Source of the DNA: Pseudodesulfovibrio sp. JC047
GTDB taxonomy: Bacteria; Desulfobacterota; Desulfovibrionia; Desulfovibrionales; Desulfovibrionaceae
Length of the DNA stretch: 64,000 bases
Reading direction: 5' to 3'
Assembly: GCF_010468615.1 (NCBI RefSeq)
Contig: NZ_WUEH01000001.1
Coordinates: 1-64,000 of the forward strand
The position numbers were made by a program, and so were the translations under genes. Every line of letters starts with the position of its first letter. The first letter of the stretch is position 1. Under the pieces are notes generated by a model. The model was not told where the DNA came from. It ran no database searches and worked only from the letters and a program-made list of their open reading frames with translations. Positions 1 through 64,000 of this stretch are shown here, in pieces.

Positions 1-1
1 C

Positions 2-217
2 AAAGGCAAAGGGCGCTTACGCCCTGTTGGACAACGACGCTTGCGAAGTTTGCTCATCGAAGCAGCGTGGATCTGGAAGCAAAAGGATGAATGGGCAAGA
101 GGTTTCTACAATCGAATTTACAGCCAAAGCGGAGTTGCTCAAAAAGCGATTGCAGCTTTAGCTCGTAAACTGGCCGCGCTACTCTGGAAGCTCAGCTTAC
201 CAGTGGCGCAGTCATAA
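2..217 (+). CDS. IS110-family transposase, C-terminal end (cut by window edge)
   Basis: The reading frame is open from base 2 to a TAA at 215-217 and gives 71 residues. It contains the pattern RRLRSLLIEAAW, then an FYNRIY stretch, then AIAALARKLAALLW, which is the usual end of IS110/IS116/IS902-type DEDD transposases (C-terminal domain with the catalytic serine region further upstream, outside the window). Whether the gene is intact cannot be judged here. It lies left of the left attachment repeat, so the ground beyond the 24-kb element is also mobile-element territory. IS110 enzymes are guided by a noncoding bridge RNA encoded in one end of the element. Confidence 0.75.
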   Translation, partial: KGKGRLRPVGQRRLRSLLIEAAWIWKQKDEWARGFYNRIYSQSGVAQKAIAALARKLAALLWKLSLPVAQS

Positions 218-425
218 ACGGATCGCGAAGGGCTTTTGGTAGCACAGACTACGACACAAAAATGGCGATCCTCAATTGATAGTGTACCGAATCGGTACTT
301 GGTGCCGCAGAGCACGAATAAGAAAAGGAATACATTACTAATACGCCATAAGGCGAGGGTGAAGCCTGGCCTAATTAAAGAGAAAACAACGAAGAAAGGG
401 AGTTCTTGACATGGTGCCGCATAAG
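218..425 (+). mobile_element. Noncoding right end of the IS110-type element, possible bridge-RNA region
   Basis: About 200 noncoding bases separate the transposase stop from the left attachment repeat. The 10-mer TGGTGCCGCA occurs at 300-309 and again at 412-421. A small hairpin (GTACCG..CGGTAC, 284-298) lies between. In the IS1111 subgroup of IS110 elements the long noncoding stretch that encodes the bridge RNA lies downstream of the transposase, which fits this layout. The exact IS end is not visible. RNA function is inference. Confidence 0.35.
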
Positions 426-430
426 AAAAA

Positions 431-529
431 GGGCTTACGACATACATCGTAAGCCCTTGAAATATGGCGGAGAAGGAGAGATTTGAACTCTCGAACGAGC
501 TTAACACCCGTTACACGCTTAGCAGGCGT
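431..529. repeat. Left attachment repeat (attL) with a tRNA-Ser 3' fragment
   Basis: This 99-bp segment repeats 24668-24766 with one mismatch (A at 442 against G at 24679). It contains a rho-independent hairpin (GGGCTTACGA/TCGTAAGCCC, 431-456) and, from 465, the 3' half of a tRNA-Ser gene on the minus strand, from the CCA end through the anticodon arm. After 529 the sequence no longer matches tRNA. This is the duplicated target left by an integrase that inserts in the anticodon-arm region of tRNA genes. The fragment cannot fold as a complete tRNA. Confidence 0.92.
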
Positions 530-631
530 ATTACTGAAACAGCAGCATTCAATAATACCAATACTTTCAGACACTAAGTTCGACCATCCTCATCAAATCG
601 CGCACCGCTTTCACTAAATTTAATTGAATTA

Positions 632-651
632 TGGTGCACAAACTGGTGCAC
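632..651. promoter_or_regulatory. Paired TGGTGCAC sites, left end (candidate integrase arm sites)
   Basis: TGGTGCAC occurs at 632-639 and 644-651, 12 bp apart in direct orientation and preceded by AATTGAAT. The same pair with the same spacing and the same preceding AATTGAAT recurs at the right end (24614-24633). Symmetric placement just inside both att repeats suggests arm-type binding sites for the tRNA-adjacent integrase. Confidence 0.6.
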
Positions 652-781
652 GCTTAAAATGACAAGGCTTAATGCTCCCCCTCAAAGGAACTAAAAAACT
701 CAATCAAAACCAAGCATGTTAAGCACAGGATATGCCAATTCAGTTTTTTAGTTATTTTAAAGCAACTTAAGATATTATTTA

Positions 782-843
782 GTCAAGTTTACCCTAGAAA
801 AAACTTGATAAAAACTTGACAAATTCTTGAATAACCATAGCAT
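782..843 (+). promoter_or_regulatory. Candidate autoregulated promoter of the AbiE pair
   Basis: GTCAAGTTT at 782-790 is exactly inverted by AAACTTGAC at 812-820, and another AAACTTGA lies at 801-808. TTGACA (816-821) could be a -35 box with TAGCAT (838-843) as a weak -10. AbiEi antitoxins are known to repress their own operon by binding inverted repeats over the promoter, which fits. The rest of 530-867 shows no gene. Confidence 0.45.
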
Positions 844-867
844 CTACCTCATAGGAGGTAAAAAAAC

Positions 868-1599
868 ATGCAAATTTACGAACAAGTCAAAAGAAAAGTT
901 GCAAGGCTGAAAGCTGGTCGCCTAATTACATATAATGACTTTAAAGAATTAAATAAAGAATCTCCTCAAGCATTAGCTAAAACTTTACAACGCCTAGTTG
1001 AAAACGGCACCCTCGTTCGCCAAAAAAAAGGAGTCTTTTACAAAGCCAAAAAAACACGCTTTGGAGAACTCAAGCCAACTGACAATGAAATTTTGAAAAG
1101 TATGCTGCTAAAAAATGGGAAATATACAGGCTACTTGTCTGGCCTTGCGGTATATTTACTATTTAAAATCTCTACACAAGTCCCAAACGAAACAACCATA
1201 GCCACCCCTGACCCTAGCAAAAAGAAAAGCAGCAACCGACTAGCAGCCAAATATGTCAAGAGTTATGTCAAAAAAATCAACAAAGAAAACATATACTACC
1301 TACAGGTACTTGACGCTCTTCGATTTATCAAAAAGGCACAAGACACAAGCCCAACCAATGTGATATCAGCAATGACAAAAATCATCGATTCTTTTGAGTC
1401 TGCTGAAATAAAAAAGCTAACGACATACGCATTGCAATACCCACCATCAACCAAGGCTATGTATGGTGCCATCATTGATTCCTTGGGCTATAAAACGTAT
1501 GCATCTATAATAAAAGAATCTCTTAACCCCAACAGCAAATATTCGATTGGAATTTCATCTGACCAACTCCCGAACAAAGAAGAGTGGAGAATTCAATGA
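868..1599 (+). CDS. AbiEi-like type IV antitoxin (DUF6088-type)
   Basis: A 243-residue protein with an N-terminal winged-helix-like region (about 1-70; LITYNDF, then ALAKTLQRLVENGTL, then the wing GVFYKAKKTRFG) and a longer C-terminal part, as in AbiEi and DUF6088 antitoxins. AbiEi proteins repress their operon and neutralise the partner toxin without forming a stable complex with it. The start follows a clear AGGAGG (854-859). The stop overlaps the next gene's ATG as ATGA, so the two are translationally coupled. Its position just inside the left end of the element suits a plasmid-stability or phage-abortive role. The family is inferred from the fold pattern together with the unmistakable toxin neighbour. 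Confidence 0.75.
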   Translation: MQIYEQVKRKVARLKAGRLITYNDFKELNKESPQALAKTLQRLVENGTLVRQKKGVFYKAKKTRFGELKPTDNEILKSMLLKNGKYTGYLSGLAVYLLFKISTQVPNETTIATPDPSKKKSSNRLAAKYVKSYVKKINKENIYYLQVLDALRFIKKAQDTSPTNVISAMTKIIDSFESAEIKKLTTYALQYPPSTKAMYGAIIDSLGYKTYASIIKESLNPNSKYSIGISSDQLPNKEEWRIQ

Positions 1600-2558
1600 A
1601 TCTACACATTGATCCGCAGGCATTAAACGATGCAATCACAGCCACTTCACAGGCTCTAGGAATCCGGGATCTCTATGTTGAAAAAGATTATTGGGTGACT
1701 CTTGCCCTCCTTCGGTTGGCGAACTCAGACCTGTCGGAAGAAATTGTATTCAAGGGGGGAACATCTCTGTCGAAAGCCCATAAAATAATTGAACGATTTT
1801 CAGAAGACCTAGACCTTGCATTAATCCCTGAAAAAGGCAGATCAAATAACCAAACGAAACAAAAACTCAGATCGATAACAAACACAGCGGGCCAGGATCT
1901 AACAGAAGACACTGAAAATTCACGAAAATACTCTAAAAGCCGAAAGATATACTTCGAATACGATAAACAGATCGACAACACCAATTGGGGCCAAATCTCC
2001 CCGAACTTATTGGTGGAGGCCAACGCTTTTGCCACACCGTTTCCCATGTCAAAAGTCCAAATTTCTTCATATATTTATGAATACCTTCACGGTACGGACA
2101 ATGCAGCCTTGATCGAAGAATTTGAGCTTGAACCTTTCGACTTCAATGTATTACACGTAGAAAGGACCTTAGCTGAAAAAATCATGGCACTCGTAAAAGC
2201 TTCAACTAGAGAAGACCATATAGGAAGCTTAGGAGAAAAAATTAGACATATATATGATCTCCATCGACTCATAACCGTAGGGGAAATGGCAGAGTTCATC
2301 TCAGGGGATGAATTCAAACCAATGATTGAAGCCGTAAAAGAAGACGATGGGGCGTCGCCAGTAGGAGACCAGTCATGGTTAGATAATCCATGTTATCAAT
2401 GTTCCCTTTTCAGCACCCCAGACGAAATATTTCCTGAACTCAGACCCATTTACGAAGGAGACTTTAGCGGAATGCTCTTCGGGGAGCTCCCCCCTATGGA
2501 AGATGTACAAGTCTCTTTAGAACTCATTGGCGCCAGACTGGAAGAATGTGACTGCTAA
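1596..2558 (+). CDS. AbiEii nucleotidyltransferase toxin
   Basis: A 320-residue minimal-nucleotidyltransferase protein of the AbiEii family. The core motif FKGGTSLSK (about 52-60) is followed by RFSEDLDLAL (about 67-76) carrying the metal-binding acidic pair, and later by LAEKIMALVKAS with a downstream DLHRL helix. Such toxins transfer nucleotides to target RNAs (tRNA in characterised relatives) and halt growth on phage infection. An alternative GTG at 1584 exists, but the ATG at 1596 overlaps the antitoxin stop (ATGA) and has GGAGA in place upstream. The core motifs look intact, so the toxin is probably active. The last 100 residues are less conserved. Confidence 0.85.
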   Translation: MNLHIDPQALNDAITATSQALGIRDLYVEKDYWVTLALLRLANSDLSEEIVFKGGTSLSKAHKIIERFSEDLDLALIPEKGRSNNQTKQKLRSITNTAGQDLTEDTENSRKYSKSRKIYFEYDKQIDNTNWGQISPNLLVEANAFATPFPMSKVQISSYIYEYLHGTDNAALIEEFELEPFDFNVLHVERTLAEKIMALVKASTREDHIGSLGEKIRHIYDLHRLITVGEMAEFISGDEFKPMIEAVKEDDGASPVGDQSWLDNPCYQCSLFSTPDEIFPELRPIYEGDFSGMLFGELPPMEDVQVSLELIGARLEECDC

Positions 2559-3157
2559 GCCCCCCCCAAGGGAGTGAGCTACACTCATAATTCTATGCTT
2601 AACGATTTCACCCCCAATAACCCACAATATTTGGCCACAATTTCCGAACCAATTGGCTTTACGAGGAAAGGCCATAGTCAAAGACCACAATTACAACTTC
2701 GGTCCAACAATCAACCTGAAGATTATCGCAAAGCCATATTGAGGTGTGTGACACTGCTACACAACAAAGCTTGAACGGCAATCCGCACAGCTTGCGGCCG
2801 CACTCTGCCCACCTTGATATTAAGAACGTGCCGATGATGCTGCGAGCCCCACACGAGTTGCACAACAGACTCTTAGCCCTTGACTCATGTTCAAGGAAAA
2901 GACGATTTCTAGCATTCACAATCCATTTATGAATGTGAAGCATTCTACGAAGAAAAGGCCCAGCCTCTATTCCTTAGGGCATTAAACAAAAAAATCGACC
3001 AAAGAAGTATGAATAACAAGATATTTGTCATTGAATACTTTTGGTCAACCATTTCTTATAATTAACAACTTTCTCACCATTTCTCATTTACATTCTTGCA
3101 GAAGTGACTATCTAAAGTTATTCTACAAATAACACAATATTCACTGCAAGGATAATA
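2559..3157. other. 600-bp stretch without a supported gene
   Basis: Between the AbiE pair and the phosphorylase operon no frame has a good ribosome site and a protein-like sequence. A patch at about 2775-2890 is locally GC-richer than its surroundings and may be the remnant of something else. The last 150 bases are AT-rich and probably hold the promoter of the downstream operon. No clear sigma-70 boxes stand out. Confidence 0.5.
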
Positions 3158-4441
3158 ATGCCCTCTCAAGTTGATGTACTTTTAATCTGTGCGTTGAAAG
3201 ACGAATTCGACCAAATTCTCCAAGTCAGTGATGGCCTCATCGAACCTGGTTGGCAACATGAAACAAGCCCCCAAGGGTGGACTCTCGCCAAAGGATCGTT
3301 TGAATCAGTAACGGACGAGCCTTTAACCATTTGTACTAGCTGGGCTCCACATATGGGTAGAGAAAATGCTCTTGCCCTCGCAAGCGTACTTCTACAAGAT
3401 ATACCAGCAAAATGCGTGGCCATGAGCGGCATTTGTGGTGGTCAACGCGGAAAGGTCGCTCTGGGTGACGTAATATTGGCTGACCGTCTCTGGTCGTACG
3501 ACTCAGGTAAAATCGTAGCTCAAGACGGGGAGAAAAAATTTTTAGGGGACATTAACCAGGTGAACCCACCCCCAATTTGGGTCCAGCGGATGCAAAATGT
3601 GTCCGTCTCAGAATCAGAAGAATGGTTAAAACTTCGCCCTGAGCTTACCCTCGAATATCAAGAACAATGGGCCATAATGACAATGACCGAAGGTCACACA
3701 CCCCACCAACATCAGGATTTTTCAAGATACTGTCCTGATTGGAAAAATGTTGTTAGTCGGCTGAAAAAAAGAGAATGGGTAGACGGAGAGATTAAGCTTT
3801 CGAACTCTGGACGAAAAGAAGCAGAAGCACTCGCTAGAGACTACCCTACCGGCCTACCTACACCAGCTCCATTCGCAATTCACGTAGCCCCTATTGCAAC
3901 AGGAGCTGCAGTAATTGAAGACGATCATTTTTTTGAGAACCTCAAGGGATCAATGCGAAAAACCCTTGGCGTTGAAATGGAAGCAAGCGCAATTGGCACC
4001 TTTGCGGGCTTCAACACTATCCCAGCTATTGTAGCCAAGGGCGTTTCTGACTGTGGAGACCCACTCAAAGACGATCGCTATCGAGAGTTTGCTGCTAGAG
4101 CCTCAGCTGAGGTACTCATTTCGCTTTTGAGGCAATCAAAGGACTTGCTCCAGCCTCCTGCTAGCAGAACTCCCCCAGTAGCATCGGGCTCAGAAGTACC
4201 GGTAGATCTTATTGAAATCCTAGCTGAAGAGTATCCAGACACGCGAGATGCCCGCTCTGTCTGGGAAAGAGCTGGAGGCCGCAAGGGAGAAGTTGAGAAC
4301 AACCCTCGCCCCAAAGACTTGTGGCAACGACTTTGGAACAAAAGTATTCAAGGGGCATCAGTAACGCCTAAGAAGCTACTTCAGGCAGCGCTAGACGACT
4401 TGCCGAACAACCCCACACTATTAAAGCATTTAAACAACTAG
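3158..4441 (+). CDS. Nucleoside phosphorylase-superfamily effector with C-terminal EAD1-like domain
   Basis: Residues 1-150 and 240-330 form a PNP/UDP-phosphorylase (MTA/SAH nucleosidase-like) domain. Visible motifs are MSGICGG (89-95), LGDVILAD (102-109), GVEMEAS (271-277) and GVSDCGD (295-301), the latter two holding the usual ribose-binding Glu and catalytic Asp. Residues 150-240 are an insertion ending in a winged-helix-like segment. After a proline-rich linker, residues 350-425 match the C-terminus of the GAP1-like protein encoded at 7592-10036 (VWERAGG..., KLLQAALDDLPNNP). This domain is the effector-associated domain 1 (EAD1), which joins effectors to sensor proteins. It is the first gene of the operon and probably cleaves a nucleotide or nucleoside when activated. 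The true substrate is unknown. Confidence 0.82.
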   Translation: MPSQVDVLLICALKDEFDQILQVSDGLIEPGWQHETSPQGWTLAKGSFESVTDEPLTICTSWAPHMGRENALALASVLLQDIPAKCVAMSGICGGQRGKVALGDVILADRLWSYDSGKIVAQDGEKKFLGDINQVNPPPIWVQRMQNVSVSESEEWLKLRPELTLEYQEQWAIMTMTEGHTPHQHQDFSRYCPDWKNVVSRLKKREWVDGEIKLSNSGRKEAEALARDYPTGLPTPAPFAIHVAPIATGAAVIEDDHFFENLKGSMRKTLGVEMEASAIGTFAGFNTIPAIVAKGVSDCGDPLKDDRYREFAARASAEVLISLLRQSKDLLQPPASRTPPVASGSEVPVDLIEILAEEYPDTRDARSVWERAGGRKGEVENNPRPKDLWQRLWNKSIQGASVTPKKLLQAALDDLPNNPTLLKHLNN

Positions 4442-4474
4442 CATTCGATAGATAGCAATTCATTGGAGGCAAGA

Positions 4475-5794
4475 ATGTCTGAACTTCTGACTGAACTTCT
4501 GGAAGCTGGCCTGATCGACAAACTCGGCGGCGACGATGAACTATTTGAAAAATTCGAAAAGGCAGCAGAGTCTGTTGCAGAAGAATTCAACGACAATCCA
4601 GCGTTGATTATCAGAGCAATCCTTGCAGGCCTGAACCCAGATGTAGCAAAAGACGATCCTGCAATCATTATGGCCAAAAAGGCCCTGACCGCAGAATGGA
4701 AATCGATGAGTTCCGTACATCCGGACACCCCAATCAAACTTCTGCGAGCCATTATTTTGGATGCATGCGACCAGATTGCCAAAAACACTAATGCAGCTGT
4801 TCTGTGGCTCACCGCAGCAGACACATTGCCATTTACCAATTTAGGCAAAGAGGCTCCAGCGGTTAAGCGGCTGCTCAAAATAGCAGCAACAAAATATGAA
4901 GAATTTGCCACGCAACCACTCCCTTTGCCTCACAAAAAGAAAAACCCGACATCAAAACTTAAAGCCCCCGTCATACCTAAAACGCCAGCATATAGCCTCG
5001 ACAAAGAAGATCTCAAGCTACGAGTAGCTGCAGCCGCCGGCCAAAACTACAATAATCAATCGACTGGAGAATACCCCGCAAACCGCTACTGGGCATCACA
5101 AGGCCAAGACTGGTCGTGGGACTTTACGGATCGTATGACCGGGCTACTTGCTGATGAATTTGAAGGGATTGCCGAAGCTGCAATCGACGGTCAGGCAGAA
5201 TTAAACAAGCAAATAGTATCCTCTCAAACTGCCATTATTGACAACCTAAAAGAAGAACTAGCCAGCCAGAGACGATGGATTAAAGACGTCATCGATACCA
5301 CTGAAAAAAGAACTAAAGCTGAGCAACTCCGACTCAACACTCTTTGGTGGTACGAGACACTATATTCTACATCGCTGCAAACCAGCTATAGACAATTGCC
5401 AATTGAGATTGCTTCCGTTGCAATGGCGATCGACATTCTCGAACAGCTGACAACGCCGACGCCAGCCAGTGTCGGATATGTTTTGGCTGAAGCCGTCAAT
5501 CGTTTGCCTGGTGCCGATTTTGATGAAAAGATTTCGATACAGGAGCTCCTTAAGACAATTCATGAAAAGCGAAATGAACTCCCTTCGGATTGGCGAGAAG
5601 ACATTTTCGACGCTCCGGAAAACGGATGCTTAAGCCTAAGGGATGCCATTGCTATAGCTCTCAAAAAAAACAAACTGGATATTGATGCAACAATCGAACG
5701 CACGGCATACGGCAATGAAGACGAAATAAGCCTACCGGAATTTGCACACGCTTTGTTCAGGCAAGAACAGGCGGAGCATATCTCCAGGAGGTAA
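4475..5794 (+). CDS. GASH-like all-helical protein of a GTPase-associated system
   Basis: A 439-residue protein, acidic and almost entirely helical by sequence, with no enzyme motif visible. The N-terminal 130 residues (LTELLEAGLIDKLGG, then AAESVAEEFNDNPALI) and the place in front of two GTPase genes fit the GTPase-associated system helical (GASH) family. I assign it from memory of that family's features and from context. The ATG at 4475 has GGAGG (4465-4469) upstream and is preferred over the in-frame TTG at 4463. It starts 33 bases after the phosphorylase stop. It ends just before the AGGAGG of the first GTPase gene, so all are one transcript. Its likely role is as a scaffold or regulator of the GTPases. 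Confidence 0.68.
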   Translation: MSELLTELLEAGLIDKLGGDDELFEKFEKAAESVAEEFNDNPALIIRAILAGLNPDVAKDDPAIIMAKKALTAEWKSMSSVHPDTPIKLLRAIILDACDQIAKNTNAAVLWLTAADTLPFTNLGKEAPAVKRLLKIAATKYEEFATQPLPLPHKKKNPTSKLKAPVIPKTPAYSLDKEDLKLRVAAAAGQNYNNQSTGEYPANRYWASQGQDWSWDFTDRMTGLLADEFEGIAEAAIDGQAELNKQIVSSQTAIIDNLKEELASQRRWIKDVIDTTEKRTKAEQLRLNTLWWYETLYSTSLQTSYRQLPIEIASVAMAIDILEQLTTPTPASVGYVLAEAVNRLPGADFDEKISIQELLKTIHEKRNELPSDWREDIFDAPENGCLSLRDAIAIALKKNKLDIDATIERTAYGNEDEISLPEFAHALFRQEQAEHISRR

Positions 5795-5800
5795 ACGAAT

Positions 5801-6757
5801 ATGCCAGGACATTGCACAAACAAAAATTGCTTTGTTGATGAGGGTGAATCTTGCGCCCGCGGACACCTCAATCCGACAGAGTGTGAATGCTGGTCTAAAA
5901 AGAAAGCAGGCTCATCTGAAGACAAAGAGCAAAGCTACACTGCCGCCAGAGTCCCCTGGTCTGGTAGCACACTGGGGATGGCTGACCTTTCAAGCCTCTT
6001 ACCCCGTGGACGATCAATGCTGATAGGTGTGCTAGGGGCACACGATGCAGGGAAAACAACTCTTTTAACCGGCTGTTATCAAAACCTGTTAGCAGGCCAC
6101 CCCATGGCCAATGCTCAATTTGCAGGCTCCAGAACGCTTGGCGCATGGGAATCATTAGCTGCCTTTACACGTTTCGATGACCCAGCAAAGGGTCCCACGT
6201 TCCCGCCACACACCCCACGAGGCACCAACCGGGTTCCAGGGCTCATGCACGTTGCGCTCAGAGGAACCAACGAAGAGCTACGAGATGTTTTGATGACAGA
6301 TGCTCCAGGCGAATGGTTTTCAAGTTGGGCAATAGATGAAAAAAATGATCTGTCGCAAGGCGCTCGATGGGTAGTAGGTAACTCAGACGCCTTCTTAATC
6401 TTCGCTGATTGTGAACGTCTATCCGCCCCTGGACGAGGCCGAGGCCACGCAAGGAGTGAGATACGCCAGCTCATAGAAAGAGTGGCAAACCATGTTAACG
6501 ACAGGCCTACCACTCTTGTCTGGGCCAAAAGCGATGTCACACCACCAGAAAAAATCAAGGAATCCGTAAAAAAAGCTCTTTATAAAAACATACCACATGC
6601 AACCGAGATCGAAACAACGATTAACGACATTGAAACCCTAAAGGCCGCATTGGAAAGTGTCATTTTTCCTTGTTGGCTTCCCAGCCGGATGAACCAACTA
6701 GTCGAACCAATTGTCAAAGCTCAACCGTTTGAAGCCTATAGGGGGGACCGTGGCTAA
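5801..6757 (+). CDS. TRAFAC-type GTPase with N-terminal Cys/His cluster (double-GTPase 2-like)
   Basis: The first 30 residues carry C5, C10, C18, H22, C28 and C30, a likely zinc-binding module. The GTPase domain has the P-loop GAHDAGKT (79-86), a DAPGEW segment as G3-like motif, and AKSDV as the G4 base-recognition motif in place of NKxD. In pairs of GTPases from conflict systems this kind is called double-GTPase 2. The start is fixed by AGGAGG (5786-5791) upstream of ATG 5801. The stop overlaps the next gene's GTG start by eight bases. Together with the following GTPase it probably forms a nucleotide switch that controls release or assembly of the phosphorylase effector. Confidence 0.75.
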   Translation: MPGHCTNKNCFVDEGESCARGHLNPTECECWSKKKAGSSEDKEQSYTAARVPWSGSTLGMADLSSLLPRGRSMLIGVLGAHDAGKTTLLTGCYQNLLAGHPMANAQFAGSRTLGAWESLAAFTRFDDPAKGPTFPPHTPRGTNRVPGLMHVALRGTNEELRDVLMTDAPGEWFSSWAIDEKNDLSQGARWVVGNSDAFLIFADCERLSAPGRGRGHARSEIRQLIERVANHVNDRPTTLVWAKSDVTPPEKIKESVKKALYKNIPHATEIETTINDIETLKAALESVIFPCWLPSRMNQLVEPIVKAQPFEAYRGDRG

Positions 6758-7595
6758 TCCTGAACTTTTGTTACTTGGTGGTCCCAACAGTGGGAAAACA
6801 CATTATGCAGGCCAACTCTATGGAAGGCTCCAGCGCAATCCTGGTGTTTTACAAATGCGAGGACAAGGAGCCACACCTGAAAATCTTCGTATCCTCGAAG
6901 AAGTCCTGAACAGCTTGGAGGAAGGATGTGCTGCAGGGCATACCTCGGCCACAACATGGGAAGACATTCAGTTGCAATTGGAAGATGAATCAGGAAGAGC
7001 AATTGACCTTAATTGGCCTGATTACGGGGGCGAGCAGTTAAAAGCTATAACCGACGATCGACAAGTCTCGGAACAATGGCAAACACGCCTTGAGACTTCA
7101 ACAGGCTGGGTCTTGCTAATCCGCCTCAACTCCGAAACGACTTATAAGGAAAACTTACCGAATCTACTCAAGAGAGAAGGTAATCCGAGAATTGCAGACA
7201 TAGAAAATGAGTGGGATGCAAATGCTCGTATTGTAGAGCTTTTACAAATTCTTCTGCACATTGCTAGCAAAGGTATTGCTCACCGCCTCGAGACTCCTCG
7301 TCTAATTGTACTGCTATCTTGTTATGATGAAATTGAAACAAAAGATCTCTCTCCCCACGAAGTATTGAACAGCTATTTACCTCTTGTATCTTCTTTCATC
7401 CAATCCAATTGGGTTCCAGAAGCTTATAGCGTTTGGGGACTATCGTCTTTAGGCTGCCTCCTCGAACCAGATTCCAATAATGATGATTTCATTGATGAAG
7501 GTCCAGAATATCAAGGTTGGATTGTCCCTCCCAATGGTAGCAATGAAGACCCCGATCTCAGTAAACCTTTGGCCTGGTTACTGGAAGAGTTGTGA
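6750..7595 (+). CDS. Second GTPase of the pair (double-GTPase 1-like)
   Basis: A 281-residue protein that begins almost directly with the P-loop GGPNSGKT. WPDYGGEQ follows as the G3-like motif, then LLSCYDE, where a NKxD motif would lie, so base recognition is degenerate. The GTG at 6750 is chosen because it overlaps the upstream stop and follows a G-rich ribosome site (6739-6747). Starting upstream at TTG 6711 would add residues unlike a GTPase N-terminus. The stop overlaps the next start as GTGA. The two GTPases are not close relatives of each other, which argues for a heterodimeric switch rather than a recent duplication. Confidence 0.72.
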   Translation: MANPELLLLGGPNSGKTHYAGQLYGRLQRNPGVLQMRGQGATPENLRILEEVLNSLEEGCAAGHTSATTWEDIQLQLEDESGRAIDLNWPDYGGEQLKAITDDRQVSEQWQTRLETSTGWVLLIRLNSETTYKENLPNLLKREGNPRIADIENEWDANARIVELLQILLHIASKGIAHRLETPRLIVLLSCYDEIETKDLSPHEVLNSYLPLVSSFIQSNWVPEAYSVWGLSSLGCLLEPDSNNDDFIDEGPEYQGWIVPPNGSNEDPDLSKPLAWLLEEL

Positions 7596-10036
7596 TCAAA
7601 CCATTTAGAGCCCAATACGGTGAATACGATAACAGTCACGCCCTTCTTACATGGGACAAGGCTAATGGAGAACTCCCAACGAGCCTGCTGGGGCTAACGG
7701 ACAAACCCCAGTTTCCGACATCTCCAGGCGAAGTCTGGTGGCCATCGGTAGGATGTAGCCCCATTGAAGAATGGTGGGCGTTATGGTGGACAACCCCTGA
7801 CGAGAAAGCCAAACGCTCCGGAATGGCTAAAAGCGAAGTTGCGATTTGGCGAATTAAAGATATCGGCAGCATCGATGATCTAAGCCCGTTTTTAGAAGAG
7901 TTATGTGGTATCGAGCAAATACTATCTCCTCCAAACTCGCTGCTCAGCAACACAGCCGAAGCATTACTCTCGCGCTCTCAAAAACAACCTGTCATAAAAG
8001 ATTTAGATTTATGGCCAGGCTTGTTGGCAGCCCTCTGGAAACAATTATGGCCAAGCGCCCGTGAACACTTTTCTGTCTGCGTAGCCGGTCAACCTCCCCA
8101 GGGAGGCGAATGGCAAGCAAATCCAATTCTATTTGGAACTCCACCTACCAGAGCTCAACATTGGAGCCACTATCCCATCTTCGACGGCAATACTGCTCTT
8201 GGTAAGATAGGACGCGGAGCACTATGGCTGTCTGGTGCTACGGACGATACAATTGATGAAATCATTCATGCTTCTCCAGAGACTGGTCCCGCACTTATCA
8301 ATATAAATAAATTTGCCCGAGCTGCTGCTCATCTTGACAATTTCCGAGACAATAACACCCCGGATAGCGCCTTAAGCTTTTTGAGAACCATAGCAACATT
8401 AGCCCCTCAAATCTCACAAGCCAATCAGCTTAAACAAGAAGCTTTGGAAGTTGTCCACGACCATATACAAAATGCATCTGCAAAGTTCATCAACGCCCTT
8501 GCCAATCTAGACAGCAATCAAATTCCAGCAAACAAGTTCCTTGAAAACGAAATATCCACCTGGATTGGAACTCGACTTATTGCAAAAGAGGCATCAGACG
8601 CTGTCCAGCTACTGTCTTTTTTAGAACCAGATACCCAACAAACTTGGTGGCAAAAATCTATCCAAAGCGCACTCACTAAAAAACTAACCAAGTTATCACC
8701 TAAATGGGCCACAGCGACTCTGCAATGGGTTGCACTTGGCGCATCAATCGAAATCATACAATCATTGCTTTCAAGCTCGTCAAGCAATGAGGACCAACTG
8801 CTCGCCGTTGCCGACGGAAGTCAGTTGCCAAACTCTTCGTTCCCCATCATACGGGAGTTTTGTAAAAGACTTGGCTGGTCCAGGCTGCACGCCTGGGCTG
8901 CGGGCAAAGAATCAAGTCCAGCGGTTGCCTTTACAATACAGCGAGCATTCCCGACTAGCGCAATGGACGGGCTTGTTTACCTACTCAATTCACTGCCAGG
9001 CAAAGCCGTTCTAACAGAATATCTTTCCCACCCCGAATCTACCCCAGTAGCGAGTGTCGCTCAGAGAACAGTTAACGACAGTTCATTGATAGACTCTCTC
9101 GACCCAGCAGTTGATTCATGGCGCCGCCTTTGGGCAGAACACATCCAACACGGTGGGGCCACGTGGCCAGATAGAGTAGATACTGACACAGCAAAAACGG
9201 ACCTTCTTAACGCCATTCTTGAAGGGGGCACTTCCTACGGTCTTGCTAAAACTCTTGCCGAAGATCTTTCAGAAAACGCACTCGCCTTTCCCCAGCTCGA
9301 CAAGGTCCTTTCCATCTTGCCAATGGACGAACAGACAGCCTTGGCCAAGCAGGTAGCACAAGTATTGATCACCAAAGTCAATGCAGGCCACACACTCTCT
9401 CTCCCAAGCCCATATGTTCTAAAAGAGGTATTCAAGGAACTGATTTTAGCTCCTCCCTCTGCCCAATTCATAGCCAGCCTTTTCCAATGGGATGCAAACA
9501 TTGAAGAAGAAGCCGTAAGAAAGTGGCTCACAAAGCTCTCTGGTGATGAAATAGCAACTATCAGCCACATCCTTGGAAGCCACATACAAGCGTTATCCTG
9601 GAAGAAAATTGCTCAAGATATTTACAAGCGCAGTTTACATGAACGCAGCTTGAAAAAACTAGCAAATTCCTGCTCCGATTTATTGCCAATTCTGAGCCAG
9701 CTGCGTTTGAAATTTTCCAAGACGCCGAGCTCCTCCATCGATCCTGCTGACAAGAAACAGCTTCTTCTTGAAATAGCCCGACTGGGCGCAGACACCGTTA
9801 CCGATGGTTTGCACGACCTTTGGGAACGCGCTGGCGGGAAAAGGAAACACCTTGAACTGTATGGCACACCAGAATCTCAATGGCAGCATGCTGTTTTTCG
9901 TGCAGAAGACGGGAAGCTAAAAGGTGGTGTAGGTGCCTTGCTTGAGGCTCTTGAAAAAGAAATCCCACACAATCAGGAACTGAAAGAACTAAAAGATATG
10001 TGGCAATTACTCAACCGCAAGAGGAGACTCTTTTAA
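7592..10036 (+). CDS. GAP1-like GTPase-associated protein with C-terminal EAD1-like domain
   Basis: An 814-residue protein. The N-terminal region (about 1-110; AQYGEYDNSHALLTW, LGLTDKP, TTPDEKAKRSGM) has the pattern of GAP1-N domains. A long helical middle follows, as in GAP1-M/GAP1-C proteins. Residues about 714-800 match the C-terminal domain of the phosphorylase at 3158-4441: LWERAGG at 743-749 against VWERAGG, and LLEALEKEIPHN against LLQAALDDLPNN. The shared domain is direct sequence evidence that the two proteins are built to bind each other or a common hub. The GTG start overlaps the upstream TGA. I expect it to be the sensor or scaffold that recruits the effector. What it senses is unknown. 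Confidence 0.78.
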   Translation: MIKPFRAQYGEYDNSHALLTWDKANGELPTSLLGLTDKPQFPTSPGEVWWPSVGCSPIEEWWALWWTTPDEKAKRSGMAKSEVAIWRIKDIGSIDDLSPFLEELCGIEQILSPPNSLLSNTAEALLSRSQKQPVIKDLDLWPGLLAALWKQLWPSAREHFSVCVAGQPPQGGEWQANPILFGTPPTRAQHWSHYPIFDGNTALGKIGRGALWLSGATDDTIDEIIHASPETGPALININKFARAAAHLDNFRDNNTPDSALSFLRTIATLAPQISQANQLKQEALEVVHDHIQNASAKFINALANLDSNQIPANKFLENEISTWIGTRLIAKEASDAVQLLSFLEPDTQQTWWQKSIQSALTKKLTKLSPKWATATLQWVALGASIEIIQSLLSSSSSNEDQLLAVADGSQLPNSSFPIIREFCKRLGWSRLHAWAAGKESSPAVAFTIQRAFPTSAMDGLVYLLNSLPGKAVLTEYLSHPESTPVASVAQRTVNDSSLIDSLDPAVDSWRRLWAEHIQHGGATWPDRVDTDTAKTDLLNAILEGGTSYGLAKTLAEDLSENALAFPQLDKVLSILPMDEQTALAKQVAQVLITKVNAGHTLSLPSPYVLKEVFKELILAPPSAQFIASLFQWDANIEEEAVRKWLTKLSGDEIATISHILGSHIQALSWKKIAQDIYKRSLHERSLKKLANSCSDLLPILSQLRLKFSKTPSSSIDPADKKQLLLEIARLGADTVTDGLHDLWERAGGKRKHLELYGTPESQWQHAVFRAEDGKLKGGVGALLEALEKEIPHNQELKELKDMWQLLNRKRRLF

Positions 10037-10037
10037 A

Positions 10038-11063
10038 ATGCTTGAAATTCAAAATATGATAAAAGACGCATCGACTGTTGCGACTGTAATTATTTTAGGG
10101 ACTAGCTGCTTAATTTCCCTATTTGCGTACTTTAAATCGAGAAAGGCCACAAAGACTACAATACGCCATCAAATTGAAATTGAAAAATTACAGAAAGAAT
10201 CTTTATACTATCAACAAACATCTCTGCTCTATCAAGAACTTGCCTCACAAAAGAATCATTTTGACATTTCGCGACACCATCAAAAGACCCTTATCGAAGT
10301 ATCTGATGAGTTAAGAAAAATTGTCAAAGAGCTCACAAGCGTTGCAGGAAAAGCATACCAAAAGATCTACGAACATTTTGACAATTATGACCCTCCTAGA
10401 TTTCAAAAACACCTGAGGCACAACTTTCATGACATAACTGAAGTAGTCAAAGACATTTATGACCCAGCTCTTGACTCAGATCATGGTATGGGCATCATTA
10501 GTCGGCTTCAATTTCTCACGAGACTTGACGAGGACTTTGAGGACCACAAACCACAAGCCCCTCAATCGTACTGGCACCGACTTATAGCCCGCTTTAAAAA
10601 GTGTCAGGAACCAAGTAGCTACCAGGAAGAACTTTACCGTCTCCCAAATTTTTACGAAAATGTTGCGATCTTGTTGGATGCATTTTCTACCAAGCAATCA
10701 ATGGAGATGTATTCAGCAATATACCCATACATTGATGAATTCCTAACCCTTCACGCCAATTCACGCGACCAACTGGAAAAATTAGAAAAACGGCTAAAAA
10801 AAGCATTAGAAGAAAACGGAAATGAACCATTCGATTTATTGGCAGTCCCCAACCTTGGCTTTGCTTTCCTGAGAAAACAAAAAGACATTAGTAAATTCTT
10901 GCATCTTCGCCCGGTGGCCCATTATGAACCAGACAATAATTATCAACATCATTGCATTCCCAACATTATTTATGCAGGCTCTGTCCTTCGCATTGTCCGG
11001 TATCCAAACTTGTGGGGGCAATGGCAGCCAGGCTATGGCGACAACATGAGATCGTACTCGTAG
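10038..11063 (+). CDS. Membrane-anchored coiled-coil protein at the end of the GTPase operon
   Basis: A 341-residue protein of unknown family. Residues about 13-32 are a single hydrophobic segment (ATVIILGTSCLISLFAYF), followed by basic residues, so the bulk is probably cytoplasmic. Residues 45-105 are rich in Lys, Glu and Gln and look coiled-coil. A second heptad-like helix lies around 245-265. The C-terminal 60 residues are aromatic and His-rich. It starts two bases after the GAP1 stop with GAGGAG at 10020-10025, so it belongs to the operon. Such a subunit could tether the system to the membrane, where infection or damage is noticed. That is inference from position only. Confidence 0.6.
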   Translation: MLEIQNMIKDASTVATVIILGTSCLISLFAYFKSRKATKTTIRHQIEIEKLQKESLYYQQTSLLYQELASQKNHFDISRHHQKTLIEVSDELRKIVKELTSVAGKAYQKIYEHFDNYDPPRFQKHLRHNFHDITEVVKDIYDPALDSDHGMGIISRLQFLTRLDEDFEDHKPQAPQSYWHRLIARFKKCQEPSSYQEELYRLPNFYENVAILLDAFSTKQSMEMYSAIYPYIDEFLTLHANSRDQLEKLEKRLKKALEENGNEPFDLLAVPNLGFAFLRKQKDISKFLHLRPVAHYEPDNNYQHHCIPNIIYAGSVLRIVRYPNLWGQWQPGYGDNMRSYS

Positions 11064-11133
11064 CCCAGTCTTACGGACTCCCTTTAAATACGCCCCCCCA
11101 ACAACACAGACACGCCAAAAGAAACACAACAAC

Positions 11134-11146
11134 ATACAAATGTACA
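11134..11146. repeat. 13-bp repeat, copy 1 (candidate partition or operator site)
   Basis: ATACAAATGTACA here is identical to 11564-11576. Another TTTGTACG follows at 11159-11166 in inverted sense. The two copies flank the small ribbon-helix-helix gene, so they are candidate binding sites for it, acting as operator and possibly as centromere. Confidence 0.45.
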
Positions 11147-11203
11147 AACATGTGAATATTTGTACGTAAACAAAAACTCTCGAAAGCTCATATAGAAACT
11201 AGC

Positions 11204-11282
11204 GGTAATCCTCCCATTTCTAGTAGGTTTGAAAAGTAGAGGCTATGCTACCTCGGCCAGTCTTGCCCTTGGGGGGATTACC
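11204..11282. other. Long-range inverted repeat in a gene-free gap
   Basis: GGTAATCCTCCC (11204-11215) pairs with GGGGGGATTACC (11271-11282), 11 of 12 positions, enclosing 55 bases that hold a small inner stem (GTAG..CTAC). It lies between the convergent ends of the GTPase operon and the ribbon-helix-helix gene. It could be a structured small RNA, a terminator-like insulator or part of a partition or transfer site. There is no T-tract, so an ordinary terminator is unlikely. Confidence 0.35.
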
Positions 11283-11309
11283 TAGCCAAGATTCACACCA
11301 TCAATCGTA

Positions 11310-11537
11310 TCAATACCCTTTGTTTTCAAGGTATTCATCTAGAGCCTCACGTATCAAATGAACCTCCTTTCGGTCCATTTCAAAAGCAGCTCTCCGAAGC
11401 CTTTGGTACAGCGCCATATCGAATTCAACATTCTTAGACTTCTTCATTGGTGCCCCACCAGTTTTCCCAATTATTGTCTCGATCGCTTTAACCTGACGAA
11501 CACTAGAGCGCTGTCCTAATCCCTTGGGCTTAGCCAT
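11310..11537 (-). CDS. Small ribbon-helix-helix-type partner of ParA
   Basis: A 75-residue basic protein. The C-terminal half (NVEFDMALYQRLRRAAFEMD, then HLIREALDEYL) has the beta-strand and two-helix pattern of ribbon-helix-helix DNA-binding proteins. The N-terminus is Lys/Arg/Gly-rich. It lies 47 bases downstream of parA on the same strand, as the ParB-like centromere-binding partner does in type Ib partition systems. The ATG at 11537 is chosen because the residues encoded upstream are unlike a family N-terminus and overlap the repeated ATACAAATGTACA site. It probably binds those repeats. Confidence 0.65.
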   Translation of the reverse strand: MAKPKGLGQRSSVRQVKAIETIIGKTGGAPMKKSKNVEFDMALYQRLRRAAFEMDRKEVHLIREALDEYLENKGY

Positions 11538-11563
11538 TTGTATGAAACTCCATTTATATCTTG

Positions 11564-11576
11564 ATACAAATGTACA
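11564..11576. repeat. 13-bp repeat, copy 2, upstream of the RHH gene
   Basis: ATACAAATGTACA, identical to 11134-11146, followed by a half copy GGTACATT at 11579-11586. It lies between parA and the start of the ribbon-helix-helix gene. A TTTGTATG overlaps that gene's start codon (11537-11544). The arrangement suits autorepression. Confidence 0.45.
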
Positions 11577-11584
11577 TTGGTACA

Positions 11585-12343
11585 TTAAAATTTCCGCAAA
11601 AATTCACGCGCTAACTGAGCATAATCAAATGCACCATTAGCTTTTGGAGCATATTCAAAAATCGACAAGCCATGACTTGGAGCGCTGGCCAAATCGACGT
11701 TGCAACGAATCTTCGTCTCGAAAACCTTATTTACAAATTGCCCTTGCTCTCCGATGGATCGAACAACGTCCCGATGAAGAACTTTTCGCCTGTCATACTG
11801 TGTCACAATTACGCCAGCCAGTTCGACGGTTGAGTTTAGTTCCTTGCACGCTTCAAAAGTCGTCCAAATCAACCCCAAGCCGCTCAATGCATAGTATTCC
11901 GCCTCAGACACGAAGTAGACATGTGTCGCTGCGACAAATGCATTTACCGTCAGCAGCCCAAGATTGGGTGGACAATCCAGCATGATGTAATCGTAGGAAC
12001 TCAAAATAGACTTAAGCCCCTTCCGCAAAAGTTGCTCTCTAGCGATTCGACCTGAGAATTCGAGATCTGCTGTGGCCAAAAGCTGCGACGCTGGAAGCAG
12101 ATGAACATCCCCAACATCAAGGATCATTCGCTCAACAGGTTGCCCTTTGAGCAAGTCAAACACACTCTGCCCAACGCCATAGGGGTCCACACCAAGACCA
12201 TCCGTAAGATTTGCCTGAGCATCGAGATCGACACACAGAACCTTATATCCAGCCTTGGCAATGGCCACACCAAGGTTATTCACGGTGGTTGTCTTTCCAA
12301 CGCCCCCCTTTTGGTTCGCAAAGGCACAAACTTTCGATTTCAC
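11585..12343 (-). CDS. parA: ParA-type partition ATPase
   Basis: A ParA/MinD-family ATPase of about 252 residues with the deviant Walker A motif KGGVGKTT near the N-terminus, DLDAQAN (A') and the later MLDCPPNLG (Walker B) segment. No N-terminal DNA-binding extension is present, so it is the short type Ib form that works with a small RHH partner, encoded directly downstream here. Such ATPases move plasmid copies on the nucleoid. The GTG at 12343 with GGAGG four bases upstream is preferred over the ATG at 12355, which lacks a ribosome site. The difference is four residues. In an integrated element it suggests an extrachromosomal phase. Confidence 0.88.
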   Translation of the reverse strand: MKSKVCAFANQKGGVGKTTTVNNLGVAIAKAGYKVLCVDLDAQANLTDGLGVDPYGVGQSVFDLLKGQPVERMILDVGDVHLLPASQLLATADLEFSGRIAREQLLRKGLKSILSSYDYIMLDCPPNLGLLTVNAFVAATHVYFVSEAEYYALSGLGLIWTTFEACKELNSTVELAGVIVTQYDRRKVLHRDVVRSIGEQGQFVNKVFETKIRCNVDLASAPSHGLSIFEYAPKANGAFDYAQLAREFLRKF

Positions 12344-12432
12344 TCGTCCTCCCATTTAAAACATCAAACTTGACATTCCATTAGCACAATGCAATCATTA
12401 ATTTGTATTTTTTGATAAATCAAGAGGCAACA

Positions 12433-12717
12433 ATGAACAAGATCTCAGAAGCTCAGGTTAAGCACATAATTTCAAATGGAGTCATAGTTGACGTGATATT
12501 TACCCCTGCTGAAAACGGAAAAGACAAATATATCAGCGTAGTTCGTGTTAACGACAGAGACAACATACTTCACACTCAAAAAGATCACATACGCAAATTT
12601 ACAGCAAAAGCTGCTATCAACTGGTCCCTCGAAATGAAGACAGGAACTCATATTGTATTTGACGTAGACTACAATCACAGTTTAACTGATCAATTCAACA
12701 AGATTGACATATCATAA
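12433..12717 (+). CDS. Unknown 94-residue protein, related to its downstream neighbour
   Basis: Not recognised. The segment IRKFTAKAAINWSLEM matches IRYFSEKAAYKWLKDI in the next gene, so the two are paralogues or share a domain. The predicted content is beta-rich, with charged ends. The ATG at 12433 follows CAAGAGGCAA. The neighbour uses the near-identical TGAGAGGCAA, so the two leaders are also related. It is divergent from parA, with a possible promoter (TTGACA at 12370-12375) in the gap. It belongs to the plasmid backbone part of the element by position. Confidence 0.5.
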   Translation: MNKISEAQVKHIISNGVIVDVIFTPAENGKDKYISVVRVNDRDNILHTQKDHIRKFTAKAAINWSLEMKTGTHIVFDVDYNHSLTDQFNKIDIS

Positions 12718-12747
12718 AACATATTCTGACAAATTGAGAGGCAAAAA

Positions 12748-13209
12748 ATGCTTGTAACTGCAAACCAAGATGAAATCGAAATAATGTCTTGGGAATGGGA
12801 GCCAATTTACGAACCCGCACTAAAGAACTCCATCAAAATGGGAACACCGTTCGAAATTGAATTCCGCGAGATTGCTGGAACCAGAGATTTTAAGTACAAA
12901 GATCGAGAACCCCCAAGATTCTTTTTCGCTGTAATTACGACCCGGCGGCAGCACTCATTCTTCCTTCTTACCCAAAAAAATAAAATCAGATATTTCTCCG
13001 AAAAGGCTGCCTACAAGTGGCTAAAAGATATTAATTATTCTGGCCCTTGCATTTTACGTTCAGACATAGAACCACGGTCTCCCAAAGACCACGTTGGAGA
13101 GCCAACGGTGGCCCAACTCCACGGCAATCAACTCGATGTCGAGCAAAAGAAACTTGATAAAATGAAAATGGACAGCACAGTCCATGAAGCTAATTCTGAA
13201 GACAATTAA
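12748..13209 (+). CDS. Unknown 153-residue protein, paralogue of the preceding gene
   Basis: Not recognised. Residues about 60-100 (FFFAVITTRRQHSFFLL, then NKIRYFSEKAAYKW) resemble the middle of the 94-residue protein upstream. The C-terminal 40 residues are charged and probably disordered. Its ribosome site GAGAGGC lies 5 bases before the ATG, as in the upstream gene, which it follows by 30 bases. The two are therefore likely co-transcribed. No enzyme motif or membrane segment is seen. Confidence 0.5.
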   Translation: MLVTANQDEIEIMSWEWEPIYEPALKNSIKMGTPFEIEFREIAGTRDFKYKDREPPRFFFAVITTRRQHSFFLLTQKNKIRYFSEKAAYKWLKDINYSGPCILRSDIEPRSPKDHVGEPTVAQLHGNQLDVEQKKLDKMKMDSTVHEANSEDN

Positions 13210-13277
13210 ACTTTCGACAAGAAGGGCCCGTGAGACATACATGACCTAGACATAGGGATTTCGAGAGGAGTCAAAAA

Positions 13278-13562
13278 ATGAGTAAGAACACAAGCCTCTT
13301 CGGTTTTGGGAGCTGCCAGCCTGCGATAATTAAGAAGGGCTACAACAAAAAAGCGACCGATAAGATCCTCCAGAAGCATCGTCAAAATGCTGAGGCTTAT
13401 AAATATAGAATTCGTGAGTTGGATGAAGAGTTAGACGTAATTGCCACTCAGAGAGACGCCATGAAGAATTTGTTCTATGAGTACCTGGATAGATTTGGCG
13501 TTGAATATGATGAAAAAGAGGTTCAAAAAGATTTTGAAAGGCATGTAGCCGAGCTGTCATAA
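13278..13562 (+). CDS. Small coiled-coil protein of unknown function
   Basis: A 94-residue protein with a long central coiled coil (YKYRIRELDEELDVIATQRD) and a charged C-terminus. The N-terminus (SLFGFGSCQPAIIKKGY) is unusual and contains one Cys. A good ribosome site (GAGAGGAG, 13264-13271) precedes the ATG. The stop codon runs into a strong bidirectional terminator, so this is the last gene of the rightward group that starts at 12433. No family recognised. Confidence 0.55.
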   Translation: MSKNTSLFGFGSCQPAIIKKGYNKKATDKILQKHRQNAEAYKYRIRELDEELDVIATQRDAMKNLFYEYLDRFGVEYDEKEVQKDFERHVAELS

Positions 13563-13588
13563 AAAAGGGGCGATTTACGCCCCTTTTT
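13562..13588. terminator. Bidirectional rho-independent terminator
   Basis: AAAAAGGGGCG and CGCCCCTTTTT form an 11-bp stem with loop ATTTA. It lies between two convergent genes, ending at 13562 and 13590, and has a T-tract on each strand, so it serves both. Confidence 0.9.
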
Positions 13589-13589
13589 A

Positions 13590-15836
13590 TTATCCGCCCA
13601 TCCTTCCATTTTTTGAAGTGCTAAAGTTGCGTCTCGATTTGTTATTCAAAGCGGCATCTTCATCCTTCCCTGAATTTGAATCAGAATCAGAATCAGATGG
13701 CGTCCCACCACCTCCAGCGGCCTGCGCGGTTGTAGTAAAGACACCAAAGACCTGGTTCGTAGATCCGCGCATGTGATCCTCGGCACCGTTCATGAGTTGA
13801 GCACCAGCTCCCATCTGTCCAAGCCAACGCATGATGTTGTCAGGCAGGTGGTTAATGAGCTGGTAAAGCTTATTGCAGAGGAAAAGGATAAAGGCGCAGA
13901 AAAAGAATATATAAAAAATAGTGCCGGCTAGCCCAATGTTTCTCTCCGTGCCTCCTGGAAGCATCGGAGCTGATGAAATAATAATCTCCGCGCTTTCCGA
14001 TATGATTGGGCCTATGACGGCAATTATTATCAAGGCGACGATAAGACCAAGGAGCATAAGAAGAGGGCGGAGTAATATACTCACCAGGAGTATATAACCG
14101 GATCTTCCATGCTGGCCGGCGAAGCCTTGACCTTCAGGCATTGCGTGAGCTAGGCACCAAATTGGTGCAGCTACCAAGCTTTCTATAACCAGAATCAACC
14201 AACTGACCACAGCTCCCCACCAGATGATGAACGGCAGCGCCGGCAAAAGAAAGGCCATGGCCAAGCCTGCAAGGTATAGGGGTATAACGCCAACGATAGC
14301 GAAATCTCCCAATCCTTGAACGACCTTGTTGCCGGCTTTTATCAATGCGCCGGTGATCCCGCCAGATAACCAGTTCCCGATCTTTCCAACCCAACCATTT
14401 TCCGAGGCATGTTCAACTGCTGAGGCTCCTGCTTTAATCGCAATAATTGCGGTTATGTATCCGTGGACAGTTGCTACCAATTTGTGACCTACTTCAGACA
14501 TCGAAACAATGGGGTCACCCGAGTTCATTCCATGGATCACGTACGTAATCATTCCCCTAAAAAACTCGTTAAACATCGTGGAGAGAGTGCCTTCCTCATT
14601 GCCGCCTTTGCCAGCTTCTGCCGCCGCTGACATGTCGAAAGCTTCCTTGGCCACCTGGCTAGCCCTAGAAAGTATAATCGAACTTCCTTTTTCCGAGATT
14701 AAGGGGGCGAGGTTGCTATCGCCTATTGGCAAAGCATTATTCCCTGGCTTGAAGGCGGTCGGAAATGTTTTAAGTTCTTGATTCAGCCCTTCCAGAAAAC
14801 CTGACATTGTCCATGCATAGGCACCAGCACTGACCCAACCGCGCCACAAGGCCTCGCGTTTGAAATCCTCAAAAGCTGCTTTTCGCTTTTCCGGTACTTC
14901 CTTCTTGTAATAATCAGATATAAATTCCCGGAGCTCTTTTTTATATGCGTCCGCAGCGAGCCAGAGCTTTTTTTGGGGAGATACAGGAAACGCTTCCTTA
15001 CTCACAAGCGCTTCATTTCTCACAAATGGTTTTGCGATCGAATTGCATTCAAGAACAAGTTTTTTAATGAGATTTTCGTGTTTATTTTGGATGGAAGAAT
15101 CACTCATTAAAGGCATTCTGATATATCCCATTCCTGTGTCGCGGATCGATTTGGGACCATTCCACACAAGTAAAATATATTTCTGACCGGCCCTTTCTTC
15201 TTCTCGCCGCTCATAAATAGTGTCGCCTTCTATGGGATTGTATAGTGGAGAGTCTGGATCGCCGTAAAAATGATTCCAACGCTCTTGATTCACCTGATTT
15301 ATAAAAATTGTTTTCACCAATTCATCCGCTTGCTCGGCCACCTTGGGAGGCAGGCTGGCCACGATCTGGCCAACCTGTTTTTCCTGATAGTCGAGTGCCA
15401 CGTACCACATCCAATTTGCAAACTGAATGCTGAAGGCGACGCACCAAAGAATTCCGATTTGCAGTAGGCAAAAACCTTTGGCGACGGGCGCAATTGCTCC
15501 GAGCGAGGTAGCAATGCGAATCGGTACCCAGGCGGTGTGATATTTCTCACCCAGAGGCTTTCCTTCCGAGGCTGTGCCTATGCAGCCTGTTAAGTATACC
15601 CAAATAAAGATGATGATTATGGCACTTGTACCGAGCCAATTTAATTGCTCAAAAATAGGCAAAAGAACTGACACTGCTGCATTGCCGCCTGAGCCGGGAT
15701 CACCGCCGACGTTCAAAGAGTGCCACCCAGGGCCGAAAACGGCGTCCAACAAACGGGCGGAAAGATCGTGCGGGTTAATTGTTGGCAGAGAAAAGCCCTG
15801 CGCCGGATCCACAGGTAAAGAATATGGATTTTTCAT
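13590..15836 (-). CDS. DotA/TraY-family type IVB secretion membrane protein
   Basis: A 748-residue polytopic protein. There are hydrophobic segments near residues 65-90 and 120-150, then a long soluble domain (about 160-430), then several more segments between 440 and 690 and a Gly/Ser/Asp-rich tail. The pattern, with a large periplasmic domain between membrane blocks, matches DotA of Legionella and TraY of IncI plasmids, inner-membrane parts of type IVB secretion systems. None of the other Dot/Icm or Tra core genes is in the element, so the protein is an orphan. It may work with a helper plasmid's system or be the last survivor of a lost transfer region. Confidence 0.8.
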   Translation of the reverse strand: MKNPYSLPVDPAQGFSLPTINPHDLSARLLDAVFGPGWHSLNVGGDPGSGGNAAVSVLLPIFEQLNWLGTSAIIIIFIWVYLTGCIGTASEGKPLGEKYHTAWVPIRIATSLGAIAPVAKGFCLLQIGILWCVAFSIQFANWMWYVALDYQEKQVGQIVASLPPKVAEQADELVKTIFINQVNQERWNHFYGDPDSPLYNPIEGDTIYERREEERAGQKYILLVWNGPKSIRDTGMGYIRMPLMSDSSIQNKHENLIKKLVLECNSIAKPFVRNEALVSKEAFPVSPQKKLWLAADAYKKELREFISDYYKKEVPEKRKAAFEDFKREALWRGWVSAGAYAWTMSGFLEGLNQELKTFPTAFKPGNNALPIGDSNLAPLISEKGSSIILSRASQVAKEAFDMSAAAEAGKGGNEEGTLSTMFNEFFRGMITYVIHGMNSGDPIVSMSEVGHKLVATVHGYITAIIAIKAGASAVEHASENGWVGKIGNWLSGGITGALIKAGNKVVQGLGDFAIVGVIPLYLAGLAMAFLLPALPFIIWWGAVVSWLILVIESLVAAPIWCLAHAMPEGQGFAGQHGRSGYILLVSILLRPLLMLLGLIVALIIIAVIGPIISESAEIIISSAPMLPGGTERNIGLAGTIFYIFFFCAFILFLCNKLYQLINHLPDNIMRWLGQMGAGAQLMNGAEDHMRGSTNQVFGVFTTTAQAAGGGGTPSDSDSDSNSGKDEDAALNNKSRRNFSTSKNGRMGG

Positions 15837-15849
15837 GTTGCACCTAGTC

Positions 15850-16128
15850 TTAGAGAAGCGCGGTCAGCCGACTGACCTGTGATTTTGCCCAAGGACGAAA
15901 CTCAGAATCCTTGTTGCGCGAAAGGACCATCACACTCCACCAAAGCCGAGGGAGGCTGTAGACACAGGCGAAAATAATCATTGAGTATACGAGCACATTA
16001 CCCCACCACTTGTAATATTGAATTTCCGTGGTGTGCCACACAAAAAAAAAGATAGAATAAAAAGCAAGTATGAAAGAAAACAGGATGTTACAAAGAACAC
16101 GCAGGGTACTAAAGATACTTTTCATCAT
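15850..16128 (-). CDS. Small two-segment membrane protein in the traY cluster
   Basis: A 92-residue protein with two hydrophobic segments (FILAFYSIFFFVW and VLVYSMIIFACVY) and a basic C-terminus. Its start overlaps the end of the upstream membrane gene by 20 bases, and it ends 13 bases before the DotA/TraY gene, so the three are one operon. Family not recognised. A role as an accessory to the DotA/TraY protein is likely from position. Confidence 0.55.
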   Translation of the reverse strand: MMKSIFSTLRVLCNILFSFILAFYSIFFFVWHTTEIQYYKWWGNVLVYSMIIFACVYSLPRLWWSVMVLSRNKDSEFRPWAKSQVSRLTALL

Positions 16129-16555
16129 TTTTTACTCCTATCCAAACAATAAGGGGTTGAAATTTTCTATTTTTGAGCATCCATAAGCGCCATGAAGAGC
16201 TGACAAAGATAATCCAGCTCAGAGCCAGAAGAAGGAAGGATATCAATAAACTATTCAAAGTGGGGAAGCCGAAAATAAACACCTGGTCCCAAACCACCAA
16301 ACCCATCAGCAATAAGGGAATAAACGCGATCCATCTGTGAAGTTTATATGCCCTGATGAGGCGTGGCCTGTCTCTTTCTGTAAAACCCCAGTGTTTTTCC
16401 ACCTCGGGCCAGTTTGTCATGTCCGGCGCGCCGGGATCGTCAAGAGCCATTGGCTTTCTGGGAAGAGTGCTGCGGAGCATTTGGCCAATATGACGCCTTA
16501 GCTTTTTGTGTTCTTCCCAATCAACAAGCCGTTTCGCTGTTTTAATAGGTCTCAT
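16109..16555 (-). CDS. Membrane protein upstream of DotA/TraY, TraX-like by position
   Basis: A 148-residue protein with a charged N-terminal half (1-90) and two hydrophobic segments at about 93-110 and 118-138. IncI plasmids carry traX directly before traY, and the order and size here are similar, but I see no decisive sequence motif, so the name is only a suggestion. It is the first gene of the three-gene leftward operon ending with DotA/TraY. Confidence 0.5.
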   Translation of the reverse strand: MRPIKTAKRLVDWEEHKKLRRHIGQMLRSTLPRKPMALDDPGAPDMTNWPEVEKHWGFTERDRPRLIRAYKLHRWIAFIPLLLMGLVVWDQVFIFGFPTLNSLLISFLLLALSWIIFVSSSWRLWMLKNRKFQPLIVWIGVKNDEKYL

Positions 16556-16700
16556 TTATTGCTCCCAAATATTCTAAAATTTATATGCATAAATTGAGAA
16601 AAGAATATCACACCTCTAGTGTTGCGGCAAACAAAACACTAAAAAACAGTAGTTTTTCCAATTTTATCTGTATAAATTTTGAAAAATTGATCAAATCATA

Positions 16701-16724
16701 AGGACTCGAATTGCTTCGAGTCCT
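16701..16724. terminator. Hairpin with T-tract between two leftward genes
   Basis: AGGACTCGAA and TTCGAGTCCT form a perfect 10-bp stem with loop TTGC, followed on the plus strand by TTTTTATTTT. The nearest gene that would use it (16756-16974, minus strand) reads through it with only a weak T-tract. It may act as a bidirectional insulator. Confidence 0.6.
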
Positions 16725-16755
16725 TTTTATTTTGTGATTTATTTGATCATATGAA

Positions 16756-16974
16756 TCATGCATTGCCAAAAGGTGCAGTTCTCATGATTTCACGGCGTAA
16801 AAAAAGGCCTTGGAGATTTTTATACGTTTCCGTCTCCTTTGCTGCCCGACCTGCCGTGTCCAAAAGCTCACGCAACTCATTCTGATCCAAGACAAAAGCA
16901 CCTACTTGGTCGGCCAGTGTCTCAAATTCGGCAGGACTTTGATTTTTGAAATCTAACAAATTTGCACTCACCAT
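16756..16974 (-). CDS. Small unknown protein, divergent from a DUF6471-like gene
   Basis: A 72-residue helical acidic protein (SPAEFETLADQVGAFVLDQN). A strong ribosome site (GGAGGTG) is placed seven to eight bases before the ATG, so the gene is likely real despite its size. It is divergent from the DUF6471-like regulator gene, and the gap holds four TTTCAnnTATGAA-type sites, so both are probably controlled by that regulator. Function unknown. A small toxin or an anti-regulator is possible. Confidence 0.5.
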   Translation of the reverse strand: MVSANLLDFKNQSPAEFETLADQVGAFVLDQNELRELLDTAGRAAKETETYKNLQGLFLRREIMRTAPFGNA

Positions 16975-16991
16975 GCTTCACCTCCATAGTG

Positions 16992-17085
16992 TTTCATTTA
17001 TGAAATCATAATTTCAAATATGAATTAATTGGTCAACACCAAATTAGACATTTGTTTCAAATATGAAATAATGATTTCATTTGAA
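16992..17085. promoter_or_regulatory. Array of four palindromic operator-like sites
   Basis: Sites are TTTCATTTATGAAA at 16992-17005, TTTCAAATATGAAT at 17012-17025, TTTCAAATATGAAA at 17055-17068 and a shorter TTTCATTTGAA at 17075-17085. Start-to-start distances are 20, 43 and 20 bases, close to two, four and two helical turns. All lie in the gap between divergent genes, one of which encodes a likely DNA-binding protein. Confidence 0.7.
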
Positions 17086-17116
17086 GGATACTAGGATAGC
17101 GTGTAAGCATACTTAC

Positions 17117-17347
17117 ATGGACGAAAAATGGAATGATGAAGCCAAAAAAATTCTGAAAAGCCTCCTGGCACGAAATGGTAAGACTCAGAAAGAGTTAGCT
17201 GAACTGTTATGTCAGCATGGGTGCAAGGAAACACGCTCCAGCGTGACAACAAAAATTAACCGCGGAAAATTTACATTCGCTTGGTTCCTCTTGGTGCTCA
17301 GCATTCTCGATTTGCAGCCGGAATTCAAAAAATCTGACACACCGTAA
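17117..17347 (+). CDS. DUF6471-like helix-turn-helix protein
   Basis: A 76-residue protein. The pattern W..EAKKILKSLLARNGKTQKELAELL, then SSVTTKINRGKFTFAWFL, is that of DUF6471, a small Xre-like helix-turn-helix family common on mobile elements. The ATG at 17117 starts directly before the domain. A longer form from TTG 17081 would overlap the operator array and is less likely. It probably binds the four palindromes upstream and regulates itself and the divergent small gene. Confidence 0.65.
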   Translation: MDEKWNDEAKKILKSLLARNGKTQKELAELLCQHGCKETRSSVTTKINRGKFTFAWFLLVLSILDLQPEFKKSDTP

Positions 17348-17430
17348 TACTGTCTTTTGACCACTCGTACCGATCCCTCTTTACAATCTGTCCAATGCAC
17401 TGCGCGGGGATACAAAGAACCGCTACAAGC

Positions 17431-17601
17431 CTATTCATCAAATCGCTCCACCATCTTTTCAACGCCCAAGGCGTGATGGTGGACCACCCAATGCAATAAG
17501 TTGCGGAATATCTCGTAATATTCATCTATAGCGATATGGACCCGACGAAAGTCCTGGCCAAACTGCTTATAAGTTGAATTCATATGGCTATCTAAGCGCA
17601 T
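17431..17601 (-). CDS. Small DUF6915-like protein
   Basis: A 56-residue protein with the pattern KQFGQDFRRVHIAIDEYYE, then HWVVHHHALG, similar to the short DUF6915 family (FG..EDY..IH......RHRAL.HHAEG). The start is not certain. ATG 17601 has AAGGA six bases upstream, inside the end of the preceding phosphoesterase gene, whose reading frame it overlaps by 14 bases. It appears to be the third gene of the phosphoesterase operon. Function unknown. Confidence 0.45.
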   Translation of the reverse strand: MRLDSHMNSTYKQFGQDFRRVHIAIDEYYEIFRNLLHWVVHHHALGVEKMVERFDE

Positions 17602-18295
17602 ATTCATTCCTTTCAGGCAATTCAATCCACCACTTTTCTAAGCCATCGGCGTAACCGAGGGCTGTCCAATCAACTCCACAGTCATGGCCAACCTGATGGA
17701 CGTGGTAATGACCGAAAAACCATTGCTTCGGCTTCACAATTTCAAGAATGGCGTCCAGCATCTTCGGGGTCGGCTCCTTGAATTTGGCAAGCCATGGCAA
17801 CGAGGCATAGCCAAAGGGTGGACTCTTCTCGATACTGAAACAAGTCGGAGCCGTGTGGCTGATAACTATATCAACCGGCTCGTCCAGCACTTTGGCGAAG
17901 TCCGAATACGAGGGCAATTCCTGGGGGAACCAATCCCGGCCACGTTTGCGATGAACCTTGTCGATTGACTCAGCGCCACCGAAAAACAGCACTCGTCGAC
18001 CATCAGCAAGCACGAGTATCGAGCCGCGTGGCTGATAGAAGCAACCAGGTGCGACTTCGAGCTGGCCGGTTCCCTGGATCAACTCAAGCGCTTCATGGTC
18101 CTCATGATTCCCATCGCACCAATAGACTTTGGTTCTGCCAAGTTCGAATTCCGGATCGTCTGGTGGCCATCCTGGATACTCTTTTGGCCAGTACCCAAAA
18201 TCGCCCACTTGCAAAATGGCGTCAGGCTGTTTGTCTTGCACCAGGTCATTGAGGGCTTCAAAACGCCCATGAAGATCACCTACCACTAGAATCAT
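17588..18295 (-). CDS. Calcineurin-like metallophosphoesterase
   Basis: A 235-residue metallophosphoesterase with all metal-ligand motifs in order: GDLHGR near the N-terminus, GDFGYWP, CDGNHED, SHTAP and GHYHVH near the C-terminus. The family hydrolyses phosphomono- or diesters with a two-metal centre. The substrate cannot be told from sequence. Its ATG overlaps the stop of a second, different phosphoesterase gene (ATGA), so the two are co-translated. No signal peptide is seen, so it is cytoplasmic. Paired phosphoesterases of this kind are frequent on phages and plasmids. Confidence 0.85.
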   Translation of the reverse strand: MILVVGDLHGRFEALNDLVQDKQPDAILQVGDFGYWPKEYPGWPPDDPEFELGRTKVYWCDGNHEDHEALELIQGTGQLEVAPGCFYQPRGSILVLADGRRVLFFGGAESIDKVHRKRGRDWFPQELPSYSDFAKVLDEPVDIVISHTAPTCFSIEKSPPFGYASLPWLAKFKEPTPKMLDAILEIVKPKQWFFGHYHVHQVGHDCGVDWTALGYADGLEKWWIELPERNEYALR

Positions 18296-18780
18296 AGCTG
18301 AAACAACTCCTGAAGCCGTTGAAAGGACACTGGGTAAAAGTCATGGCAATCCACGCCTACGTCCAAGGACAAACCAAAGGGTTCGAGTAAACCGTGGCTA
18401 TGGCCAAAGACGTGCCAACTCCCATAATGGGATCGTGGCCATACGCGCATGGCGTAATGGCATACGACCACAAGCTGCTTGTCGACCTGGACCGTGTGAA
18501 TGTCTGGCGCCCTGCGAGGCCCAAGCCAGTTGTCATGTGAGCCGTATAAAAAAATGTGTTCGCCATTGAGCCGGCTGATATACTTTTCCTCGGCCAACTC
18601 ACGCGTTTTGACAAAGGCAAAATCGCCGGCATGAATGACGGCATCCTCCGGCCGCACAACCGCGTTGTGACGCCGGATCAGCTCCTCATCCATTTCCTCG
18701 ACCGAAGAAAAGGGACGACTTTCGTATTCCAAAACCTTGGCATGCCCAAAATGCTCATCGGCGGTAAAGTAAAACAACAC
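18292..18780 (-). CDS. Second metallophosphoesterase with a variant NHD motif
   Basis: A 162-residue protein of the YfcE/phage phosphoesterase kind: TADEHFGH at the N-terminus, HAGDFAF, then GSHDNW where most relatives have GNHD, VCHYAM, and FGHSHG. The Asn of the NHD box is displaced (GSHDN), which may change activity. The start is GTG 18780 or TTG 18777. GAGAGGAGG lies upstream of both and is better spaced for the TTG. It is the first gene of a three-gene leftward operon. Substrate unknown. Confidence 0.78.
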   Translation of the reverse strand: MLFYFTADEHFGHAKVLEYESRPFSSVEEMDEELIRRHNAVVRPEDAVIHAGDFAFVKTRELAEEKYISRLNGEHIFLYGSHDNWLGPRRAPDIHTVQVDKQLVVVCHYAMRVWPRSHYGSWHVFGHSHGLLEPFGLSLDVGVDCHDFYPVSFQRLQELFQL

Positions 18781-19064
18781 GCCCTCCTCTCATATTCCCA
18801 AATCCACCAACGATACGTTCATTCCCCACCATAACAATTAACCATTTCGAACCATCTGGAACCATGAGCCACATATTCCACGCCCCACGTACCTTCTAAG
18901 GCCTCTTTCAGCGTCTCACGGACCGAATATATGATAATCTCGACTGCTGGATATCTCTCAATTTGAACCTTTCGAGCTTAGCTATCTGTCAAAAGAAGCG
19001 GCAATTATTGATGATTAAAGCAAAATCAGCTTTGTTGCGAACTCTGGAAGCGTGAGTCATATAT

Positions 19065-20153
19065 TTATCGGGGATATACGTTCGAACTAGGCTTCAAATC
19101 ACGCCGTTTTACTGGCTGCGATCCTGTTACTTGAACTAACCCTCGCCTGCTCCCTTTTCGCCTTTGACTGGCCAAGCCATAATTCCCTTGAGTTCGATCC
19201 GAGCAATGTCCCATGGCAATGGCAATTTGCTCCTTGGAGACTCCAGCCCCTTTCAAATCTGCTGAAAATTGGTGTCTGAAGGAGGCCATCGAGACTTTAC
19301 CTTTCCAGCGCTTTCCGAGAGCCTTAATTACAGCAAGCTCAACTGCCCCTCGAACAGCCCTATCACTCGCTGCAGGTTCACAACAAAGAGCCCCCCCAGC
19401 CTTTTCTACCAAACGGTAGAGCCCGTGCTCCATTGTTGAAACCGGACAAATCACCAGTTCGCGTTTCATCTGCCCATAGCCCTGACCAGTTTTTGCGCCA
19501 TAAAATGTCAAAACAAGCTTCTTGTCATGTATGATCAAATGCACGCCATCAGAAACTAGCCCTTTACCGACTTCTCTTCCCGGATATAATTCCGCGGGCC
19601 TACAACCCGACGCAGCTAAAACAAGAATTAATAATCTGTGTTGCCGAGGCACGGCTCTGAACAACTCCATCTGCCAATCTGGGATCGCTTTATTGAGCCG
19701 ACCCAGATATTGGCGCTTGCCTTTTCGAGATTTCTTATCCACCTGCACTTTTGGATGTGCCGAAGGCCGTCCTTCACGCTTTCTTTGTCGGCCGTAATCT
19801 GGGGCTTGGTCTTCGAGTAAACGTGCGCTGTCCAATATCATGGACTCAAGATGCTCAGCTTGCTCCAAGGCTCCTTCGTCGGCGATCCTTCTCAACGCTT
19901 TCACATTCTCAAACCTCTGAATAATCTGCTCGGCCAGTCCATATTGGTAGCCTGCCTTTAGTGCATAGTACCTACGCTTGCTCAATGGTTTCGCTGAACT
20001 CTTCTCGTTGGCATATGCCTGTGGCGTGAGCCCCCTATCGTCGAGTTGATGAAACGACCGCAAATATCCTTTTCGGGTGCTCTCTTTGAGACTCCGATCA
20101 ACGATCTTTCGAGCCATCTTTGCAGCTTGTTTCAAATCCATTTTGACAGCCAT
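19065..20153 (-). CDS. Tyrosine recombinase with an unusual catalytic box
   Basis: A 362-residue tyrosine recombinase. Visible catalytic elements are R185 (GCRPAEL), a likely Lys near 221 (AKTGQG), R293 (SFRHQF), H316 (MGHCSD) and Y325. The His of the usual HxxR box is Ala (A290). It is a different type from the tRNA-adjacent integrase. Directly upstream of its start lies a region full of long inverted repeats (20184-20378), a natural candidate for its site. Possible roles are resolution of multimers, a second integration site, or an inactive remnant. The ATG at 20153 has no strong ribosome site; an internal ATG follows four codons later. Confidence 0.78.
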   Translation of the reverse strand: MAVKMDLKQAAKMARKIVDRSLKESTRKGYLRSFHQLDDRGLTPQAYANEKSSAKPLSKRRYYALKAGYQYGLAEQIIQRFENVKALRRIADEGALEQAEHLESMILDSARLLEDQAPDYGRQRKREGRPSAHPKVQVDKKSRKGKRQYLGRLNKAIPDWQMELFRAVPRQHRLLILVLAASGCRPAELYPGREVGKGLVSDGVHLIIHDKKLVLTFYGAKTGQGYGQMKRELVICPVSTMEHGLYRLVEKAGGALCCEPAASDRAVRGAVELAVIKALGKRWKGKVSMASFRHQFSADLKGAGVSKEQIAIAMGHCSDRTQGNYGLASQRRKGSRRGLVQVTGSQPVKRRDLKPSSNVYPR

Positions 20154-20183
20154 TGTTAATATGTATTTTGATTTTCCAAGCCT

Positions 20184-20378
20184 CCCCTCTGCCCTTCCGG
20201 GCAGCTCCCCTCACAGAGGGGAAAATATAGGCTTATGTCCAAAATCTGCGGCGTGAATCACGCCATTTTTCGCAGGCTCAAAATGTCATGCTTCTCGCAG
20301 CAAATTTGCCCCATAAGCCTATATTCGCGGTAGGCTAAACGTCGCCTACCGCGAATATGAAGACGACTCGTGATTCAC
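20184..20378. repeat. Cluster of long inverted repeats upstream of the second recombinase
   Basis: Four structures lie in 200 bases. CCCCTCTG/CAGAGGGG (20184-20191, 20214-20221) has a GCCC/GGGC stem inside. AATATAGGCTTATG/CATAAGCCTATATT (20224-20237, 20312-20325) is perfect over 14 bp and encloses GGCGTG-AAT-CACGCC (20250-20264). ATATTCGCGGTAGGC/GCCTACCGCGAATAT (20321-20335, 20344-20358) is perfect over 15 bp with spacer TAAACGTC. GTGAATCACG at 20253 is echoed as CGTGATTCAC at 20369. Candidates are a recombination site, a transfer origin or a single-strand origin. No gene fits here. Confidence 0.7.
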
Positions 20379-20380
20379 TT

Positions 20381-20812
20381 CTAGAAATCATATTGAAAAT
20401 CATCCACTCCCCCTCCCGGCTGACCTACGGATTCAAGAGCAAAATTCCAACATGCAAACACGGATCGAATGCAAGGATCTACACCCGGGACATCTGTTTT
20501 CCAAAGCTCCGCCCCTGTTTGCCTACTTACCTGCAACAACACATCCCAGGCCACCTCTTCTGGGCTGGCTCCAGGCAGGACACACCAACTCGCGAGGCAC
20601 ATGCTGCGGGTCAAGAGGTTATGAAACCGGCCCGAATAGTAGGCGTTCCACATGACTAAAGGTGACAGCCTTTGTTCGTGAGCCAAATCGTGGCAATACG
20701 GAGGGGGAAAAGGGCTCTCGAACGCCTTTAAACGGTCATCGAGGGCAACCCTATACTCTCGATAGCTTCGTGCTTGTTGCGTATTTAGTAGATGCTTAAG
20801 GACAAGCGACAT
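20381..20812 (-). CDS. Unknown 143-residue protein
   Basis: Not recognised. It has a protein-like composition with ARSYREYRVALDDRLKAF and a Cys/Trp-rich middle (MCLASWCVLPGASPEEVAWD). It starts ten bases after the stop of the HTH gene on the same strand, with only a weak GTGGG ribosome site. The frame stays open further upstream, but that part is the shadow of the preceding gene. The plus-strand frames here look less protein-like. It may be a replicon-associated gene; moderate doubt that it is real. Confidence 0.4.
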   Translation of the reverse strand: MSLVLKHLLNTQQARSYREYRVALDDRLKAFESPFPPPYCHDLAHEQRLSPLVMWNAYYSGRFHNLLTRSMCLASWCVLPGASPEEVAWDVLLQVSRQTGAELWKTDVPGVDPCIRSVFACWNFALESVGQPGGGVDDFQYDF

Positions 20813-20822
20813 ATTAGACCCA

Positions 20823-21716
20823 CTAATAGGTGCTCGAAAAACCAATTCCAGGCCTTGATTGCCTTTGAGCTTTCGGAGGCACAAAGGATTCAGCCACGTC
20901 CTTATCAATCAGCCAGGCCTTCTCTATCTGCCTAGCCTCGATGATCCCCTTTTCACACCACTGTCGTGCAATGCGGATTGAGACATCATGCAGTTTGACC
21001 AGCCCTTCTACGGGGTAGCCGTTATACTCTTTAAGAACCGACTCAATGTACTGATCGTGATGCCTGCAGCGGTCATTGAGTTCCCTTCGGGCTGCAAGCA
21101 CATCTTCATAGGCAGACTTCTTGGGCCAGAGGTCGAAGTGGTCGAACCTATTTACCCTTTCCAAGGCTCTATTGGCATTTTTGAGCCCAAAATCGAGCCC
21201 TGCAAGGTAGGTGTCAACTTTCGGTTTTGGAAGATCGTCCCCCCCCCATGGCCACGGCCCGGTGTAGCTTCTCTTCTCGAATTTTTGTTCGCTAAAGATG
21301 ATACGCACTTCCATGTGAGCCCCCTCAAGAGCCTTCCACTGTTCCATTATTTTACGTGTCGAGTAGTCAACAGCTTCCATCAACAACTCACGAGCAAGGT
21401 CGATAAGCGATGTGCTATCGCCATCAAAAAAGTCACGGTCAACGTTGATATAATCCAGGATGAACTTATGCAGGTTGAAAGGATCTCCGACAGACCTACA
21501 TATGCTGTCAACATTGCAGTGTCCATTCAACACATTGTGACGAAACACAGCTGCAAAGCGGTTGTGAATCTTCCATGCCTTGGCCACAGCATTAACGAGT
21601 TGGGTTTCAGTGACCTTCTCGCCGGCGTAGAGTTTTTCGAGAAGCTCTACACAAAGGACATACGCTTCACGAGCCTGCTCATCCATTATCTCAGTAAATC
21701 TCTTCATGTTGGGCAT
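20823..21716 (-). CDS. Replicon-associated protein with C-terminal excisionase-type HTH
   Basis: A 297-residue protein. Residues 1-230 are helical and not recognised. The C-terminal 60 residues (SIRIARQWCEKGIIEARQIE, then AWLIDKDVAESF) have the pattern of the excisionase/MerR-like helix-turn-helix. AAAGGAGG sits seven bases before ATG 21716, fixing that start against upstream options. The iteron array lies just upstream of this gene, and the initiator gene beyond it. It may be a replication or copy-control regulator or a directionality factor for recombination. Confidence 0.6.
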   Translation of the reverse strand: MPNMKRFTEIMDEQAREAYVLCVELLEKLYAGEKVTETQLVNAVAKAWKIHNRFAAVFRHNVLNGHCNVDSICRSVGDPFNLHKFILDYINVDRDFFDGDSTSLIDLARELLMEAVDYSTRKIMEQWKALEGAHMEVRIIFSEQKFEKRSYTGPWPWGGDDLPKPKVDTYLAGLDFGLKNANRALERVNRFDHFDLWPKKSAYEDVLAARRELNDRCRHHDQYIESVLKEYNGYPVEGLVKLHDVSIRIARQWCEKGIIEARQIEKAWLIDKDVAESFVPPKAQRQSRPGIGFSSTY

Positions 21717-21831
21717 GAAGCCTCCTTTGGCTTTCAATTTCTTCCTTTTCATTGGCTGCCTTTTGCCTTTCGCGCCGAAGGAGCTTGGAGGCGGAGCCGA
21801 CTCTTTCCCTATTTAACTGCCACTGATTCAT
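21691..21831 (-). CDS. Possible 46-residue charged peptide
   Basis: A short frame from ATG 21831, overlapping the start of the next gene by 26 bases. The product is highly charged and helical (LLRRERQKAANEKEEIE). The ribosome site is weak (AGCGGG). Translation here could couple to the downstream gene, a common arrangement in copy-control leaders. Whether the peptide itself matters is unclear. Confidence 0.35.
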   Translation of the reverse strand: MNQWQLNRERVGSASKLLRRERQKAANEKEEIESQRRLHAQHEEIY

Positions 21832-21908
21832 AATCCCGCTCTTCTTTTCTTGGGTAAGTAGGGTAAGAAGAGGATAAGAATATATAATATGATGCAACCT
21901 GACGAACT

Positions 21909-22145
21909 GGGACGTCACCCTTAACGGTTGGAGGACGTCATCCTTAATCTTCATTTTTTCAGGGACGTCACCCTTACTGATTTTTCGCGAACAGGGACGT
22001 CACCCTTAATCATTCATACTACTAGGGACGCCATCCTAAAATTTTATCCCCATTAGGGACATAATCCTTAGGAATCAGCACTTGCCAAACATTGCAAACC
22101 CCGCCGTTTTAATTGATTTTGCACAAACTGGGACATCATCCTTAA
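21909..22145. repeat. Seven iterons: candidate replication origin
   Basis: Consensus GGGACGTCACCCTTAA occurs, with some variation, at 21909, 21932, 21962, 21994, 22025, 22056 and 22130, all in the same orientation. Steps are 23, 30, 32, 31, 31 and 74 bases, mostly close to three helical turns. The last copy overlaps the 3' end of the initiator gene. An AT-rich stretch with TATATAATATG lies next to the array at 21875-21895. Direct-repeat arrays beside an initiator gene are the hallmark of theta-replicating iteron plasmids. Confidence 0.88.
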
Positions 22146-23182
22146 CGCCTTTGCAGCAATTTCTCGTTGACCTTTTTGCGTATTCCATTCGCCCGTATCA
22201 ACTCCTTCCGTACAAATCTGAAATGAACATTGAGCCTAAAATTGTAATCAACGATTTTTCGCCCCTGCTTTTTATGCTCCTCTACAAATGATTCAATAAC
22301 TTTTGCAGCTTTCAATTCGTCTAAACCAATCCGAAACTTCTTCGCATTGTCAGACAGCTTTGAATACACAACAAAACCATGGCGATTAACAAAAGATTTC
22401 AAATAAATGTTGATTGGCGGCTGCCTGTAAGTAGCACCATAAAATCGCAGACTTAACTGCTTATATATTCTGCGTGCGTAGCGACTTTTAAACCCCATAC
22501 ACAACTCATAGTTAATCTGGCGAAAAAGCCCTTCCTTAAGATGCTGGGAAACAAGGGGGTGAAGTTGGACATACCCGCGCCCATCCTGAGCATCTGTAGA
22601 CAACAAGAATTCAGGGTATGTGCTTGTCCCAGCTACGGCCTCACCTTTTTCGTCTTCAAGAATAATCCGGGCTCCGCCAAGGATCTGAATAGCTTCCTTA
22701 ATCTCACTGTAACTATAGCTATGACTGATACGTTTCAGTTCTTGCTGAATTTGACCAATGGTTACGGCAACTCTTGTTGTGTCCTTCAATTCAAAAAGGC
22801 TTTTGTTTTCAATCGCAATTTTTGTAATTGCATCTTCCACAAACTCCTCTCGGGTCCCTATGAACATCTCCTTGGTTCCAATCATCATGCCAGTTTTAGG
22901 ATCTCGAATTTTGATACGAGCTGGGTGAAGAACTACTTTGTACAAAATCCCATTAGCTTTGAATTCTCGTTCACGTGACTCAAGATGTTTTTGGTCAGTC
23001 GGCTCATCATGCACATACTTCGGTATCTCGTTGTAAAGCTCCACCATATTTGAATATTCATCGTCAACATCATAATAAAAGAGGCTTAATTGATGTGCTG
23101 AGGGCACAGACAACTTATTCCCTGCAGCCCTCTGTTTGTCGTCGATGTGCTTCATGATGAAGCCATTATTATTTGTTGACAT
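22142..23182 (-). CDS. Plasmid replication initiator (Rep)
   Basis: About 346 residues with two winged-helix-like parts: TIGQIQQELKRIS, then YSEIKEAIQILGGARIIL; and YARRIYKQLSLRFYG with FRIGLDELKAAKVIESF. This two-domain plan is that of iteron-binding initiators (Rep_3/RepA superfamily). Its 3' end runs into the iteron array. The N-terminus is unsure: ATG 23182 or ATG 23155, neither with a strong ribosome site; upstream codons are hydrophobic and unlikely. It would bind the iterons, open the origin and recruit the host helicase. In the integrated state it must be repressed or tolerated. Confidence 0.82.
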   Translation of the reverse strand: MSTNNNGFIMKHIDDKQRAAGNKLSVPSAHQLSLFYYDVDDEYSNMVELYNEIPKYVHDEPTDQKHLESREREFKANGILYKVVLHPARIKIRDPKTGMMIGTKEMFIGTREEFVEDAITKIAIENKSLFELKDTTRVAVTIGQIQQELKRISHSYSYSEIKEAIQILGGARIILEDEKGEAVAGTSTYPEFLLSTDAQDGRGYVQLHPLVSQHLKEGLFRQINYELCMGFKSRYARRIYKQLSLRFYGATYRQPPINIYLKSFVNRHGFVVYSKLSDNAKKFRIGLDELKAAKVIESFVEEHKKQGRKIVDYNFRLNVHFRFVRKELIRANGIRKKVNEKLLQRR

Positions 23183-23239
23183 TCGATATGTCAAGAAGTA
23201 CTTATTGATCACGCAACAAATACAAATCATCAAAATGCA

Positions 23240-23671
23240 ATGACAGACAATCAACTTAAGTGCCTGACATACAAAGAACTTGCTTCACTCATGCACCTGG
23301 AGCACAAAACCATGTATAATGTTTGGAAAGCTCTTCCTCACTTTTTTGTCACGCCCAAAGGGTGGGACAACCCTCGGCTAGAATCAGCAAGATTTGATTA
23401 TTTTGAAGTGATTGCGCATTGCAAAGCCATGAGCCGGCATCAAGAGGAGGCTGCAAATGGCAGTCAACGTATGGTTTCGTCCTTATCCAAGGAAGGGAAA
23501 GAAGTATCGCGCGTACTTCAAATACAAAGGGAAACAGCCGTCCAAAGCTGTAATGACCAAGAAGGAAGGTCGCGAATGGGCCGAGCAGAAAGTCAAAGAA
23601 ATAGACGCGGAACTCAAGAAGGAAAAGTCTCTGGCTTTGATGTTTTCCGCAGGGTCCAAGGAGTATCTTGA
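23240..23671 (+). CDS. Helix-turn-helix protein overlapping the integrase gene
   Basis: The first 70 residues (CLTYKELASLMHLEHKTMYN, then WDNPRLESARFDYFEVIAHC) look like an AlpA/excisionase-type helix-turn-helix with a short wing, suitable for a directionality factor. The frame does not stop before the integrase start at 23457 but runs 215 bases into it in another frame, producing a charged tail of doubtful value. It is divergent from the rep gene. Either the overlap is real and couples the two genes, or a +1 shift would join the HTH to the integrase. Confidence applies to the N-terminal half. Confidence 0.5.
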   Translation: MTDNQLKCLTYKELASLMHLEHKTMYNVWKALPHFFVTPKGWDNPRLESARFDYFEVIAHCKAMSRHQEEAANGSQRMVSSLSKEGKEVSRVLQIQRETAVQSCNDQEGRSRMGRAESQRNRRGTQEGKVSGFDVFRRVQGVS

Positions 23672-24656
23672 AGACTGCGCTTGGATGCAGCGGCAAACAA
23701 TCAACGAAAAATACCACCAGTACACTAGCTTTGCAGAATGGATGGTCAAAACCATCCTGAATAAGCCAGTCGATTTCTCCTTTGACTCGATCACTATTGA
23801 AATTGCTCGCAAATACTATCGCTATGTTCAGGCCAAGGTGTCCACAAAGACGGCCAATAACCACCTCAAGAATCTCAAGGCTATGTGGAACTGGCACATG
23901 GCAGAAGCTCGAACGAACTTCAATCCTTGGACCCATATCAAAAAAAACAAGGGAGAAGAGCACCAAGAATATGTTCCCCCCACTGAAGACGTCGTAGCCG
24001 TCCTCCTCGCCGCCAAGCCTTGGCAGCAAAACTACCTCAACATCATCCTCAAGACAGGTTGCCGCGCCAGCGATCCCCGCCGGCTAACATGGGATTTCGT
24101 TAATTTCGAACAAGAATGGATTGCCTTCTGGACAATGAAGCGCCAGGGCGGAGAGAAAAAATACCGTAAGATAGCGATGCCCAAAGGCAGCACACTTTAC
24201 AACATCCTGAAAAGACGTTGGAATGAGCGAGACAATAGAAGCATATACGTCTTTACCAACCCGGAAACGGGCACAGGTTACGTCCGCAATGCGTGGGACT
24301 TCAAATACATGCTCAAAGACGCTTACAACTACCAGAAGCTAAAAGATGGAACAAAAGTCAAACGCAGAGAAAAGGTGGGCCTGTGCTCCAAGGCAGGAGT
24401 TAAGCTTTTCACCCTAAAATCACTTCGACATTTCGTCGCTCTGCGCCTTGATGACTCTGGCAAGGCAAGCCTAACCGACATCCAAAAGCTACTTGGCCAC
24501 GAAAAGGCCACAACCACAGATACTTATCTCAAAGGGCTCCGTGGAGATTCTCAGCGAGCAGCCGCGATCTTGGACGATGATGACCTTCTAAAAAGTTCAG
24601 AATTGAATCAAAATGGTGCACAAAATGGTGCACACCCCTCAGATGAGACAGAATAA
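23457..24656 (+). CDS. int: tRNA-Ser-specific tyrosine integrase
   Basis: A 399-residue tyrosine recombinase with an N-terminal arm-binding region (Arg/Lys-rich, 1-35), a SAM-like core-binding domain (about 80-165) and a catalytic domain: R203 (GCRASDP), a K-S-L-R324-H box in which Lys321 takes the place of the common His, H348 (LLGHEK) and nucleophile Y357 (TDTYLKG). GAGGAGG precedes ATG 23457. The gene ends 11 bases before the right att repeat, the usual place. Its last codons overlap the TGGTGCAC arm sites, encoding NGAQNGAH. It should catalyse integration into, and with a directionality factor excision from, tRNA-Ser(GCT). Confidence 0.92.
   Translation: MAVNVWFRPYPRKGKKYRAYFKYKGKQPSKAVMTKKEGREWAEQKVKEIDAELKKEKSLALMFSAGSKEYLEDCAWMQRQTINEKYHQYTSFAEWMVKTILNKPVDFSFDSITIEIARKYYRYVQAKVSTKTANNHLKNLKAMWNWHMAEARTNFNPWTHIKKNKGEEHQEYVPPTEDVVAVLLAAKPWQQNYLNIILKTGCRASDPRRLTWDFVNFEQEWIAFWTMKRQGGEKKYRKIAMPKGSTLYNILKRRWNERDNRSIYVFTNPETGTGYVRNAWDFKYMLKDAYNYQKLKDGTKVKRREKVGLCSKAGVKLFTLKSLRHFVALRLDDSGKASLTDIQKLLGHEKATTTDTYLKGLRGDSQRAAAILDDDDLLKSSELNQNGAQNGAHPSDETE
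24614..24633. promoter_or_regulatory. Paired TGGTGCAC sites, right end (candidate integrase arm sites)
   Basis: TGGTGCAC at 24614-24621 and 24626-24633, 12 bp apart, preceded by AATTGAAT as at the left end (632-651). They lie inside the last codons of the integrase gene. Conservation of spacing and flank at both ends argues for a DNA role rather than a coding one. Confidence 0.6.
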
Positions 24657-24667
24657 TCACAAAAAAA

Positions 24668-24693
24668 GGGCTTACGACGTACATCGTAAGCCC
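24668..24693 (-). terminator. Terminator of the tRNA-Ser gene
   Basis: GGGCTTACGA and TCGTAAGCCC form a 10-bp stem with a six-base loop; on the minus strand it is followed by seven T residues. It lies eight bases beyond the tRNA CCA end. It is carried within the att repeat, so a second copy stands at 431-456. Confidence 0.9.
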
Positions 24694-24766
24694 TTGAAAT
24701 ATGGCGGAGAAGGAGAGATTTGAACTCTCGAACGAGCTTAACACCCGTTACACGCTTAGCAGGCGT
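24668..24766. repeat. Right attachment repeat (attR)
   Basis: The 99-bp partner of 431-529. It contains the tRNA-Ser terminator hairpin and the tRNA 3' part up to the anticodon arm. Here the sequence continues into the intact 5' half of the tRNA, so this copy lies in the working gene and integration leaves the tRNA functional. Confidence 0.92.
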
Positions 24767-24795
24767 GCGCCTTCAGCCAACTCGGCCACTTCTCC
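24702..24795 (-). tRNA. tRNA-Ser (anticodon GCT)
   Basis: The minus strand reads GGAGAAG at the 5' end, pairing with CTTCTCC before the discriminator G and an encoded CCA (94 bases in all). The anticodon stem CACGC/GCGTG encloses loop CTGCTAA, giving GCT, which reads AGC and AGU. The long variable arm (AACGGGTGTTAAGCTCGTT) is typical of serine tRNA. It is the integration target of the 24-kb element. Confidence 0.97.
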
Positions 24796-24886
24796 GTGCT
24801 CGATACGCTTGTTGGTGACAACAACGTGTCGAGGAAAGACCGTCTACACTTTTCATCCAGTGCTTGTCAATAAAGAGAGCCGATAT

Positions 24887-26395
24887 TTACCTTTTTTTCC
24901 GAGTTTTTCCCTTTTCTTCCTTTTCATCGCGACGACGCTTGCTCTTCAAAGCCTTGTATTTGGTCTCGTGACGGCGAGTCTTGGCACCACCGATGCGTTC
25001 GCGGCCTGGGCCTCGTTTGCCCATAGCGGAAATACCACGGTTCTTTTCCCATTCCTTTTTGTCATGGCTTGACCGAAACACGATATTCACAGGCGCGGTC
25101 TTGATACCCAACATTTTACGGAACTGGTTTTCCAAATACCGAATGTAGGACGTCTTGACGAGAGTATGGTCATTACAGAAAAAGACAAATGTTGGAATCT
25201 CTTCATCTGCTTGAGTCACATAGAAAAATTTAGGTCTACGGCGTTTCACAACCGGCGGTTGCTGGCGTTCCAACACGGCCTGGAGCGATCGGTTGAGAAT
25301 TCCTGTCCCAATACGAATCTTGCATTCCTGGCGCATGGCCTCGGCAATGGGGAGCAATTTCCCGACCCCCACGCCCTTATGCGCGCTCGTCATGACAATG
25401 GGCACATGCGGGATGATCCGCAGTTCATTCCTGAATGCTTCCAACGCCCGATTCGTCTCTTTGCGAGGGACCAAATCGGCCTTGTTCACCACGACAATAA
25501 ATGGCGTCTTTTCCTTGGACAAAAACTCGATGAGTCGCTTGTCCTGTCGCCCCACGCCAAGCGTGATGTCGATCGTCAAAATCGTCACGTCCGACCGCTT
25601 GGAATTCTTCAACGCACGAATCACACTGATTTTTTCCAAATGTTCCTGAATATTCGCTCGCCTGCGAACTCCGGCAGTGTCTACAAACGTATACCGCTTG
25701 CCCCGCTTCTCGAAAGTCACGTCAATGGAATCACGAGTGGTTCCGGCCACATCGGATACAATAAGCCGATCTTTGCCGATCACTGCATTGATAATGGAAG
25801 ATTTACCTGCATTCGGTCGCCCAAGCATCGTCAGACGCAACCCTTTCTCAATGCCGTCATCCTCTTCTTCGGGAAGATTCAAATCAACGACAAATTGTTT
25901 CACCCGATGACGGACATCGTGCAATTTATACCCATGCGCAGCGGAAACCGGTAAAAAATCGATACCAAGTTCATGAAACTCGCTCGTCATCTCCGCTTCA
26001 AATTCACTGCCGTCTACCTTATTCACCAGCATGAAGACCGGCTTGCCTGATCGACGCACATATTCTGCGGCCTGCTGATCGAGCGGCGTCAGCCCCTCTT
26101 TGCCGTCCACCACAAAAATAATGGCGTTGGCCTCATTAATGGCCTCCTGCGCCTGTTCAAAAATTTCATCTTCGAAATCCTTGGATAATTCGGGCGTGGC
26201 TTCGGACTCCAATACCATACCACCGGTATCGATCAGATCAAAACGCACGTCACCCATCTGGCATTCGCCATAGATACGGTCGCGCGTCACACCGGGCATA
26301 TCGTGGGTAATGGCCCTCGACTTCCTCAATAGACGATTAAAAAGAGTGGATTTACCCACGTTAGGGCGACCCACAAGGGCGACGATTGGCAACAT
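24887..26395 (-). CDS. der: Ribosome-assembly GTPase Der (EngA)
   Basis: A 502-residue protein with the tandem G domains unique to Der. The first has GRPNVGKST with DTGG, the second GRPNAGKSS with DTAGVRR and NKADLV. A KH-like domain follows, and an unusually long, very basic tail of about 50 residues ends in runs of Lys and Arg. Der acts in maturation of the 50S ribosomal subunit. The ATG at 26395 begins just before the first P-loop (MLPIVALVGRPN); eleven extra upstream codons are not needed. It is the first chromosomal gene beyond the tRNA, on the same strand. Confidence 0.96.
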   Translation of the reverse strand: MLPIVALVGRPNVGKSTLFNRLLRKSRAITHDMPGVTRDRIYGECQMGDVRFDLIDTGGMVLESEATPELSKDFEDEIFEQAQEAINEANAIIFVVDGKEGLTPLDQQAAEYVRRSGKPVFMLVNKVDGSEFEAEMTSEFHELGIDFLPVSAAHGYKLHDVRHRVKQFVVDLNLPEEEDDGIEKGLRLTMLGRPNAGKSSIINAVIGKDRLIVSDVAGTTRDSIDVTFEKRGKRYTFVDTAGVRRRANIQEHLEKISVIRALKNSKRSDVTILTIDITLGVGRQDKRLIEFLSKEKTPFIVVVNKADLVPRKETNRALEAFRNELRIIPHVPIVMTSAHKGVGVGKLLPIAEAMRQECKIRIGTGILNRSLQAVLERQQPPVVKRRRPKFFYVTQADEEIPTFVFFCNDHTLVKTSYIRYLENQFRKMLGIKTAPVNIVFRSSHDKKEWEKNRGISAMGKRGPGRERIGGAKTRRHETKYKALKSKRRRDEKEEKGKTRKKR

Positions 26396-26495
26396 ACTGG
26401 CTCCAGAGTAGAAATTAGCACGAAACAATGAAATCCCGCACTTTCCGTTTTTAGGGGAAGAGCGGGATTAGCGTATCTTTAAACGAATGTCGAGT

Positions 26496-27548
26496 CTATC
26501 CCTCAGGATAATCCTGAAAGAGTTTTTTAATTGATTCCGTATACGGCGGATACAGCACACCCTTTTCCGTGATAATCCCGGTAATCAATTCATTCGGTGT
26601 AGGGTCAAAGGCAAGATTGTAGACCTCAACTCCTTCGGGAGGGATACGATGATCGCCGATATGGGTGACTTCGCGTGGGTCCCGATCTTCAATGGGCACA
26701 TCGTCACCAGACGCGGTCTCGGTGTCGATAGTATATTGCGGAGCTGCCACATAAAAAGGGATATTGAATCGGTCCGCAATAATGGCCACACCAAAAGTCC
26801 CGATCTTGTTCACCGCGTCCCCGTTGGCAGTGATCCGATCAGCACCAACGACCACTTTATCAACCAGGCCACGTTTCATGAGCAATGCACAGGCGTTGTC
26901 ACACGCGACCTTCACGGGGATGCCATCCTTGTGCAATTCATACGCGGTCAGCCGCGCCCCCTGCAAAAACGGACGGGTTTCGTTGGCAATCACCGAGACC
27001 TTCTTGCCCTGATCGATGGCCCCTCGCACCACGCCCAAAGCCGTACCGTACCCGGCAGTGGCCAACGCACCGGCATTGCAATGGGTCATAATGGTATCAC
27101 CGTCATCCATGAGCGCGCCACCGAACTGGCCGATGCGTTCACACATCTCGATGTCACCAGCATGGATCTCCTGTGCCCGTTGCAGCCAGATATCCAACAC
27201 CGTTTCCAGAGAGACGTCACCAGCTTCACGCCAGATCCGCCGCATTTCACGCACCGCCCACCGAAGATTGACAGCAGTGGGACGAGCATCGTGAATCTGA
27301 TCGAGCTTGGCTTCAAGCAACGTTTTCCAGTCACCGTCCATGCCCTGCACTTCGCGACCAGCGAGATAACAGCCGTATGCCGCAGTCACACCGATGGCGG
27401 GTGCACCTCGAACAACCATGACCACCAAGGCAAAACAAATGTCATCCGTGGTCGTGCATTCAAACCACTCTTCGCGATTAGGCAAGAATCGTTGATCAAG
27501 AAGGACAAGCGCATCTTTTTCTAGTGAATATTGAATATGTTCAGTCAT
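26496..27548 (-). CDS. mtnA: S-methyl-5-thioribose-1-phosphate isomerase
   Basis: A 350-residue protein of the eIF2B-related aldose-ketose isomerase family. Characteristic motifs are [30 protein letters not shown] (with the catalytic Cys) and [17 protein letters not shown] (with the catalytic Asp). It converts methylthioribose-1-phosphate to the ribulose form in the methionine salvage pathway. Full length for the family. Its ATG overlaps the stop of a 40-codon upstream frame (ATGA), suggesting translational coupling. Other salvage genes are not nearby. Confidence 0.95.
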
Positions 27549-27667
27549 TTGTTGCCTCCGGCATTTCGAAAACTGCGTCCACTGGGGACTCGTCTCACAG
27601 GATTACGCACAACATTGTCCACACACTCACGGACGGTTTGCGCCAATTCGATATCAGCCAAATACAT
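27545..27667 (-). CDS. 40-codon leader ORF coupled to mtnA
   Basis: An ATG at 27667 opens a 40-codon frame whose TGA overlaps the mtnA ATG (ATGA). The peptide starts [20 protein letters not shown] and continues with a basic part ([11 protein letters not shown]). It begins right after the gatB terminator, so it would lie near the 5' end of the mtnA message. The ribosome site (GAGAGAG touching the ATG) is poor, which weakens the case. It may be a small protein or a leader peptide regulating mtnA. Confidence 0.45.
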
Positions 27668-27674
27668 CTCTCTC

Positions 27675-27707
27675 AAAAAAAGGGAGGCTCCCAAAAGACG
27701 CCTCCCT
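27675..27707 (-). terminator. Terminator after gatB
   Basis: GGGAGGC (27682-27688) pairs with GCCTCCC (27700-27706) and on the minus strand a run of seven T residues follows. It lies nine bases beyond the gatB stop. Confidence 0.85.
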
Positions 27708-27715
27708 TGAAATCA

Positions 27716-29149
27716 TCAGGACAATTTTTCCTGAATGAGCTTGGTCACAATACCAGGGTTGGCCTGGCCTTTGGAAAGCCGCATGACCTGCCCCATGAAA
27801 AAGCCCATGAGTTTCTTTTTGCCGCCCCTGAAGGCTTCGGCCTCTGACGGATTGTCGGCAATGATCTGATCGACCATGGCTTCCAGTTCGCCGGAATCGG
27901 ACACCTGCACCAACCCCTTGGCCTCAACGTATTCCGCCGGATCAGCACCAGACTCGCACAGTTCCACAAAGATATCTTTCCCGATCTTGACGGAAATGGT
28001 GCCGTCATCGACCAGTTTCAGCAACACAGCCAATTTCTCGGGCGAAAGTTTGACATCACATGCTTCGCTCTCCGATTCATGGCAAAACGGCAGCAACTCA
28101 CCGACCACCCAGTTGGTGACCTTTTTGGCCTCACCACCATACGCGGTGACAGCGGCCTCGTAATATTCGGCAACAGCCCTGTCCTGTGTAATCAGGGCAG
28201 CGTCATAGTCGGCCAACGCATACTGTTCCATGAAACGATGCCGTTTTTCACGGGGTAACTCGGGCAACTCGGACCGCCACTGTTCGATCCATTCGGTATC
28301 GAGCACCAGCGGGACAAGATCCGGGTCCGGGAAATACCGATAGTCATGGGCCTCTTCCTTGCCACGCATGGACTGGGTAATGCCCTTGTCCACATTGTAC
28401 AATCGAGTTTCCTGCACGACCTTTTCGCCATCTTCCACGAGATCGATCTGCCGCTCGACTTCATAGTTGATCGCCTTGAGAATGTGCTTGAACGAGTTGA
28501 GATTCTTGAGTTCCGCACGAGTGCCGAATTCCTCCTGCCCATAGGGACGGACGGAAATATTGGCGTCACACCGAAAACTCCCCTCTTCCATATTGCCATC
28601 GCAAATGCCGAGATAGAGCAGAACGGACCGAATTTCCTTGAGGTAGGCGATAGCTTCTTCCGCACTCCGCATATCAGGTTCAGAAACGATTTCGATAAGC
28701 GGAACGCCGGTCCGGTTCAAGTCCACAAAACTGGCATTGTCTGCCGCAGAGTGAATGTTCTTGCCCGCGTCCTCTTCCATGTGAATCCGGGTCACGCCGA
28801 TCCGCTTCTGTTCGCCATCGACCTCGATGGTCACATGCCCATGTTCACAGATGGGCAGTTCGAACTGGGAGATCTGATATCCTTTGGGCAGATCGGGATA
28901 AAAATAATTTTTCCGGGCAAAGACCGACTTGCGATTGATCTCACAATTGATGGCCAGGCCCATTTTTGTTGCATATTCTGCAACTTTTTCATTCAGCACG
29001 GGCAATACGCCGGGCATACCGGAACAGACTGCACACACGTTTTCATTGGGGTCCTTACCGAATTCGGTAGAACAGGAGCAAAAAATCTTGGTCTTGGTCT
29101 TGAGCTGCGCGTGCACCTCAAGGCCAATAACTGTTTCGTAGCGGGACAT
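27716..29149 (-). CDS. gatB: Asp/Glu-tRNA amidotransferase subunit B
   Basis: A 477-residue protein beginning [20 protein letters not shown], with the zinc-type cysteines ([17 protein letters not shown]), [17 protein letters not shown], and the C-terminal helical YqeY-like tRNA-binding domain (about 330-477). With GatA and GatC it amidates Glu-tRNA(Gln) and Asp-tRNA(Asn) on archaea- and bacteria-type indirect routes. gatA and gatC are not in the window, so the subunits are encoded apart, as in many relatives. The DUF4254 and mltA genes lie just upstream on the same strand with short gaps. Confidence 0.97.
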
Positions 29150-29159
29150 GTCGCGTACC

Positions 29160-29804
29160 TTATGACTTGTTGTGATAGAGTTCCGGGTTCAGGCTGGGAT
29201 CATTGTACATCTTGAACTGAAAATACACCTTGGGCTTCTTGGTGCCAGCCGCGTATTCATCGATCAATTCCAAAATGGCCTGTCCCAAATCCGCGTGTTG
29301 ACGCATCAGGACATCCACTTTGGTTGTGCATTGTTTCAAATGCGCTTCATCGACATCCTTGCGATGACACTGTTCCTTCATGTGGTAAATCTTGAGCGAC
29401 TGAATAGACAACCGATCCAGGGCTGCGCCCACGGTCTCAGTGTTATACTTTTCCACCGCGTCACCAGGCAGCCACGAGGCCATCATGCCGATAAGACATT
29501 CATCAACCCGCTCGATCAAATCATTTCGCTTCTGATTAAGCTTATCGATGGCATATTTGCAATCCGCGATGACCCTGGCTTCCACGTCCTTACGACGAGC
29601 ACGGTCCTCGACATGCCACAGTTGAAAATTCGCCCAATGCTGACGGGCTATGAGTTCACGCAAACCGGACACGCCACTCAGGTCGTCAGCCGGCTCGCCT
29701 TCATAGACGGGTTCGCCATAATGCCAATCCATCACTGACCGGGTCTGGTGAGCGATGGCGTCCTGAAGAGTCTCTTTCGTAAGATCTATGGTAATATCAG
29801 CCAT
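29160..29804 (-). CDS. DUF4254 protein
   Basis: A 214-residue helical protein. The segment [25 protein letters not shown] with [20 protein letters not shown] is the core pattern of DUF4254, a conserved family often found near cell-envelope glycosyltransferase genes in other bacteria. No catalytic residues are known. Its start overlaps the mltA stop by eight bases, and it ends ten bases before gatB, so mltA-DUF4254-gatB are probably co-transcribed. A link with the envelope is suggested only by that neighbour. Confidence 0.8.
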
Positions 29805-31173
29805 TGATGAGTGCTTCTTTGCTTATAAGGAGATACACGGTGGCCTCAGTTTTTATATTGTTGGCAATAGGCTCCACCGCTTTGCCTTCGCCGATGTAAT
29901 AATCCACTCGTGGTCCGCGAATGGCAGTCCCGGTATCCTGTGCCAGACCGATCCCGGACACAATCCGTTTGCCAACCGGACGACCGTTCCGGGCCTCGGG
30001 AATTTCCGCTTCAAAGGCAAGCAGACTGCCGAGCGGCAACAGCTTTCGGTCTGTAGCCAGTGAAACCATCGGCGTCAACGGCTTTCCAATGGTTCCCTCG
30101 GGTGGAGAATCCTGCAACCGAAAAAAAACATAACTTCTATTTTCCGCCATCAATTGAAACATCCGTTCGGGATGTTTGTCAAAATACGCTTTGACGTGCT
30201 CCTTGGACAACCGCCCTTTCGGCAGCAAGCCCCGCGCATGAAGAATTCGGCCAAGACTCCTGAATCCATACCCGTTCTTGGCCCCATACAACAGGTTTCG
30301 CGTCGAGCCGTCCGGCAACCGAAGCCGACCACATCCTTCAACCTGCATATAAAAAACATCGATCGGGTCTTTGGCCCAAGCGATTTCCAGCCCACGACCA
30401 TTCAGAACCTTACGGACATCCATGTCACCCCGATCATAATATGACTGAACCCGGCCTTTCTCCACCCGATAAAATCGTTTATGTCCCCGAACCTTGCCGT
30501 ACCGCAAGTCTTCGGGCACCCCGTAAATCGGAAATTCATAGCCGGGACGTCGAGTCAGACTGGCCGGAATTTCCGGGGTATAATACCCTGTCATAACCGG
30601 ATTTTTCGTCATTCCATACCAAATGAATCGTTGCCCAAGCAGGGCCGGATTTTCATCCAGATGTGGTAAGAGATCAAGGAATTCTTCAAGAGAACGCACC
30701 ACCTGCCCCCACGTCAGCACCATCCCGGGCCGGACTAAAGCCGGGGCATCCGGCGTCATGTTCATTGCGTATTCAAGACTCCGCTGAACCGGGTCTTCCA
30801 ACGCCATCCACGACGAAAGTCCCTGACTGGCTATATCGATCCGGGCTGTGCTCTCAGCCCCTTCGACGGTGGACAGCGGAAAAAACATGTCACATGTGGG
30901 GATCGTTTCCGGTTCCCGAACCATACGCAAACGCAGGCGTTCGGTCACCCCCGCTCCGCTGAGACCGCCGATATGCAGAGACTCGACAGCATCCGCAGAG
31001 CCCTCGGGCGACTCCGCTTCTTGGGCCTGTTCCAAAGACGTCGACCCCACTGCGCCAGACGGATTTTCGGAATCGGAACGAAACCACACACCGTTCTTGG
31101 TACAGGAAACAAGAACGGCACAGCACAATACCGAAAGAACAATTCGCAGGATTTGTCCAAAAAAAGTGCGCAT
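29797..31173 (-). CDS. mltA: Membrane-bound lytic transglycosylase A (MltA)
   Basis: A 458-residue lipoprotein. The N-terminal signal ends in the lipobox LVSC with C24 as the lipidated residue. After a variable 100-residue stretch comes the MltA domain (TGYYTPEIPAS, FYMQVEGCGRL) and the 3D domain with AQDTGTAIRGPRVDYYIG, holding the catalytic Asp. It cleaves peptidoglycan between MurNAc and GlcNAc, making 1,6-anhydro ends, at the inner face of the outer membrane. It is somewhat longer than the E. coli enzyme because of the N-terminal linker. Confidence 0.92.
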   Translation of the reverse strand: MRTFFGQILRIVLSVLCCAVLVSCTKNGVWFRSDSENPSGAVGSTSLEQAQEAESPEGSADAVESLHIGGLSGAGVTERLRLRMVREPETIPTCDMFFPLSTVEGAESTARIDIASQGLSSWMALEDPVQRSLEYAMNMTPDAPALVRPGMVLTWGQVVRSLEEFLDLLPHLDENPALLGQRFIWYGMTKNPVMTGYYTPEIPASLTRRPGYEFPIYGVPEDLRYGKVRGHKRFYRVEKGRVQSYYDRGDMDVRKVLNGRGLEIAWAKDPIDVFYMQVEGCGRLRLPDGSTRNLLYGAKNGYGFRSLGRILHARGLLPKGRLSKEHVKAYFDKHPERMFQLMAENRSYVFFRLQDSPPEGTIGKPLTPMVSLATDRKLLPLGSLLAFEAEIPEARNGRPVGKRIVSGIGLAQDTGTAIRGPRVDYYIGEGKAVEPIANNIKTEATVYLLISKEALING

Positions 31174-31219
31174 TCAGATTTTCATATTCCACTTACGGTT
31201 ACAGCCAGTCCAACGCATC

Positions 31220-32983
31220 CTATCCACAAGAATCTATGGCCACATCACAAAACTTTCCCACACCGTATTCTCGTCTTCGGAAAAACTTTTCGGGATTCGG
31301 TCCAATAATCTGCAATTCAGGGTGTGTTTTCTGCACATCAAGCGCGATATGCATTTCCTTGGTACATCCGGTCGAATAGGTGGCGTCCTTGCCGGTCCAG
31401 ACCGGCGGGACCTTCCGTCCCATCAGCTCGAAGCTCTTCTCAATATCGAAATACGTCTGGAAACGCCAGACATTGATGTACCCGCTTCGCTGCACCTTTT
31501 CCCACATGAACATCAGATCATCCGCGTCCATGCCTTCTTCGAAGTGCTCGCCGGGATTAATGATATACGCATCAGCGAGCTGTGACCGAAGGTGAGCCAC
31601 AAAGGTCGTGATGACCTCGATGGCGGCCTGGGTCTGTCCCGGAACCGACCCGATGATGCCGGAATAGAACATGACCGTTTTCCCCAAAGATCGGGCCACA
31701 CGCATTTCAGCGATAATCTCGTCCGCCTTGGCCGCGATATATTGCTCGCTAAAGGACACCACGGAATCTGGTTTCGGCCGATAGTGCAAATGGAATTCGC
31801 CGGAGGCGTCCCGGTAGAAATTGACGATATCCCGCGTGAAATCGTGACTGCTCTCGATCAATCGATTATGAACATCCTGCCCTTTGGCCAATACCAAATC
31901 ACATTCCTTCCAAGCCCGAGCAAAGGTCACGGACGCCCGATACGGATTGAACCGCTCACGGGTGCCATCCGAAATCACGACAAAAGGATGCTGGGCCATA
32001 ATTCCCAACAATTCATTTTTGGACAGGGTATCCTGACTGACAAATTGTGCTCCATTGAACGCCTTGGCCAAAACCGGATCATTATCCCGATCCCAAAATG
32101 TGGGATGCTCGAAATAAAATCCTTCCTTCAAGGCCATGACCACGCGATGCCCCAGACGAAGCAGGGTCTGAACCACCTGCAAATCAAACATGATGCCACC
32201 GGAACGGTTGGGAAGGTACAAAATGCGATGCCGCTTCTCCCCTTCCTTGCCCAATCGCTCAAAAACATCTCGAAACACCCGTGTCCCTTCCCGGACTTCT
32301 TCATTCAAACCAGACGACCGAAGGGCCTGTTCGGAAAACGCCTCTGGCTGCAAAGAGTCGGTGGCCGTGGAAATTCGCATGAGCCGTTCAATTTCGAGCA
32401 TATCAATCTTGAACCGAAGATCATCGATCCGTCCGGGCTGCTCAACATTGGCCAGACACCCGTTGACCATGGCGTCAAATCCGGCACTTTGCACAATCTC
32501 GGCCGCCTTGCTGTTCAACGTCCGACGAATATCTCTATATGGATCATCAATGCCGCTCTGTGTCATAAAAATGGTGATGAACCGTTTCATCAAACGAGAC
32601 GGTAAAATGATGGGAGACGCCAGGACCATCCTGAATTTATGCCGGGCCAACTGGATAAACCGACGTGCGATTTCCCTGTCCGTACAAAACGCACGGGACA
32701 AACCGATAAACGTCTTCCACTGAACTAAATATTCATCCAGCAATCGTTTGGGCAAACCATCTTCGAGCAACATCCGAAACATCCAGTCCGAACACGGGGC
32801 GTAAAACTCTCCTTCTTCAAGAGCCATCATGAAACGAATCTGTTCACCCGACGCGTTCTTGTCGGGATCAATGGAATATTCAAGATGATTTTCAGTCATG
32901 AAATGCAACAACAACGCATCAAGCGTCGCGTCCTTGCCATACTGAATATCACGAATAGAATCTATATGTCGGGATAAACCCAT
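31220..32983 (-). CDS. ARMT1-like (DUF89-related) protein with extended N-terminus
   Basis: A 587-residue protein. The middle part (about 255-400) has the DUF89/ARMT1 layout: YLPNRSGGIMFDLQVVQTLL in place of the DNAGE..DL motif, VVMALKEGFYFEH, VISDGT and LVLAKGQDV. In that family these positions hold the metal and phosphate of damage-control phosphatases. The usual leading Asp-Asn is not obvious, so activity is uncertain. The first 250 residues are helical and unrecognised; the last 150 include NPGEHFEEGMDADDL. It stands alone, leftward, upstream of mltA. I expect a cytoplasmic phosphatase-like role, with low certainty. Confidence 0.6.
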   Translation of the reverse strand: MGLSRHIDSIRDIQYGKDATLDALLLHFMTENHLEYSIDPDKNASGEQIRFMMALEEGEFYAPCSDWMFRMLLEDGLPKRLLDEYLVQWKTFIGLSRAFCTDREIARRFIQLARHKFRMVLASPIILPSRLMKRFITIFMTQSGIDDPYRDIRRTLNSKAAEIVQSAGFDAMVNGCLANVEQPGRIDDLRFKIDMLEIERLMRISTATDSLQPEAFSEQALRSSGLNEEVREGTRVFRDVFERLGKEGEKRHRILYLPNRSGGIMFDLQVVQTLLRLGHRVVMALKEGFYFEHPTFWDRDNDPVLAKAFNGAQFVSQDTLSKNELLGIMAQHPFVVISDGTRERFNPYRASVTFARAWKECDLVLAKGQDVHNRLIESSHDFTRDIVNFYRDASGEFHLHYRPKPDSVVSFSEQYIAAKADEIIAEMRVARSLGKTVMFYSGIIGSVPGQTQAAIEVITTFVAHLRSQLADAYIINPGEHFEEGMDADDLMFMWEKVQRSGYINVWRFQTYFDIEKSFELMGRKVPPVWTGKDATYSTGCTKEMHIALDVQKTHPELQIIGPNPEKFFRRREYGVGKFCDVAIDSCG

Positions 32984-33228
32984 GGGAACCTCTCACATCG
33001 TATTTTTGGAGTCCTATCGTTTATCATACACATTTTTCGCCAAGAATCACACATTCGCACACATCACAAAAAACCATTTATTCAGTAAATATTCATTTTT
33101 TAATCACCCGAAAAAACAGGCATGAAAACAGAGATAATACATTGAAAAAATACGATATTTATTGATTTTTACCACGTTAAAAGTATCAAAAGGAAAACAC
33201 GTTTCTCGATTTTTTCCCATCTTTCCCC

Positions 33229-33255
33229 TAAAGTAATTTTGCAAACAGTCGATTG
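33229..33255 (+). promoter_or_regulatory. Sigma-28-like promoter of the DVU0524-flgM pair
   Basis: TAAAGTAA (33229-33236), an 11-base spacer and GTCGATTG (33248-33255) compare well with the flagellar FliA consensus TAAAGTTT-N11-GCCGATAA. It lies about 25 bases before the DVU0524-type start codon. FlgM, the anti-FliA factor, is often made from such a promoter. Confidence 0.6.
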
Positions 33256-33280
33256 TATCAATGAAGAAAGGAGAAAAACC

Positions 33281-33691
33281 GTGACTGCGTCATCTGCCAC
33301 TGTTCGAAATATGCTGCGCACCTATGGGAAGCAGCTTACGAACGCGAAGCGTCTCGCTCGCTTCAGGCAGACAATGGACGACGGAGAACCCCAAAAGGAC
33401 CTCTCCAGACAGGCGAAACGCCGAGAACTCGTCGAACGCATCGCCCATGAGATCATTGAAAACCTGATCGTCAATTCCGACCCGCCCCCGGTGGTCAAGG
33501 CTATCCTTGCCCAGCTTGAGCAGGAGTTAGGACATCGGTATTTTTTCGAGTATTCGCTTGAAGGTGGCGACGTTCAGATATTTGAAGAGACGTATAGGGG
33601 ATCGCAGGGGCTGGACGAGATGGAAAGAGACGAAGTCATGCGCCGATTGTGGGAAATAACACTGTCAAAGGTGGACGACACCATGCTTTGA
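33281..33691 (+). CDS. DVU0524-family FlgM-associated protein
   Basis: A 136-residue protein typical of Desulfovibrio, always encoded beside flgM. It begins with a basic helical part (RNMLRTYGKQLTNAKRLARF) and continues with RELVERIAHEIIENLIV and an acidic end. GTG 33281 is chosen because AAAGGAG sits seven bases upstream; the open frame reaches further up to 33239 across the promoter. It ends 27 bases before flgM, so it shares the sigma-28-like promoter. The biochemical role is unknown; a helper or chaperone of FlgM is plausible. Confidence 0.82.
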   Translation: MTASSATVRNMLRTYGKQLTNAKRLARFRQTMDDGEPQKDLSRQAKRRELVERIAHEIIENLIVNSDPPPVVKAILAQLEQELGHRYFFEYSLEGGDVQIFEETYRGSQGLDEMERDEVMRRLWEITLSKVDDTML

Positions 33692-33718
33692 TGACCCCGT
33701 TCACACGGGAGGGACACC

Positions 33719-34027
33719 ATGGTTATCAGGAACATCGCGGGAGATCAGAACCCGTATGCGAACAAAAAAATTGAACGGCCACACGCCAAAGATCTGCAAC
33801 GGACATCGGATTCCGCAAGGAATGCAGGAGACGCCGCCGACCAGGTTGTGCTGTCCTCTGAAGGCCGTCTCCGTGGAGCTGCGCTACAAACAGCAAACGA
33901 AACCCCGAATGTCCGCCGCGAAAAGGTGGACGCACTCAAAAAACAGGTTCAGGACGGTTCATATCGACCGGACATAAAAAAGGCCGCCGCGAACCTTATT
34001 CGCGAAGACCTTGATCTTTTTGTCTAA
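33719..34027 (+). CDS. flgM: Anti-sigma-28 factor FlgM
   Basis: A 102-residue protein. The C-terminal half has the FlgM pattern: VRREKVDALKKQVQDGSY, then IKKAAANLIREDLDLF. The N-terminal half is Asn/Asp/Gly-rich and disordered, as expected for a secreted anti-sigma factor. It binds FliA until the hook is finished and is then exported through the flagellum. It is convergent with the fliW-csrA end of the flagellar operon. Confidence 0.92.
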   Translation: MVIRNIAGDQNPYANKKIERPHAKDLQRTSDSARNAGDAADQVVLSSEGRLRGAALQTANETPNVRREKVDALKKQVQDGSYRPDIKKAAANLIREDLDLFV

Positions 34028-34050
34028 CCTGTCGGGAATTCGGCCCGGTA

Positions 34051-34497
34051 TCAGCCTTTGATCGGGTTGAAATGGGTGGGATACCCTGTTTCAGTCTGCG
34101 GAATCTGAAGCCCTATCCGGTTCTCGGTATTGATGACGATCGGTCCCTGAAGATTCAGGGTGGTGTCTTCAGGTTTAGCCTGTGGGATACTGACTGTCAC
34201 CAACACGGCCAACTGATGAACATTCTCGACCTTGAGAACTTTTCGGTCCCCATTTTCGATCTTCACATCATATTCATCCAGAAAAGCATATGGATCGGCC
34301 ACGAGCAGCCCAAGCCCGGGATCAGTGACGCATTGCAGCAGGAGAAAAGGCGAATCATCGCTTTTGACGCTTAACAATGCGAATTCGCGCTTACTTTCAA
34401 GCCCGACGAGTCCCCGAGGAAAATAAATAATACCGTTCGGGCCGACTTCGCGCTCGCCCAGTCGCGTCATTATTTTTTGTGTTCTTTTTTTTGCCAT
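34051..34497 (-). CDS. fliW: Flagellar assembly factor FliW
   Basis: A 148-residue Fli[58 protein letters not shown] and the conserved IGLQIPQ end. FliW binds CsrA and flagellin in a partner-switch, freeing flagellin translation when filament protein is exported. The start overlaps the end of csrA by 28 bases, so the two are translated together. The N-terminal ten residues are basic and unlike the family average. Confidence 0.94.
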
Positions 34498-34712
34498 AGC
34501 GCAGCCGCCGCGAGCAGGTCCTGCTGGGAAATTTCCAGCGCCTGCCTGTTCTGTTCCTTGATCTTCAGATACACCTCTTCCCGATAGACAGTCATGTCTT
34601 CGGGGACATCCAGGCCGATCTTTATCTGCTTCCCCTGAACACTCAGGATCTTGAGCTTGATAGTATCGCCCAAATACAGGCTTTCTCCCGGTCTCCGGGT
34701 CAGTATCAACAT
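34470..34712 (-). CDS. csrA: RNA-binding translational regulator CsrA
   Basis: An 80-residue CsrA beginning [16 protein letters not shown], with [19 protein letters not shown], which holds the RNA-binding strand and Arg. It has a longer C-terminal tail (to residue 80) than the 61-residue E. coli protein, typical of the FliW-controlled type. ATG 34712 is the conserved start; the upstream codons are not CsrA-like. It lies about 90 bases after flgL and overlaps fliW. It represses flagellin mRNA until antagonised by FliW. Confidence 0.95.
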
Positions 34713-34803
34713 GTAATTCCTAATTCTTTCGTTCGGCTTATCCACTTTAAGCAGACGCTCAGTGCCAAGTACATCACGCTCTCGTTCGAGTAAAGCATTT
34801 CAA

Positions 34804-36459
34804 CTAGATAAACTTGCCCAGATTCAACTGCATAATCATGGATGTCGAACGCAAAACAGCTTCATACACAATCTGTTGCTGCTTCAATTGCGTCATCAAT
34901 TCAGACAAATCGACGTCCTCAATGGAACTTATCAACGAATCTTCATTGAGCTTGATCCCATCCAGAATCGTTCCGCTGACTGTCAATCGATTTTCCCGTC
35001 CACCAATCTCGGCTGCGGCATTCATGAGATGTTCCTGCGAATTCTTCAGATTCGCCAACGCCTGCTGACACCCGGTCTGGTTATTAGTTTCCGCAAAGGC
35101 CACAAGATTTCCCATGACTTCAAAAAGATTTTTGGACGCTTCATCATTGCCCTGGACAGTCAAACCCATCTTTGACCCGCCAGTCCCATGAAAGACTCGG
35201 CCTCCACTCATGCTCGACAGTGGAACGATTCCCCCATTGGAGGCAACGGCATTGCTTGGGTCGATATACAAACCGCCAAAAATATCCTTGCCCACCGAGT
35301 TGACCTGCACCTGTTCGCTGAAGGACACATCCAGATTGATCGCAGCACTCCGAGGACGGATCACATACTGTTGTCCTGGTTTCAGCTCATTGGCCCCCGC
35401 ATTGGTCAAGGTCAAGATACCGCCATTGGCCACACTGAGCACGGTTTCATCAGCACTCGAATCTGCCGGGACGACATTCCCCGTCACCCAATTGATACCG
35501 CCGTCCATGCTGTAGGAATAATGAATTTCCTCGTCCATGGTCGCAGCGGTCGGATTGTCGATACGAACCGTGACATTGGAGTCAAGAAACGACCCGGATG
35601 CAGTCGCGCCGATCTGGTTCGACCCCGGTCCCATGGAATCCACCTGAGGCGGTGCGTCTTCATCATCACCGATATATTGGACGGCGGGTCGAATCCACAT
35701 CCAGGTTCCATCCGAGGTGGCCGGATTATCCGGATCATTCATCTTGACCACCGGATCATTGGCAAATGTCACATTGGTACCGCTCTGTGGCATATTCAAA
35801 ACGCCAGCGGTCACCGTGGCGTCATCCAGCCAGGTGTCTCCACCGTCAATGGAATATCGAACGCCAAGATTGGGGTCCGACAAATTCATGGTGTCACCAA
35901 CTGCCGTGGCCTTGGTGGTGTCAAAATACTGAACAAGCACCGTGGTATCGGATGACCCGTTGATCGTGAACTCGGCATCTTTACCGAAATCCTCGTCATT
36001 GGTCGTCAACCACATGGTTTCCTTGAACGCCGGTGCATCCACTTTGTGTCCGGAAAAAATCGACTTGCCTTCAAATTCCGTATTGGCCAAACCGATCAAC
36101 TGTTCAAACAGGGAGCGCATTTCATAACTGACCTGCTCACGGTTATTGGCGTCAACCGTTCCTGTGGCGACCTGTTCAGCCAATTCCTTGGCACGGGTCA
36201 AAATCGTGGACACCTGCAACAAGGATTCGTCGGCATTGGTCAGCCACCCCTTTGCCGTGGAAATATTCTCTTTGTATTGCTCCAGAGAACGCAACGTATC
36301 GCGATGGTCCAGAATACGAGTCATCCCGGTCGGATCATCGCTGGGTTTGTTGACCCGCTTTTGGGTTTGAGCCTTGACGTTGAGGTCCATCAACTCGGTC
36401 AGTGACGAGTTCAAGTTGAAGACATACCTGTCAAAAAGCATTTGTTGCGTGACGCGCAT
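34804..36459 (-). CDS. flgL: Flagellar hook-filament junction protein FlgL
   Basis: A 551-residue FlgL. The N-terminal D0/D1 part (MRVTQQMLFDRYVFNLNSSL, then KRVNKPSDDPTGM) and the C-terminal DLSELMTQLKQQQIVYEAVLR helix are those of flagellin-like junction proteins. The central 300 residues, rich in Asp, Thr and Gly, form a large surface domain, which makes this protein almost twice the E. coli length. It follows flgK by 15 bases. The product is exported and sits between FlgK and the filament. Confidence 0.93.
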   Translation of the reverse strand: MRVTQQMLFDRYVFNLNSSLTELMDLNVKAQTQKRVNKPSDDPTGMTRILDHRDTLRSLEQYKENISTAKGWLTNADESLLQVSTILTRAKELAEQVATGTVDANNREQVSYEMRSLFEQLIGLANTEFEGKSIFSGHKVDAPAFKETMWLTTNDEDFGKDAEFTINGSSDTTVLVQYFDTTKATAVGDTMNLSDPNLGVRYSIDGGDTWLDDATVTAGVLNMPQSGTNVTFANDPVVKMNDPDNPATSDGTWMWIRPAVQYIGDDEDAPPQVDSMGPGSNQIGATASGSFLDSNVTVRIDNPTAATMDEEIHYSYSMDGGINWVTGNVVPADSSADETVLSVANGGILTLTNAGANELKPGQQYVIRPRSAAINLDVSFSEQVQVNSVGKDIFGGLYIDPSNAVASNGGIVPLSSMSGGRVFHGTGGSKMGLTVQGNDEASKNLFEVMGNLVAFAETNNQTGCQQALANLKNSQEHLMNAAAEIGGRENRLTVSGTILDGIKLNEDSLISSIEDVDLSELMTQLKQQQIVYEAVLRSTSMIMQLNLGKFI

Positions 36460-36474
36460 CCCTATCCCCTCTCG

Positions 36475-38613
36475 TTACGGCTTGAGTGACAAAATTGTTT
36501 GCAACATCTGATCTGCCGTGGAAATGAGCTTGGCCGCCGCAGTGTAGGAGGACTGGTACTTGATAAGGTCACTCATCTCCTCATCCAGATTCACACCCGA
36601 AACCTGCTGTTGCCGCTCATTCAAATCGTTGGACAATGTGGCATAAAAACTCTTGTTGAATTCCGCTCGACTGGTATCGGACCCGACATTGCCGACGATA
36701 CCGTTATAATAGTCGAGTATGGTCTGAGAAGTAGACCCTTCGTGTGCGGTATTCGTGGCCACCTTCTCATCACGCAGCTTGTACATGGCCAACGCAGTCA
36801 GATTGTCGCCGGGGTTGATCTCTCCAGAACCATTGACATGTCCGGTCGCCAGATAATCGATGTCACTCGAAATTTTTTCATTGATCATCATGTCTTTCGG
36901 CGTCTCACCCTTGAAAAAGGTGTTGATTCCAAGCCCCGCATATAACCCCGCGGTATCGGTGCCAAAAGCGAACGTATATCCGTCTGCTGCCTCAAGATGA
37001 ATCTGTTTATTCACGATGGAAGCCTTGATCTTTCCACCATACGACCTGTCAAATGCGGCAACCACATCTTCCATCGAATGCTTGCTGGGATCAAATGTTC
37101 CACCATTGCCATCAAAATCCAGCGCGGCAGAAGAAGCCAACAATCCTGTTGATTCATTGTACACATAGACAAAGGAACTTCCGGACTGGATCTTGTCGCC
37201 AAAGGCCAACCCGGTTGAATCGCCACCCAAAGGCTTGTCAGTGTAGTCCACCCGATACGTCCCATCGAGTGCCGAATACGCCTGAAGTCCGGCACCCTGA
37301 CTATGCCTGCGATTGGTTTCCCAAATCACGGTCCGAGACAATTCATCCAGCTTGGATCGATATTTCCCGACATACGTATCACGGAAAGTCAACAGTGCGG
37401 CGATGGACCCACCAGTCAACCGGCGATCATTCTCTTCACCATTGAAATGTTGTTGCGGCGTAATCTCTTCGGCATGGGACGTATTCTGTACCCAATACAA
37501 ACCCTGGTGCGGACTGATGACGTACCGATCGCCTTCTTTTAATGTTCCGCTCGGCATTCCCTTGGAGTCCGTGTCGGAACCAAACCAAATCTGAAGGCCT
37601 TCCACATTCACACGATCATCATACTCGCTCGCGGCAAAATGTCGTTCACTGCCATCATCATTGGACAACCACGTCACGCCACCATCCAGAGAAACCCTGA
37701 ATTGCGCGGCATTACCACCGCTCCCAACCTGTCCGGCATCCCCGGACCCTGCGCTGGAAGCCACAAATTCAATCGTGTATTCATAGTCGTCATTGCCGTT
37801 GAAATACACATTTCCCGCAAAGGTCGAATCAGCCCGCAAGTCTTCGGTCTTGATCGAAGCATTGAACTCCAGGGAATAATGATTGTCTCCGTCCACCAGC
37901 GTCTGCCCGGACTGTGTCAGGATAACGAAATCCCCTCCGCCGTGATCGATGGTCTTGACGTCCACCAATTTGGCCAAAGCACGGACCTTTCTAGCCCGTT
38001 CGTCATACAACGCGTTGGCATTATTCTGACCAGGGATATCATGGACCTGAATTTCCTCGTTGAGGGACGCAATATCCTGCATCAGATGATTGGCTTCATC
38101 CACCTGAGATGCAACGTCATTGTTGATTCGCTCCTGCATCATGGAAAGATCGGTATCCACTTGGCGCAAGGTGGAAATGAGCGTCGCGGATTCATTGAGC
38201 ACGGACTGACGCGCACCGTAATTATCGGGACGCTGCGAGACCTCGTTCCAAGAATTAAAATATTTTGACAGGGAATCGCTGACCCCGGTTCCGCTGGATT
38301 CGTTGAGCAGATTTTCAACAGACTTGAGCTGATCCCATAAATTGCCCCACTTGTCGGTCAACGACGACTGTTGCAGGTACATGGCCTCAACCATTTCATC
38401 AAAATGCCGGACAACTTCCTTGGCGACAACCCCGGTCCCAAGCTGACCGGGCGAATAGTCGATATACGAGCCTTCCTGCAAGACAACAGACCGCCGCGAA
38501 TACCCCTCGGTATTGACGTTGGCGATATTCGACCCCGTAACCTGGAGCTGTGCCTGCGACGCAAACAACGCCCATTGGCCCATGTCGAGAATGGAGTTGG
38601 CGCCAAAAGACAT
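36475..38613 (-). CDS. flgK: Flagellar hook-associated protein FlgK
   Basis: A 712-residue FlgK: N-terminal ILDMGQWALFASQAQLQVTG, then SNIANVNTEGYSRR, and C-terminal VNLDEEMSDLIKYQSSYTAA followed by ISTADQMLQTILSL. The middle holds a large variable region with Asp/Gly-rich repeats (about 270-400). Its ATG directly follows the flgN stop (TAAATG). It forms the first junction layer on the hook after export with the FlgN chaperone encoded just upstream. Confidence 0.95.
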   Translation of the reverse strand: MSFGANSILDMGQWALFASQAQLQVTGSNIANVNTEGYSRRSVVLQEGSYIDYSPGQLGTGVVAKEVVRHFDEMVEAMYLQQSSLTDKWGNLWDQLKSVENLLNESSGTGVSDSLSKYFNSWNEVSQRPDNYGARQSVLNESATLISTLRQVDTDLSMMQERINNDVASQVDEANHLMQDIASLNEEIQVHDIPGQNNANALYDERARKVRALAKLVDVKTIDHGGGDFVILTQSGQTLVDGDNHYSLEFNASIKTEDLRADSTFAGNVYFNGNDDYEYTIEFVASSAGSGDAGQVGSGGNAAQFRVSLDGGVTWLSNDDGSERHFAASEYDDRVNVEGLQIWFGSDTDSKGMPSGTLKEGDRYVISPHQGLYWVQNTSHAEEITPQQHFNGEENDRRLTGGSIAALLTFRDTYVGKYRSKLDELSRTVIWETNRRHSQGAGLQAYSALDGTYRVDYTDKPLGGDSTGLAFGDKIQSGSSFVYVYNESTGLLASSAALDFDGNGGTFDPSKHSMEDVVAAFDRSYGGKIKASIVNKQIHLEAADGYTFAFGTDTAGLYAGLGINTFFKGETPKDMMINEKISSDIDYLATGHVNGSGEINPGDNLTALAMYKLRDEKVATNTAHEGSTSQTILDYYNGIVGNVGSDTSRAEFNKSFYATLSNDLNERQQQVSGVNLDEEMSDLIKYQSSYTAAAKLISTADQMLQTILSLKP

Positions 38614-39096
38614 TTACATCCTCCCGGACAAGAGCCGAGCGTCACTGGGAGCCTGAGCAAATCGACCAAAACGGGAATACGCAGTGGTGTTCTTGGGCTT
38701 GATCTGATCATGCATGAAGTCGAGCAACCCTTTACTCTGATCGAACAAGGCCAGGGCCATCTCATTATTCTTGGCCGCCTGCTTCGCGCACTTCTGTTCC
38801 GTCTCATCCAGCCGTTTGACCAGCCCGCGGCAATTTTCTGCCATGGACTCATCCATCAAGGGATACAGATCTGCCACCTTCTGAGCAGAAGGAGCACTGT
38901 CCCCGACCAATCCTCGCAAGGAATAGCGTTCGACCACGATCTGACGCATCAATTCCTGAATGGACAGTTCAATTTGGGAAACCGACTGCGGCTTGAGTTG
39001 ACCGAGGCGGGAAAATTCTTCCTCCAACAAAAGGAGCAAAAGCATGGTTGCCTTATTCTGCCGGACCAAATTTTCCTCTACAAGACGGAGCTTCAT
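38614..39096 (-). CDS. flgN: FlgN-family export chaperone
   Basis: A 160-residue helical protein with EEEFSRLGQLKPQSVSQIEL and LVKRLDETEQKCAKQAAKNN, the FlgN pattern of long antiparallel helices. It should bind FlgK and FlgL before export. The ATG at 39096 is preferred because AAGGGG is placed six bases upstream; the open frame starts earlier at 39150. It abuts flgK and follows the flgJ-like gene by 73 bases on the same strand. Confidence 0.75.
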   Translation of the reverse strand: MKLRLVEENLVRQNKATMLLLLLLEEEFSRLGQLKPQSVSQIELSIQELMRQIVVERYSLRGLVGDSAPSAQKVADLYPLMDESMAENCRGLVKRLDETEQKCAKQAAKNNEMALALFDQSKGLLDFMHDQIKPKNTTAYSRFGRFAQAPSDARLLSGRM

Positions 39097-39169
39097 ACCC
39101 ATCCCCTTACATAACCAGTTTAAATCAAAAGAAATCTTACTATTTTTCAATGGAACGATTCAGTTCCCG

Positions 39170-39943
39170 TCATCCTATTTCTGCAAGTTTCCGGCCAATC
39201 AATTCATCCTGCTCACCCTGACGCTGCATGTCATAGCCGCTTCCGACACTGCCAAAGGCCGACCGCCGAGTCTCGGCACCGGAAACGCCATCCCGCTCCC
39301 GCTCCGCTTCGAGCCGCCGGACCAGATCGTCAAGTCGGGCCTGCACTTCCATGTCACTCAAAATGGGGGTGGACGATGCATTCAACACGCCCGCCGCATT
39401 TGTCCCACCGGGCATCTTCGGATCAGTCTGACCGGCTTCAGCAGGACGAGCTTCTTCAGTCCCACCCCAATCTTCCAAGGTCATCCCACCAGACGTCTTC
39501 GGCAACGCAATACCGCCACTGGTCTGATTCACGGCAATGGGCTGCGGAACCAACGGTTTGATATCCACCCCGCCGGACAATGTCGTTTTGCTCGTTTCCT
39601 TGAGCTTTTCACTGAGCTGCGAGAAGATCATGTCCGCCAGACCGATACCTCCACCTTGGGCCATTTTCTCGGAAAACTCCTTGTCAAACATCCCCATGTA
39701 ACTGTCTTCCTGCTTGGAATGAAGATATCCTTCCTTGGGAACAGACTGTTTCATCTGCTGCCAAAGCTTTCCGATAAATACGGCTTCAAAATTCTGACAT
39801 GCCTTTTTGAGCTGCTGCTCCTTGGTGTCCACTCCATCCGACAACCGCTCCTTCAGGCCGTTCATTTCCTGCTTGAAACGGATGAGGTCCTTGGTCTCCG
39901 TCTGTTGGACGGCCAAACGCGGATCAATGGTGTTGCCAATCAT
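39170..39943 (-). CDS. flgJ: Rod-binding protein, FlgJ N-terminal type
   Basis: A 257-residue protein. Residues 40-110 (LKKACQNFEAVFIGKLWQQM, then MGMFDKEFSEKMAQGGGIGLAD) form the rod-binding FlgJ domain. The muramidase domain found in enterobacterial FlgJ is absent; the C-terminal half is Thr/Gly/Pro-rich and disordered. It therefore acts as a rod cap but cannot cut peptidoglycan, so a separate lytic enzyme is needed. It starts one base after the flgI stop. Confidence 0.85.
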   Translation of the reverse strand: MIGNTIDPRLAVQQTETKDLIRFKQEMNGLKERLSDGVDTKEQQLKKACQNFEAVFIGKLWQQMKQSVPKEGYLHSKQEDSYMGMFDKEFSEKMAQGGGIGLADMIFSQLSEKLKETSKTTLSGGVDIKPLVPQPIAVNQTSGGIALPKTSGGMTLEDWGGTEEARPAEAGQTDPKMPGGTNAAGVLNASSTPILSDMEVQARLDDLVRRLEAERERDGVSGAETRRSAFGSVGSGYDMQRQGEQDELIGRKLAEIG

Positions 39944-39944
39944 G

Positions 39945-41102
39945 CTAAATCACCTCGACTTCTGCGTGCAATGAACCCGCCACCTTGAGGGCGCGTATAA
40001 TGGATATGAGATCGCGGGGAGCCGCGCCGATGGAGTTGAGCCCATCCACCAGTTCCTGCAATGTCGCTCCTTCCATAAGCATCAACTGATTGTTCTGCTC
40101 CTGAACCTGAATATCGGTGACAGGAGACACCACGGTTTCGCCATCGGAAAATGGACCGGGCTGACTGACTTCCTGGGTTTCCGACACCACGATCTGCAAG
40201 TTGCCGTGAGCCACAGCCACTTTGCTCAAACGCACATCCTGACCGAGAACCACGGTACCGGTCTTTTCATCAACGACCACCCGTGCTTTTCCATCAGGGG
40301 AAATATCCAGATTTTCGAGCGAGGCCATCAACGGAACCATATTTCCCCGGAATTTGTCGGGCAAAGCCAGCTCGACGGTGGAAATATCTGTGGCCGAAGC
40401 GTACCCGCCGCCCATGCTGGCGTTGATCTTGTTGACGACCTGCATTGTCGTTCCAAAATCACGGACCGTCAGATTCAAGGTCATGGACGTCTGATTGTTG
40501 AACCGGAAAGGCACACCCCGCTCAATCACGGCTCCGTTGGGAATCCGCCCCACGGTGGGAATGTTCTTCTGCGCGCCCGCAGCTTCTCCGGCGACCGAAA
40601 AACCACCAATGGTCAACGCTCCCTGCCCAACGGCATAGACCTGCCCATCAAGCCCCTTGAGAGGCGTGAGCAACAGGATTCCGCCTAAAAGACTCTTGGC
40701 GTCACCAAGTGAAGAGACCGTCACGTCCAACCCAGATCCGGGTTTGGCTGAAACCGGCATTTTTGCCGTGACCATCACAGCGGCCACGTTCTTGGGTTTC
40801 AGAGAATTAGGGTCGGCCTCAACGCCCATCTTTTCCAACATGTTCGCCATGGACCGCATGGTAAAGGTGGACGAAGTGCCATCGCCTGTCCCAGCCAAAC
40901 CAACAACCAGACCGTATCCGACCAGTTCGTTGTTTCGCACTCCACTGAAACTGGCGATATCCTTCAGACGAGCCGCTCGTGCTTCAATCGGTTTCAAAAC
41001 CGATGCAAAAAAGACACAGGCAATTCCCACAAAAACGACAAAAAACAGTGACCGTGCTACTATGCCACGCTGCATGGATGCCGTTTGCTGATTCAAATTC
41101 AT
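39945..41102 (-). CDS. flgI: Flagellar P-ring protein FlgI
   Basis: A 385-residue FlgI with an N-terminal signal peptide (hydrophobic [19 protein letters not shown]) and then [31 protein letters not shown] and the C-terminal [20 protein letters not shown]. It forms the ring in the peptidoglycan layer. ATG 41102 has GAGGAG eight bases upstream; the longer frame from GTG 41111 is less likely. The signal peptide begins unusually late (about residue 17). Confidence 0.95.
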
Positions 41103-41149
41103 GACGTACACTCCTCAACCCCTTCCTCAAATCGTCTCATGTTCTTTCA

Positions 41150-41845
41150 TTAGAAAGGAAAAATATTATCCAAGATACGGGATAACCATCCAGGACGCTG
41201 CTTGTCGGCCAAAACACCCTGCCCGTATATTTCAATCTGTGCTTCAGCCAGACTTGCGGACGAAATGGAATTATCCGCCTGAATATCTCGCTGCCGAATC
41301 AGTCCACGGACCACGAGGAACTGGGTTTCGGCATTCACCCGAATGCGTCTGGCTCCTTCAACCTGCAACAGGTTACCCGGCAACCTGCGCACGATACGAG
41401 TGGCGACCATGGCTTCGAACTCCGACTCCTGCTTGGTCTCGCCATTTCCCTTGAATTCAGAAGACTGCGATGCCTTGATACTGGTCCCGGCCTTGGCTCC
41501 CAGCGTTCCCGCCAAGGGGATACCACCGATCAACCCGGTGGTCGGCATGGCTGTCACGCCGGTATCGATGGTATTTTCCTTGTCTGCCGTGGTTTCGGAC
41601 TTCAATTTGGTATTGGATGTCTCGGACACCCGCACTAAAACGATATCACCGACACGACTCGCACGGTTATCATCATATAAAAATTCGGATCGGTTGGTGT
41701 CGTACAGAGAACCCGGATTCAACGCGGGGTCCTGTTCTTCGTACATAGGCGGAGTCAAAACAGGCATGGGCTGCGGCTCATACCGAGGGGCACAACCGGC
41801 CATCAGCATGATCCCTGCCATTATCATCAATATATAGTGCCTCAT
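41150..41845 (-). CDS. flgH: Flagellar L-ring lipoprotein FlgH
   Basis: A 231-residue lipoprotein with lipobox LMAGC (C18). The mature part carries GSLYDTNRSEFLYDDNRASR, GDIVLVRVSETSN and the conserved end with IRQRDIQADNSISSASLAEA. It forms the outer-membrane ring around the rod. It lies between flgA and flgI in the same leftward operon, 14 bases after flgA. Confidence 0.95.
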   Translation of the reverse strand: MRHYILMIMAGIMLMAGCAPRYEPQPMPVLTPPMYEEQDPALNPGSLYDTNRSEFLYDDNRASRVGDIVLVRVSETSNTKLKSETTADKENTIDTGVTAMPTTGLIGGIPLAGTLGAKAGTSIKASQSSEFKGNGETKQESEFEAMVATRIVRRLPGNLLQVEGARRIRVNAETQFLVVRGLIRQRDIQADNSISSASLAEAQIEIYGQGVLADKQRPGWLSRILDNIFPF

Positions 41846-41859
41846 GACGCTCTCCTTGC

Positions 41860-42867
41860 CTATCTGACGAGTACAGTGTCGTCGCCAATGACGGTGGCCA
41901 ACACTTTCTTTTTACTTTGCAAATTCCTGACCAAAACTTGCTGCCCCATACCGGCTTCGCCCAAAGCTTCCGCCTTGATGGTCAACTGAACCCTCTTTCC
42001 CCGGAACATCAGATGAACGTGTTCACCTTTCTCGATGAGCGGAACCAGTTCCAGATGAGACAGGGTAAAAGGCTGTCCCCGCCCAAGTGTCCGGGCCATA
42101 CGCCACGGGCCACCAGTGCCATCCCAGACATCGCGTTTGTAGGCCAGGTTCACACGCTGAAACGACACCTTGTCGCGGGTCAGCCGCTCAAATCGGTTCA
42201 ACGGCTGTGCTGCCACAGGCACTGCTTTCCAGACATTGGCAAACACCACGCAACTCTTTCGCAAGAGGACTTTTCCATCCGGCGTCACACCGTATAATTT
42301 AAGGGTATTCCGACCGGGTTTCAGGTCGTCCCTCATGCTAATGGACAACGAGTCATAGTGATTGGGGAAAAAAATGTGCCGAGGCATTTGAAGATTCTTG
42401 AAATCGACCTCGCCTCCCAAATCCTTGGCCCGTGGTGTCAAAAAAGCGACAACGCGCTCCTTGAGTTCGTCTTGACAAATAACCTGTCCACCAGTCTGCA
42501 CAGTCAACTGACTTGGCAAAACCAGATTATCCACCAAATCCCCAATATAATGATGCAGAACCTTCTTCAATTTTGAACGCGCCACCGTAACCGGGCGCCC
42601 TTGATGCGTTGAGGCTTTCCACAATTTAATTTGCGCCAAGGTCTTCCATTGGCTCAGGGCCATGTCATTCACGGGATCAGCGATCTCGCCGAGCAGGACA
42701 TCCGGTCCCTTCACACACGCAGCACTCCGCACCAACGCTTGCCATGCCGAGCCGTCTTCGGCCCCGGTCACGCCAGGCGCACCCACAACCATCACAGCCA
42801 AAATCATGACAAGAAACGACCGGATCGCCACAAGACACCATGTGTTCATGCGTTGCTTACTCGGCAT
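41860..42867 (-). CDS. flgA: P-ring assembly chaperone FlgA
   Basis: A 335-residue periplasmic protein with a signal peptide (LVMILAVMVVGAPGVTGA) and the SAF-type C-terminal domain: LNRFERLTRDKVSFQRVNLA and the tail VLVRNLQSKKKVLATVIGDD. It helps FlgI polymerise. It is longer than E. coli FlgA because of an additional N-terminal domain. ATG 42867 has AGGAAGG nine bases upstream; the GTG three codons earlier is too close to it. Confidence 0.88.
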   Translation of the reverse strand: MPSKQRMNTWCLVAIRSFLVMILAVMVVGAPGVTGAEDGSAWQALVRSAACVKGPDVLLGEIADPVNDMALSQWKTLAQIKLWKASTHQGRPVTVARSKLKKVLHHYIGDLVDNLVLPSQLTVQTGGQVICQDELKERVVAFLTPRAKDLGGEVDFKNLQMPRHIFFPNHYDSLSISMRDDLKPGRNTLKLYGVTPDGKVLLRKSCVVFANVWKAVPVAAQPLNRFERLTRDKVSFQRVNLAYKRDVWDGTGGPWRMARTLGRGQPFTLSHLELVPLIEKGEHVHLMFRGKRVQLTIKAEALGEAGMGQQVLVRNLQSKKKVLATVIGDDTVLVR

Positions 42868-42908
42868 ACCTTTCACCCTTCCTCAGAACAAACATTGCAC
42901 ATCACTCA

Positions 42909-43691
42909 TTACCGTTTGATATTAATAGCCGTCTGCAACATGCCATCGGATGTAGTGATCGCCTTGGAATTGATTTCAAATGCCCGCTGCCCCACGATCA
43001 GCCCAACCATTTCATCAACCATCTCCACATTGGACCCTTCAAGGAATCCCTGGGCAATGGTCCCAAAATTCTCGTCGCCCGGCGTCCCGGAGACTGCCGC
43101 ACCAGAGGCTTCACTTTCCCGATAGAAATTACGTCCCGTAGCAATCAATCCCGCCGGATTCTGAAAGCGATAGATATCGATATCCGCTTCGGCCAAGGAT
43201 GTTCCATCTTTATCCAACGCCGCGATATTACCGTTTTCAGTGACGACGACACTCACGGTTTCCGGCGGCACAGTAAATTCCGGCTGCAAAGGCCACCCGC
43301 CAGCCGTCACCACTCGCCCTTCATCGTCGAGCTTGAATGATCCCGCACGGGTGTATACTTCCTCGTCATTTTGCATGACCTTGAAAAACCCATCGCCTTC
43401 AATGGCCATATCCAACGGGTTGCCAGTATTTTTAAAATCACCCTGTGTAAAAAACTTGTGTACCGTGACCGGACGAACACCCATACCGATCTGCATCCCG
43501 ACAGGCGTTCGGCCGCCCGTCGCATTTTGCGAGCCAGCGATCTGAAGCGTCTGATACATCAGGTCTTCGAATTCCGCCCGGCTCTTCTTGAATCCGGTGG
43601 TATTCACGTTGGCCAGGTTGTTGGACAACGTGTCAATATGGGTCTGCATGGCGACCATGCCTGTGGCTGAGGTCCAAAGGGAACGCATCAT
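42909..43691 (-). CDS. flgG: Distal rod protein FlgG
   Basis: A 260-residue FlgG: MMRSLWTSATGMVAMQTHID, LSNNLANVNTTGFKKSRAEF, GDGFFKV and the C-terminal SNVEMVDEMVGLIVGQRAFE. It builds the distal rod. AGGAGG lies eight bases before ATG 43691, which fixes the start. It follows flgF by 17 bases, and flgA comes next, an order common in delta-proteobacteria. Confidence 0.96.
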   Translation of the reverse strand: MMRSLWTSATGMVAMQTHIDTLSNNLANVNTTGFKKSRAEFEDLMYQTLQIAGSQNATGGRTPVGMQIGMGVRPVTVHKFFTQGDFKNTGNPLDMAIEGDGFFKVMQNDEEVYTRAGSFKLDDEGRVVTAGGWPLQPEFTVPPETVSVVVTENGNIAALDKDGTSLAEADIDIYRFQNPAGLIATGRNFYRESEASGAAVSGTPGDENFGTIAQGFLEGSNVEMVDEMVGLIVGQRAFEINSKAITTSDGMLQTAINIKR

Positions 43692-43708
43692 AGCCAAATC
43701 CTCCTAAC

Positions 43709-44488
43709 TTATAATGTTGGTCTGCCAACCTGAGTAATCAATTTCTGGTCAGTATCGTGAGCGGTCTGAATCATTTTCGAATACATGGTGAAGGCCCGCT
43801 GAGTTTCAATCATGGCCACCATTTCCGTCACAACATCCACATTCCCCTTTTCAAGGAATCCCTGCTGCACGGTAATATCTTCCGGGGGAATCTCCGCTGT
43901 TCCTTCTGGAACCGTGTAATAATTGGCCCCCAACCGTTCGACCTGTGCCAAATCATCAAATGAAACCAGATCAAGTGACCCCGCCGGATTGCCGTTGATC
44001 GAAACATTTCCTGAAGGATCGACTTCCACCCTCGCCCCCGGTGGCAATGTCAAAGGACCGCCGTCCACCATGACGGTATTGCCGTCCTGGGTCCGAAGCA
44101 TTCCGGTCGAATCCGGCAGGAAATTCCCGGCACGGGTGTACAAAACGTCTCCATTGCCGCTCTGCACCTTGAAAAAGCCCTCTCCAGACAAGGCCAAATC
44201 CAACTGATTACCAGTTTCTTGAAGACTTCCTTGTGAAAAATCAGTCTGTTGGGCAGAAAGACGCGGTTTCGCCATCACGTTCGCTTTCGGAAATAAATCC
44301 TTTCCCCGAAGATGGTTTTTTCCATCTATAAGAGAGTCATGAGCGAAACGAGTGAAGGTGTCATGAAAGGCCAACGTGTCTTTTTTGAAGGCCGACGTAT
44401 TCACGTTCGCCAAATTATTGGCGATGGATGACATCCTCATTTCATTGGATAAAGCGCCGAATAATGCGCTGTATGTACTATTTCGCAT
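43709..44488 (-). CDS. flgF: Proximal rod protein FlgF
   Basis: A 259-residue rod protein: YSALFGALSNEMRMSSIANN, LANVNTSAFKKDTLAFHD, SGEGFFKVQ and KGNVDVVTEMVAMIETQRAF. It builds the proximal rod with FlgB and FlgC. It is the first gene of the long leftward operon through fliW, behind a sigma-54-like promoter at 44515-44535. AGGAGG precedes the ATG at the normal distance. Confidence 0.93.
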   Translation of the reverse strand: MRNSTYSALFGALSNEMRMSSIANNLANVNTSAFKKDTLAFHDTFTRFAHDSLIDGKNHLRGKDLFPKANVMAKPRLSAQQTDFSQGSLQETGNQLDLALSGEGFFKVQSGNGDVLYTRAGNFLPDSTGMLRTQDGNTVMVDGGPLTLPPGARVEVDPSGNVSINGNPAGSLDLVSFDDLAQVERLGANYYTVPEGTAEIPPEDITVQQGFLEKGNVDVVTEMVAMIETQRAFTMYSKMIQTAHDTDQKLITQVGRPTL

Positions 44489-44514
44489 AGAGCGATCCTC
44501 CTGTTCGACAAGGG

Positions 44515-44535
44515 ATTTGCACTATGTATGCCAAG
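44515..44535 (-). promoter_or_regulatory. Sigma-54-like promoter of the flgF operon
   Basis: The minus strand reads TTGGCATACATAGTGCAAAT. The invariant GG (44531-44532) and GC (44519-44520) are exactly ten bases apart, as RpoN promoters require, and the flanks agree with TGGCAC-N5-TTGCA. It is about 30 bases before the flgF ATG. Rod and hook genes of polar-flagellate bacteria are typically RpoN-dependent. Confidence 0.68.
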
Positions 44536-44581
44536 AGAGAAAAGGAATGGACCCGACAGATTTTTATACGGGTCAGACTTG

Positions 44582-44608
44582 TTGACATAGTCTGCATATA
44601 TGTATAAA
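44582..44608 (+). promoter_or_regulatory. Likely sigma-70 promoter of tRNA-Gly
   Basis: TTGACA (44582-44587) and TATAAA (44603-44608, spacer 15) or TAAATA (44605-44610, spacer 17) lie 16-20 bases before the mature tRNA 5' end. The -35 box is perfect, which suits a stable-RNA promoter. Confidence 0.6.
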
Positions 44609-44623
44609 TAGGCTCGTTTCCAA

Positions 44624-44699
44624 GCGGGTGTAACTCAATTGGTAGAGTGTCAGCTTCCCAAGCTGAAAGTAGCGGGTTCGACCCCCGTCACCCGCTCCA
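44624..44699 (+). tRNA. tRNA-Gly (anticodon CCC)
   Basis: 76 bases with acceptor stem GCGGGTG/CACCCGC, discriminator T, and encoded CCA. The anticodon stem CAGCT/AGCTG has loop TCCCA-containing TTCCCAA, giving anticodon CCC for GGG codons. The TpsiC arm (GCGGG TTCGACC CCCGT) is canonical. Confidence 0.96.
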
Positions 44700-44745
44700 A
44701 AGCCTTTCGCAAGGCTTGTATTTCACAACCTTGCGGGGTTCGCGC

Positions 44746-44770
44746 AGGTGAGCTCGGGCTCACCTTTTTT
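44746..44770 (+). terminator. Terminator after tRNA-Gly
   Basis: AGGTGAGC and GCTCACCT form an 8-bp stem with loop TCGG, followed by TTTTTT. A weaker stem (CGCAAGG/CCTTGCG) lies between the tRNA and this hairpin. Confidence 0.9.
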
Positions 44771-44814
44771 ATTTGTTTTTGCCGCCCACGCGGTATGCAT
44801 GGAGTATTCATACA

Positions 44815-45273
44815 ATGCGTCAAACTTTCGAAGAAATGCTGTCGGACATCATCCGGCCTGAGGTAGAGAACCTCGGCTACCAGTTCTGGGGACTGGCTTC
44901 CCCTGCGTCCGGCAAAAAACGTGTTGTTCGCATATACATCGACGGTCCTGAAGGGGTGCACATCGACCAATGCGCTCATGTCAGCCGCCAGGTTGGCCTG
45001 TTGCTCGAAGTCGAAGACATCATCCCCGGAGCCTTTACGTTGGAAGTTTCCTCCCCCGGGTTGGAACGACCTTTTTTCTCGCCGGACCAAATGGTCAACT
45101 ATATTGGCAAAGAAATTGCTGTTACCCTCAATGAAACTCATGGTGACAGACGAAAGTTCAAAGGAACACTGACCGGAGTAAAGGGCGACACTGTCACCCT
45201 GAATGTCGATAATGAAACTTTGGATTTCATGTGGATTTCCATTAAGAAAGCCAAACTGATACACAAATTTTAG
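44815..45273 (+). CDS. rimP: Ribosome maturation factor RimP
   Basis: A 152-residue RimP: RPEVENLGYQFWGLASPASG, then VRIYIDGPEGVHIDQCAHVS and FTLEVSSPGLERPFF. It binds early 30S particles. ATG 44815 (MRQTFEEM) is the family-type start; the frame is open upstream to 44773 without support. It opens the rimP-nusA-infB operon, which follows the tRNA-Gly terminator. Confidence 0.93.
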   Translation: MRQTFEEMLSDIIRPEVENLGYQFWGLASPASGKKRVVRIYIDGPEGVHIDQCAHVSRQVGLLLEVEDIIPGAFTLEVSSPGLERPFFSPDQMVNYIGKEIAVTLNETHGDRRKFKGTLTGVKGDTVTLNVDNETLDFMWISIKKAKLIHKF

Positions 45274-45334
45274 TTGTAAGTGCACTATCCGCCGAAAGGA
45301 TTCGGATCATTTCGGCACAAGCGGAGGTTAGATC

Positions 45335-46723
45335 ATGTCGGAGCTGAAAAAGGCCATCGACCAGATAAGCAAGGACAGGGGCATTGACCGCGACCTGTTG
45401 ATCGACACTCTTGAGGAGGCCGTCCGTTCGGCCGTGGCCCGCAAGTATGGCGAGACCATGGACATCGAAGTATCCTTTAATGAGGAACTTGGCGAAATCG
45501 AGGTCTTCGAATTCAAAGTGGTTGTGGAAGACGTGCACGATCCCATCAGTGAAATTTCGCTGGACGATGCCATCGACCACGATCCAAAGGCCCAGTTGGA
45601 CGACGAGATGGGATTCCCCCTCAAAGTCGAAGATCTTGGCCGTATTGCCGCGCAAAGCGCGAAACAGGTCATCATCCAACGGATGCGTGACGCTGAACAG
45701 GAAATCATTTTCGAAGAATACAGGGACCGCATCTCGGAAATTGCCAGTGGTATCATCCAACGCCGTGACCGCACGGGTTGGATCATCAACCTTGGCCGGA
45801 CCGAGGCACTGTTGCCCAAAGACGAACAGATTCCGAGAGAACGGTACAAACGCGGTGATCGCGTTCAGGCATATATCATTGATGTCCTCAAGGAATCCCG
45901 TGGACCACAGGTTGTCGTGTCACGGTCCCACCCGGACTACATGATCGAGCTGTTCAAACGGGAAGTCCCCGAAGTGGCTGACGGCACCGTCAAAATCATG
46001 GGTGTTGCCCGTGATCCGGGACTGCGCGCCAAAGTGGCCGTCATGTCTCGTGATCGTGATGTTGATCCGGTCGGAGCCTGTGTCGGAATCCGTGGTTCCC
46101 GCATCCAAAACGTGGTACAGGAACTCAAGGGCGAACGCATCGACATCGTTGTGTGGAGCCCGGATATTGCCATGTATGCCCAGCATGCACTCTCCCCGGC
46201 CCTCATCTCCCGCATCACTGTGGATGACGAAGAGGAAGCATTGGAAGTGGTCTGCCCGGACGATCAGCTCACCTTGGCCATTGGCCGCAAGGGGCAAAAC
46301 GTCAAGTTGGCCGCAAAACTTCTGGGCTGGAAGATCGACATTTTCACCGAATCCCGCTACGGCGAACTGAACGCCGCACGCAAGGGTATGGATCAGATCG
46401 CTGCAGTTGCGGAAATCGGCATGGAAAACTTCTTTGGCGCGGGCTTCGAAACCATCGAATCCATTGTCAAAGCAACCGATGAAGCTCTGTTGTCCATCAA
46501 GGGCATGACGGAAAGCAAAATCGGCGACATTCGTGTGGCCATCAATATGCTGGCTCCCGGCCTTCAGGAAGAACTGGCGAACGAATCTGACGCAGCAGCG
46601 GACGACATCGAAATCCAAGACGAATCTGAAGAGACTGAAACAGTCACACCGGAAGAAGTCACTGAAACAGCGACTGAAACGATAGAATCAGAGACTCCCG
46701 CCGATGGCGAGGAGACGAAATAA
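45335..46723 (+). CDS. nusA: Transcription factor NusA
   Basis: A 462-residue NusA: N-terminal RNA-polymerase-binding domain, S1 domain (RRDRTGWIINLGRTEALLPK), two KH domains (GACVGIRGSRIQNVVQELKG and LAIGRKGQNVKLAAKLLGW), then a helical repeat region (ENFFGAGFETIESIVKATDE) and a short acidic Glu/Thr-rich tail. It acts in pausing, termination and antitermination. AGCGGAGG stands upstream of ATG 45335. Confidence 0.96.
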   Translation: MSELKKAIDQISKDRGIDRDLLIDTLEEAVRSAVARKYGETMDIEVSFNEELGEIEVFEFKVVVEDVHDPISEISLDDAIDHDPKAQLDDEMGFPLKVEDLGRIAAQSAKQVIIQRMRDAEQEIIFEEYRDRISEIASGIIQRRDRTGWIINLGRTEALLPKDEQIPRERYKRGDRVQAYIIDVLKESRGPQVVVSRSHPDYMIELFKREVPEVADGTVKIMGVARDPGLRAKVAVMSRDRDVDPVGACVGIRGSRIQNVVQELKGERIDIVVWSPDIAMYAQHALSPALISRITVDDEEEALEVVCPDDQLTLAIGRKGQNVKLAAKLLGWKIDIFTESRYGELNAARKGMDQIAAVAEIGMENFFGAGFETIESIVKATDEALLSIKGMTESKIGDIRVAINMLAPGLQEELANESDAAADDIEIQDESEETETVTPEEVTETATETIESETPADGEETK

Positions 46724-46743
46724 CACTGGGGCACGGACAGCGC

Positions 46744-46995
46744 ATGAAAAACACGGGACACAAACACGATCCTGTCAGAATGTGCGCTGTCTGTCGCGAA
46801 CGGTTCTCCAAACGAGAATTGCAGCGATACGTCTGTCCGGAAGCAACAAGCGAACCGAGTGACACCGGTCCGATACTTGATCCGGGGCATACCATGCCCG
46901 GGCGCGGAATTTACGTATGCGGTCAGACCCGATGCAGGGAACGCTTCCCTAAAGTGCTCAAGGGCCTGATGAAGAAACGCAAAAGGGGTAATTAG
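46744..46995 (+). CDS. YlxR-family (DUF448) RNA-binding protein
   Basis: An 83-residue protein with the YlxR pattern: DPVRMCAVCRERFSKREL, then GRGIYVCGQTRCRERFPK, with paired Cys residues. YlxR is a small RNA-binding protein always placed between nusA and infB, as here. Its TAG is followed directly by the infB ATG. It has been linked to RNase P regulation in Gram-positives; the role in this lineage is not known. Confidence 0.92.
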   Translation: MKNTGHKHDPVRMCAVCRERFSKRELQRYVCPEATSEPSDTGPILDPGHTMPGRGIYVCGQTRCRERFPKVLKGLMKKRKRGN

Positions 46996-49947
46996 ATGAC
47001 GGCAAAGGTTCGGGTAGAAGATCTGGCTGTTGAGTTCCAACTCAGCAACAAGGAGATCATTCAGCAACTTCGTGAAATCGGCGTCCAGGCCAAAAGCCAA
47101 AAGACTGTCGTGGAAAACGAAGATGTGGACCGCCTCAAGGCGGAAATGAAAAAAGGTGGCTCCGGCAAACGTGAAGTCCGCCGTGTGAGCGATTCTGGCG
47201 TCATTATTCGACGCAGACGCAAAAAATCCAAAACTTCCAAGGAAGAGAAAACGGCTCCTGCGACTGAAACAGTCGTTGAAGAAGTCGTAGACGCTCCAGT
47301 CGAGGAAAAGGTTGTCCCTCCTGTCGAGGAAAAAGCCACCCCGGTTCAGGAAGCAAAGGAACCCCAGGAAGCCAAAAAAACTTCCAAGAAAAAAGCTCCA
47401 AAAAAGGCAGCGCCACAGGTGAAGATTATCAAGCCTGCACATGCGGCAACGCCTGAAAAAAACAAGGCCGAGGTTGTTAAGACCCCGGTTCCGGAAGCAG
47501 TGGTTGAAGAGGCCGCCCCCGAACCCGTGCCTGAAAAAACCACCGCTGTTCCTGAAGCTGCTCCTCAAAAGACTGTTGAGGAAAAAGCCCCTGCCGCCCC
47601 CGTCGAAAAGGCAAAATCCACCGAGAAAGTTGAAAAACAGGACAAGGTGGAGAAAAAAGCTCCTGCCAAGAAAACGGCAAAAGATGAGGGAACGGCCAAG
47701 GCGGAACCCAAAAAGAAGAAAAAGAAGAAAAGAGAGCACGAAGCTCCCAAAGTCAAAATCATTTCCATGCCCACAGAGGCGGAAGTTCAGGCCCGCGCAG
47801 CTGCAAAGCTCGCAAAACCCGAACGCCGTTCCAGTGGTCGTCCCGGTCGTCCGGGCGGAGGTCGTCCGGGTGGAGGTCGTCCAGGTGGCGGTCGTCCAGG
47901 TGGAGGCCGTCCTGCTGGTGGTCGTCCTAGCGGAGGTCGCCCAGGTGGCGGTCGTCCCAGCGGAGGCCGTCCCGGTAGCGTTCCGGCTCCGACCCCTGCC
48001 ATGCCGGATGGACGTAGCAAGAAAAAACAGGGCAAGAAACGCCGTGTTGTTGAATTCGGCGGCGGAAATGACCGTGGCAACAAGAATTTCAACGATGGAT
48101 TCCCGCAGGGACGCAAGGGCCGGAAGAAAAAGGGTCGTAAAAACCAGATTCAGCAGCATGAGCAGGTTCAGGCCCAGCCGATGAAGGCCGCAAAGCGCAA
48201 GATCAAATTCGATGAAACCATCCGCCTGGCGGACATGGCTCACCAGATGGGTATCAAAGCGCAGGACCTCATCAAGGCACTGTTCACCATGGGTGTCATG
48301 GCGACCATTAACCAGTCACTTGATCTGGATACCGCAACTCTGCTTGCTGGCGAATTCGGATATGAAGTTGAAAACGTCTCCTTTGACGAACAGGAATTCC
48401 TGGTTCCCACCGAGGCAGATAAGGAAGCCGATCTCAAACCGCGTCCTCCCGTGGTCACCATCATGGGTCACGTTGACCATGGTAAGACCTCTCTGCTGGA
48501 CGCTATCCGCCAGTCCAATGTGACAGACGGAGAAGCTGGCGGTATCACGCAGCACATCGGTGCGTACCATGTCCAAACGCAACGCGGCGAAGTGGTTTTC
48601 CTTGATACTCCCGGTCACGAAGCCTTTACAACCATGCGTATGCGCGGTGCCCAGGTGACGGATATCGTCATTCTTGTCGTCGCAGCTGACGATGGTGTCA
48701 TGGACCAGACTCGTGAGGCCATCAGCCACTCCAAAGCGGCCGGTGTTCCCATTGTGGTCGCCGTCAACAAGATGGATAAGGAAGGCGCAAACCCGGATAA
48801 CGTCAAACGCGAACTGGCCGAGCTTGGACTCTCCCCCGAAGACTGGGGTGGTGAAACCATTTTCGCTCCTGTTTCCGCGAAGAAAAAAGAAGGCATCGAC
48901 GAGTTGCTCGAAATGGTCCTGCTCCAGGCGGAAGTGCTGGAACTCAAGGCCAACCCAGACAAACCCGCTCGAGGTCATATTGTCGAAGCACGGCTGGACA
49001 AGGGCCGTGGTCCAGTGGGCACCATGCTCATCTCCGAAGGAACCATCAATCAGGGCGACAGCTTTGTTTCCGGTGTCCATTTCGGTAAGGTCCGCGCGAT
49101 GTTCAATGATCAGGGCAAAAAACTCAAAACCGCTGGACCAGCCATGCCGGTTGAGATCCAGGGCTTTGACGGCCTGCCTGAAGCCGGTGACGAGTTGTTT
49201 GTCGTGGCAGACGAGAAAGTCGCCCGCCGCATCGCCAACTCCCGTGCCATGAAGAAACGTGAGAAGATTCTCTCCTCCAAGTCCAAGGTGACATTGGAAT
49301 CCTTCCTGGCCAGCAAACCCAACGATGAAACACAGACGTTGAACCTCGTGCTCAAGGCCGATGTTCAGGGTTCGTTGGAAGCGGTGACCGAAGCACTCAA
49401 CAAGTTGTCCACCGACGAGATCAAAATCGACGTCGTTCACGGCGGAGCTGGTGCCATCACCGAATCCGACATTCTTCTGGCCGGTGCGTCCGAAGCCATC
49501 ATTCTCGGCTTCAACGTCCGCCCGAACCTGAAGGTCAAGGCAATCGCCGAACACGAAGGCGTTGAAGTCCGCTTCTACGACATCATCTACAAGCTGGTGC
49601 AGGAAGTGAAGGATGCCATGAGTGGTATGCTGACCCCGGATATCGAAGAAGTGTACCTGGGTCAGGCGGAAGTCCGTCAGACATTCAGCGTGCCGAAGAT
49701 CGGTCTCATCGCCGGTTGTTACATTCCGGACGGCAAGATCACTCGCGGCGCACAGGTTCGCCTGCTTCGCGACGGCGTGGTCATCTACACCGGTCAGGTC
49801 GCTTCGCTTCGCCGCGAAAAAGACGATGTCCGCGAAGTGGCCAAAGGCTATGAGTGCGGAATCGGCCTCGAAAAATTCAACGACATCAAGGTCGGCGATG
49901 CTATCGAAGCCTTTGAGACCAAAGAGGTCGCACGGACCATCGACTAA
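46996..49947 (+). CDS. infB: Translation initiation factor IF-2
   Basis: A 983-residue IF-2. The N-terminal IF2N segment ([20 protein letters not shown]) is followed by about 300 low-complexity residues: Glu/Val/Pro/Lys repeats, then a block of [10 protein letters not shown] repeats near 277-330, then a second IF2N domain ([20 protein letters not shown]). The GTPase core has [17 protein letters not shown] and NKMDKEG, followed by domains II-IV. It places initiator tRNA on the ribosome. The Gly-Arg-Pro repeat block is coded by near-identical 12-base units (47835-47980) and is prone to length change. Confidence 0.97.
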
Positions 49948-49966
49948 AAAAAACATCACGAAACAC

Positions 49967-49996
49967 CGGGCGGCCTATTGCATAATAGGCCGCCCG
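49967..49996 (+). terminator. Strong hairpin after infB
   Basis: CGGGCGGCCTATT and AATAGGCCGCCCG form a perfect 13-bp stem with loop GCAT. What follows (TATTTATTTC) is only partly T-rich, so it may be a partial terminator that lowers expression of the downstream genes or an mRNA-stabilising hairpin. Confidence 0.65.
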
Positions 49997-50021
49997 TATT
50001 TATTTCTTCGGGGAGGCATGT

Positions 50022-50321
50022 ATGATAATAGGCGTCTTACACCTCGAATTCAGACTGCACGGGAACCGCTCTCTCAAAGGGAAACGCAAGGTCGCGTTGA
50101 GCCTGAAACAAAAATTACGCAACAAATTCAATGTCTCAGTTGCGGAAATTGAAGCCATGGATATTCACGACATACTTGTTTTAGGCGTCGTGACCACCGC
50201 AAATGCCACGCAGCGCGTTGAAAGCAGGCTTGCCAAAGCCCTCGCCATGGTGGAAGCTCTTTCACCGGCTGAATTGACCCGGTGCAACACTGAAATTTTT
50301 TCTGATTCAGATGAAGGATAG
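50022..50321 (+). CDS. DUF503 protein
   Basis: A 99-residue DUF503 (YlxP-like) protein: GVLHLEFRLHGNRSLKGKRK, then LRNKFNVSVAEIEAMDIHDI. The family is small, ferredoxin-fold-like, and regularly encoded between infB and rbfA. GGGGAGG lies upstream of the start. Biochemical role unknown; the neighbourhood suggests ribosome or RNA work. Confidence 0.88.
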   Translation: MIIGVLHLEFRLHGNRSLKGKRKVALSLKQKLRNKFNVSVAEIEAMDIHDILVLGVVTTANATQRVESRLAKALAMVEALSPAELTRCNTEIFSDSDEG

Positions 50322-50327
50322 ATTATA

Positions 50328-50663
50328 ATGAAGGCATCAAATTCTCGCAGAGCCGTCCGAATGGGCGATCAGATCATGCGCGAAATAGGCACGCTGCTGG
50401 TACAGGAAGCCGCCGACCCCCGGCTGCAACTCGTCACCCTGTCTGGTGTTCGAATGAATGCCAACCTGCGGATTGCAGAAATTTTCTACACCGTGTCCGG
50501 CGATGAGGAACATCGCAAGGAAGTCCAGGCAGGTCTCGAAAAGGCCTCCGGTTTCCTGCGCTCCCGTCTCGGACGCATCCTCAAATTACAATTTGTCCCG
50601 GAACTCCGGTTTGTTTTTGACGATTTTCTTGAGGATATTGTCTATGGAAAATCAAATTCATAA
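50328..50663 (+). CDS. rbfA: Ribosome-binding factor RbfA
   Basis: A 111-residue RbfA: SRRAVRMGDQIMREIGTLLV, DPRLQLVTLSGVRMNANLRI and FVPELRFVFDD, a KH-type fold. It assists 16S 5'-end maturation. It starts six bases after DUF503 and overlaps the next gene by 20 bases. Confidence 0.93.
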   Translation: MKASNSRRAVRMGDQIMREIGTLLVQEAADPRLQLVTLSGVRMNANLRIAEIFYTVSGDEEHRKEVQAGLEKASGFLRSRLGRILKLQFVPELRFVFDDFLEDIVYGKSNS

Positions 50664-51612
50664 GATATGTGACATCCTCCGCACTCAGGATGATTTCCTG
50701 ATTGCCTCTCACACCAATCCGGATGGGGATGCCATCGGTTCCATCTGCGCCATGGGGTATATCCTCACTGCGCTCGGCAAACGTTTTTCCCTATACAATG
50801 CGTCGGGACTCCCGGAACGATATGATTTCATTTCCGTTCCTGCACCGATTCATAAATCCCTGCCGGAAACATTGCCCAAGTGGACGATCGTTCTGGATTG
50901 CGGAGCCAAAGACCGGATGGGGGATGCGCTGACAGCCCGCGCCGACGAAACACAATTCATCAACATCGACCACCACCTTGGCAACGATCAATTCGGTGTG
51001 GAAAATTTGGTGGACCATACCCAGCCGGCAGCCGGGTCCATAGTAGCCCTTCTCGCCAAAGAATTGCACCTCCCGCTGGTTGGTCCCCTTGCCGAAAACA
51101 TCTATCTGGCCGTGGCCACGGACACCGGATTTTTTACGTATGGTTCGACCACACCGGAATCTTTGGAGCTAACTGCGGAAATGCTTCGGGACGGACTGGA
51201 TATTGCTCATATGAATATGACGATTACCAAACAGTGGTCCGAAAACAGAATGCGGTTGTGGACCGAAGCCATGAATGGTGTGGTTGTCTCGGATGACCAA
51301 CTGATTGCAACCACTGTCATCACCCGGGAGATGTTCGCACAGACAGGCACCACATCTTCGGATACGGAAAATATCATCAATTTTCTGCGTCGGCTGAAAT
51401 CCGTACGCATTGCCGCAGTGCTTCGCGAAGAAAAAACCGACACGTACAAATTCTCCCTGCGCTCCTATGGGGATGATAATGTCCAGGAAATCGCGGCACA
51501 CTTCGGTGGTGGTGGACACAAAAACGCTTCCGGTGGAACAATTTCCGCTCCGCTGGAGCAGGCACGGGAAAGCCTCATTTCCACGATCGAGACCTATTTG
51601 AGGACACGATAA
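50644..51612 (+). CDS. nrnA: DHH-family oligoribonuclease/pAp phosphatase (NrnA type)
   Basis: A 322-residue DHH-DHHA1 phosphoesterase. Metal motifs: ASHTNPDGDAIGS near the N-terminus, VLDCG, NIDHHLGNDQ (the DHH box) and ATDTGF. The DHHA1 substrate domain has the FGGGGHKNASGG motif. NrnA degrades short RNA oligomers and dephosphorylates pAp. ATG 50644 (MENQIHKICDIL) overlaps the end of rbfA; the open frame further upstream is the rbfA shadow. Confidence 0.92.
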   Translation: MENQIHKICDILRTQDDFLIASHTNPDGDAIGSICAMGYILTALGKRFSLYNASGLPERYDFISVPAPIHKSLPETLPKWTIVLDCGAKDRMGDALTARADETQFINIDHHLGNDQFGVENLVDHTQPAAGSIVALLAKELHLPLVGPLAENIYLAVATDTGFFTYGSTTPESLELTAEMLRDGLDIAHMNMTITKQWSENRMRLWTEAMNGVVVSDDQLIATTVITREMFAQTGTTSSDTENIINFLRRLKSVRIAAVLREEKTDTYKFSLRSYGDDNVQEIAAHFGGGGHKNASGGTISAPLEQARESLISTIETYLRTR

Positions 51613-52554
51613 ATGGGCCGCAAAAGAAACAAACGAAGTCCTGAACAACGTGATGGACTACTCATATTGAACAAACCGTCCGGTCCGACGTCCGCCGGGT
51701 GTCTCAATGACATCAAGCATCAACTCAAACAATACAAGATCGGACACGGCGGCACGCTTGATCCCATGGCACAAGGTGTGCTTCTGGTGCTGCTTGGACA
51801 CGGAACCAAGCTTGCTCCGTACCTGAGTGGCGGAACCAAAACCTATTCCGGCACATTTCGACTCGGAATAACCACTGATACCCTTGATATTCAAGGTAAA
51901 GTGCTCACAGAGTCACCCGTTGACGTCTCGGCCGAAGACGTGAAACAGGCAGTTTTATACTGGAAAGAGTTGACAGAGCAGGAAGTTCCTGCCTATTCGG
52001 CTGCCAAACACAAGGGCAAACCGTTGTACGCCTTGGCCCGCGAAGGCAAGGAAACTCCGGTGAAAATAAAGCCCATTGTTATTTCTCATGTGGAATCGCT
52101 AGACGTTCAGATGCCTGAAGCATCATTCAGGGTCAGTTGCTCCGCCGGTACGTACATACGTTCCCTGGTCCACAGCTTGGGGACACGAATGGGGTGCGGT
52201 GCGACACTGACCAGCCTGGTCCGGGAATCGAGCGAGCCTTTTCGGCTCGATCAAGCCCATGACCTCAAAGACGTTCTGGAAAATCCGAATGCATTTTCGG
52301 ACAAAGTGATCCCTTTAAAGGACACTTTACCTCACTGGCCTCGGTACCAATTGACCGAACCGCTGGCAGGACTCGTGAAAAACGGGGCCTGGTTGCCGGT
52401 CAATGATGAACCCGGGAAATTGCTGGCCGGAAAAATCGGTGATCGAGCCATGGTGCTCGATTGCGATACAACTCCGCTGGCACTCGTTGAGGCAAAACTC
52501 CAGGACGGAATGCCCAAATGGGCCATTCTTCGAGGACTTTGGAACCAGAACTGA
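51613..52554 (+). CDS. truB: tRNA pseudouridine-55 synthase TruB
   Basis: A 313-residue TruB: LLILNKPSGPTSAGCLNDIK, then GHGGTLDPMAQGVLLVLLG with the catalytic Asp, VPAYSAAKHKGKPLYALARE and AGTYIRSLVHSLG. It makes pseudouridine 55 in the T-loop of tRNAs. Its ATG directly follows the nrnA stop. A slightly longer C-terminus (after residue 250) forms a PUA-like domain. Confidence 0.95.
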   Translation: MGRKRNKRSPEQRDGLLILNKPSGPTSAGCLNDIKHQLKQYKIGHGGTLDPMAQGVLLVLLGHGTKLAPYLSGGTKTYSGTFRLGITTDTLDIQGKVLTESPVDVSAEDVKQAVLYWKELTEQEVPAYSAAKHKGKPLYALAREGKETPVKIKPIVISHVESLDVQMPEASFRVSCSAGTYIRSLVHSLGTRMGCGATLTSLVRESSEPFRLDQAHDLKDVLENPNAFSDKVIPLKDTLPHWPRYQLTEPLAGLVKNGAWLPVNDEPGKLLAGKIGDRAMVLDCDTTPLALVEAKLQDGMPKWAILRGLWNQN

Positions 52555-52617
52555 ACACTTCAGGACTGAATAAACAGCACAACAATACATCAACCCCCAA
52601 ACGAGGAGGATAGCGCT

Positions 52618-52887
52618 GTGGTTATGACTGCTGAAGAAAAGCTGAAAATTATTGAAGAGTACAAGACCTGTGAAGGCGACACCGGGTCCCCTGAAGTCCA
52701 GGTTGCGCTGCTGACTGCACGCATCAAATACTTGGGAGAACACTTCAAGTCCCATAAAAAAGACCACCACTCCCGGACTGGTCTGCTCAAACTAGTTGGT
52801 CAACGCAGAAAACTGCTGAAATACCTGGCCAACAAAGACATCCAGCGCTACCGCGACCTCATTGGCCGCCTTGGTCTGCGCAAGTAG
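52618..52887 (+). CDS. rpsO: 30S ribosomal protein S15
   Basis: An 89-residue S15: [20 protein letters not shown], then [20 protein letters not shown]. The length equals that of the E. coli protein when the GTG at 52618 is used, which also has GAGGAGGA seven bases upstream. The ATG two codons later is too far from it. It binds 16S rRNA and often regulates its own mRNA. Confidence 0.95.
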
Positions 52888-52908
52888 TTCTTTATAAACT
52901 GAGTGTAC

Positions 52909-52933
52909 GAGGGGGAGGCGTTAGCCTCCCCTC
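52909..52933 (+). terminator. Hairpin between rpsO and pnp
   Basis: GAGGGGGAGGC and GCCTCCCCTC pair (one bulged G) around loop GTTA. The T-tract is weak (ATTCTTGTC). As in E. coli, an rpsO-pnp intergenic hairpin could be a leaky terminator that sets the pnp level. Confidence 0.65.
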
Positions 52934-53079
52934 ATTCTTGTCACTTTCTGCGACGGAGCCGTCTTTGACGCTTCGCCCCTCACGCCTTAGCTTAGTTGGC
53001 TGCGGAAGGCATTTTTGGTTCACCACGTTCCAAAAGTTCTTACCCAAGCCGGCTAACCCAATCCGAGGGATACGCAGGA

Positions 53080-53118
53080 AGTGATTCACCTATTACCTTA
53101 GTAAGGTAGGAAATCACT
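53080..53118 (+). promoter_or_regulatory. Leader hairpin over the pnp ribosome site
   Basis: AGTGATT (53080-53086) pairs with AATCACT (53112-53118), and ACCTT (53095-53099) with AAGGT (53103-53107), so the ribosome-binding GGTAGGA lies within the 3' arm directly before the ATG. In E. coli PNPase represses itself through a structured pnp leader cut by RNase III. Similar autocontrol is plausible here. Confidence 0.5.
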
Positions 53119-55356
53119 ATGACAATGATTCCTTTTGATGCCACCAGCGTGACCGCAACGGTCGGCGGCATCGACATCACCATCGAAACGGGCAAATACG
53201 CCCGTCAGGCAAGTGGAGCCGTGACGATCACGTCCGGCAAAACCACTGTGCTGGTCACCGCTGTGACCCAACCTCTGGCCATTGATCGCGGATTCTTCCC
53301 CTTGACCTGCAACTATCAGGAAATGGCCTATGCCGCAGGCCGCGTGCCGGGCAACTATTTCCGTCGCGAAGGCCGTCCGTCCGAGCATGAAACCTTGGTT
53401 TCCCGTCTCATTGACCGCCCCATTCGCCCCTTGTTTGCCAAAGGCTTTGCAGATGAAGTGCAGATCATCGCCACGGTCCTGTCCGCTGACCAACAGGTCA
53501 ACCCGGACGTTCTGGCCCTGACTGGTGCCTCTGCGGCCTGCCACATTTCCAAAATGCCGTTCCTCGGCCCCATCGTCGGCGCTCGTGTCGGCTATGTGAA
53601 CGACAAATTCGTGATCAATCCGAGCTACAAGGACATGAACGATGGCTCCAGCCTGAACCTGATCTTCGCGGCAACTCGCGAAGCCATGGTCATGGTTGAA
53701 GGTGGCGGTAACTTCGTCTCCGAAGACCTCGTTGCCGATGCTTTGGCCTGGGGTCACGAACAAATCACTCCGCTCTTCGACATTCAGGACGAACTTCGCG
53801 AGAAAGTCGGCGTTCCCAAGCTGGAAGTCGAAGCCCCTGTCCGCGACGAAGAAGTGGCTGCCTTCCTGGGAGACTTCATCACTGAAGACCTGGAAAAAGC
53901 CCTGACCACTCCCGAAAAATTGATCCGCTACGCTGCCAAGGACGCTGCCAAGCAGAAAGCCAAGGAAGCGGTTGCAGAAAAATTCCCCGACGACGAAGAA
54001 AAGCTCAAGGCCGTCAGCGGCATCTTCGGCGACATGACCAAGAAAATTGTGCGTGACCGTATCGTCAACGAAGGTCTGCGCATTGATGGTCGTGACACCA
54101 CGACCGTTCGTCCGCTCTCCATCGAGACCGGCGTTTTGGCCCAGACTCACGGGTCTGTGCTGTTCCGTCGCGGTGAAACATCCGCACTGGCTGTCGCCAC
54201 TCTGGGTTCCACTCGCGATGAACAACGGTACGACTCCCTGCTCGGAGATGCCACCAAGCGGTTCATGCTGCATTACAACTTCCCACCGTACTGCGTTGGT
54301 GAAGCCCGTATGCTGCGCGGAACCTCTCGTCGTGAAGTTGGTCACGGAGCACTCGCCGAGCGCGCCCTGACCCCGGTTCTACCGAATCAGGACGAATTCC
54401 CGTTCACCATCCGCGTGGTTTCCGAAATCATGGAATCCAACGGTTCCTCGTCCATGGCTTCCGTCTGCGGTGCCACCATGTCCCTCATGGACGCTGGTGT
54501 CCCCATTGCCGAGCCGGTCGCCGGTATTGCCATGGGTCTCTGCAAGGAAGAGGACAAATACTTCGTGTTGACCGATATCCTCGGTGACGAAGACGCCCTT
54601 GGCGATATGGACTTCAAGGTTGCCGGTACCAAAGACGGTATCACGGCCATCCAGATGGACATCAAGATCGCCGGTATTCCTCAGGACGTTCTCAAAAAAG
54701 CCCTGTACCAGGCTAAAGAAGCCCGGACACACATTCTCGATCACATGTGCGACGTTCTCGAAAAGCCGCGTCAGGAATTGTCTGAACTGGCCCCGCAGAT
54801 GGCTGTCGTTCACATTGATCCCGAGAAAATCCGCTCTGTCATCGGACCCGGCGGCAAAAACATCAAGGCCATTACCGCAGAGACTGAAGCCGACATCGAC
54901 ATCGAAGATTCCGGCAAGATCTCCATCTTCGCCCCGACCATGGCATCCATGGAAAAGGCCAAGGAAATGGTCCTGTACTACGACCAGAAAGCCGAACCGG
55001 GCAAAAATTACCTCGGTACCGTGCGCAAGGTTCTGGAAGTCGGCGCTCTCGTCGAGATCCTGCCTGGCATGGAAGGCATGTTGCACATCTCCCAGCTCGA
55101 CTTCGAGCGCGTCGAGCGTGTCGAAGACGTTGTCCAGCTCGGACAGGAAGTCTGGGTCAAGTGCATCTCTCTGGAACCGGGCGGACGTATTCGTTTGTCC
55201 CGCAAGGCATGGCTGATGGAAGAAGCCGGCCAGGAAGTCAATCTGGACGATTTCAAACGTCCCGCCCCTCGTGGCGGTGATCGTGGTGGTCGTCGTGACA
55301 ACCGTGGCGGCGGACGCCGTGACAACCGTGGCGGTGGTAACCGCGGCCGTCGCTAA
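53119..55356 (+). CDS. pnp: Polynucleotide phosphorylase
   Basis: A 745-residue PNPase: two RNase PH domains (first with FFPLTCNYQEMAYAAGRVPG, second with RFMLHYNFPPYCVGE and the active-site stretch FKVAGTKDGITAIQMD), a KH domain (IRSVIGPGGKNIKAITAETE) and an S1 domain (EVGALVEILPGMEGMLHISQ), followed by a C-terminal tail of RGGDRGGRRDNRGG-like repeats. It degrades RNA from the 3' end with phosphate. The Arg/Gly tail is additional to the E. coli form and probably binds RNA. Confidence 0.97.
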   Translation: MTMIPFDATSVTATVGGIDITIETGKYARQASGAVTITSGKTTVLVTAVTQPLAIDRGFFPLTCNYQEMAYAAGRVPGNYFRREGRPSEHETLVSRLIDRPIRPLFAKGFADEVQIIATVLSADQQVNPDVLALTGASAACHISKMPFLGPIVGARVGYVNDKFVINPSYKDMNDGSSLNLIFAATREAMVMVEGGGNFVSEDLVADALAWGHEQITPLFDIQDELREKVGVPKLEVEAPVRDEEVAAFLGDFITEDLEKALTTPEKLIRYAAKDAAKQKAKEAVAEKFPDDEEKLKAVSGIFGDMTKKIVRDRIVNEGLRIDGRDTTTVRPLSIETGVLAQTHGSVLFRRGETSALAVATLGSTRDEQRYDSLLGDATKRFMLHYNFPPYCVGEARMLRGTSRREVGHGALAERALTPVLPNQDEFPFTIRVVSEIMESNGSSSMASVCGATMSLMDAGVPIAEPVAGIAMGLCKEEDKYFVLTDILGDEDALGDMDFKVAGTKDGITAIQMDIKIAGIPQDVLKKALYQAKEARTHILDHMCDVLEKPRQELSELAPQMAVVHIDPEKIRSVIGPGGKNIKAITAETEADIDIEDSGKISIFAPTMASMEKAKEMVLYYDQKAEPGKNYLGTVRKVLEVGALVEILPGMEGMLHISQLDFERVERVEDVVQLGQEVWVKCISLEPGGRIRLSRKAWLMEEAGQEVNLDDFKRPAPRGGDRGGRRDNRGGGRRDNRGGGNRGRR

Positions 55357-55377
55357 GTCCTGAACCAAAACATTCTC

Positions 55378-55417
55378 AACCGCCCTGTCCAGCTTCCGTT
55401 GGACAGGGCGGTTTTTT
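55378..55417 (+). terminator. Terminator after pnp
   Basis: AACCGCCCTGTCCA and TGGACAGGGCGGTT form a 14-bp stem with an eight-base loop, followed by T residues. It closes the rimP-pnp operon. Confidence 0.95.
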
Positions 55418-55525
55418 CATGGCCTCCCCTCCCAACATTCCATACATCCTTTTCAGCCCTCTCCCCTCCAAGCATAGACAGAGTCAATAGCTGGGTGTAA
55501 TTAGAGACGAAAAGGAGATGCTCTC

Positions 55526-55738
55526 ATGACAGAGACGATTATTTACGGAAAATCCACCTGACCGCACACCAAGCGGGCGTTGGATGCGCACCCGAACGCA
55601 AAATTTGTGGATGTTGTGATGAACCCGGCCGATCTGGAAAAGATGCTCAAACTGACAGATGGCCTTCGCAAGGTCCCGGTCATTGTCCACGACGGCACCA
55701 CGACGATCGGCTTCAATCGAGGCTCATGACACGTCTAA
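55526..55738 (+). CDS. Glutaredoxin-like UXX-star-type selenoprotein with two in-frame TGA codons
   Basis: Reading through TGA codons at 55559 (codon 12) and 55727 (codon 68) gives a 70-residue protein ending at TAA 55736-55738. It begins MTETIIYGKST-U-PHTKRAL, continues DLEKMLKLTDGLRKVPVIV and ends IGFNRGS-U-HV. The strand-helix plan, the redox position of the first U, the cis-Pro segment KVPVIV and the C-terminal U are those of the small glutaredoxin-like UXX-star selenoproteins, some of which carry a second Cys/Sec near the end. AAAGGAG lies eight bases before the ATG. Coding character continues unbroken after codon 12, so a decayed gene is unlikely. The start and the first TGA are firm; the second Sec is a strong suggestion. 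Confidence 0.8.
55563..55588 (+). promoter_or_regulatory. Candidate bacterial SECIS hairpin after the first TGA
   Basis: One base after the TGA, CGCA pairs with TGCG and CCAA with TTGG (small internal loop), leaving an apical loop GCGGGCG with a G-rich centre. Bacterial SelB needs such a stem directly downstream of the UGA inside the coding region. Folding and SelB binding were not tested. Confidence 0.5.
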
Positions 55739-55766
55739 GCTGTCGGCAGGATGTCGATACACCACA

Positions 55767-55798
55767 AAAAATCCCGAAGCCTTTGCTCCGGGATTTTT
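55767..55798. terminator. Bidirectional terminator
   Basis: AAAAATCCCG and CGGGATTTTT form a 10-bp stem separated by 12 bases. It lies between the selenoprotein gene and the convergent MEMO-family gene and has T-tracts on both strands. Confidence 0.85.
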
Positions 55799-55836
55799 CA
55801 ATTCATTTTTCACGAAAAGAAACAGAGCGACAACGA

Positions 55837-56646
55837 TCAGCTTACCAACACCCCGGCATACCCCACAACCTGATCGAAATCCCCGGACACTTCGCCGGAG
55901 GTGGCATAAGACACCACCTCGACATGAGTCGCCCCCATTTCGGCCACGGCAAACATCCCGGTTGTCATCGGCAAAACACCGCACATGGAAATATCATTTC
56001 CCCGAACCGTTTCAAACAAAGCGGCGGGGTCAGACACATCAAGCGCGTTCAAGGCCAACGCATCCTGTGCCTTGGCTACATCGTGGGCAATGTAATGACT
56101 CATGTCCGAACTGACGACAATGGAAACGGACCGATCAAAGGACGCAAGGACCTGCCCTATGGCCTGTCCTGTCCGCCTGAGCACGTCGAGAGACGACGAA
56201 GCAATGGTAATCGGCACAATGGTCGTCCTCGGGTTCAAACGATGGAGAAACGGCAATATGACCTCAATGGAATGTTCCTGCTGGTGCGCACGCCTATCAG
56301 CCCGCAATAGCGGCACAGCCATCAGTAAGGCCTCTGCCAATTCCACATCAACGGACAACGACGCTCCGGGAATATGCCAATTCCCATCACCCCACAGCGA
56401 AAAAGAGTCTCCGAGTCCGGTATGGTTGGGTCCGAGAAGCAGGATAGTCGGTGCCAGATTAGCCATTCCCAAGGTGGTCCCACAGACAGCCCCGGAATAG
56501 ACGTATCCGGCATGTGGCACCATGGCGAGCCGTGTCGGGGCTTCACGTTTCTCCCCTGCCATATTGAGAAAACCATCAACCACAGAACAAAGCAATTCCG
56601 GGTCGGCATCATAAAACCGTCCGGCAACGACAGGATGTCTCTCCAT
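55837..56646 (-). CDS. amrB: MEMO-family AmmeMemoRadiSam protein B
   Basis: A 269-residue MEMO1-like protein: VVAGRFYDADPELLCSVV, MVPHAGYVYSGAVCG, LLGPNHTGLG, EHSIEVILPFL, and SSDMSHYIAHDVA, with the conserved His residues that bind metal in MEMO proteins. In bacteria it goes together with an AMMECR1 protein and a radical SAM enzyme, absent here. Function unresolved. The gene is convergent with the selenoprotein gene, with a shared terminator. Confidence 0.9.
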   Translation of the reverse strand: MERHPVVAGRFYDADPELLCSVVDGFLNMAGEKREAPTRLAMVPHAGYVYSGAVCGTTLGMANLAPTILLLGPNHTGLGDSFSLWGDGNWHIPGASLSVDVELAEALLMAVPLLRADRRAHQQEHSIEVILPFLHRLNPRTTIVPITIASSSLDVLRRTGQAIGQVLASFDRSVSIVVSSDMSHYIAHDVAKAQDALALNALDVSDPAALFETVRGNDISMCGVLPMTTGMFAVAEMGATHVEVVSYATSGEVSGDFDQVVGYAGVLVS

Positions 56647-56774
56647 ATCCTCGACTCCTTACAAAAAGGTCTTCACAGCACAACGCACCACACTCTCCAT
56701 CCAGCATGGAGCATGCCCACTGCGTCCCTCCCCAAAAGGACGACAGACACGCGGTAAAAACCTGAAAACCGTGT

Positions 56775-59700
56775 TTACTGAACGCCTTGATACACTGAAG
56801 CTTTTTGCTCCAGCTCATAGGTTTGGAGAGCGGATTTGGCGAGTTGCGCCTGAAGTGTTTCAGGCTTCTTCTCGATAATATCACCGAGCAAATGCCGCCA
56901 CTCTTCCATGGCACCGGCCTTGCGATAAATTCGGGCGAGCTTGAATCGGGTGGACGCCCACTCAGGGTTATCCACCTTGATATACCGATCATATTCCTTG
57001 GCCCACTTGAGCGCTTCATCATACCGGCCGGACCGTTCGGTGGCATAGATGGACATCAACACCGTGTCCTTGATCTTTTCCGGGTCGCCATGGGTCTGAA
57101 GCAACAGGGCCAACGCTTCCTGGGCATAGACAAAAACTCGTCTCAAATCCTGCCGCTGCATGGCATCCTTGGCCATGTAATACATTGCATACGCTCGAAA
57201 TGCTGGGGAAACCGACGCATCCTTGGCAAGTTCCGCCCACAAAGGCATGGCCTGACGCGCATCGCCAAGATTCTGCAAGGACATGGCCCGCGCATATTCA
57301 AGCTGCTTTTGTTGCGCCGGATCAAGTGTCCAGTTCTTTTTGGCCATGGCCACCAAATCAGCGATATCCTTCCAATTCAATTGGTCCAAATGAATATTCA
57401 CGGCCAATCCAAGGGCTTCGCCAGAAGCACCCGGAATCTGTTTCTTTTGCAAATATGGCGCAATCAACGCAAGCGCCTTGTCCGGTTGGCCTATTTTCCA
57501 GTAACTGGTCGCAATGGCAATTTTCGTCGTATCGTTGACCTTGGACCCGTCCTTGCCAATGAAATCATAAGTTTCCCAATAGCGAACCACGCGGCCAAAC
57601 CGTTCTTCGTCAATCATGCCGGGCACGGCCAAAACAAAGACGGAATCGCCGAGCTTTCTGGCCTTTGCAACAAGCGGGTTGTCCGGGTAATTTTCAACGA
57701 GATCTTGTGCCGCCGTCAATGCCTCGGGATACTTCTTGTTAAATGCGTACCACATGGCCAGTTTAAGCTGGGCAATGGGAGCCAACGGACTGTCTGGGTG
57801 CTGAGTGACAATATCCTTGTACACCCGCTGGGGATTGAGATTGTACGGCCTGTCAAAGACATCCACCATTTCATGCATGGCGGGATCGTCATAAATCCCC
57901 TCTTCAGCCAACCGCATCTTGCCAATCAATCCACCCTCTGCATCGGGATAGTTGGTCACCACTTTCTCATAAATCTGTTTGGCCGACTGTTTTTCGCCAA
58001 GACGGATATAAATATCACCTATCCGTGCCAGAACAACGTCTGCACCATCAGCATCTGGATTCAAGTTGTATGCGGTAAAATAATGATTCTTGGCTGCCTG
58101 CCATTTCTTGAGTTCCATCTCCACATCACCGGCCAACCGCAAAAACTCCGGATTTTCCATGTAATAATTCGGCCACCGCTTATCGATGTAATCCACGATC
58201 TGAAATCCCTGCTCAAGGAACCCGGTCCGGTTGAGCGAATCGGCCAGATAAAACGCCGCCGGCTTGACCAGTTGATGCTCTGGGTAGGTCTGAATCAGAT
58301 ACTGGAACTGATCCGCCGCCTTTTTATATTCCTTCTTTCGATAGAAAAACTCTCCCCAGTAATAACTGATGGATGGAATGTTATCGTCATCAGGATATTT
58401 TTCCTGCAAAATCTTGAAATAGGCACGCGCTTCCGGAAAGTTGCCGACCTGTAAATTCAACAGTCCCAAATTAAGCAGCGCACGCGGCACACGAGTAGAA
58501 CGCAAATTCGCATTCATGGCCGCAATATACGCCTGTCCGACCTCATCAAACCGATCGACAAGTGTTCCCGAATACAACTGTTTCTTGATATCGGCCACCG
58601 CAAACAGGGTTTCCTCCCGCACATCGTCCGGGACATCGGCCTGTTTCAAAATATCTTCATATAATGGAAGAGCCGCTTCCAACGCCCCATTGAACATCAG
58701 AGACTGTGCGTCATATAACGCATCCCGAATCTCTTCCTGATGGGCTTTTGCCTGCTCTTCCGGCGACAACTCCGGCACCGGCTCTTCGCCTGTCCCGGAT
58801 TGCGCGACCTGTTCGCCGTCAGCTGCCGCACCATCGGCTTGTGCCTGATCGGAGACAACGGATGAAACATCGGGGGAAGCAACCGCATCCTTTCGTGCCG
58901 CTTCCAGACTTTCCACGACCTGAGCCGTCTCTTCCGGTGTCGCAGCCGGCGGAGGCGCACCATTCACCACGGTCGGCGGTGATGCCATCACCTGACCACT
59001 GACCTGCCCTTTCCCGGAAACAGCCGCCGAAGATTCCACAACAGGACGAGCCAATTCCGCAAATTGCACATCATCCGCCGTTTTTTTCACGGCCTTGAAC
59101 CGTAACGCATTGGACGCGGGATAGATTCCCGTCACCACTTCGCGGGGAACATCCGGCTTCACGGATTCAGGCTGATCGACCGGGATGACACTCTTTTCTT
59201 TCTCGATATCAGAAGTGGAAGCCGCCACAGGCATCTTCTTTGACCCCCTCCCTGTGGGGGGAGGAGCCACTTCACTTCTGACAGAATAAGGAACCGCAAA
59301 AAAAGGTTTTCGATCACTCTCTGATGTGGACGTCGTCTTTTTTTCCACGTCGGGAATGACAGCCGGAGGCTCGACAGCGTCTTGTGGAACTGCCACTGGC
59401 TCGGTTTGAACCGCAGGTATTGGCAATGATTTTGGCTGCACTTTGGACTGAGAAGAAAACGTCGACGCAGGCTTGGGCGTGGTCTTCTCGGGTGTCCACC
59501 GCGCTCCGATGGGATCACGAAATACCTGGACCACAAAATCGGATGAACCAGGCACGGGAAGACGGATGTATCCAAACGCATTGGTTCGAGTTTCAAGGAC
59601 CACCCCTTTTTCCGAACTGGTGATGGATTGTACCAATTTGCCGGGATAGGTCTTGTTCGTCGGCTTGGGTTCCGTGTCCCATATTCCGGGAGGCAAAGAA

Positions 59701-59900
59701 ATCAGCAGTCCGGTTGCGCCGGTGCGAGAAACAACTGCCTTTGGCAACGCGTTGGAATCAAATGAGAAAGTAACCTTATCTGAATCGCCAAGTGCTTGAA
59801 AATTTACACGTAACGCTTTGGCCGGACTGACGAAAATCACTCCGGCACACAGGGCCGCCACAATGGGCCATAGTATTTTTTTGGCGTTTTTCACTCTCAC
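56775..59900 (-). CDS. Large secreted TPR-repeat protein
   Basis: A 1041-residue protein. A signal peptide (1-29, ending SPAKA) is followed by a beta-rich domain (about 30-135) resembling the start of AMIN-type envelope domains, a Pro/Ala/Glu-rich linker (140-390), and a series of TPR-like helices from about 390 to the end (FPEARAYFKILQEKYPDDDN, KKAADQFQYLIQTYPEHQLV). The plan suggests a periplasmic scaffold bound to peptidoglycan or an envelope machine. It lies 62 bases downstream of the sigma-54 regulator gene on the same strand. Substrate or partner unknown. No enzyme motif is visible. Confidence 0.75.
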   Translation of the reverse strand: MRVKNAKKILWPIVAALCAGVIFVSPAKALRVNFQALGDSDKVTFSFDSNALPKAVVSRTGATGLLISLPPGIWDTEPKPTNKTYPGKLVQSITSSEKGVVLETRTNAFGYIRLPVPGSSDFVVQVFRDPIGARWTPEKTTPKPASTFSSQSKVQPKSLPIPAVQTEPVAVPQDAVEPPAVIPDVEKKTTSTSESDRKPFFAVPYSVRSEVAPPPTGRGSKKMPVAASTSDIEKEKSVIPVDQPESVKPDVPREVVTGIYPASNALRFKAVKKTADDVQFAELARPVVESSAAVSGKGQVSGQVMASPPTVVNGAPPPAATPEETAQVVESLEAARKDAVASPDVSSVVSDQAQADGAAADGEQVAQSGTGEEPVPELSPEEQAKAHQEEIRDALYDAQSLMFNGALEAALPLYEDILKQADVPDDVREETLFAVADIKKQLYSGTLVDRFDEVGQAYIAAMNANLRSTRVPRALLNLGLLNLQVGNFPEARAYFKILQEKYPDDDNIPSISYYWGEFFYRKKEYKKAADQFQYLIQTYPEHQLVKPAAFYLADSLNRTGFLEQGFQIVDYIDKRWPNYYMENPEFLRLAGDVEMELKKWQAAKNHYFTAYNLNPDADGADVVLARIGDIYIRLGEKQSAKQIYEKVVTNYPDAEGGLIGKMRLAEEGIYDDPAMHEMVDVFDRPYNLNPQRVYKDIVTQHPDSPLAPIAQLKLAMWYAFNKKYPEALTAAQDLVENYPDNPLVAKARKLGDSVFVLAVPGMIDEERFGRVVRYWETYDFIGKDGSKVNDTTKIAIATSYWKIGQPDKALALIAPYLQKKQIPGASGEALGLAVNIHLDQLNWKDIADLVAMAKKNWTLDPAQQKQLEYARAMSLQNLGDARQAMPLWAELAKDASVSPAFRAYAMYYMAKDAMQRQDLRRVFVYAQEALALLLQTHGDPEKIKDTVLMSIYATERSGRYDEALKWAKEYDRYIKVDNPEWASTRFKLARIYRKAGAMEEWRHLLGDIIEKKPETLQAQLAKSALQTYELEQKASVYQGVQ

Positions 59901-59962
59901 GTCAGACAGTTATGCAATTGTCATGCAACCCGGCCACTCATTTCCGGACCAGCACACCTGAT

Positions 59963-60979
59963 TTACAACAAATCCCGTTTTTTCAATTTCTCGATCAATG
60001 TCGTTCGTTTGATACCGACCAACTCAGCGGCCTTGTTTTTCACGCCGCCCGCCTGCTCCAGGGCTTCGGTCAATAAATGGCCTTCGATCTTTTCCAGAAA
60101 TTCCTTGAGCTTCATATTCCTGTCCCGCAGGTCCTTCAAATGAGGCCAGGCGAAACCTGCTGGAACAACAGGCTGAAACGACTCGATCTTTTTCAAAGGG
60201 CACTCGCCGATATCTTCAAAAATCTTGTCAGGCAAATCTTCCGGCAAGACCTGGCATCCATCACAAAGGATAGAGAGACGTTCCATGAAATTTTCTAGTT
60301 CACGGACATTGCCGGGCCAGGAATAGGACAATAGCATTTCCTGAGCCTTCTTGGAAACATTCAATTTCTTCCGAGCTTTTCTGGCGCACTGGCTGCATAA
60401 AAAATGTTCTGCCAGCAATAAGATATCATTCCCCCGTTTCCGCAAGGCCGGCACATGCAGAGGAATAACATTCAACCGATAAAACAAATCTTCGCGAAAA
60501 CGTCCGGCTTCGACCTCTTTTTCAAGGTCTCGATTTGTCGCGGCCACAACCCGGACATCCACCTTCTTGATAGAGGTGCCGCCAACGCGTTCGATCTCTT
60601 TTTCCTGAAGCGCACGGAGAATCTTGACTTGCAGCGAAAGATCCATATCTCCGATCTCGTCAAGAAAAATCGTCCCGCCATCCGCCAACTCAAACCGACC
60701 CGGACGAGATCGTATGGCATGGGTAAACGCACCCTTTTCATGGCCAAAGAGTTCGGATTCCAACAATTCCCTCGGGATAGCACCACAATTGATAGGCACA
60801 AACGGTCTATTGCGGCGGGCACTATTCTCATGCAAGGCCCTGACAAGCAGTTCCTTGCCTGTGCCTGACTCACCAGTGACCAGCACGGTACTATCTGTGG
60901 GGGCAACTTTTCCCAACACCCTGAAAACACTTGCCAGAGCGGGGCTATTGCCGATTATGCCATCCAGATTCAATCCCAT
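59963..60979 (-). CDS. Sigma-54 activator without receiver domain, GAFTHA variant
   Basis: A 338-residue AAA+ activator: Walker A GESGTGKE (36-43), [13 protein letters not shown] (76-88), [11 protein letters not shown] (101-111), [38 protein letters not shown] and a C-terminal Fis-type HTH ([20 protein letters not shown]). The loop that touches sigma-54 is GAFTGA in nearly all relatives; here the fifth residue is His. It has no N-terminal sensor, so control must come from expression or a partner. GGAGGAG lies just upstream of the ATG. Possible targets are the TPR gene downstream and the flagellar promoter at 44515-44535. Confidence 0.88.
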
Positions 60980-61349
60980 CTCTCCTCCAAAATCACATGC
61001 CTATTCTTCAAGCAAATTGATCCAATCTGCAATTATTACTTCGATAACACATTTTTACTGTCAACAAACTGACAGTATGTCAACGCATTGCGGAAAATTT
61101 GGCAAAAAAAACAGAAAAAACAATGGATTCGATAACGAATAGCACAACAAAAACCACAGCCGCCCCCACTGCAAACAGCAGTCTGCGGGCGAATCCCAGT
61201 CGATTTGCAAAAAGCACACCGCCCAAAAAAAAGGGTCGATACGGACAGACATCCGTACCGACCCTCACCAAACAATTCATCTCTTTCTAAAACAACTTTA
61301 CCCTTCCGATACGCAGTACTGTCGATCTCGGAAAGAAGAACTCATCCAA
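60980..61349. other. Gene-free region with a terminator and a palindrome
   Basis: Holds the promoter side of the sigma-54 activator gene with the palindrome ACTGTCA-N6-TGACAGT at 61057-61076 (7-bp arms), a candidate operator. At 61233-61264 GGGTCG-TACGGA pairs with TCCGTA-CGACCC; on the minus strand an eight-T tract follows, so it terminates the FAD-enzyme gene. Short frames on both strands have no ribosome site. Confidence 0.6.
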
Positions 61350-62744
61350 TTACTGTCGTTTGAGAATTTCCTTGGCCGGAATAAGAGCCGTGGCCGCAGC
61401 ACCGACAATATTACCAGCCACACCAGGGCCATCCCCGGCAACGAACAGTCCTTCAACACTGGTTTCCAAATGTTCACGAGTGTCCACCTGCGTGGCAAAG
61501 AACTTGATCTCAGGCGCATACAGCAGGGTTTCATCATTGGACACGCCCGGAACCACGTTATTGAGCTGCTCCAAACCATCCATGAGATTGGTCAAAATTC
61601 GTTCCGGCAAGGCCATGGCAATATCGCCCGGAACCACGTTCTTCATGGTCGGTTCAATGTAACCGTTACCTATACGATCCCACGTGGACCGCCGTCCCCG
61701 ACGCAAATCGCCAAACCGTTGTAAAATGGGCTTACCACCACCAATCAAGGTCGCCAGTCGCCCAATGGATTCGCCATACGCCTGATTGTCCTCGACAGGA
61801 TCATTCAAGACAACCTTGGATAAAAAGGCGAAATTGGTATTTTCGGACTTCGTATTCATCAGGGCGTGTCCGTTGACACACACGAAATCCTGATAATTTT
61901 CCAGCGCCACAAACCCACCATAATTGGTACAGAAGGTCCGGGTCTGGTCATCATATTTATTGGTCCGCACAAAAAATGTCGGATCATAGATCACAGAACA
62001 CAAATCCTGCATGATCTCGTTGTGGACCTCGACACGCACACCGACTTCGATGCCACGCTGGGACACGTTGATTCCATGGTTCTGCACCACATGGCCGACC
62101 CATTCGGCCCCCACGCGCCCCGGAGCCAAAATGACATTGTTGGCTGTGTAGGTCCCCTTACTGGTGACCACGCCGGTGACCCTACCCTTGTCCACAACCA
62201 CGTCCTTCACATTTTCGGAGGTGTGGAACGTGACACCCTTCTCCCGAAGATAATCGGCCATGACAGCGATATGCCCAGGCAGATTGTCACTTCCCAGATG
62301 TTTCTGCTTGATGACGAGCAGGTCAATGCCATGCTTGCGGGCGTCCTTGCGGACATCCTTGGCCTTGTCCATATCTGTGGGGAAAACCTGACCATCCATC
62401 CCGAAACGGTTGAAAATGGCTTCGGTTTCCTCAATCAGCGCATGGGCCTCGGTCACGCCCACGAATTGGGTCAGATCAGTCTTGCCAAGCTTGTGAATGA
62501 AATTCAGTTTGCCGTCCGAGAACAGCCCGGCTCCCCCCACACCGCACAGGATATTGCAGGGCTGACATTTGATGCACTCCTGATCGCCGGACAGCGGACA
62601 ATTTCGCTTCAACGACAATTTGCCCTTATCTATAAGTAATACATCCAGGTCGGAATGTTCCGCCAGGTAGTACGCGGCAAAGAGTCCGGCCGGACCTCCA
62701 CCAACGATAATCACATCATACGCAGTCTTGATTGCCTTGTTCAT
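61350..62744 (-). CDS. FAD-dependent oxidoreductase (COG2509 type)
   Basis: A 464-residue flavoprotein: DVIIVGGGPAGLFAAYYLAE (FAD-binding), then a Cys-rich CPLSGDQECIKCQPCNILCG, GVGGAGLFSDGKLNF, and the C-terminal GLFVAGDGPGVAGNIVGAAA. This is the uncharacterised FAD-dependent dehydrogenase family of COG2509, common in anaerobes. ATG 62744 has GAGGATA upstream; the longer frame adds nothing conserved. The Cys cluster may be redox-active. Substrate unknown. Confidence 0.88.
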   Translation of the reverse strand: MNKAIKTAYDVIIVGGGPAGLFAAYYLAEHSDLDVLLIDKGKLSLKRNCPLSGDQECIKCQPCNILCGVGGAGLFSDGKLNFIHKLGKTDLTQFVGVTEAHALIEETEAIFNRFGMDGQVFPTDMDKAKDVRKDARKHGIDLLVIKQKHLGSDNLPGHIAVMADYLREKGVTFHTSENVKDVVVDKGRVTGVVTSKGTYTANNVILAPGRVGAEWVGHVVQNHGINVSQRGIEVGVRVEVHNEIMQDLCSVIYDPTFFVRTNKYDDQTRTFCTNYGGFVALENYQDFVCVNGHALMNTKSENTNFAFLSKVVLNDPVEDNQAYGESIGRLATLIGGGKPILQRFGDLRRGRRSTWDRIGNGYIEPTMKNVVPGDIAMALPERILTNLMDGLEQLNNVVPGVSNDETLLYAPEIKFFATQVDTREHLETSVEGLFVAGDGPGVAGNIVGAAATALIPAKEILKRQ

Positions 62745-63000
62745 TGTATCCTCTCTGTATCTCGCAAGTATGGCCCGCACTGGGGCAAACTCTCAAAAAA
62801 AGGAGTTCACGCAGACGGGCCATGATCGACCGTATGACAGGAATTGCGACGGTGTCAACCCCTCACGTCCAGAGAAAATAACGACGCTCCCCACCACCAG
62901 AAAAGACCGTAGTCACGACAAAAAAAGGGACGCTCAAACCGCTTTGACCTCGGCCGATCATCCCCTATGTTCAGACTCACTTTCAAAAATAAACCGCACG

Positions 63001-63777
63001 CTATTCGGAGGGGGTACTGTTCACAACGGCAAATGCGGAATGATTGTGAATGGATTCAAAGCTTTCCACTTCGACCGTGTACCAATCGACCTGCGGATGA
63101 TCGGAAAGGCCTTTTGCCACGGCGCGCACCACGTCTTCCACGAACATCGGATTGTCAAACGACGACTCCGTGACAAATTTTTCATCCTCGCGTTTGAGCA
63201 GGGAATAGACCGGACTGGACCCGGCGGATTCACCGATCTCGATGAGATCTTCCAACCACAGAAAACCATGAAACCTGGTTCGGATGCGAATTTCAGCCCG
63301 CTGCGAATGCGCTCCCTGATCGGAAATGGCCAAGGAACAGGGACAGACCGTCATGACCGGCACATCCGCACCGAGCGTGAACCGCAATTCGCCGTCCTTG
63401 AGATACCCATCCACACGACAGGTATAATCCATCAGGCACGATGCCCCGCTCTTGGGCGAACGCTTGTGTTGAAAATAGGGAAAAACGAAGCGGACATGGG
63501 CACTCCTGGCCTGAAGTCGGACCACGACATCTTCGAGCAATGTCCGAAACGAGGTGTAATCGAGATCGCCTGACCAATGTTTCAGGGCCTCGACAAAACG
63601 GCTCATATGCGTGCCCTTGAATTCAGCGGGCAAATCCACGGACAGGGAAACATCAGCAACCGTGTGCTGGGTGCCGGATTCCTTATCCCGAACAATTATG
63701 GGATGACGCAGGCCCTTGACGCCCACCCGGTCGATGGGCATGGCGATCGTGGCTTGCTGCTTCTGAACATCTTCCAT
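63001..63777 (-). CDS. folE2: GTP cyclohydrolase FolE2
   Basis: A 258-residue type IB GTP cyclohydrolase: [48 protein letters not shown] with the catalytic Cys, and [19 protein letters not shown]. It makes 7,8-dihydroneopterin triphosphate for folate (and queuosine) synthesis and, unlike FolE, does not need zinc, which links it in some bacteria with metal control. The neighbouring NikR end is on the same strand, upstream. Full length. Confidence 0.95.
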
Positions 63778-63835
63778 GAAAATACAGCCTCCGGCAGTCC
63801 TGTCCCGCCTCGATTGCAGGCAAGGAACTTCGGTT

Positions 63836-64000
63836 CTAGATCAAGTTCTTTCCAGTGGTGGTCAACGCAAGGTTTCCGTGCTTGACCCCTTTGGTCGAGA
63901 TCAGTTTTTGTCCCAATGCCTTGATGATATCAGCATCCCCTTTGAGGATAATGACTTCCAGGCAGTTATGGTGATCCAAATGCACATGCAGCGAGGACTG
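63836..64000 (-). CDS. nikR: Nickel-responsive regulator NikR, C-terminal part (cut by window edge)
   Basis: The minus strand from the window end gives 54 residues to a TAG at 63836-63838: [20 protein letters not shown], then [20 protein letters not shown]. The H-x-H..HHNC pattern holds the nickel ligands of the ACT-like regulatory domain of NikR, and VKHG is its usual late motif. The N-terminal ribbon-helix-helix lies outside the window. NikR represses nickel uptake genes. Confidence 0.9.

Follow-up and report, generated by a model that had tools for sequence, protein, structure and literature searches.

A 70-codon glutaredoxin-like gene of Pseudodesulfovibrio sp. JC047, a probable double selenoprotein of UXX-star family 1

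We analyzed a window of 64,000 nucleotides (the whole stretch of DNA under study) from Pseudodesulfovibrio sp. JC047 and found that a short gene interrupted by two in-frame TGA codons very probably encodes a double selenoprotein, with both UGA codons decoded as selenocysteine (Sec). This reading draws on membership in a defined protein family, the presence of Sec machinery in the genome, exchange of Sec and Cys at codon 12 among relatives, conservation of both TGA codons, and a covarying hairpin downstream of the second; our confidence covers the double-selenoprotein reading and not the biochemical role. By all of the comparative evidence, the gene appears to be a genuine and ordinary member of a known double-selenoprotein family.

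Gene layout and family membership

The open reading frame runs from an ATG at 55526 to a TAA at 55738, giving 70 codons with TGA at codons 12 and 68, as an earlier note on this sequence had claimed. Translation of the frame reads MTETIIYGKST-U-PHT...GFNRGS-U-HV-stop. Gene finders that take every TGA as a stop would cut or miss this gene. The features of the region are as follows.

55378..55413, + strand: terminator-like site 3' of the upstream pnp gene (terminator scan)
55512..55517, + strand: ribosome-binding site AAGGAG, 8 nt 5' of the ATG (sequence)
55526..55738, + strand: predicted gene of UXX-star selenoprotein family 1, with 70 codons and a TAA (frame, HMM, genome scan, dN/dS)
55559..55561, + strand: TGA at codon 12, predicted Sec of the UxxT motif in the glutaredoxin active site (frame; 10 of the 25 same-family loci above the cut-off have Cys)
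55575..55589, + strand: hairpin GGGCG-UUGGA-UGCGC, the predicted SECIS element for the first TGA (in the family register, 4 of 5 pairs; weak alone)
55727..55729, + strand: TGA at codon 68, predicted to be the Sec in the C-terminal U-x-x-stop (TGA in all NF041114 loci read)
55736..55738, + strand: TAA stop (frame)
55741..55759, + strand: predicted SECIS hairpin of the second TGA, 3' of the stop codon, UGUCGGC-AGGAU-GUCGAUA (folding, covariation, RNAalifold)
55767..55798, + strand: hairpin with a T run behind it, probably a transcription terminator (folding)

The gene appears to form a stand-alone transcription unit, since a terminator-like site follows pnp, a hairpin with a T run lies 3' of the gene, and the next gene is on the opposite strand. 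That terminator hairpin was missing from the output of a simple terminator scan; in a fold of 55727-55810, it and the second-TGA hairpin together gave a z score of -3.17. A promoter scan returned a single weak site, located within the selenoprotein gene, which we left unused. We found no conserved operon within the 1.5-kb flanks of 25 homologous loci from the same family (flanks were shorter at some contig ends). The largest cluster of neighbors, present at 8 of the 25 loci, was discarded because most of it appears to come from the antisense strand's frame within the selenoprotein gene itself. In the window, a Memo-family gene identified by Pfam (55837-56646, - strand) is convergent with the selenoprotein gene, and blastp placed a convergent Memo-like gene near it at 7 of the 25 loci, with the Pfam identity applying to the window's copy only.

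With C written for U, the product matched the equivalog HMM NF041114 (UXX-star selenoprotein family 1) at 95.9 bits (E = 1.2e-27; cut-off, 72), and a scan of the genome scored it at 81.1 bits, again above the cut-off. The comparison with UXX-star families that the earlier note had proposed thus ends in a match. Several traits expected of this family are found here: a C-terminal TGA followed by two codons and a stop (TGA-CAC-GTC-TAA), an active site of the form UxxT with Sec or Cys (UPHT), and a host that carries all four of selA, selB, selC, and selD. The glutaredoxin-like character proposed earlier was borne out by Pfam, in which PF00462 (Glutaredoxin) scored 28.7 bits against a gathering cut-off of 22.9 (E = 1.6e-6). 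Other models fell below their thresholds: NF041212 (Uxx_star) scored 55.4 bits (41.6 in the genome scan) against a curated cut-off of 66, TIGR02196 (GlrX_YruB) scored 24.3 bits against 88.55, and TIGR02194 was also below its cut-off. Together with NF041212, the models NF041211 (family 2), NF047338 (family 3), and NF045501 (HUGP/GUXX-star fusion) are related, with E values from 5e-15 to 1e-5, and the product lies below the curated cut-off of each.

The protein resembles UXX-star family 1 in its length, its YGKxxUPxT motif, its C-terminal G-S/T-U-x-x-stop, and its two Sec residues, and we found no departure from the family. Its UHV tail recurs in three others of the 25 same-family loci, while UGV occurs in 31 of the 55 loci that we read. 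With classical glutaredoxins, NrdH, and YruB (PF00462, TIGR02194, TIGR02196), it shares the fold and the active-site position. The active-site motif of classical glutaredoxins is CxxC; the window's protein differs in having UxxT, an additional C-terminal Sec, and a predicted structure without a helix after the last strand.

The family has been described in the literature. "Distant Grx-like protein 1" appears with UxxT in a 2022 review (PMC9312934), and a 2026 review (PMC13188914) has an entry for "Distant Grx-like protein 1 (UXX-star selenoprotein family 1)" under NF041114, giving UxxT and two Sec residues. From that listing, the double-selenoprotein reading of the gene looks correct yet already catalogued. 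The same review credits the family to a 2008 study (PMC2398784), whose accessible sections do not name it, and cites Haft and Tolstoy 2025 for further UXX-star families.

Conservation of the two TGA codons

Selection on the encoded protein was evident from a homologue in the same genus (G104, identical at 52 of 66 residues), against which dN was 0.157 and dS 0.846, for a dN/dS of about 0.19. The segment after codon 12 gave nearly the same picture (dN, 0.179; dS, 0.888; dN/dS, about 0.20). By this comparison, constraint acts at the protein level on the frame beyond the first TGA, which agrees with the coding character that the earlier note had seen there. It is also one of several observations that weigh against a decaying pseudogene of a Cys glutaredoxin in which the TGA codons arose by chance. 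Two in-frame stop codons are what such decay might leave, and a match was lacking in three of the seven genomes searched in the genus (the seven include this one). Against this, the NF041114 cut-off was exceeded, the frames of 25 same-family loci read through with no frameshift decay, and both TGA codons are common to genomes from other families of the phylum. We give the pseudogene almost no credence.

Conservation was assessed at two scales, with counts that are uncorrected for shared descent. First, among 119 genomes sampled from the same family, 25 had an NF041114 match above the cut-off (4 of 7 genomes searched in the genus, its own included), and all 25 loci were read. Codon 12 was TGA in 15 of these and Cys in 10 (15 U/U and 10 C/U forms), and every one of the 25 had TGA as its C-terminal codon; in 24, the stop came after two further codons. 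The remaining locus (L031; G060:C6:185970-186161) has no stop after U-x-x, and its frame continues across the hairpin predicted to be the SECIS element for that C-terminal Sec codon. Second, 100 of 395 genomes sampled from the phylum exceeded the cut-off, and we read 30 loci, which are the 31 best matches minus one that had no locus; being the best scoring, they lean toward typical members. Both TGA codons were present in 26 of these 30, Cys stood at codon 12 in four, and the C-terminal TGA was found in all 30 (29 by pattern, plus L115, where it lies three codons before the stop).

Across the combined 55 loci, the C-terminal codon was TGA in 55, both TGA codons occurred in 41, and codon 12 was Cys in 14. 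The expectation of Cys homologues at both positions therefore held for codon 12 and failed for codon 68, where Cys was found in none of the 55 loci; likewise, of the "Cys or Sec" expected at the C-terminal TGA of relatives, only the TGA was seen. Nor are two Sec residues in so short a protein unusual, as had been supposed: both TGA codons are the majority state in NF041114 loci (15 of 25 same-family, 26 of 30 phylum-wide), in keeping with the two Sec residues in the review's listing.

These counts bear on the reading in which codon 12 alone encodes Sec and translation terminates at the TGA of codon 68, leaving a protein of 67 residues. In its favor, TGA ordinarily serves as a stop, and the end would come just three codons sooner. 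If it were a plain stop, however, one would expect drift to TAA or TAG, whereas the TGA is invariant in the loci read and the stop that follows it, two codons on in 53 of the 55 loci (the exceptions being those in G060 and L115), is variously TAA, TAG, or TGA. The covarying hairpin at SECIS distance 3' of codon 68, described below, also argues against a single Sec, which we regard as quite improbable.

Two further searches extended beyond these loci. Among 30 loci returned by the broader NF041212 model, of which 13 are the same genes as in the phylum-wide NF041114 search, 18 end in U-x-x-stop when read by eye; in the stretch inspected by eye, the other 12 had neither Sec nor Cys at the C-terminal position. 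A scan of named relatives gave two loci: L054 from Salidesulfovibrio brasiliensis, a true relative of the C/U type that is not counted among the 55, and L055, a Cys type without the Sec tail.

The host genome (3.57-Mb assembly; 147 contigs) contains the machinery for Sec incorporation, for which the earlier note had proposed a check. Scores were above the cut-offs for tRNA-Sec (76.2 bits), SelB (398.9), SelA (601.2), and SelD (338.6), and Pfam agreed on the identities of SelA and SelB. At an E value of 0.001, the tRNA-Sec model also matched all 14 control genomes; at 1e-12, only 2 of the 14 matched, and the window's genome passed (9.3e-16). A tRNA-Sec was found in 24 of the 25 NF041114 carriers, the exception being a genome that is 67% complete (G022), although this co-occurrence adds little because 105 of the 119 same-family genomes have one. 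The host selD (L050; G000:C23:26653-27582) has an in-frame TGA of its own, in AG-U-AAKI, and is likely a selenoprotein gene itself; for that reason, Sec decoding is expected to be in use in this organism.

Programmed readthrough might instead insert another residue, such as Trp, at the TGA codons, and the inserted residue cannot be told from sequence alone. Yet Cys replaces the TGA of codon 12 in 10 of 25 relatives, the genome encodes the Sec machinery, and hairpins lie at SECIS distance. Readthrough with a residue other than Sec is thus improbable in the extreme.

Predicted SECIS hairpins

Folding the RNA after the second TGA, another of the checks proposed at the outset, gave a hairpin at 55741..55759 that, as the comparison of 25 same-family genomes supports, covaries. 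In these genomes, the loop of the best hairpin begins 19 to 27 nt downstream of the TGA, and the hairpin lies 3' of the stop codon in 24 of the 25, those that stop at once. When the sequences were aligned on the loop, 162 of 175 cells were paired with 49 two-sided changes, compared with means of 111 and 14 after the arms were re-dealt among genomes. Because this register was picked for maximal pairing, base-shuffled regions and an alignment made without structure are the better controls. With the same search applied to base-shuffled regions, the fraction of shuffles scoring as high as the real hairpin was below 0.05 in 22 of the 25 genomes (0.01 for the window), and the other three gave 0.06, 0.11, and 0.29. 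In a MAFFT alignment made without structure, 86.1% of cells were paired, compared with 71.1% when shuffled and at most 47.0% when slid; the covariation score was 0.393, compared with 0.169 for shuffled alignments (0 of 500 reached it) and at most 0.154 for slid ones. The number of pairs with two-sided change in this alignment was not significant (5 versus a mean of 3.5; 53 of 500 shuffles). RNAalifold, unaided, recovered 5 of the 7 pairs. These hairpin counts, too, are uncorrected for shared descent. In G104, no hairpin that obeys the generic bacterial SECIS rules was found after the second TGA. Those rules call for an apical loop of 3 to 14 nt, 16 to 37 nt from the UGA, with G in the first two loop positions.

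The compact hairpin that the earlier note had placed after the first TGA did not stand out by itself: its folding energy was unremarkable (z = -0.93; 32 of 200 shuffles fold as well), and it gains some weight only from comparing Sec and Cys homologues. Under the generic rules, hairpin energy did not separate Sec from Cys forms at the first position (means of -8.7 and -9.1 kcal/mol), and we therefore compared them in a fixed register. A five-pair hairpin averaged 4.8 pairs across the 15 Sec forms and 3.5 across the 10 Cys forms; the register was picked after the sequences had been seen, and the Mann-Whitney P of 2.8e-5 ignores phylogeny and is not to be read as a probability. The window's hairpin is among the poorer of the Sec forms, with 4 of 5 pairs and a mismatch at the second pair from the base. 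In a same-genus pair, a Cys form (L010; G002:C9:248714) and a form with Sec at codon 12 (L020; G045:C1:2503569) share a hairpin core. The former keeps GGCC-AGGUC-GGCC with 4 of 5 pairs, and the latter has 5 of 5, which suggests a recent change from Sec to Cys at codon 12.

Predicted structure and possible roles

In the mechanism that we propose, the host SelB and tRNA-Sec would decode both UGA codons as Sec, with a separate hairpin for each that lies about 14 to 33 nt 3' of its codon; the hairpin for the second falls after the stop codon. The organism would then make the 70-residue protein with a glutaredoxin fold. The gene would be a clean example of those that gene finders cut or miss: Sec codons make up two of its 70, and in nearly all of the same-family genomes read (24 of 25), the hairpin predicted as SECIS element for the second lies 3' of the stop.

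An AlphaFold2 model built from 26 aligned sequences, with Cys for Sec, had a pLDDT of 88.0 and the order strand-helix-strand-helix-strand-strand, with no final helix. Its best Foldseek matches were glutaredoxins, and the three PDB entries with E values of 0.001 or less (3ic4, 4tr1, and 4tr0) are all of this kind. Sec12 directly precedes helix 1 (residues 13 to 21) in the model, and the attacking Cys of classical glutaredoxins likewise stands just before helix 1. Classical glutaredoxins end with their last helix, where the Sec68 tail stands here.

The protein may be a small redox or metal(loid)-handling protein with a glutaredoxin fold. The 2026 review leaves the role of UXX-star family 1 open and suggests that the Sec of UXX-star proteins may bind a metal as a ligand or encounter substrates of other kinds (PMC13188914). 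One plausible arrangement, short of probable, is that Sec12 acts as the attacking selenol and Sec68 as its partner, either by completing a diselenide redox pair or by providing a soft metal or metalloid with a second ligand. No conserved neighboring gene points to one or the other. On a speculative and rather unlikely reading, the C-terminal Sec and not the active-site Sec would be the essential residue, and the glutaredoxin fold would be the scaffold of a selenol-specific carrier or trap. This is suggested by the 55 loci read, in which Cys never takes the place of Sec68 but takes that of Sec12 in 14. The cargo may then be a soft metal, a metalloid, an organometal, or a selenium species; the last helix would have been swapped for the Sec tail, and position 12 would supply a partner that can be either a thiol or a selenol. 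The one point that seemed to merit more attention is that the two Sec residues differ in how readily they are exchanged: an invariant C-terminal Sec beside an exchangeable active-site Sec, across 55 loci, amounts to a testable claim about which selenol does the work.

Elsewhere in the host genome lies a second glutaredoxin-like gene (L040; G000:C13:89250-89456), which has Cys, is without the Sec tail, and matches NF041212 weakly (26.7 bits).
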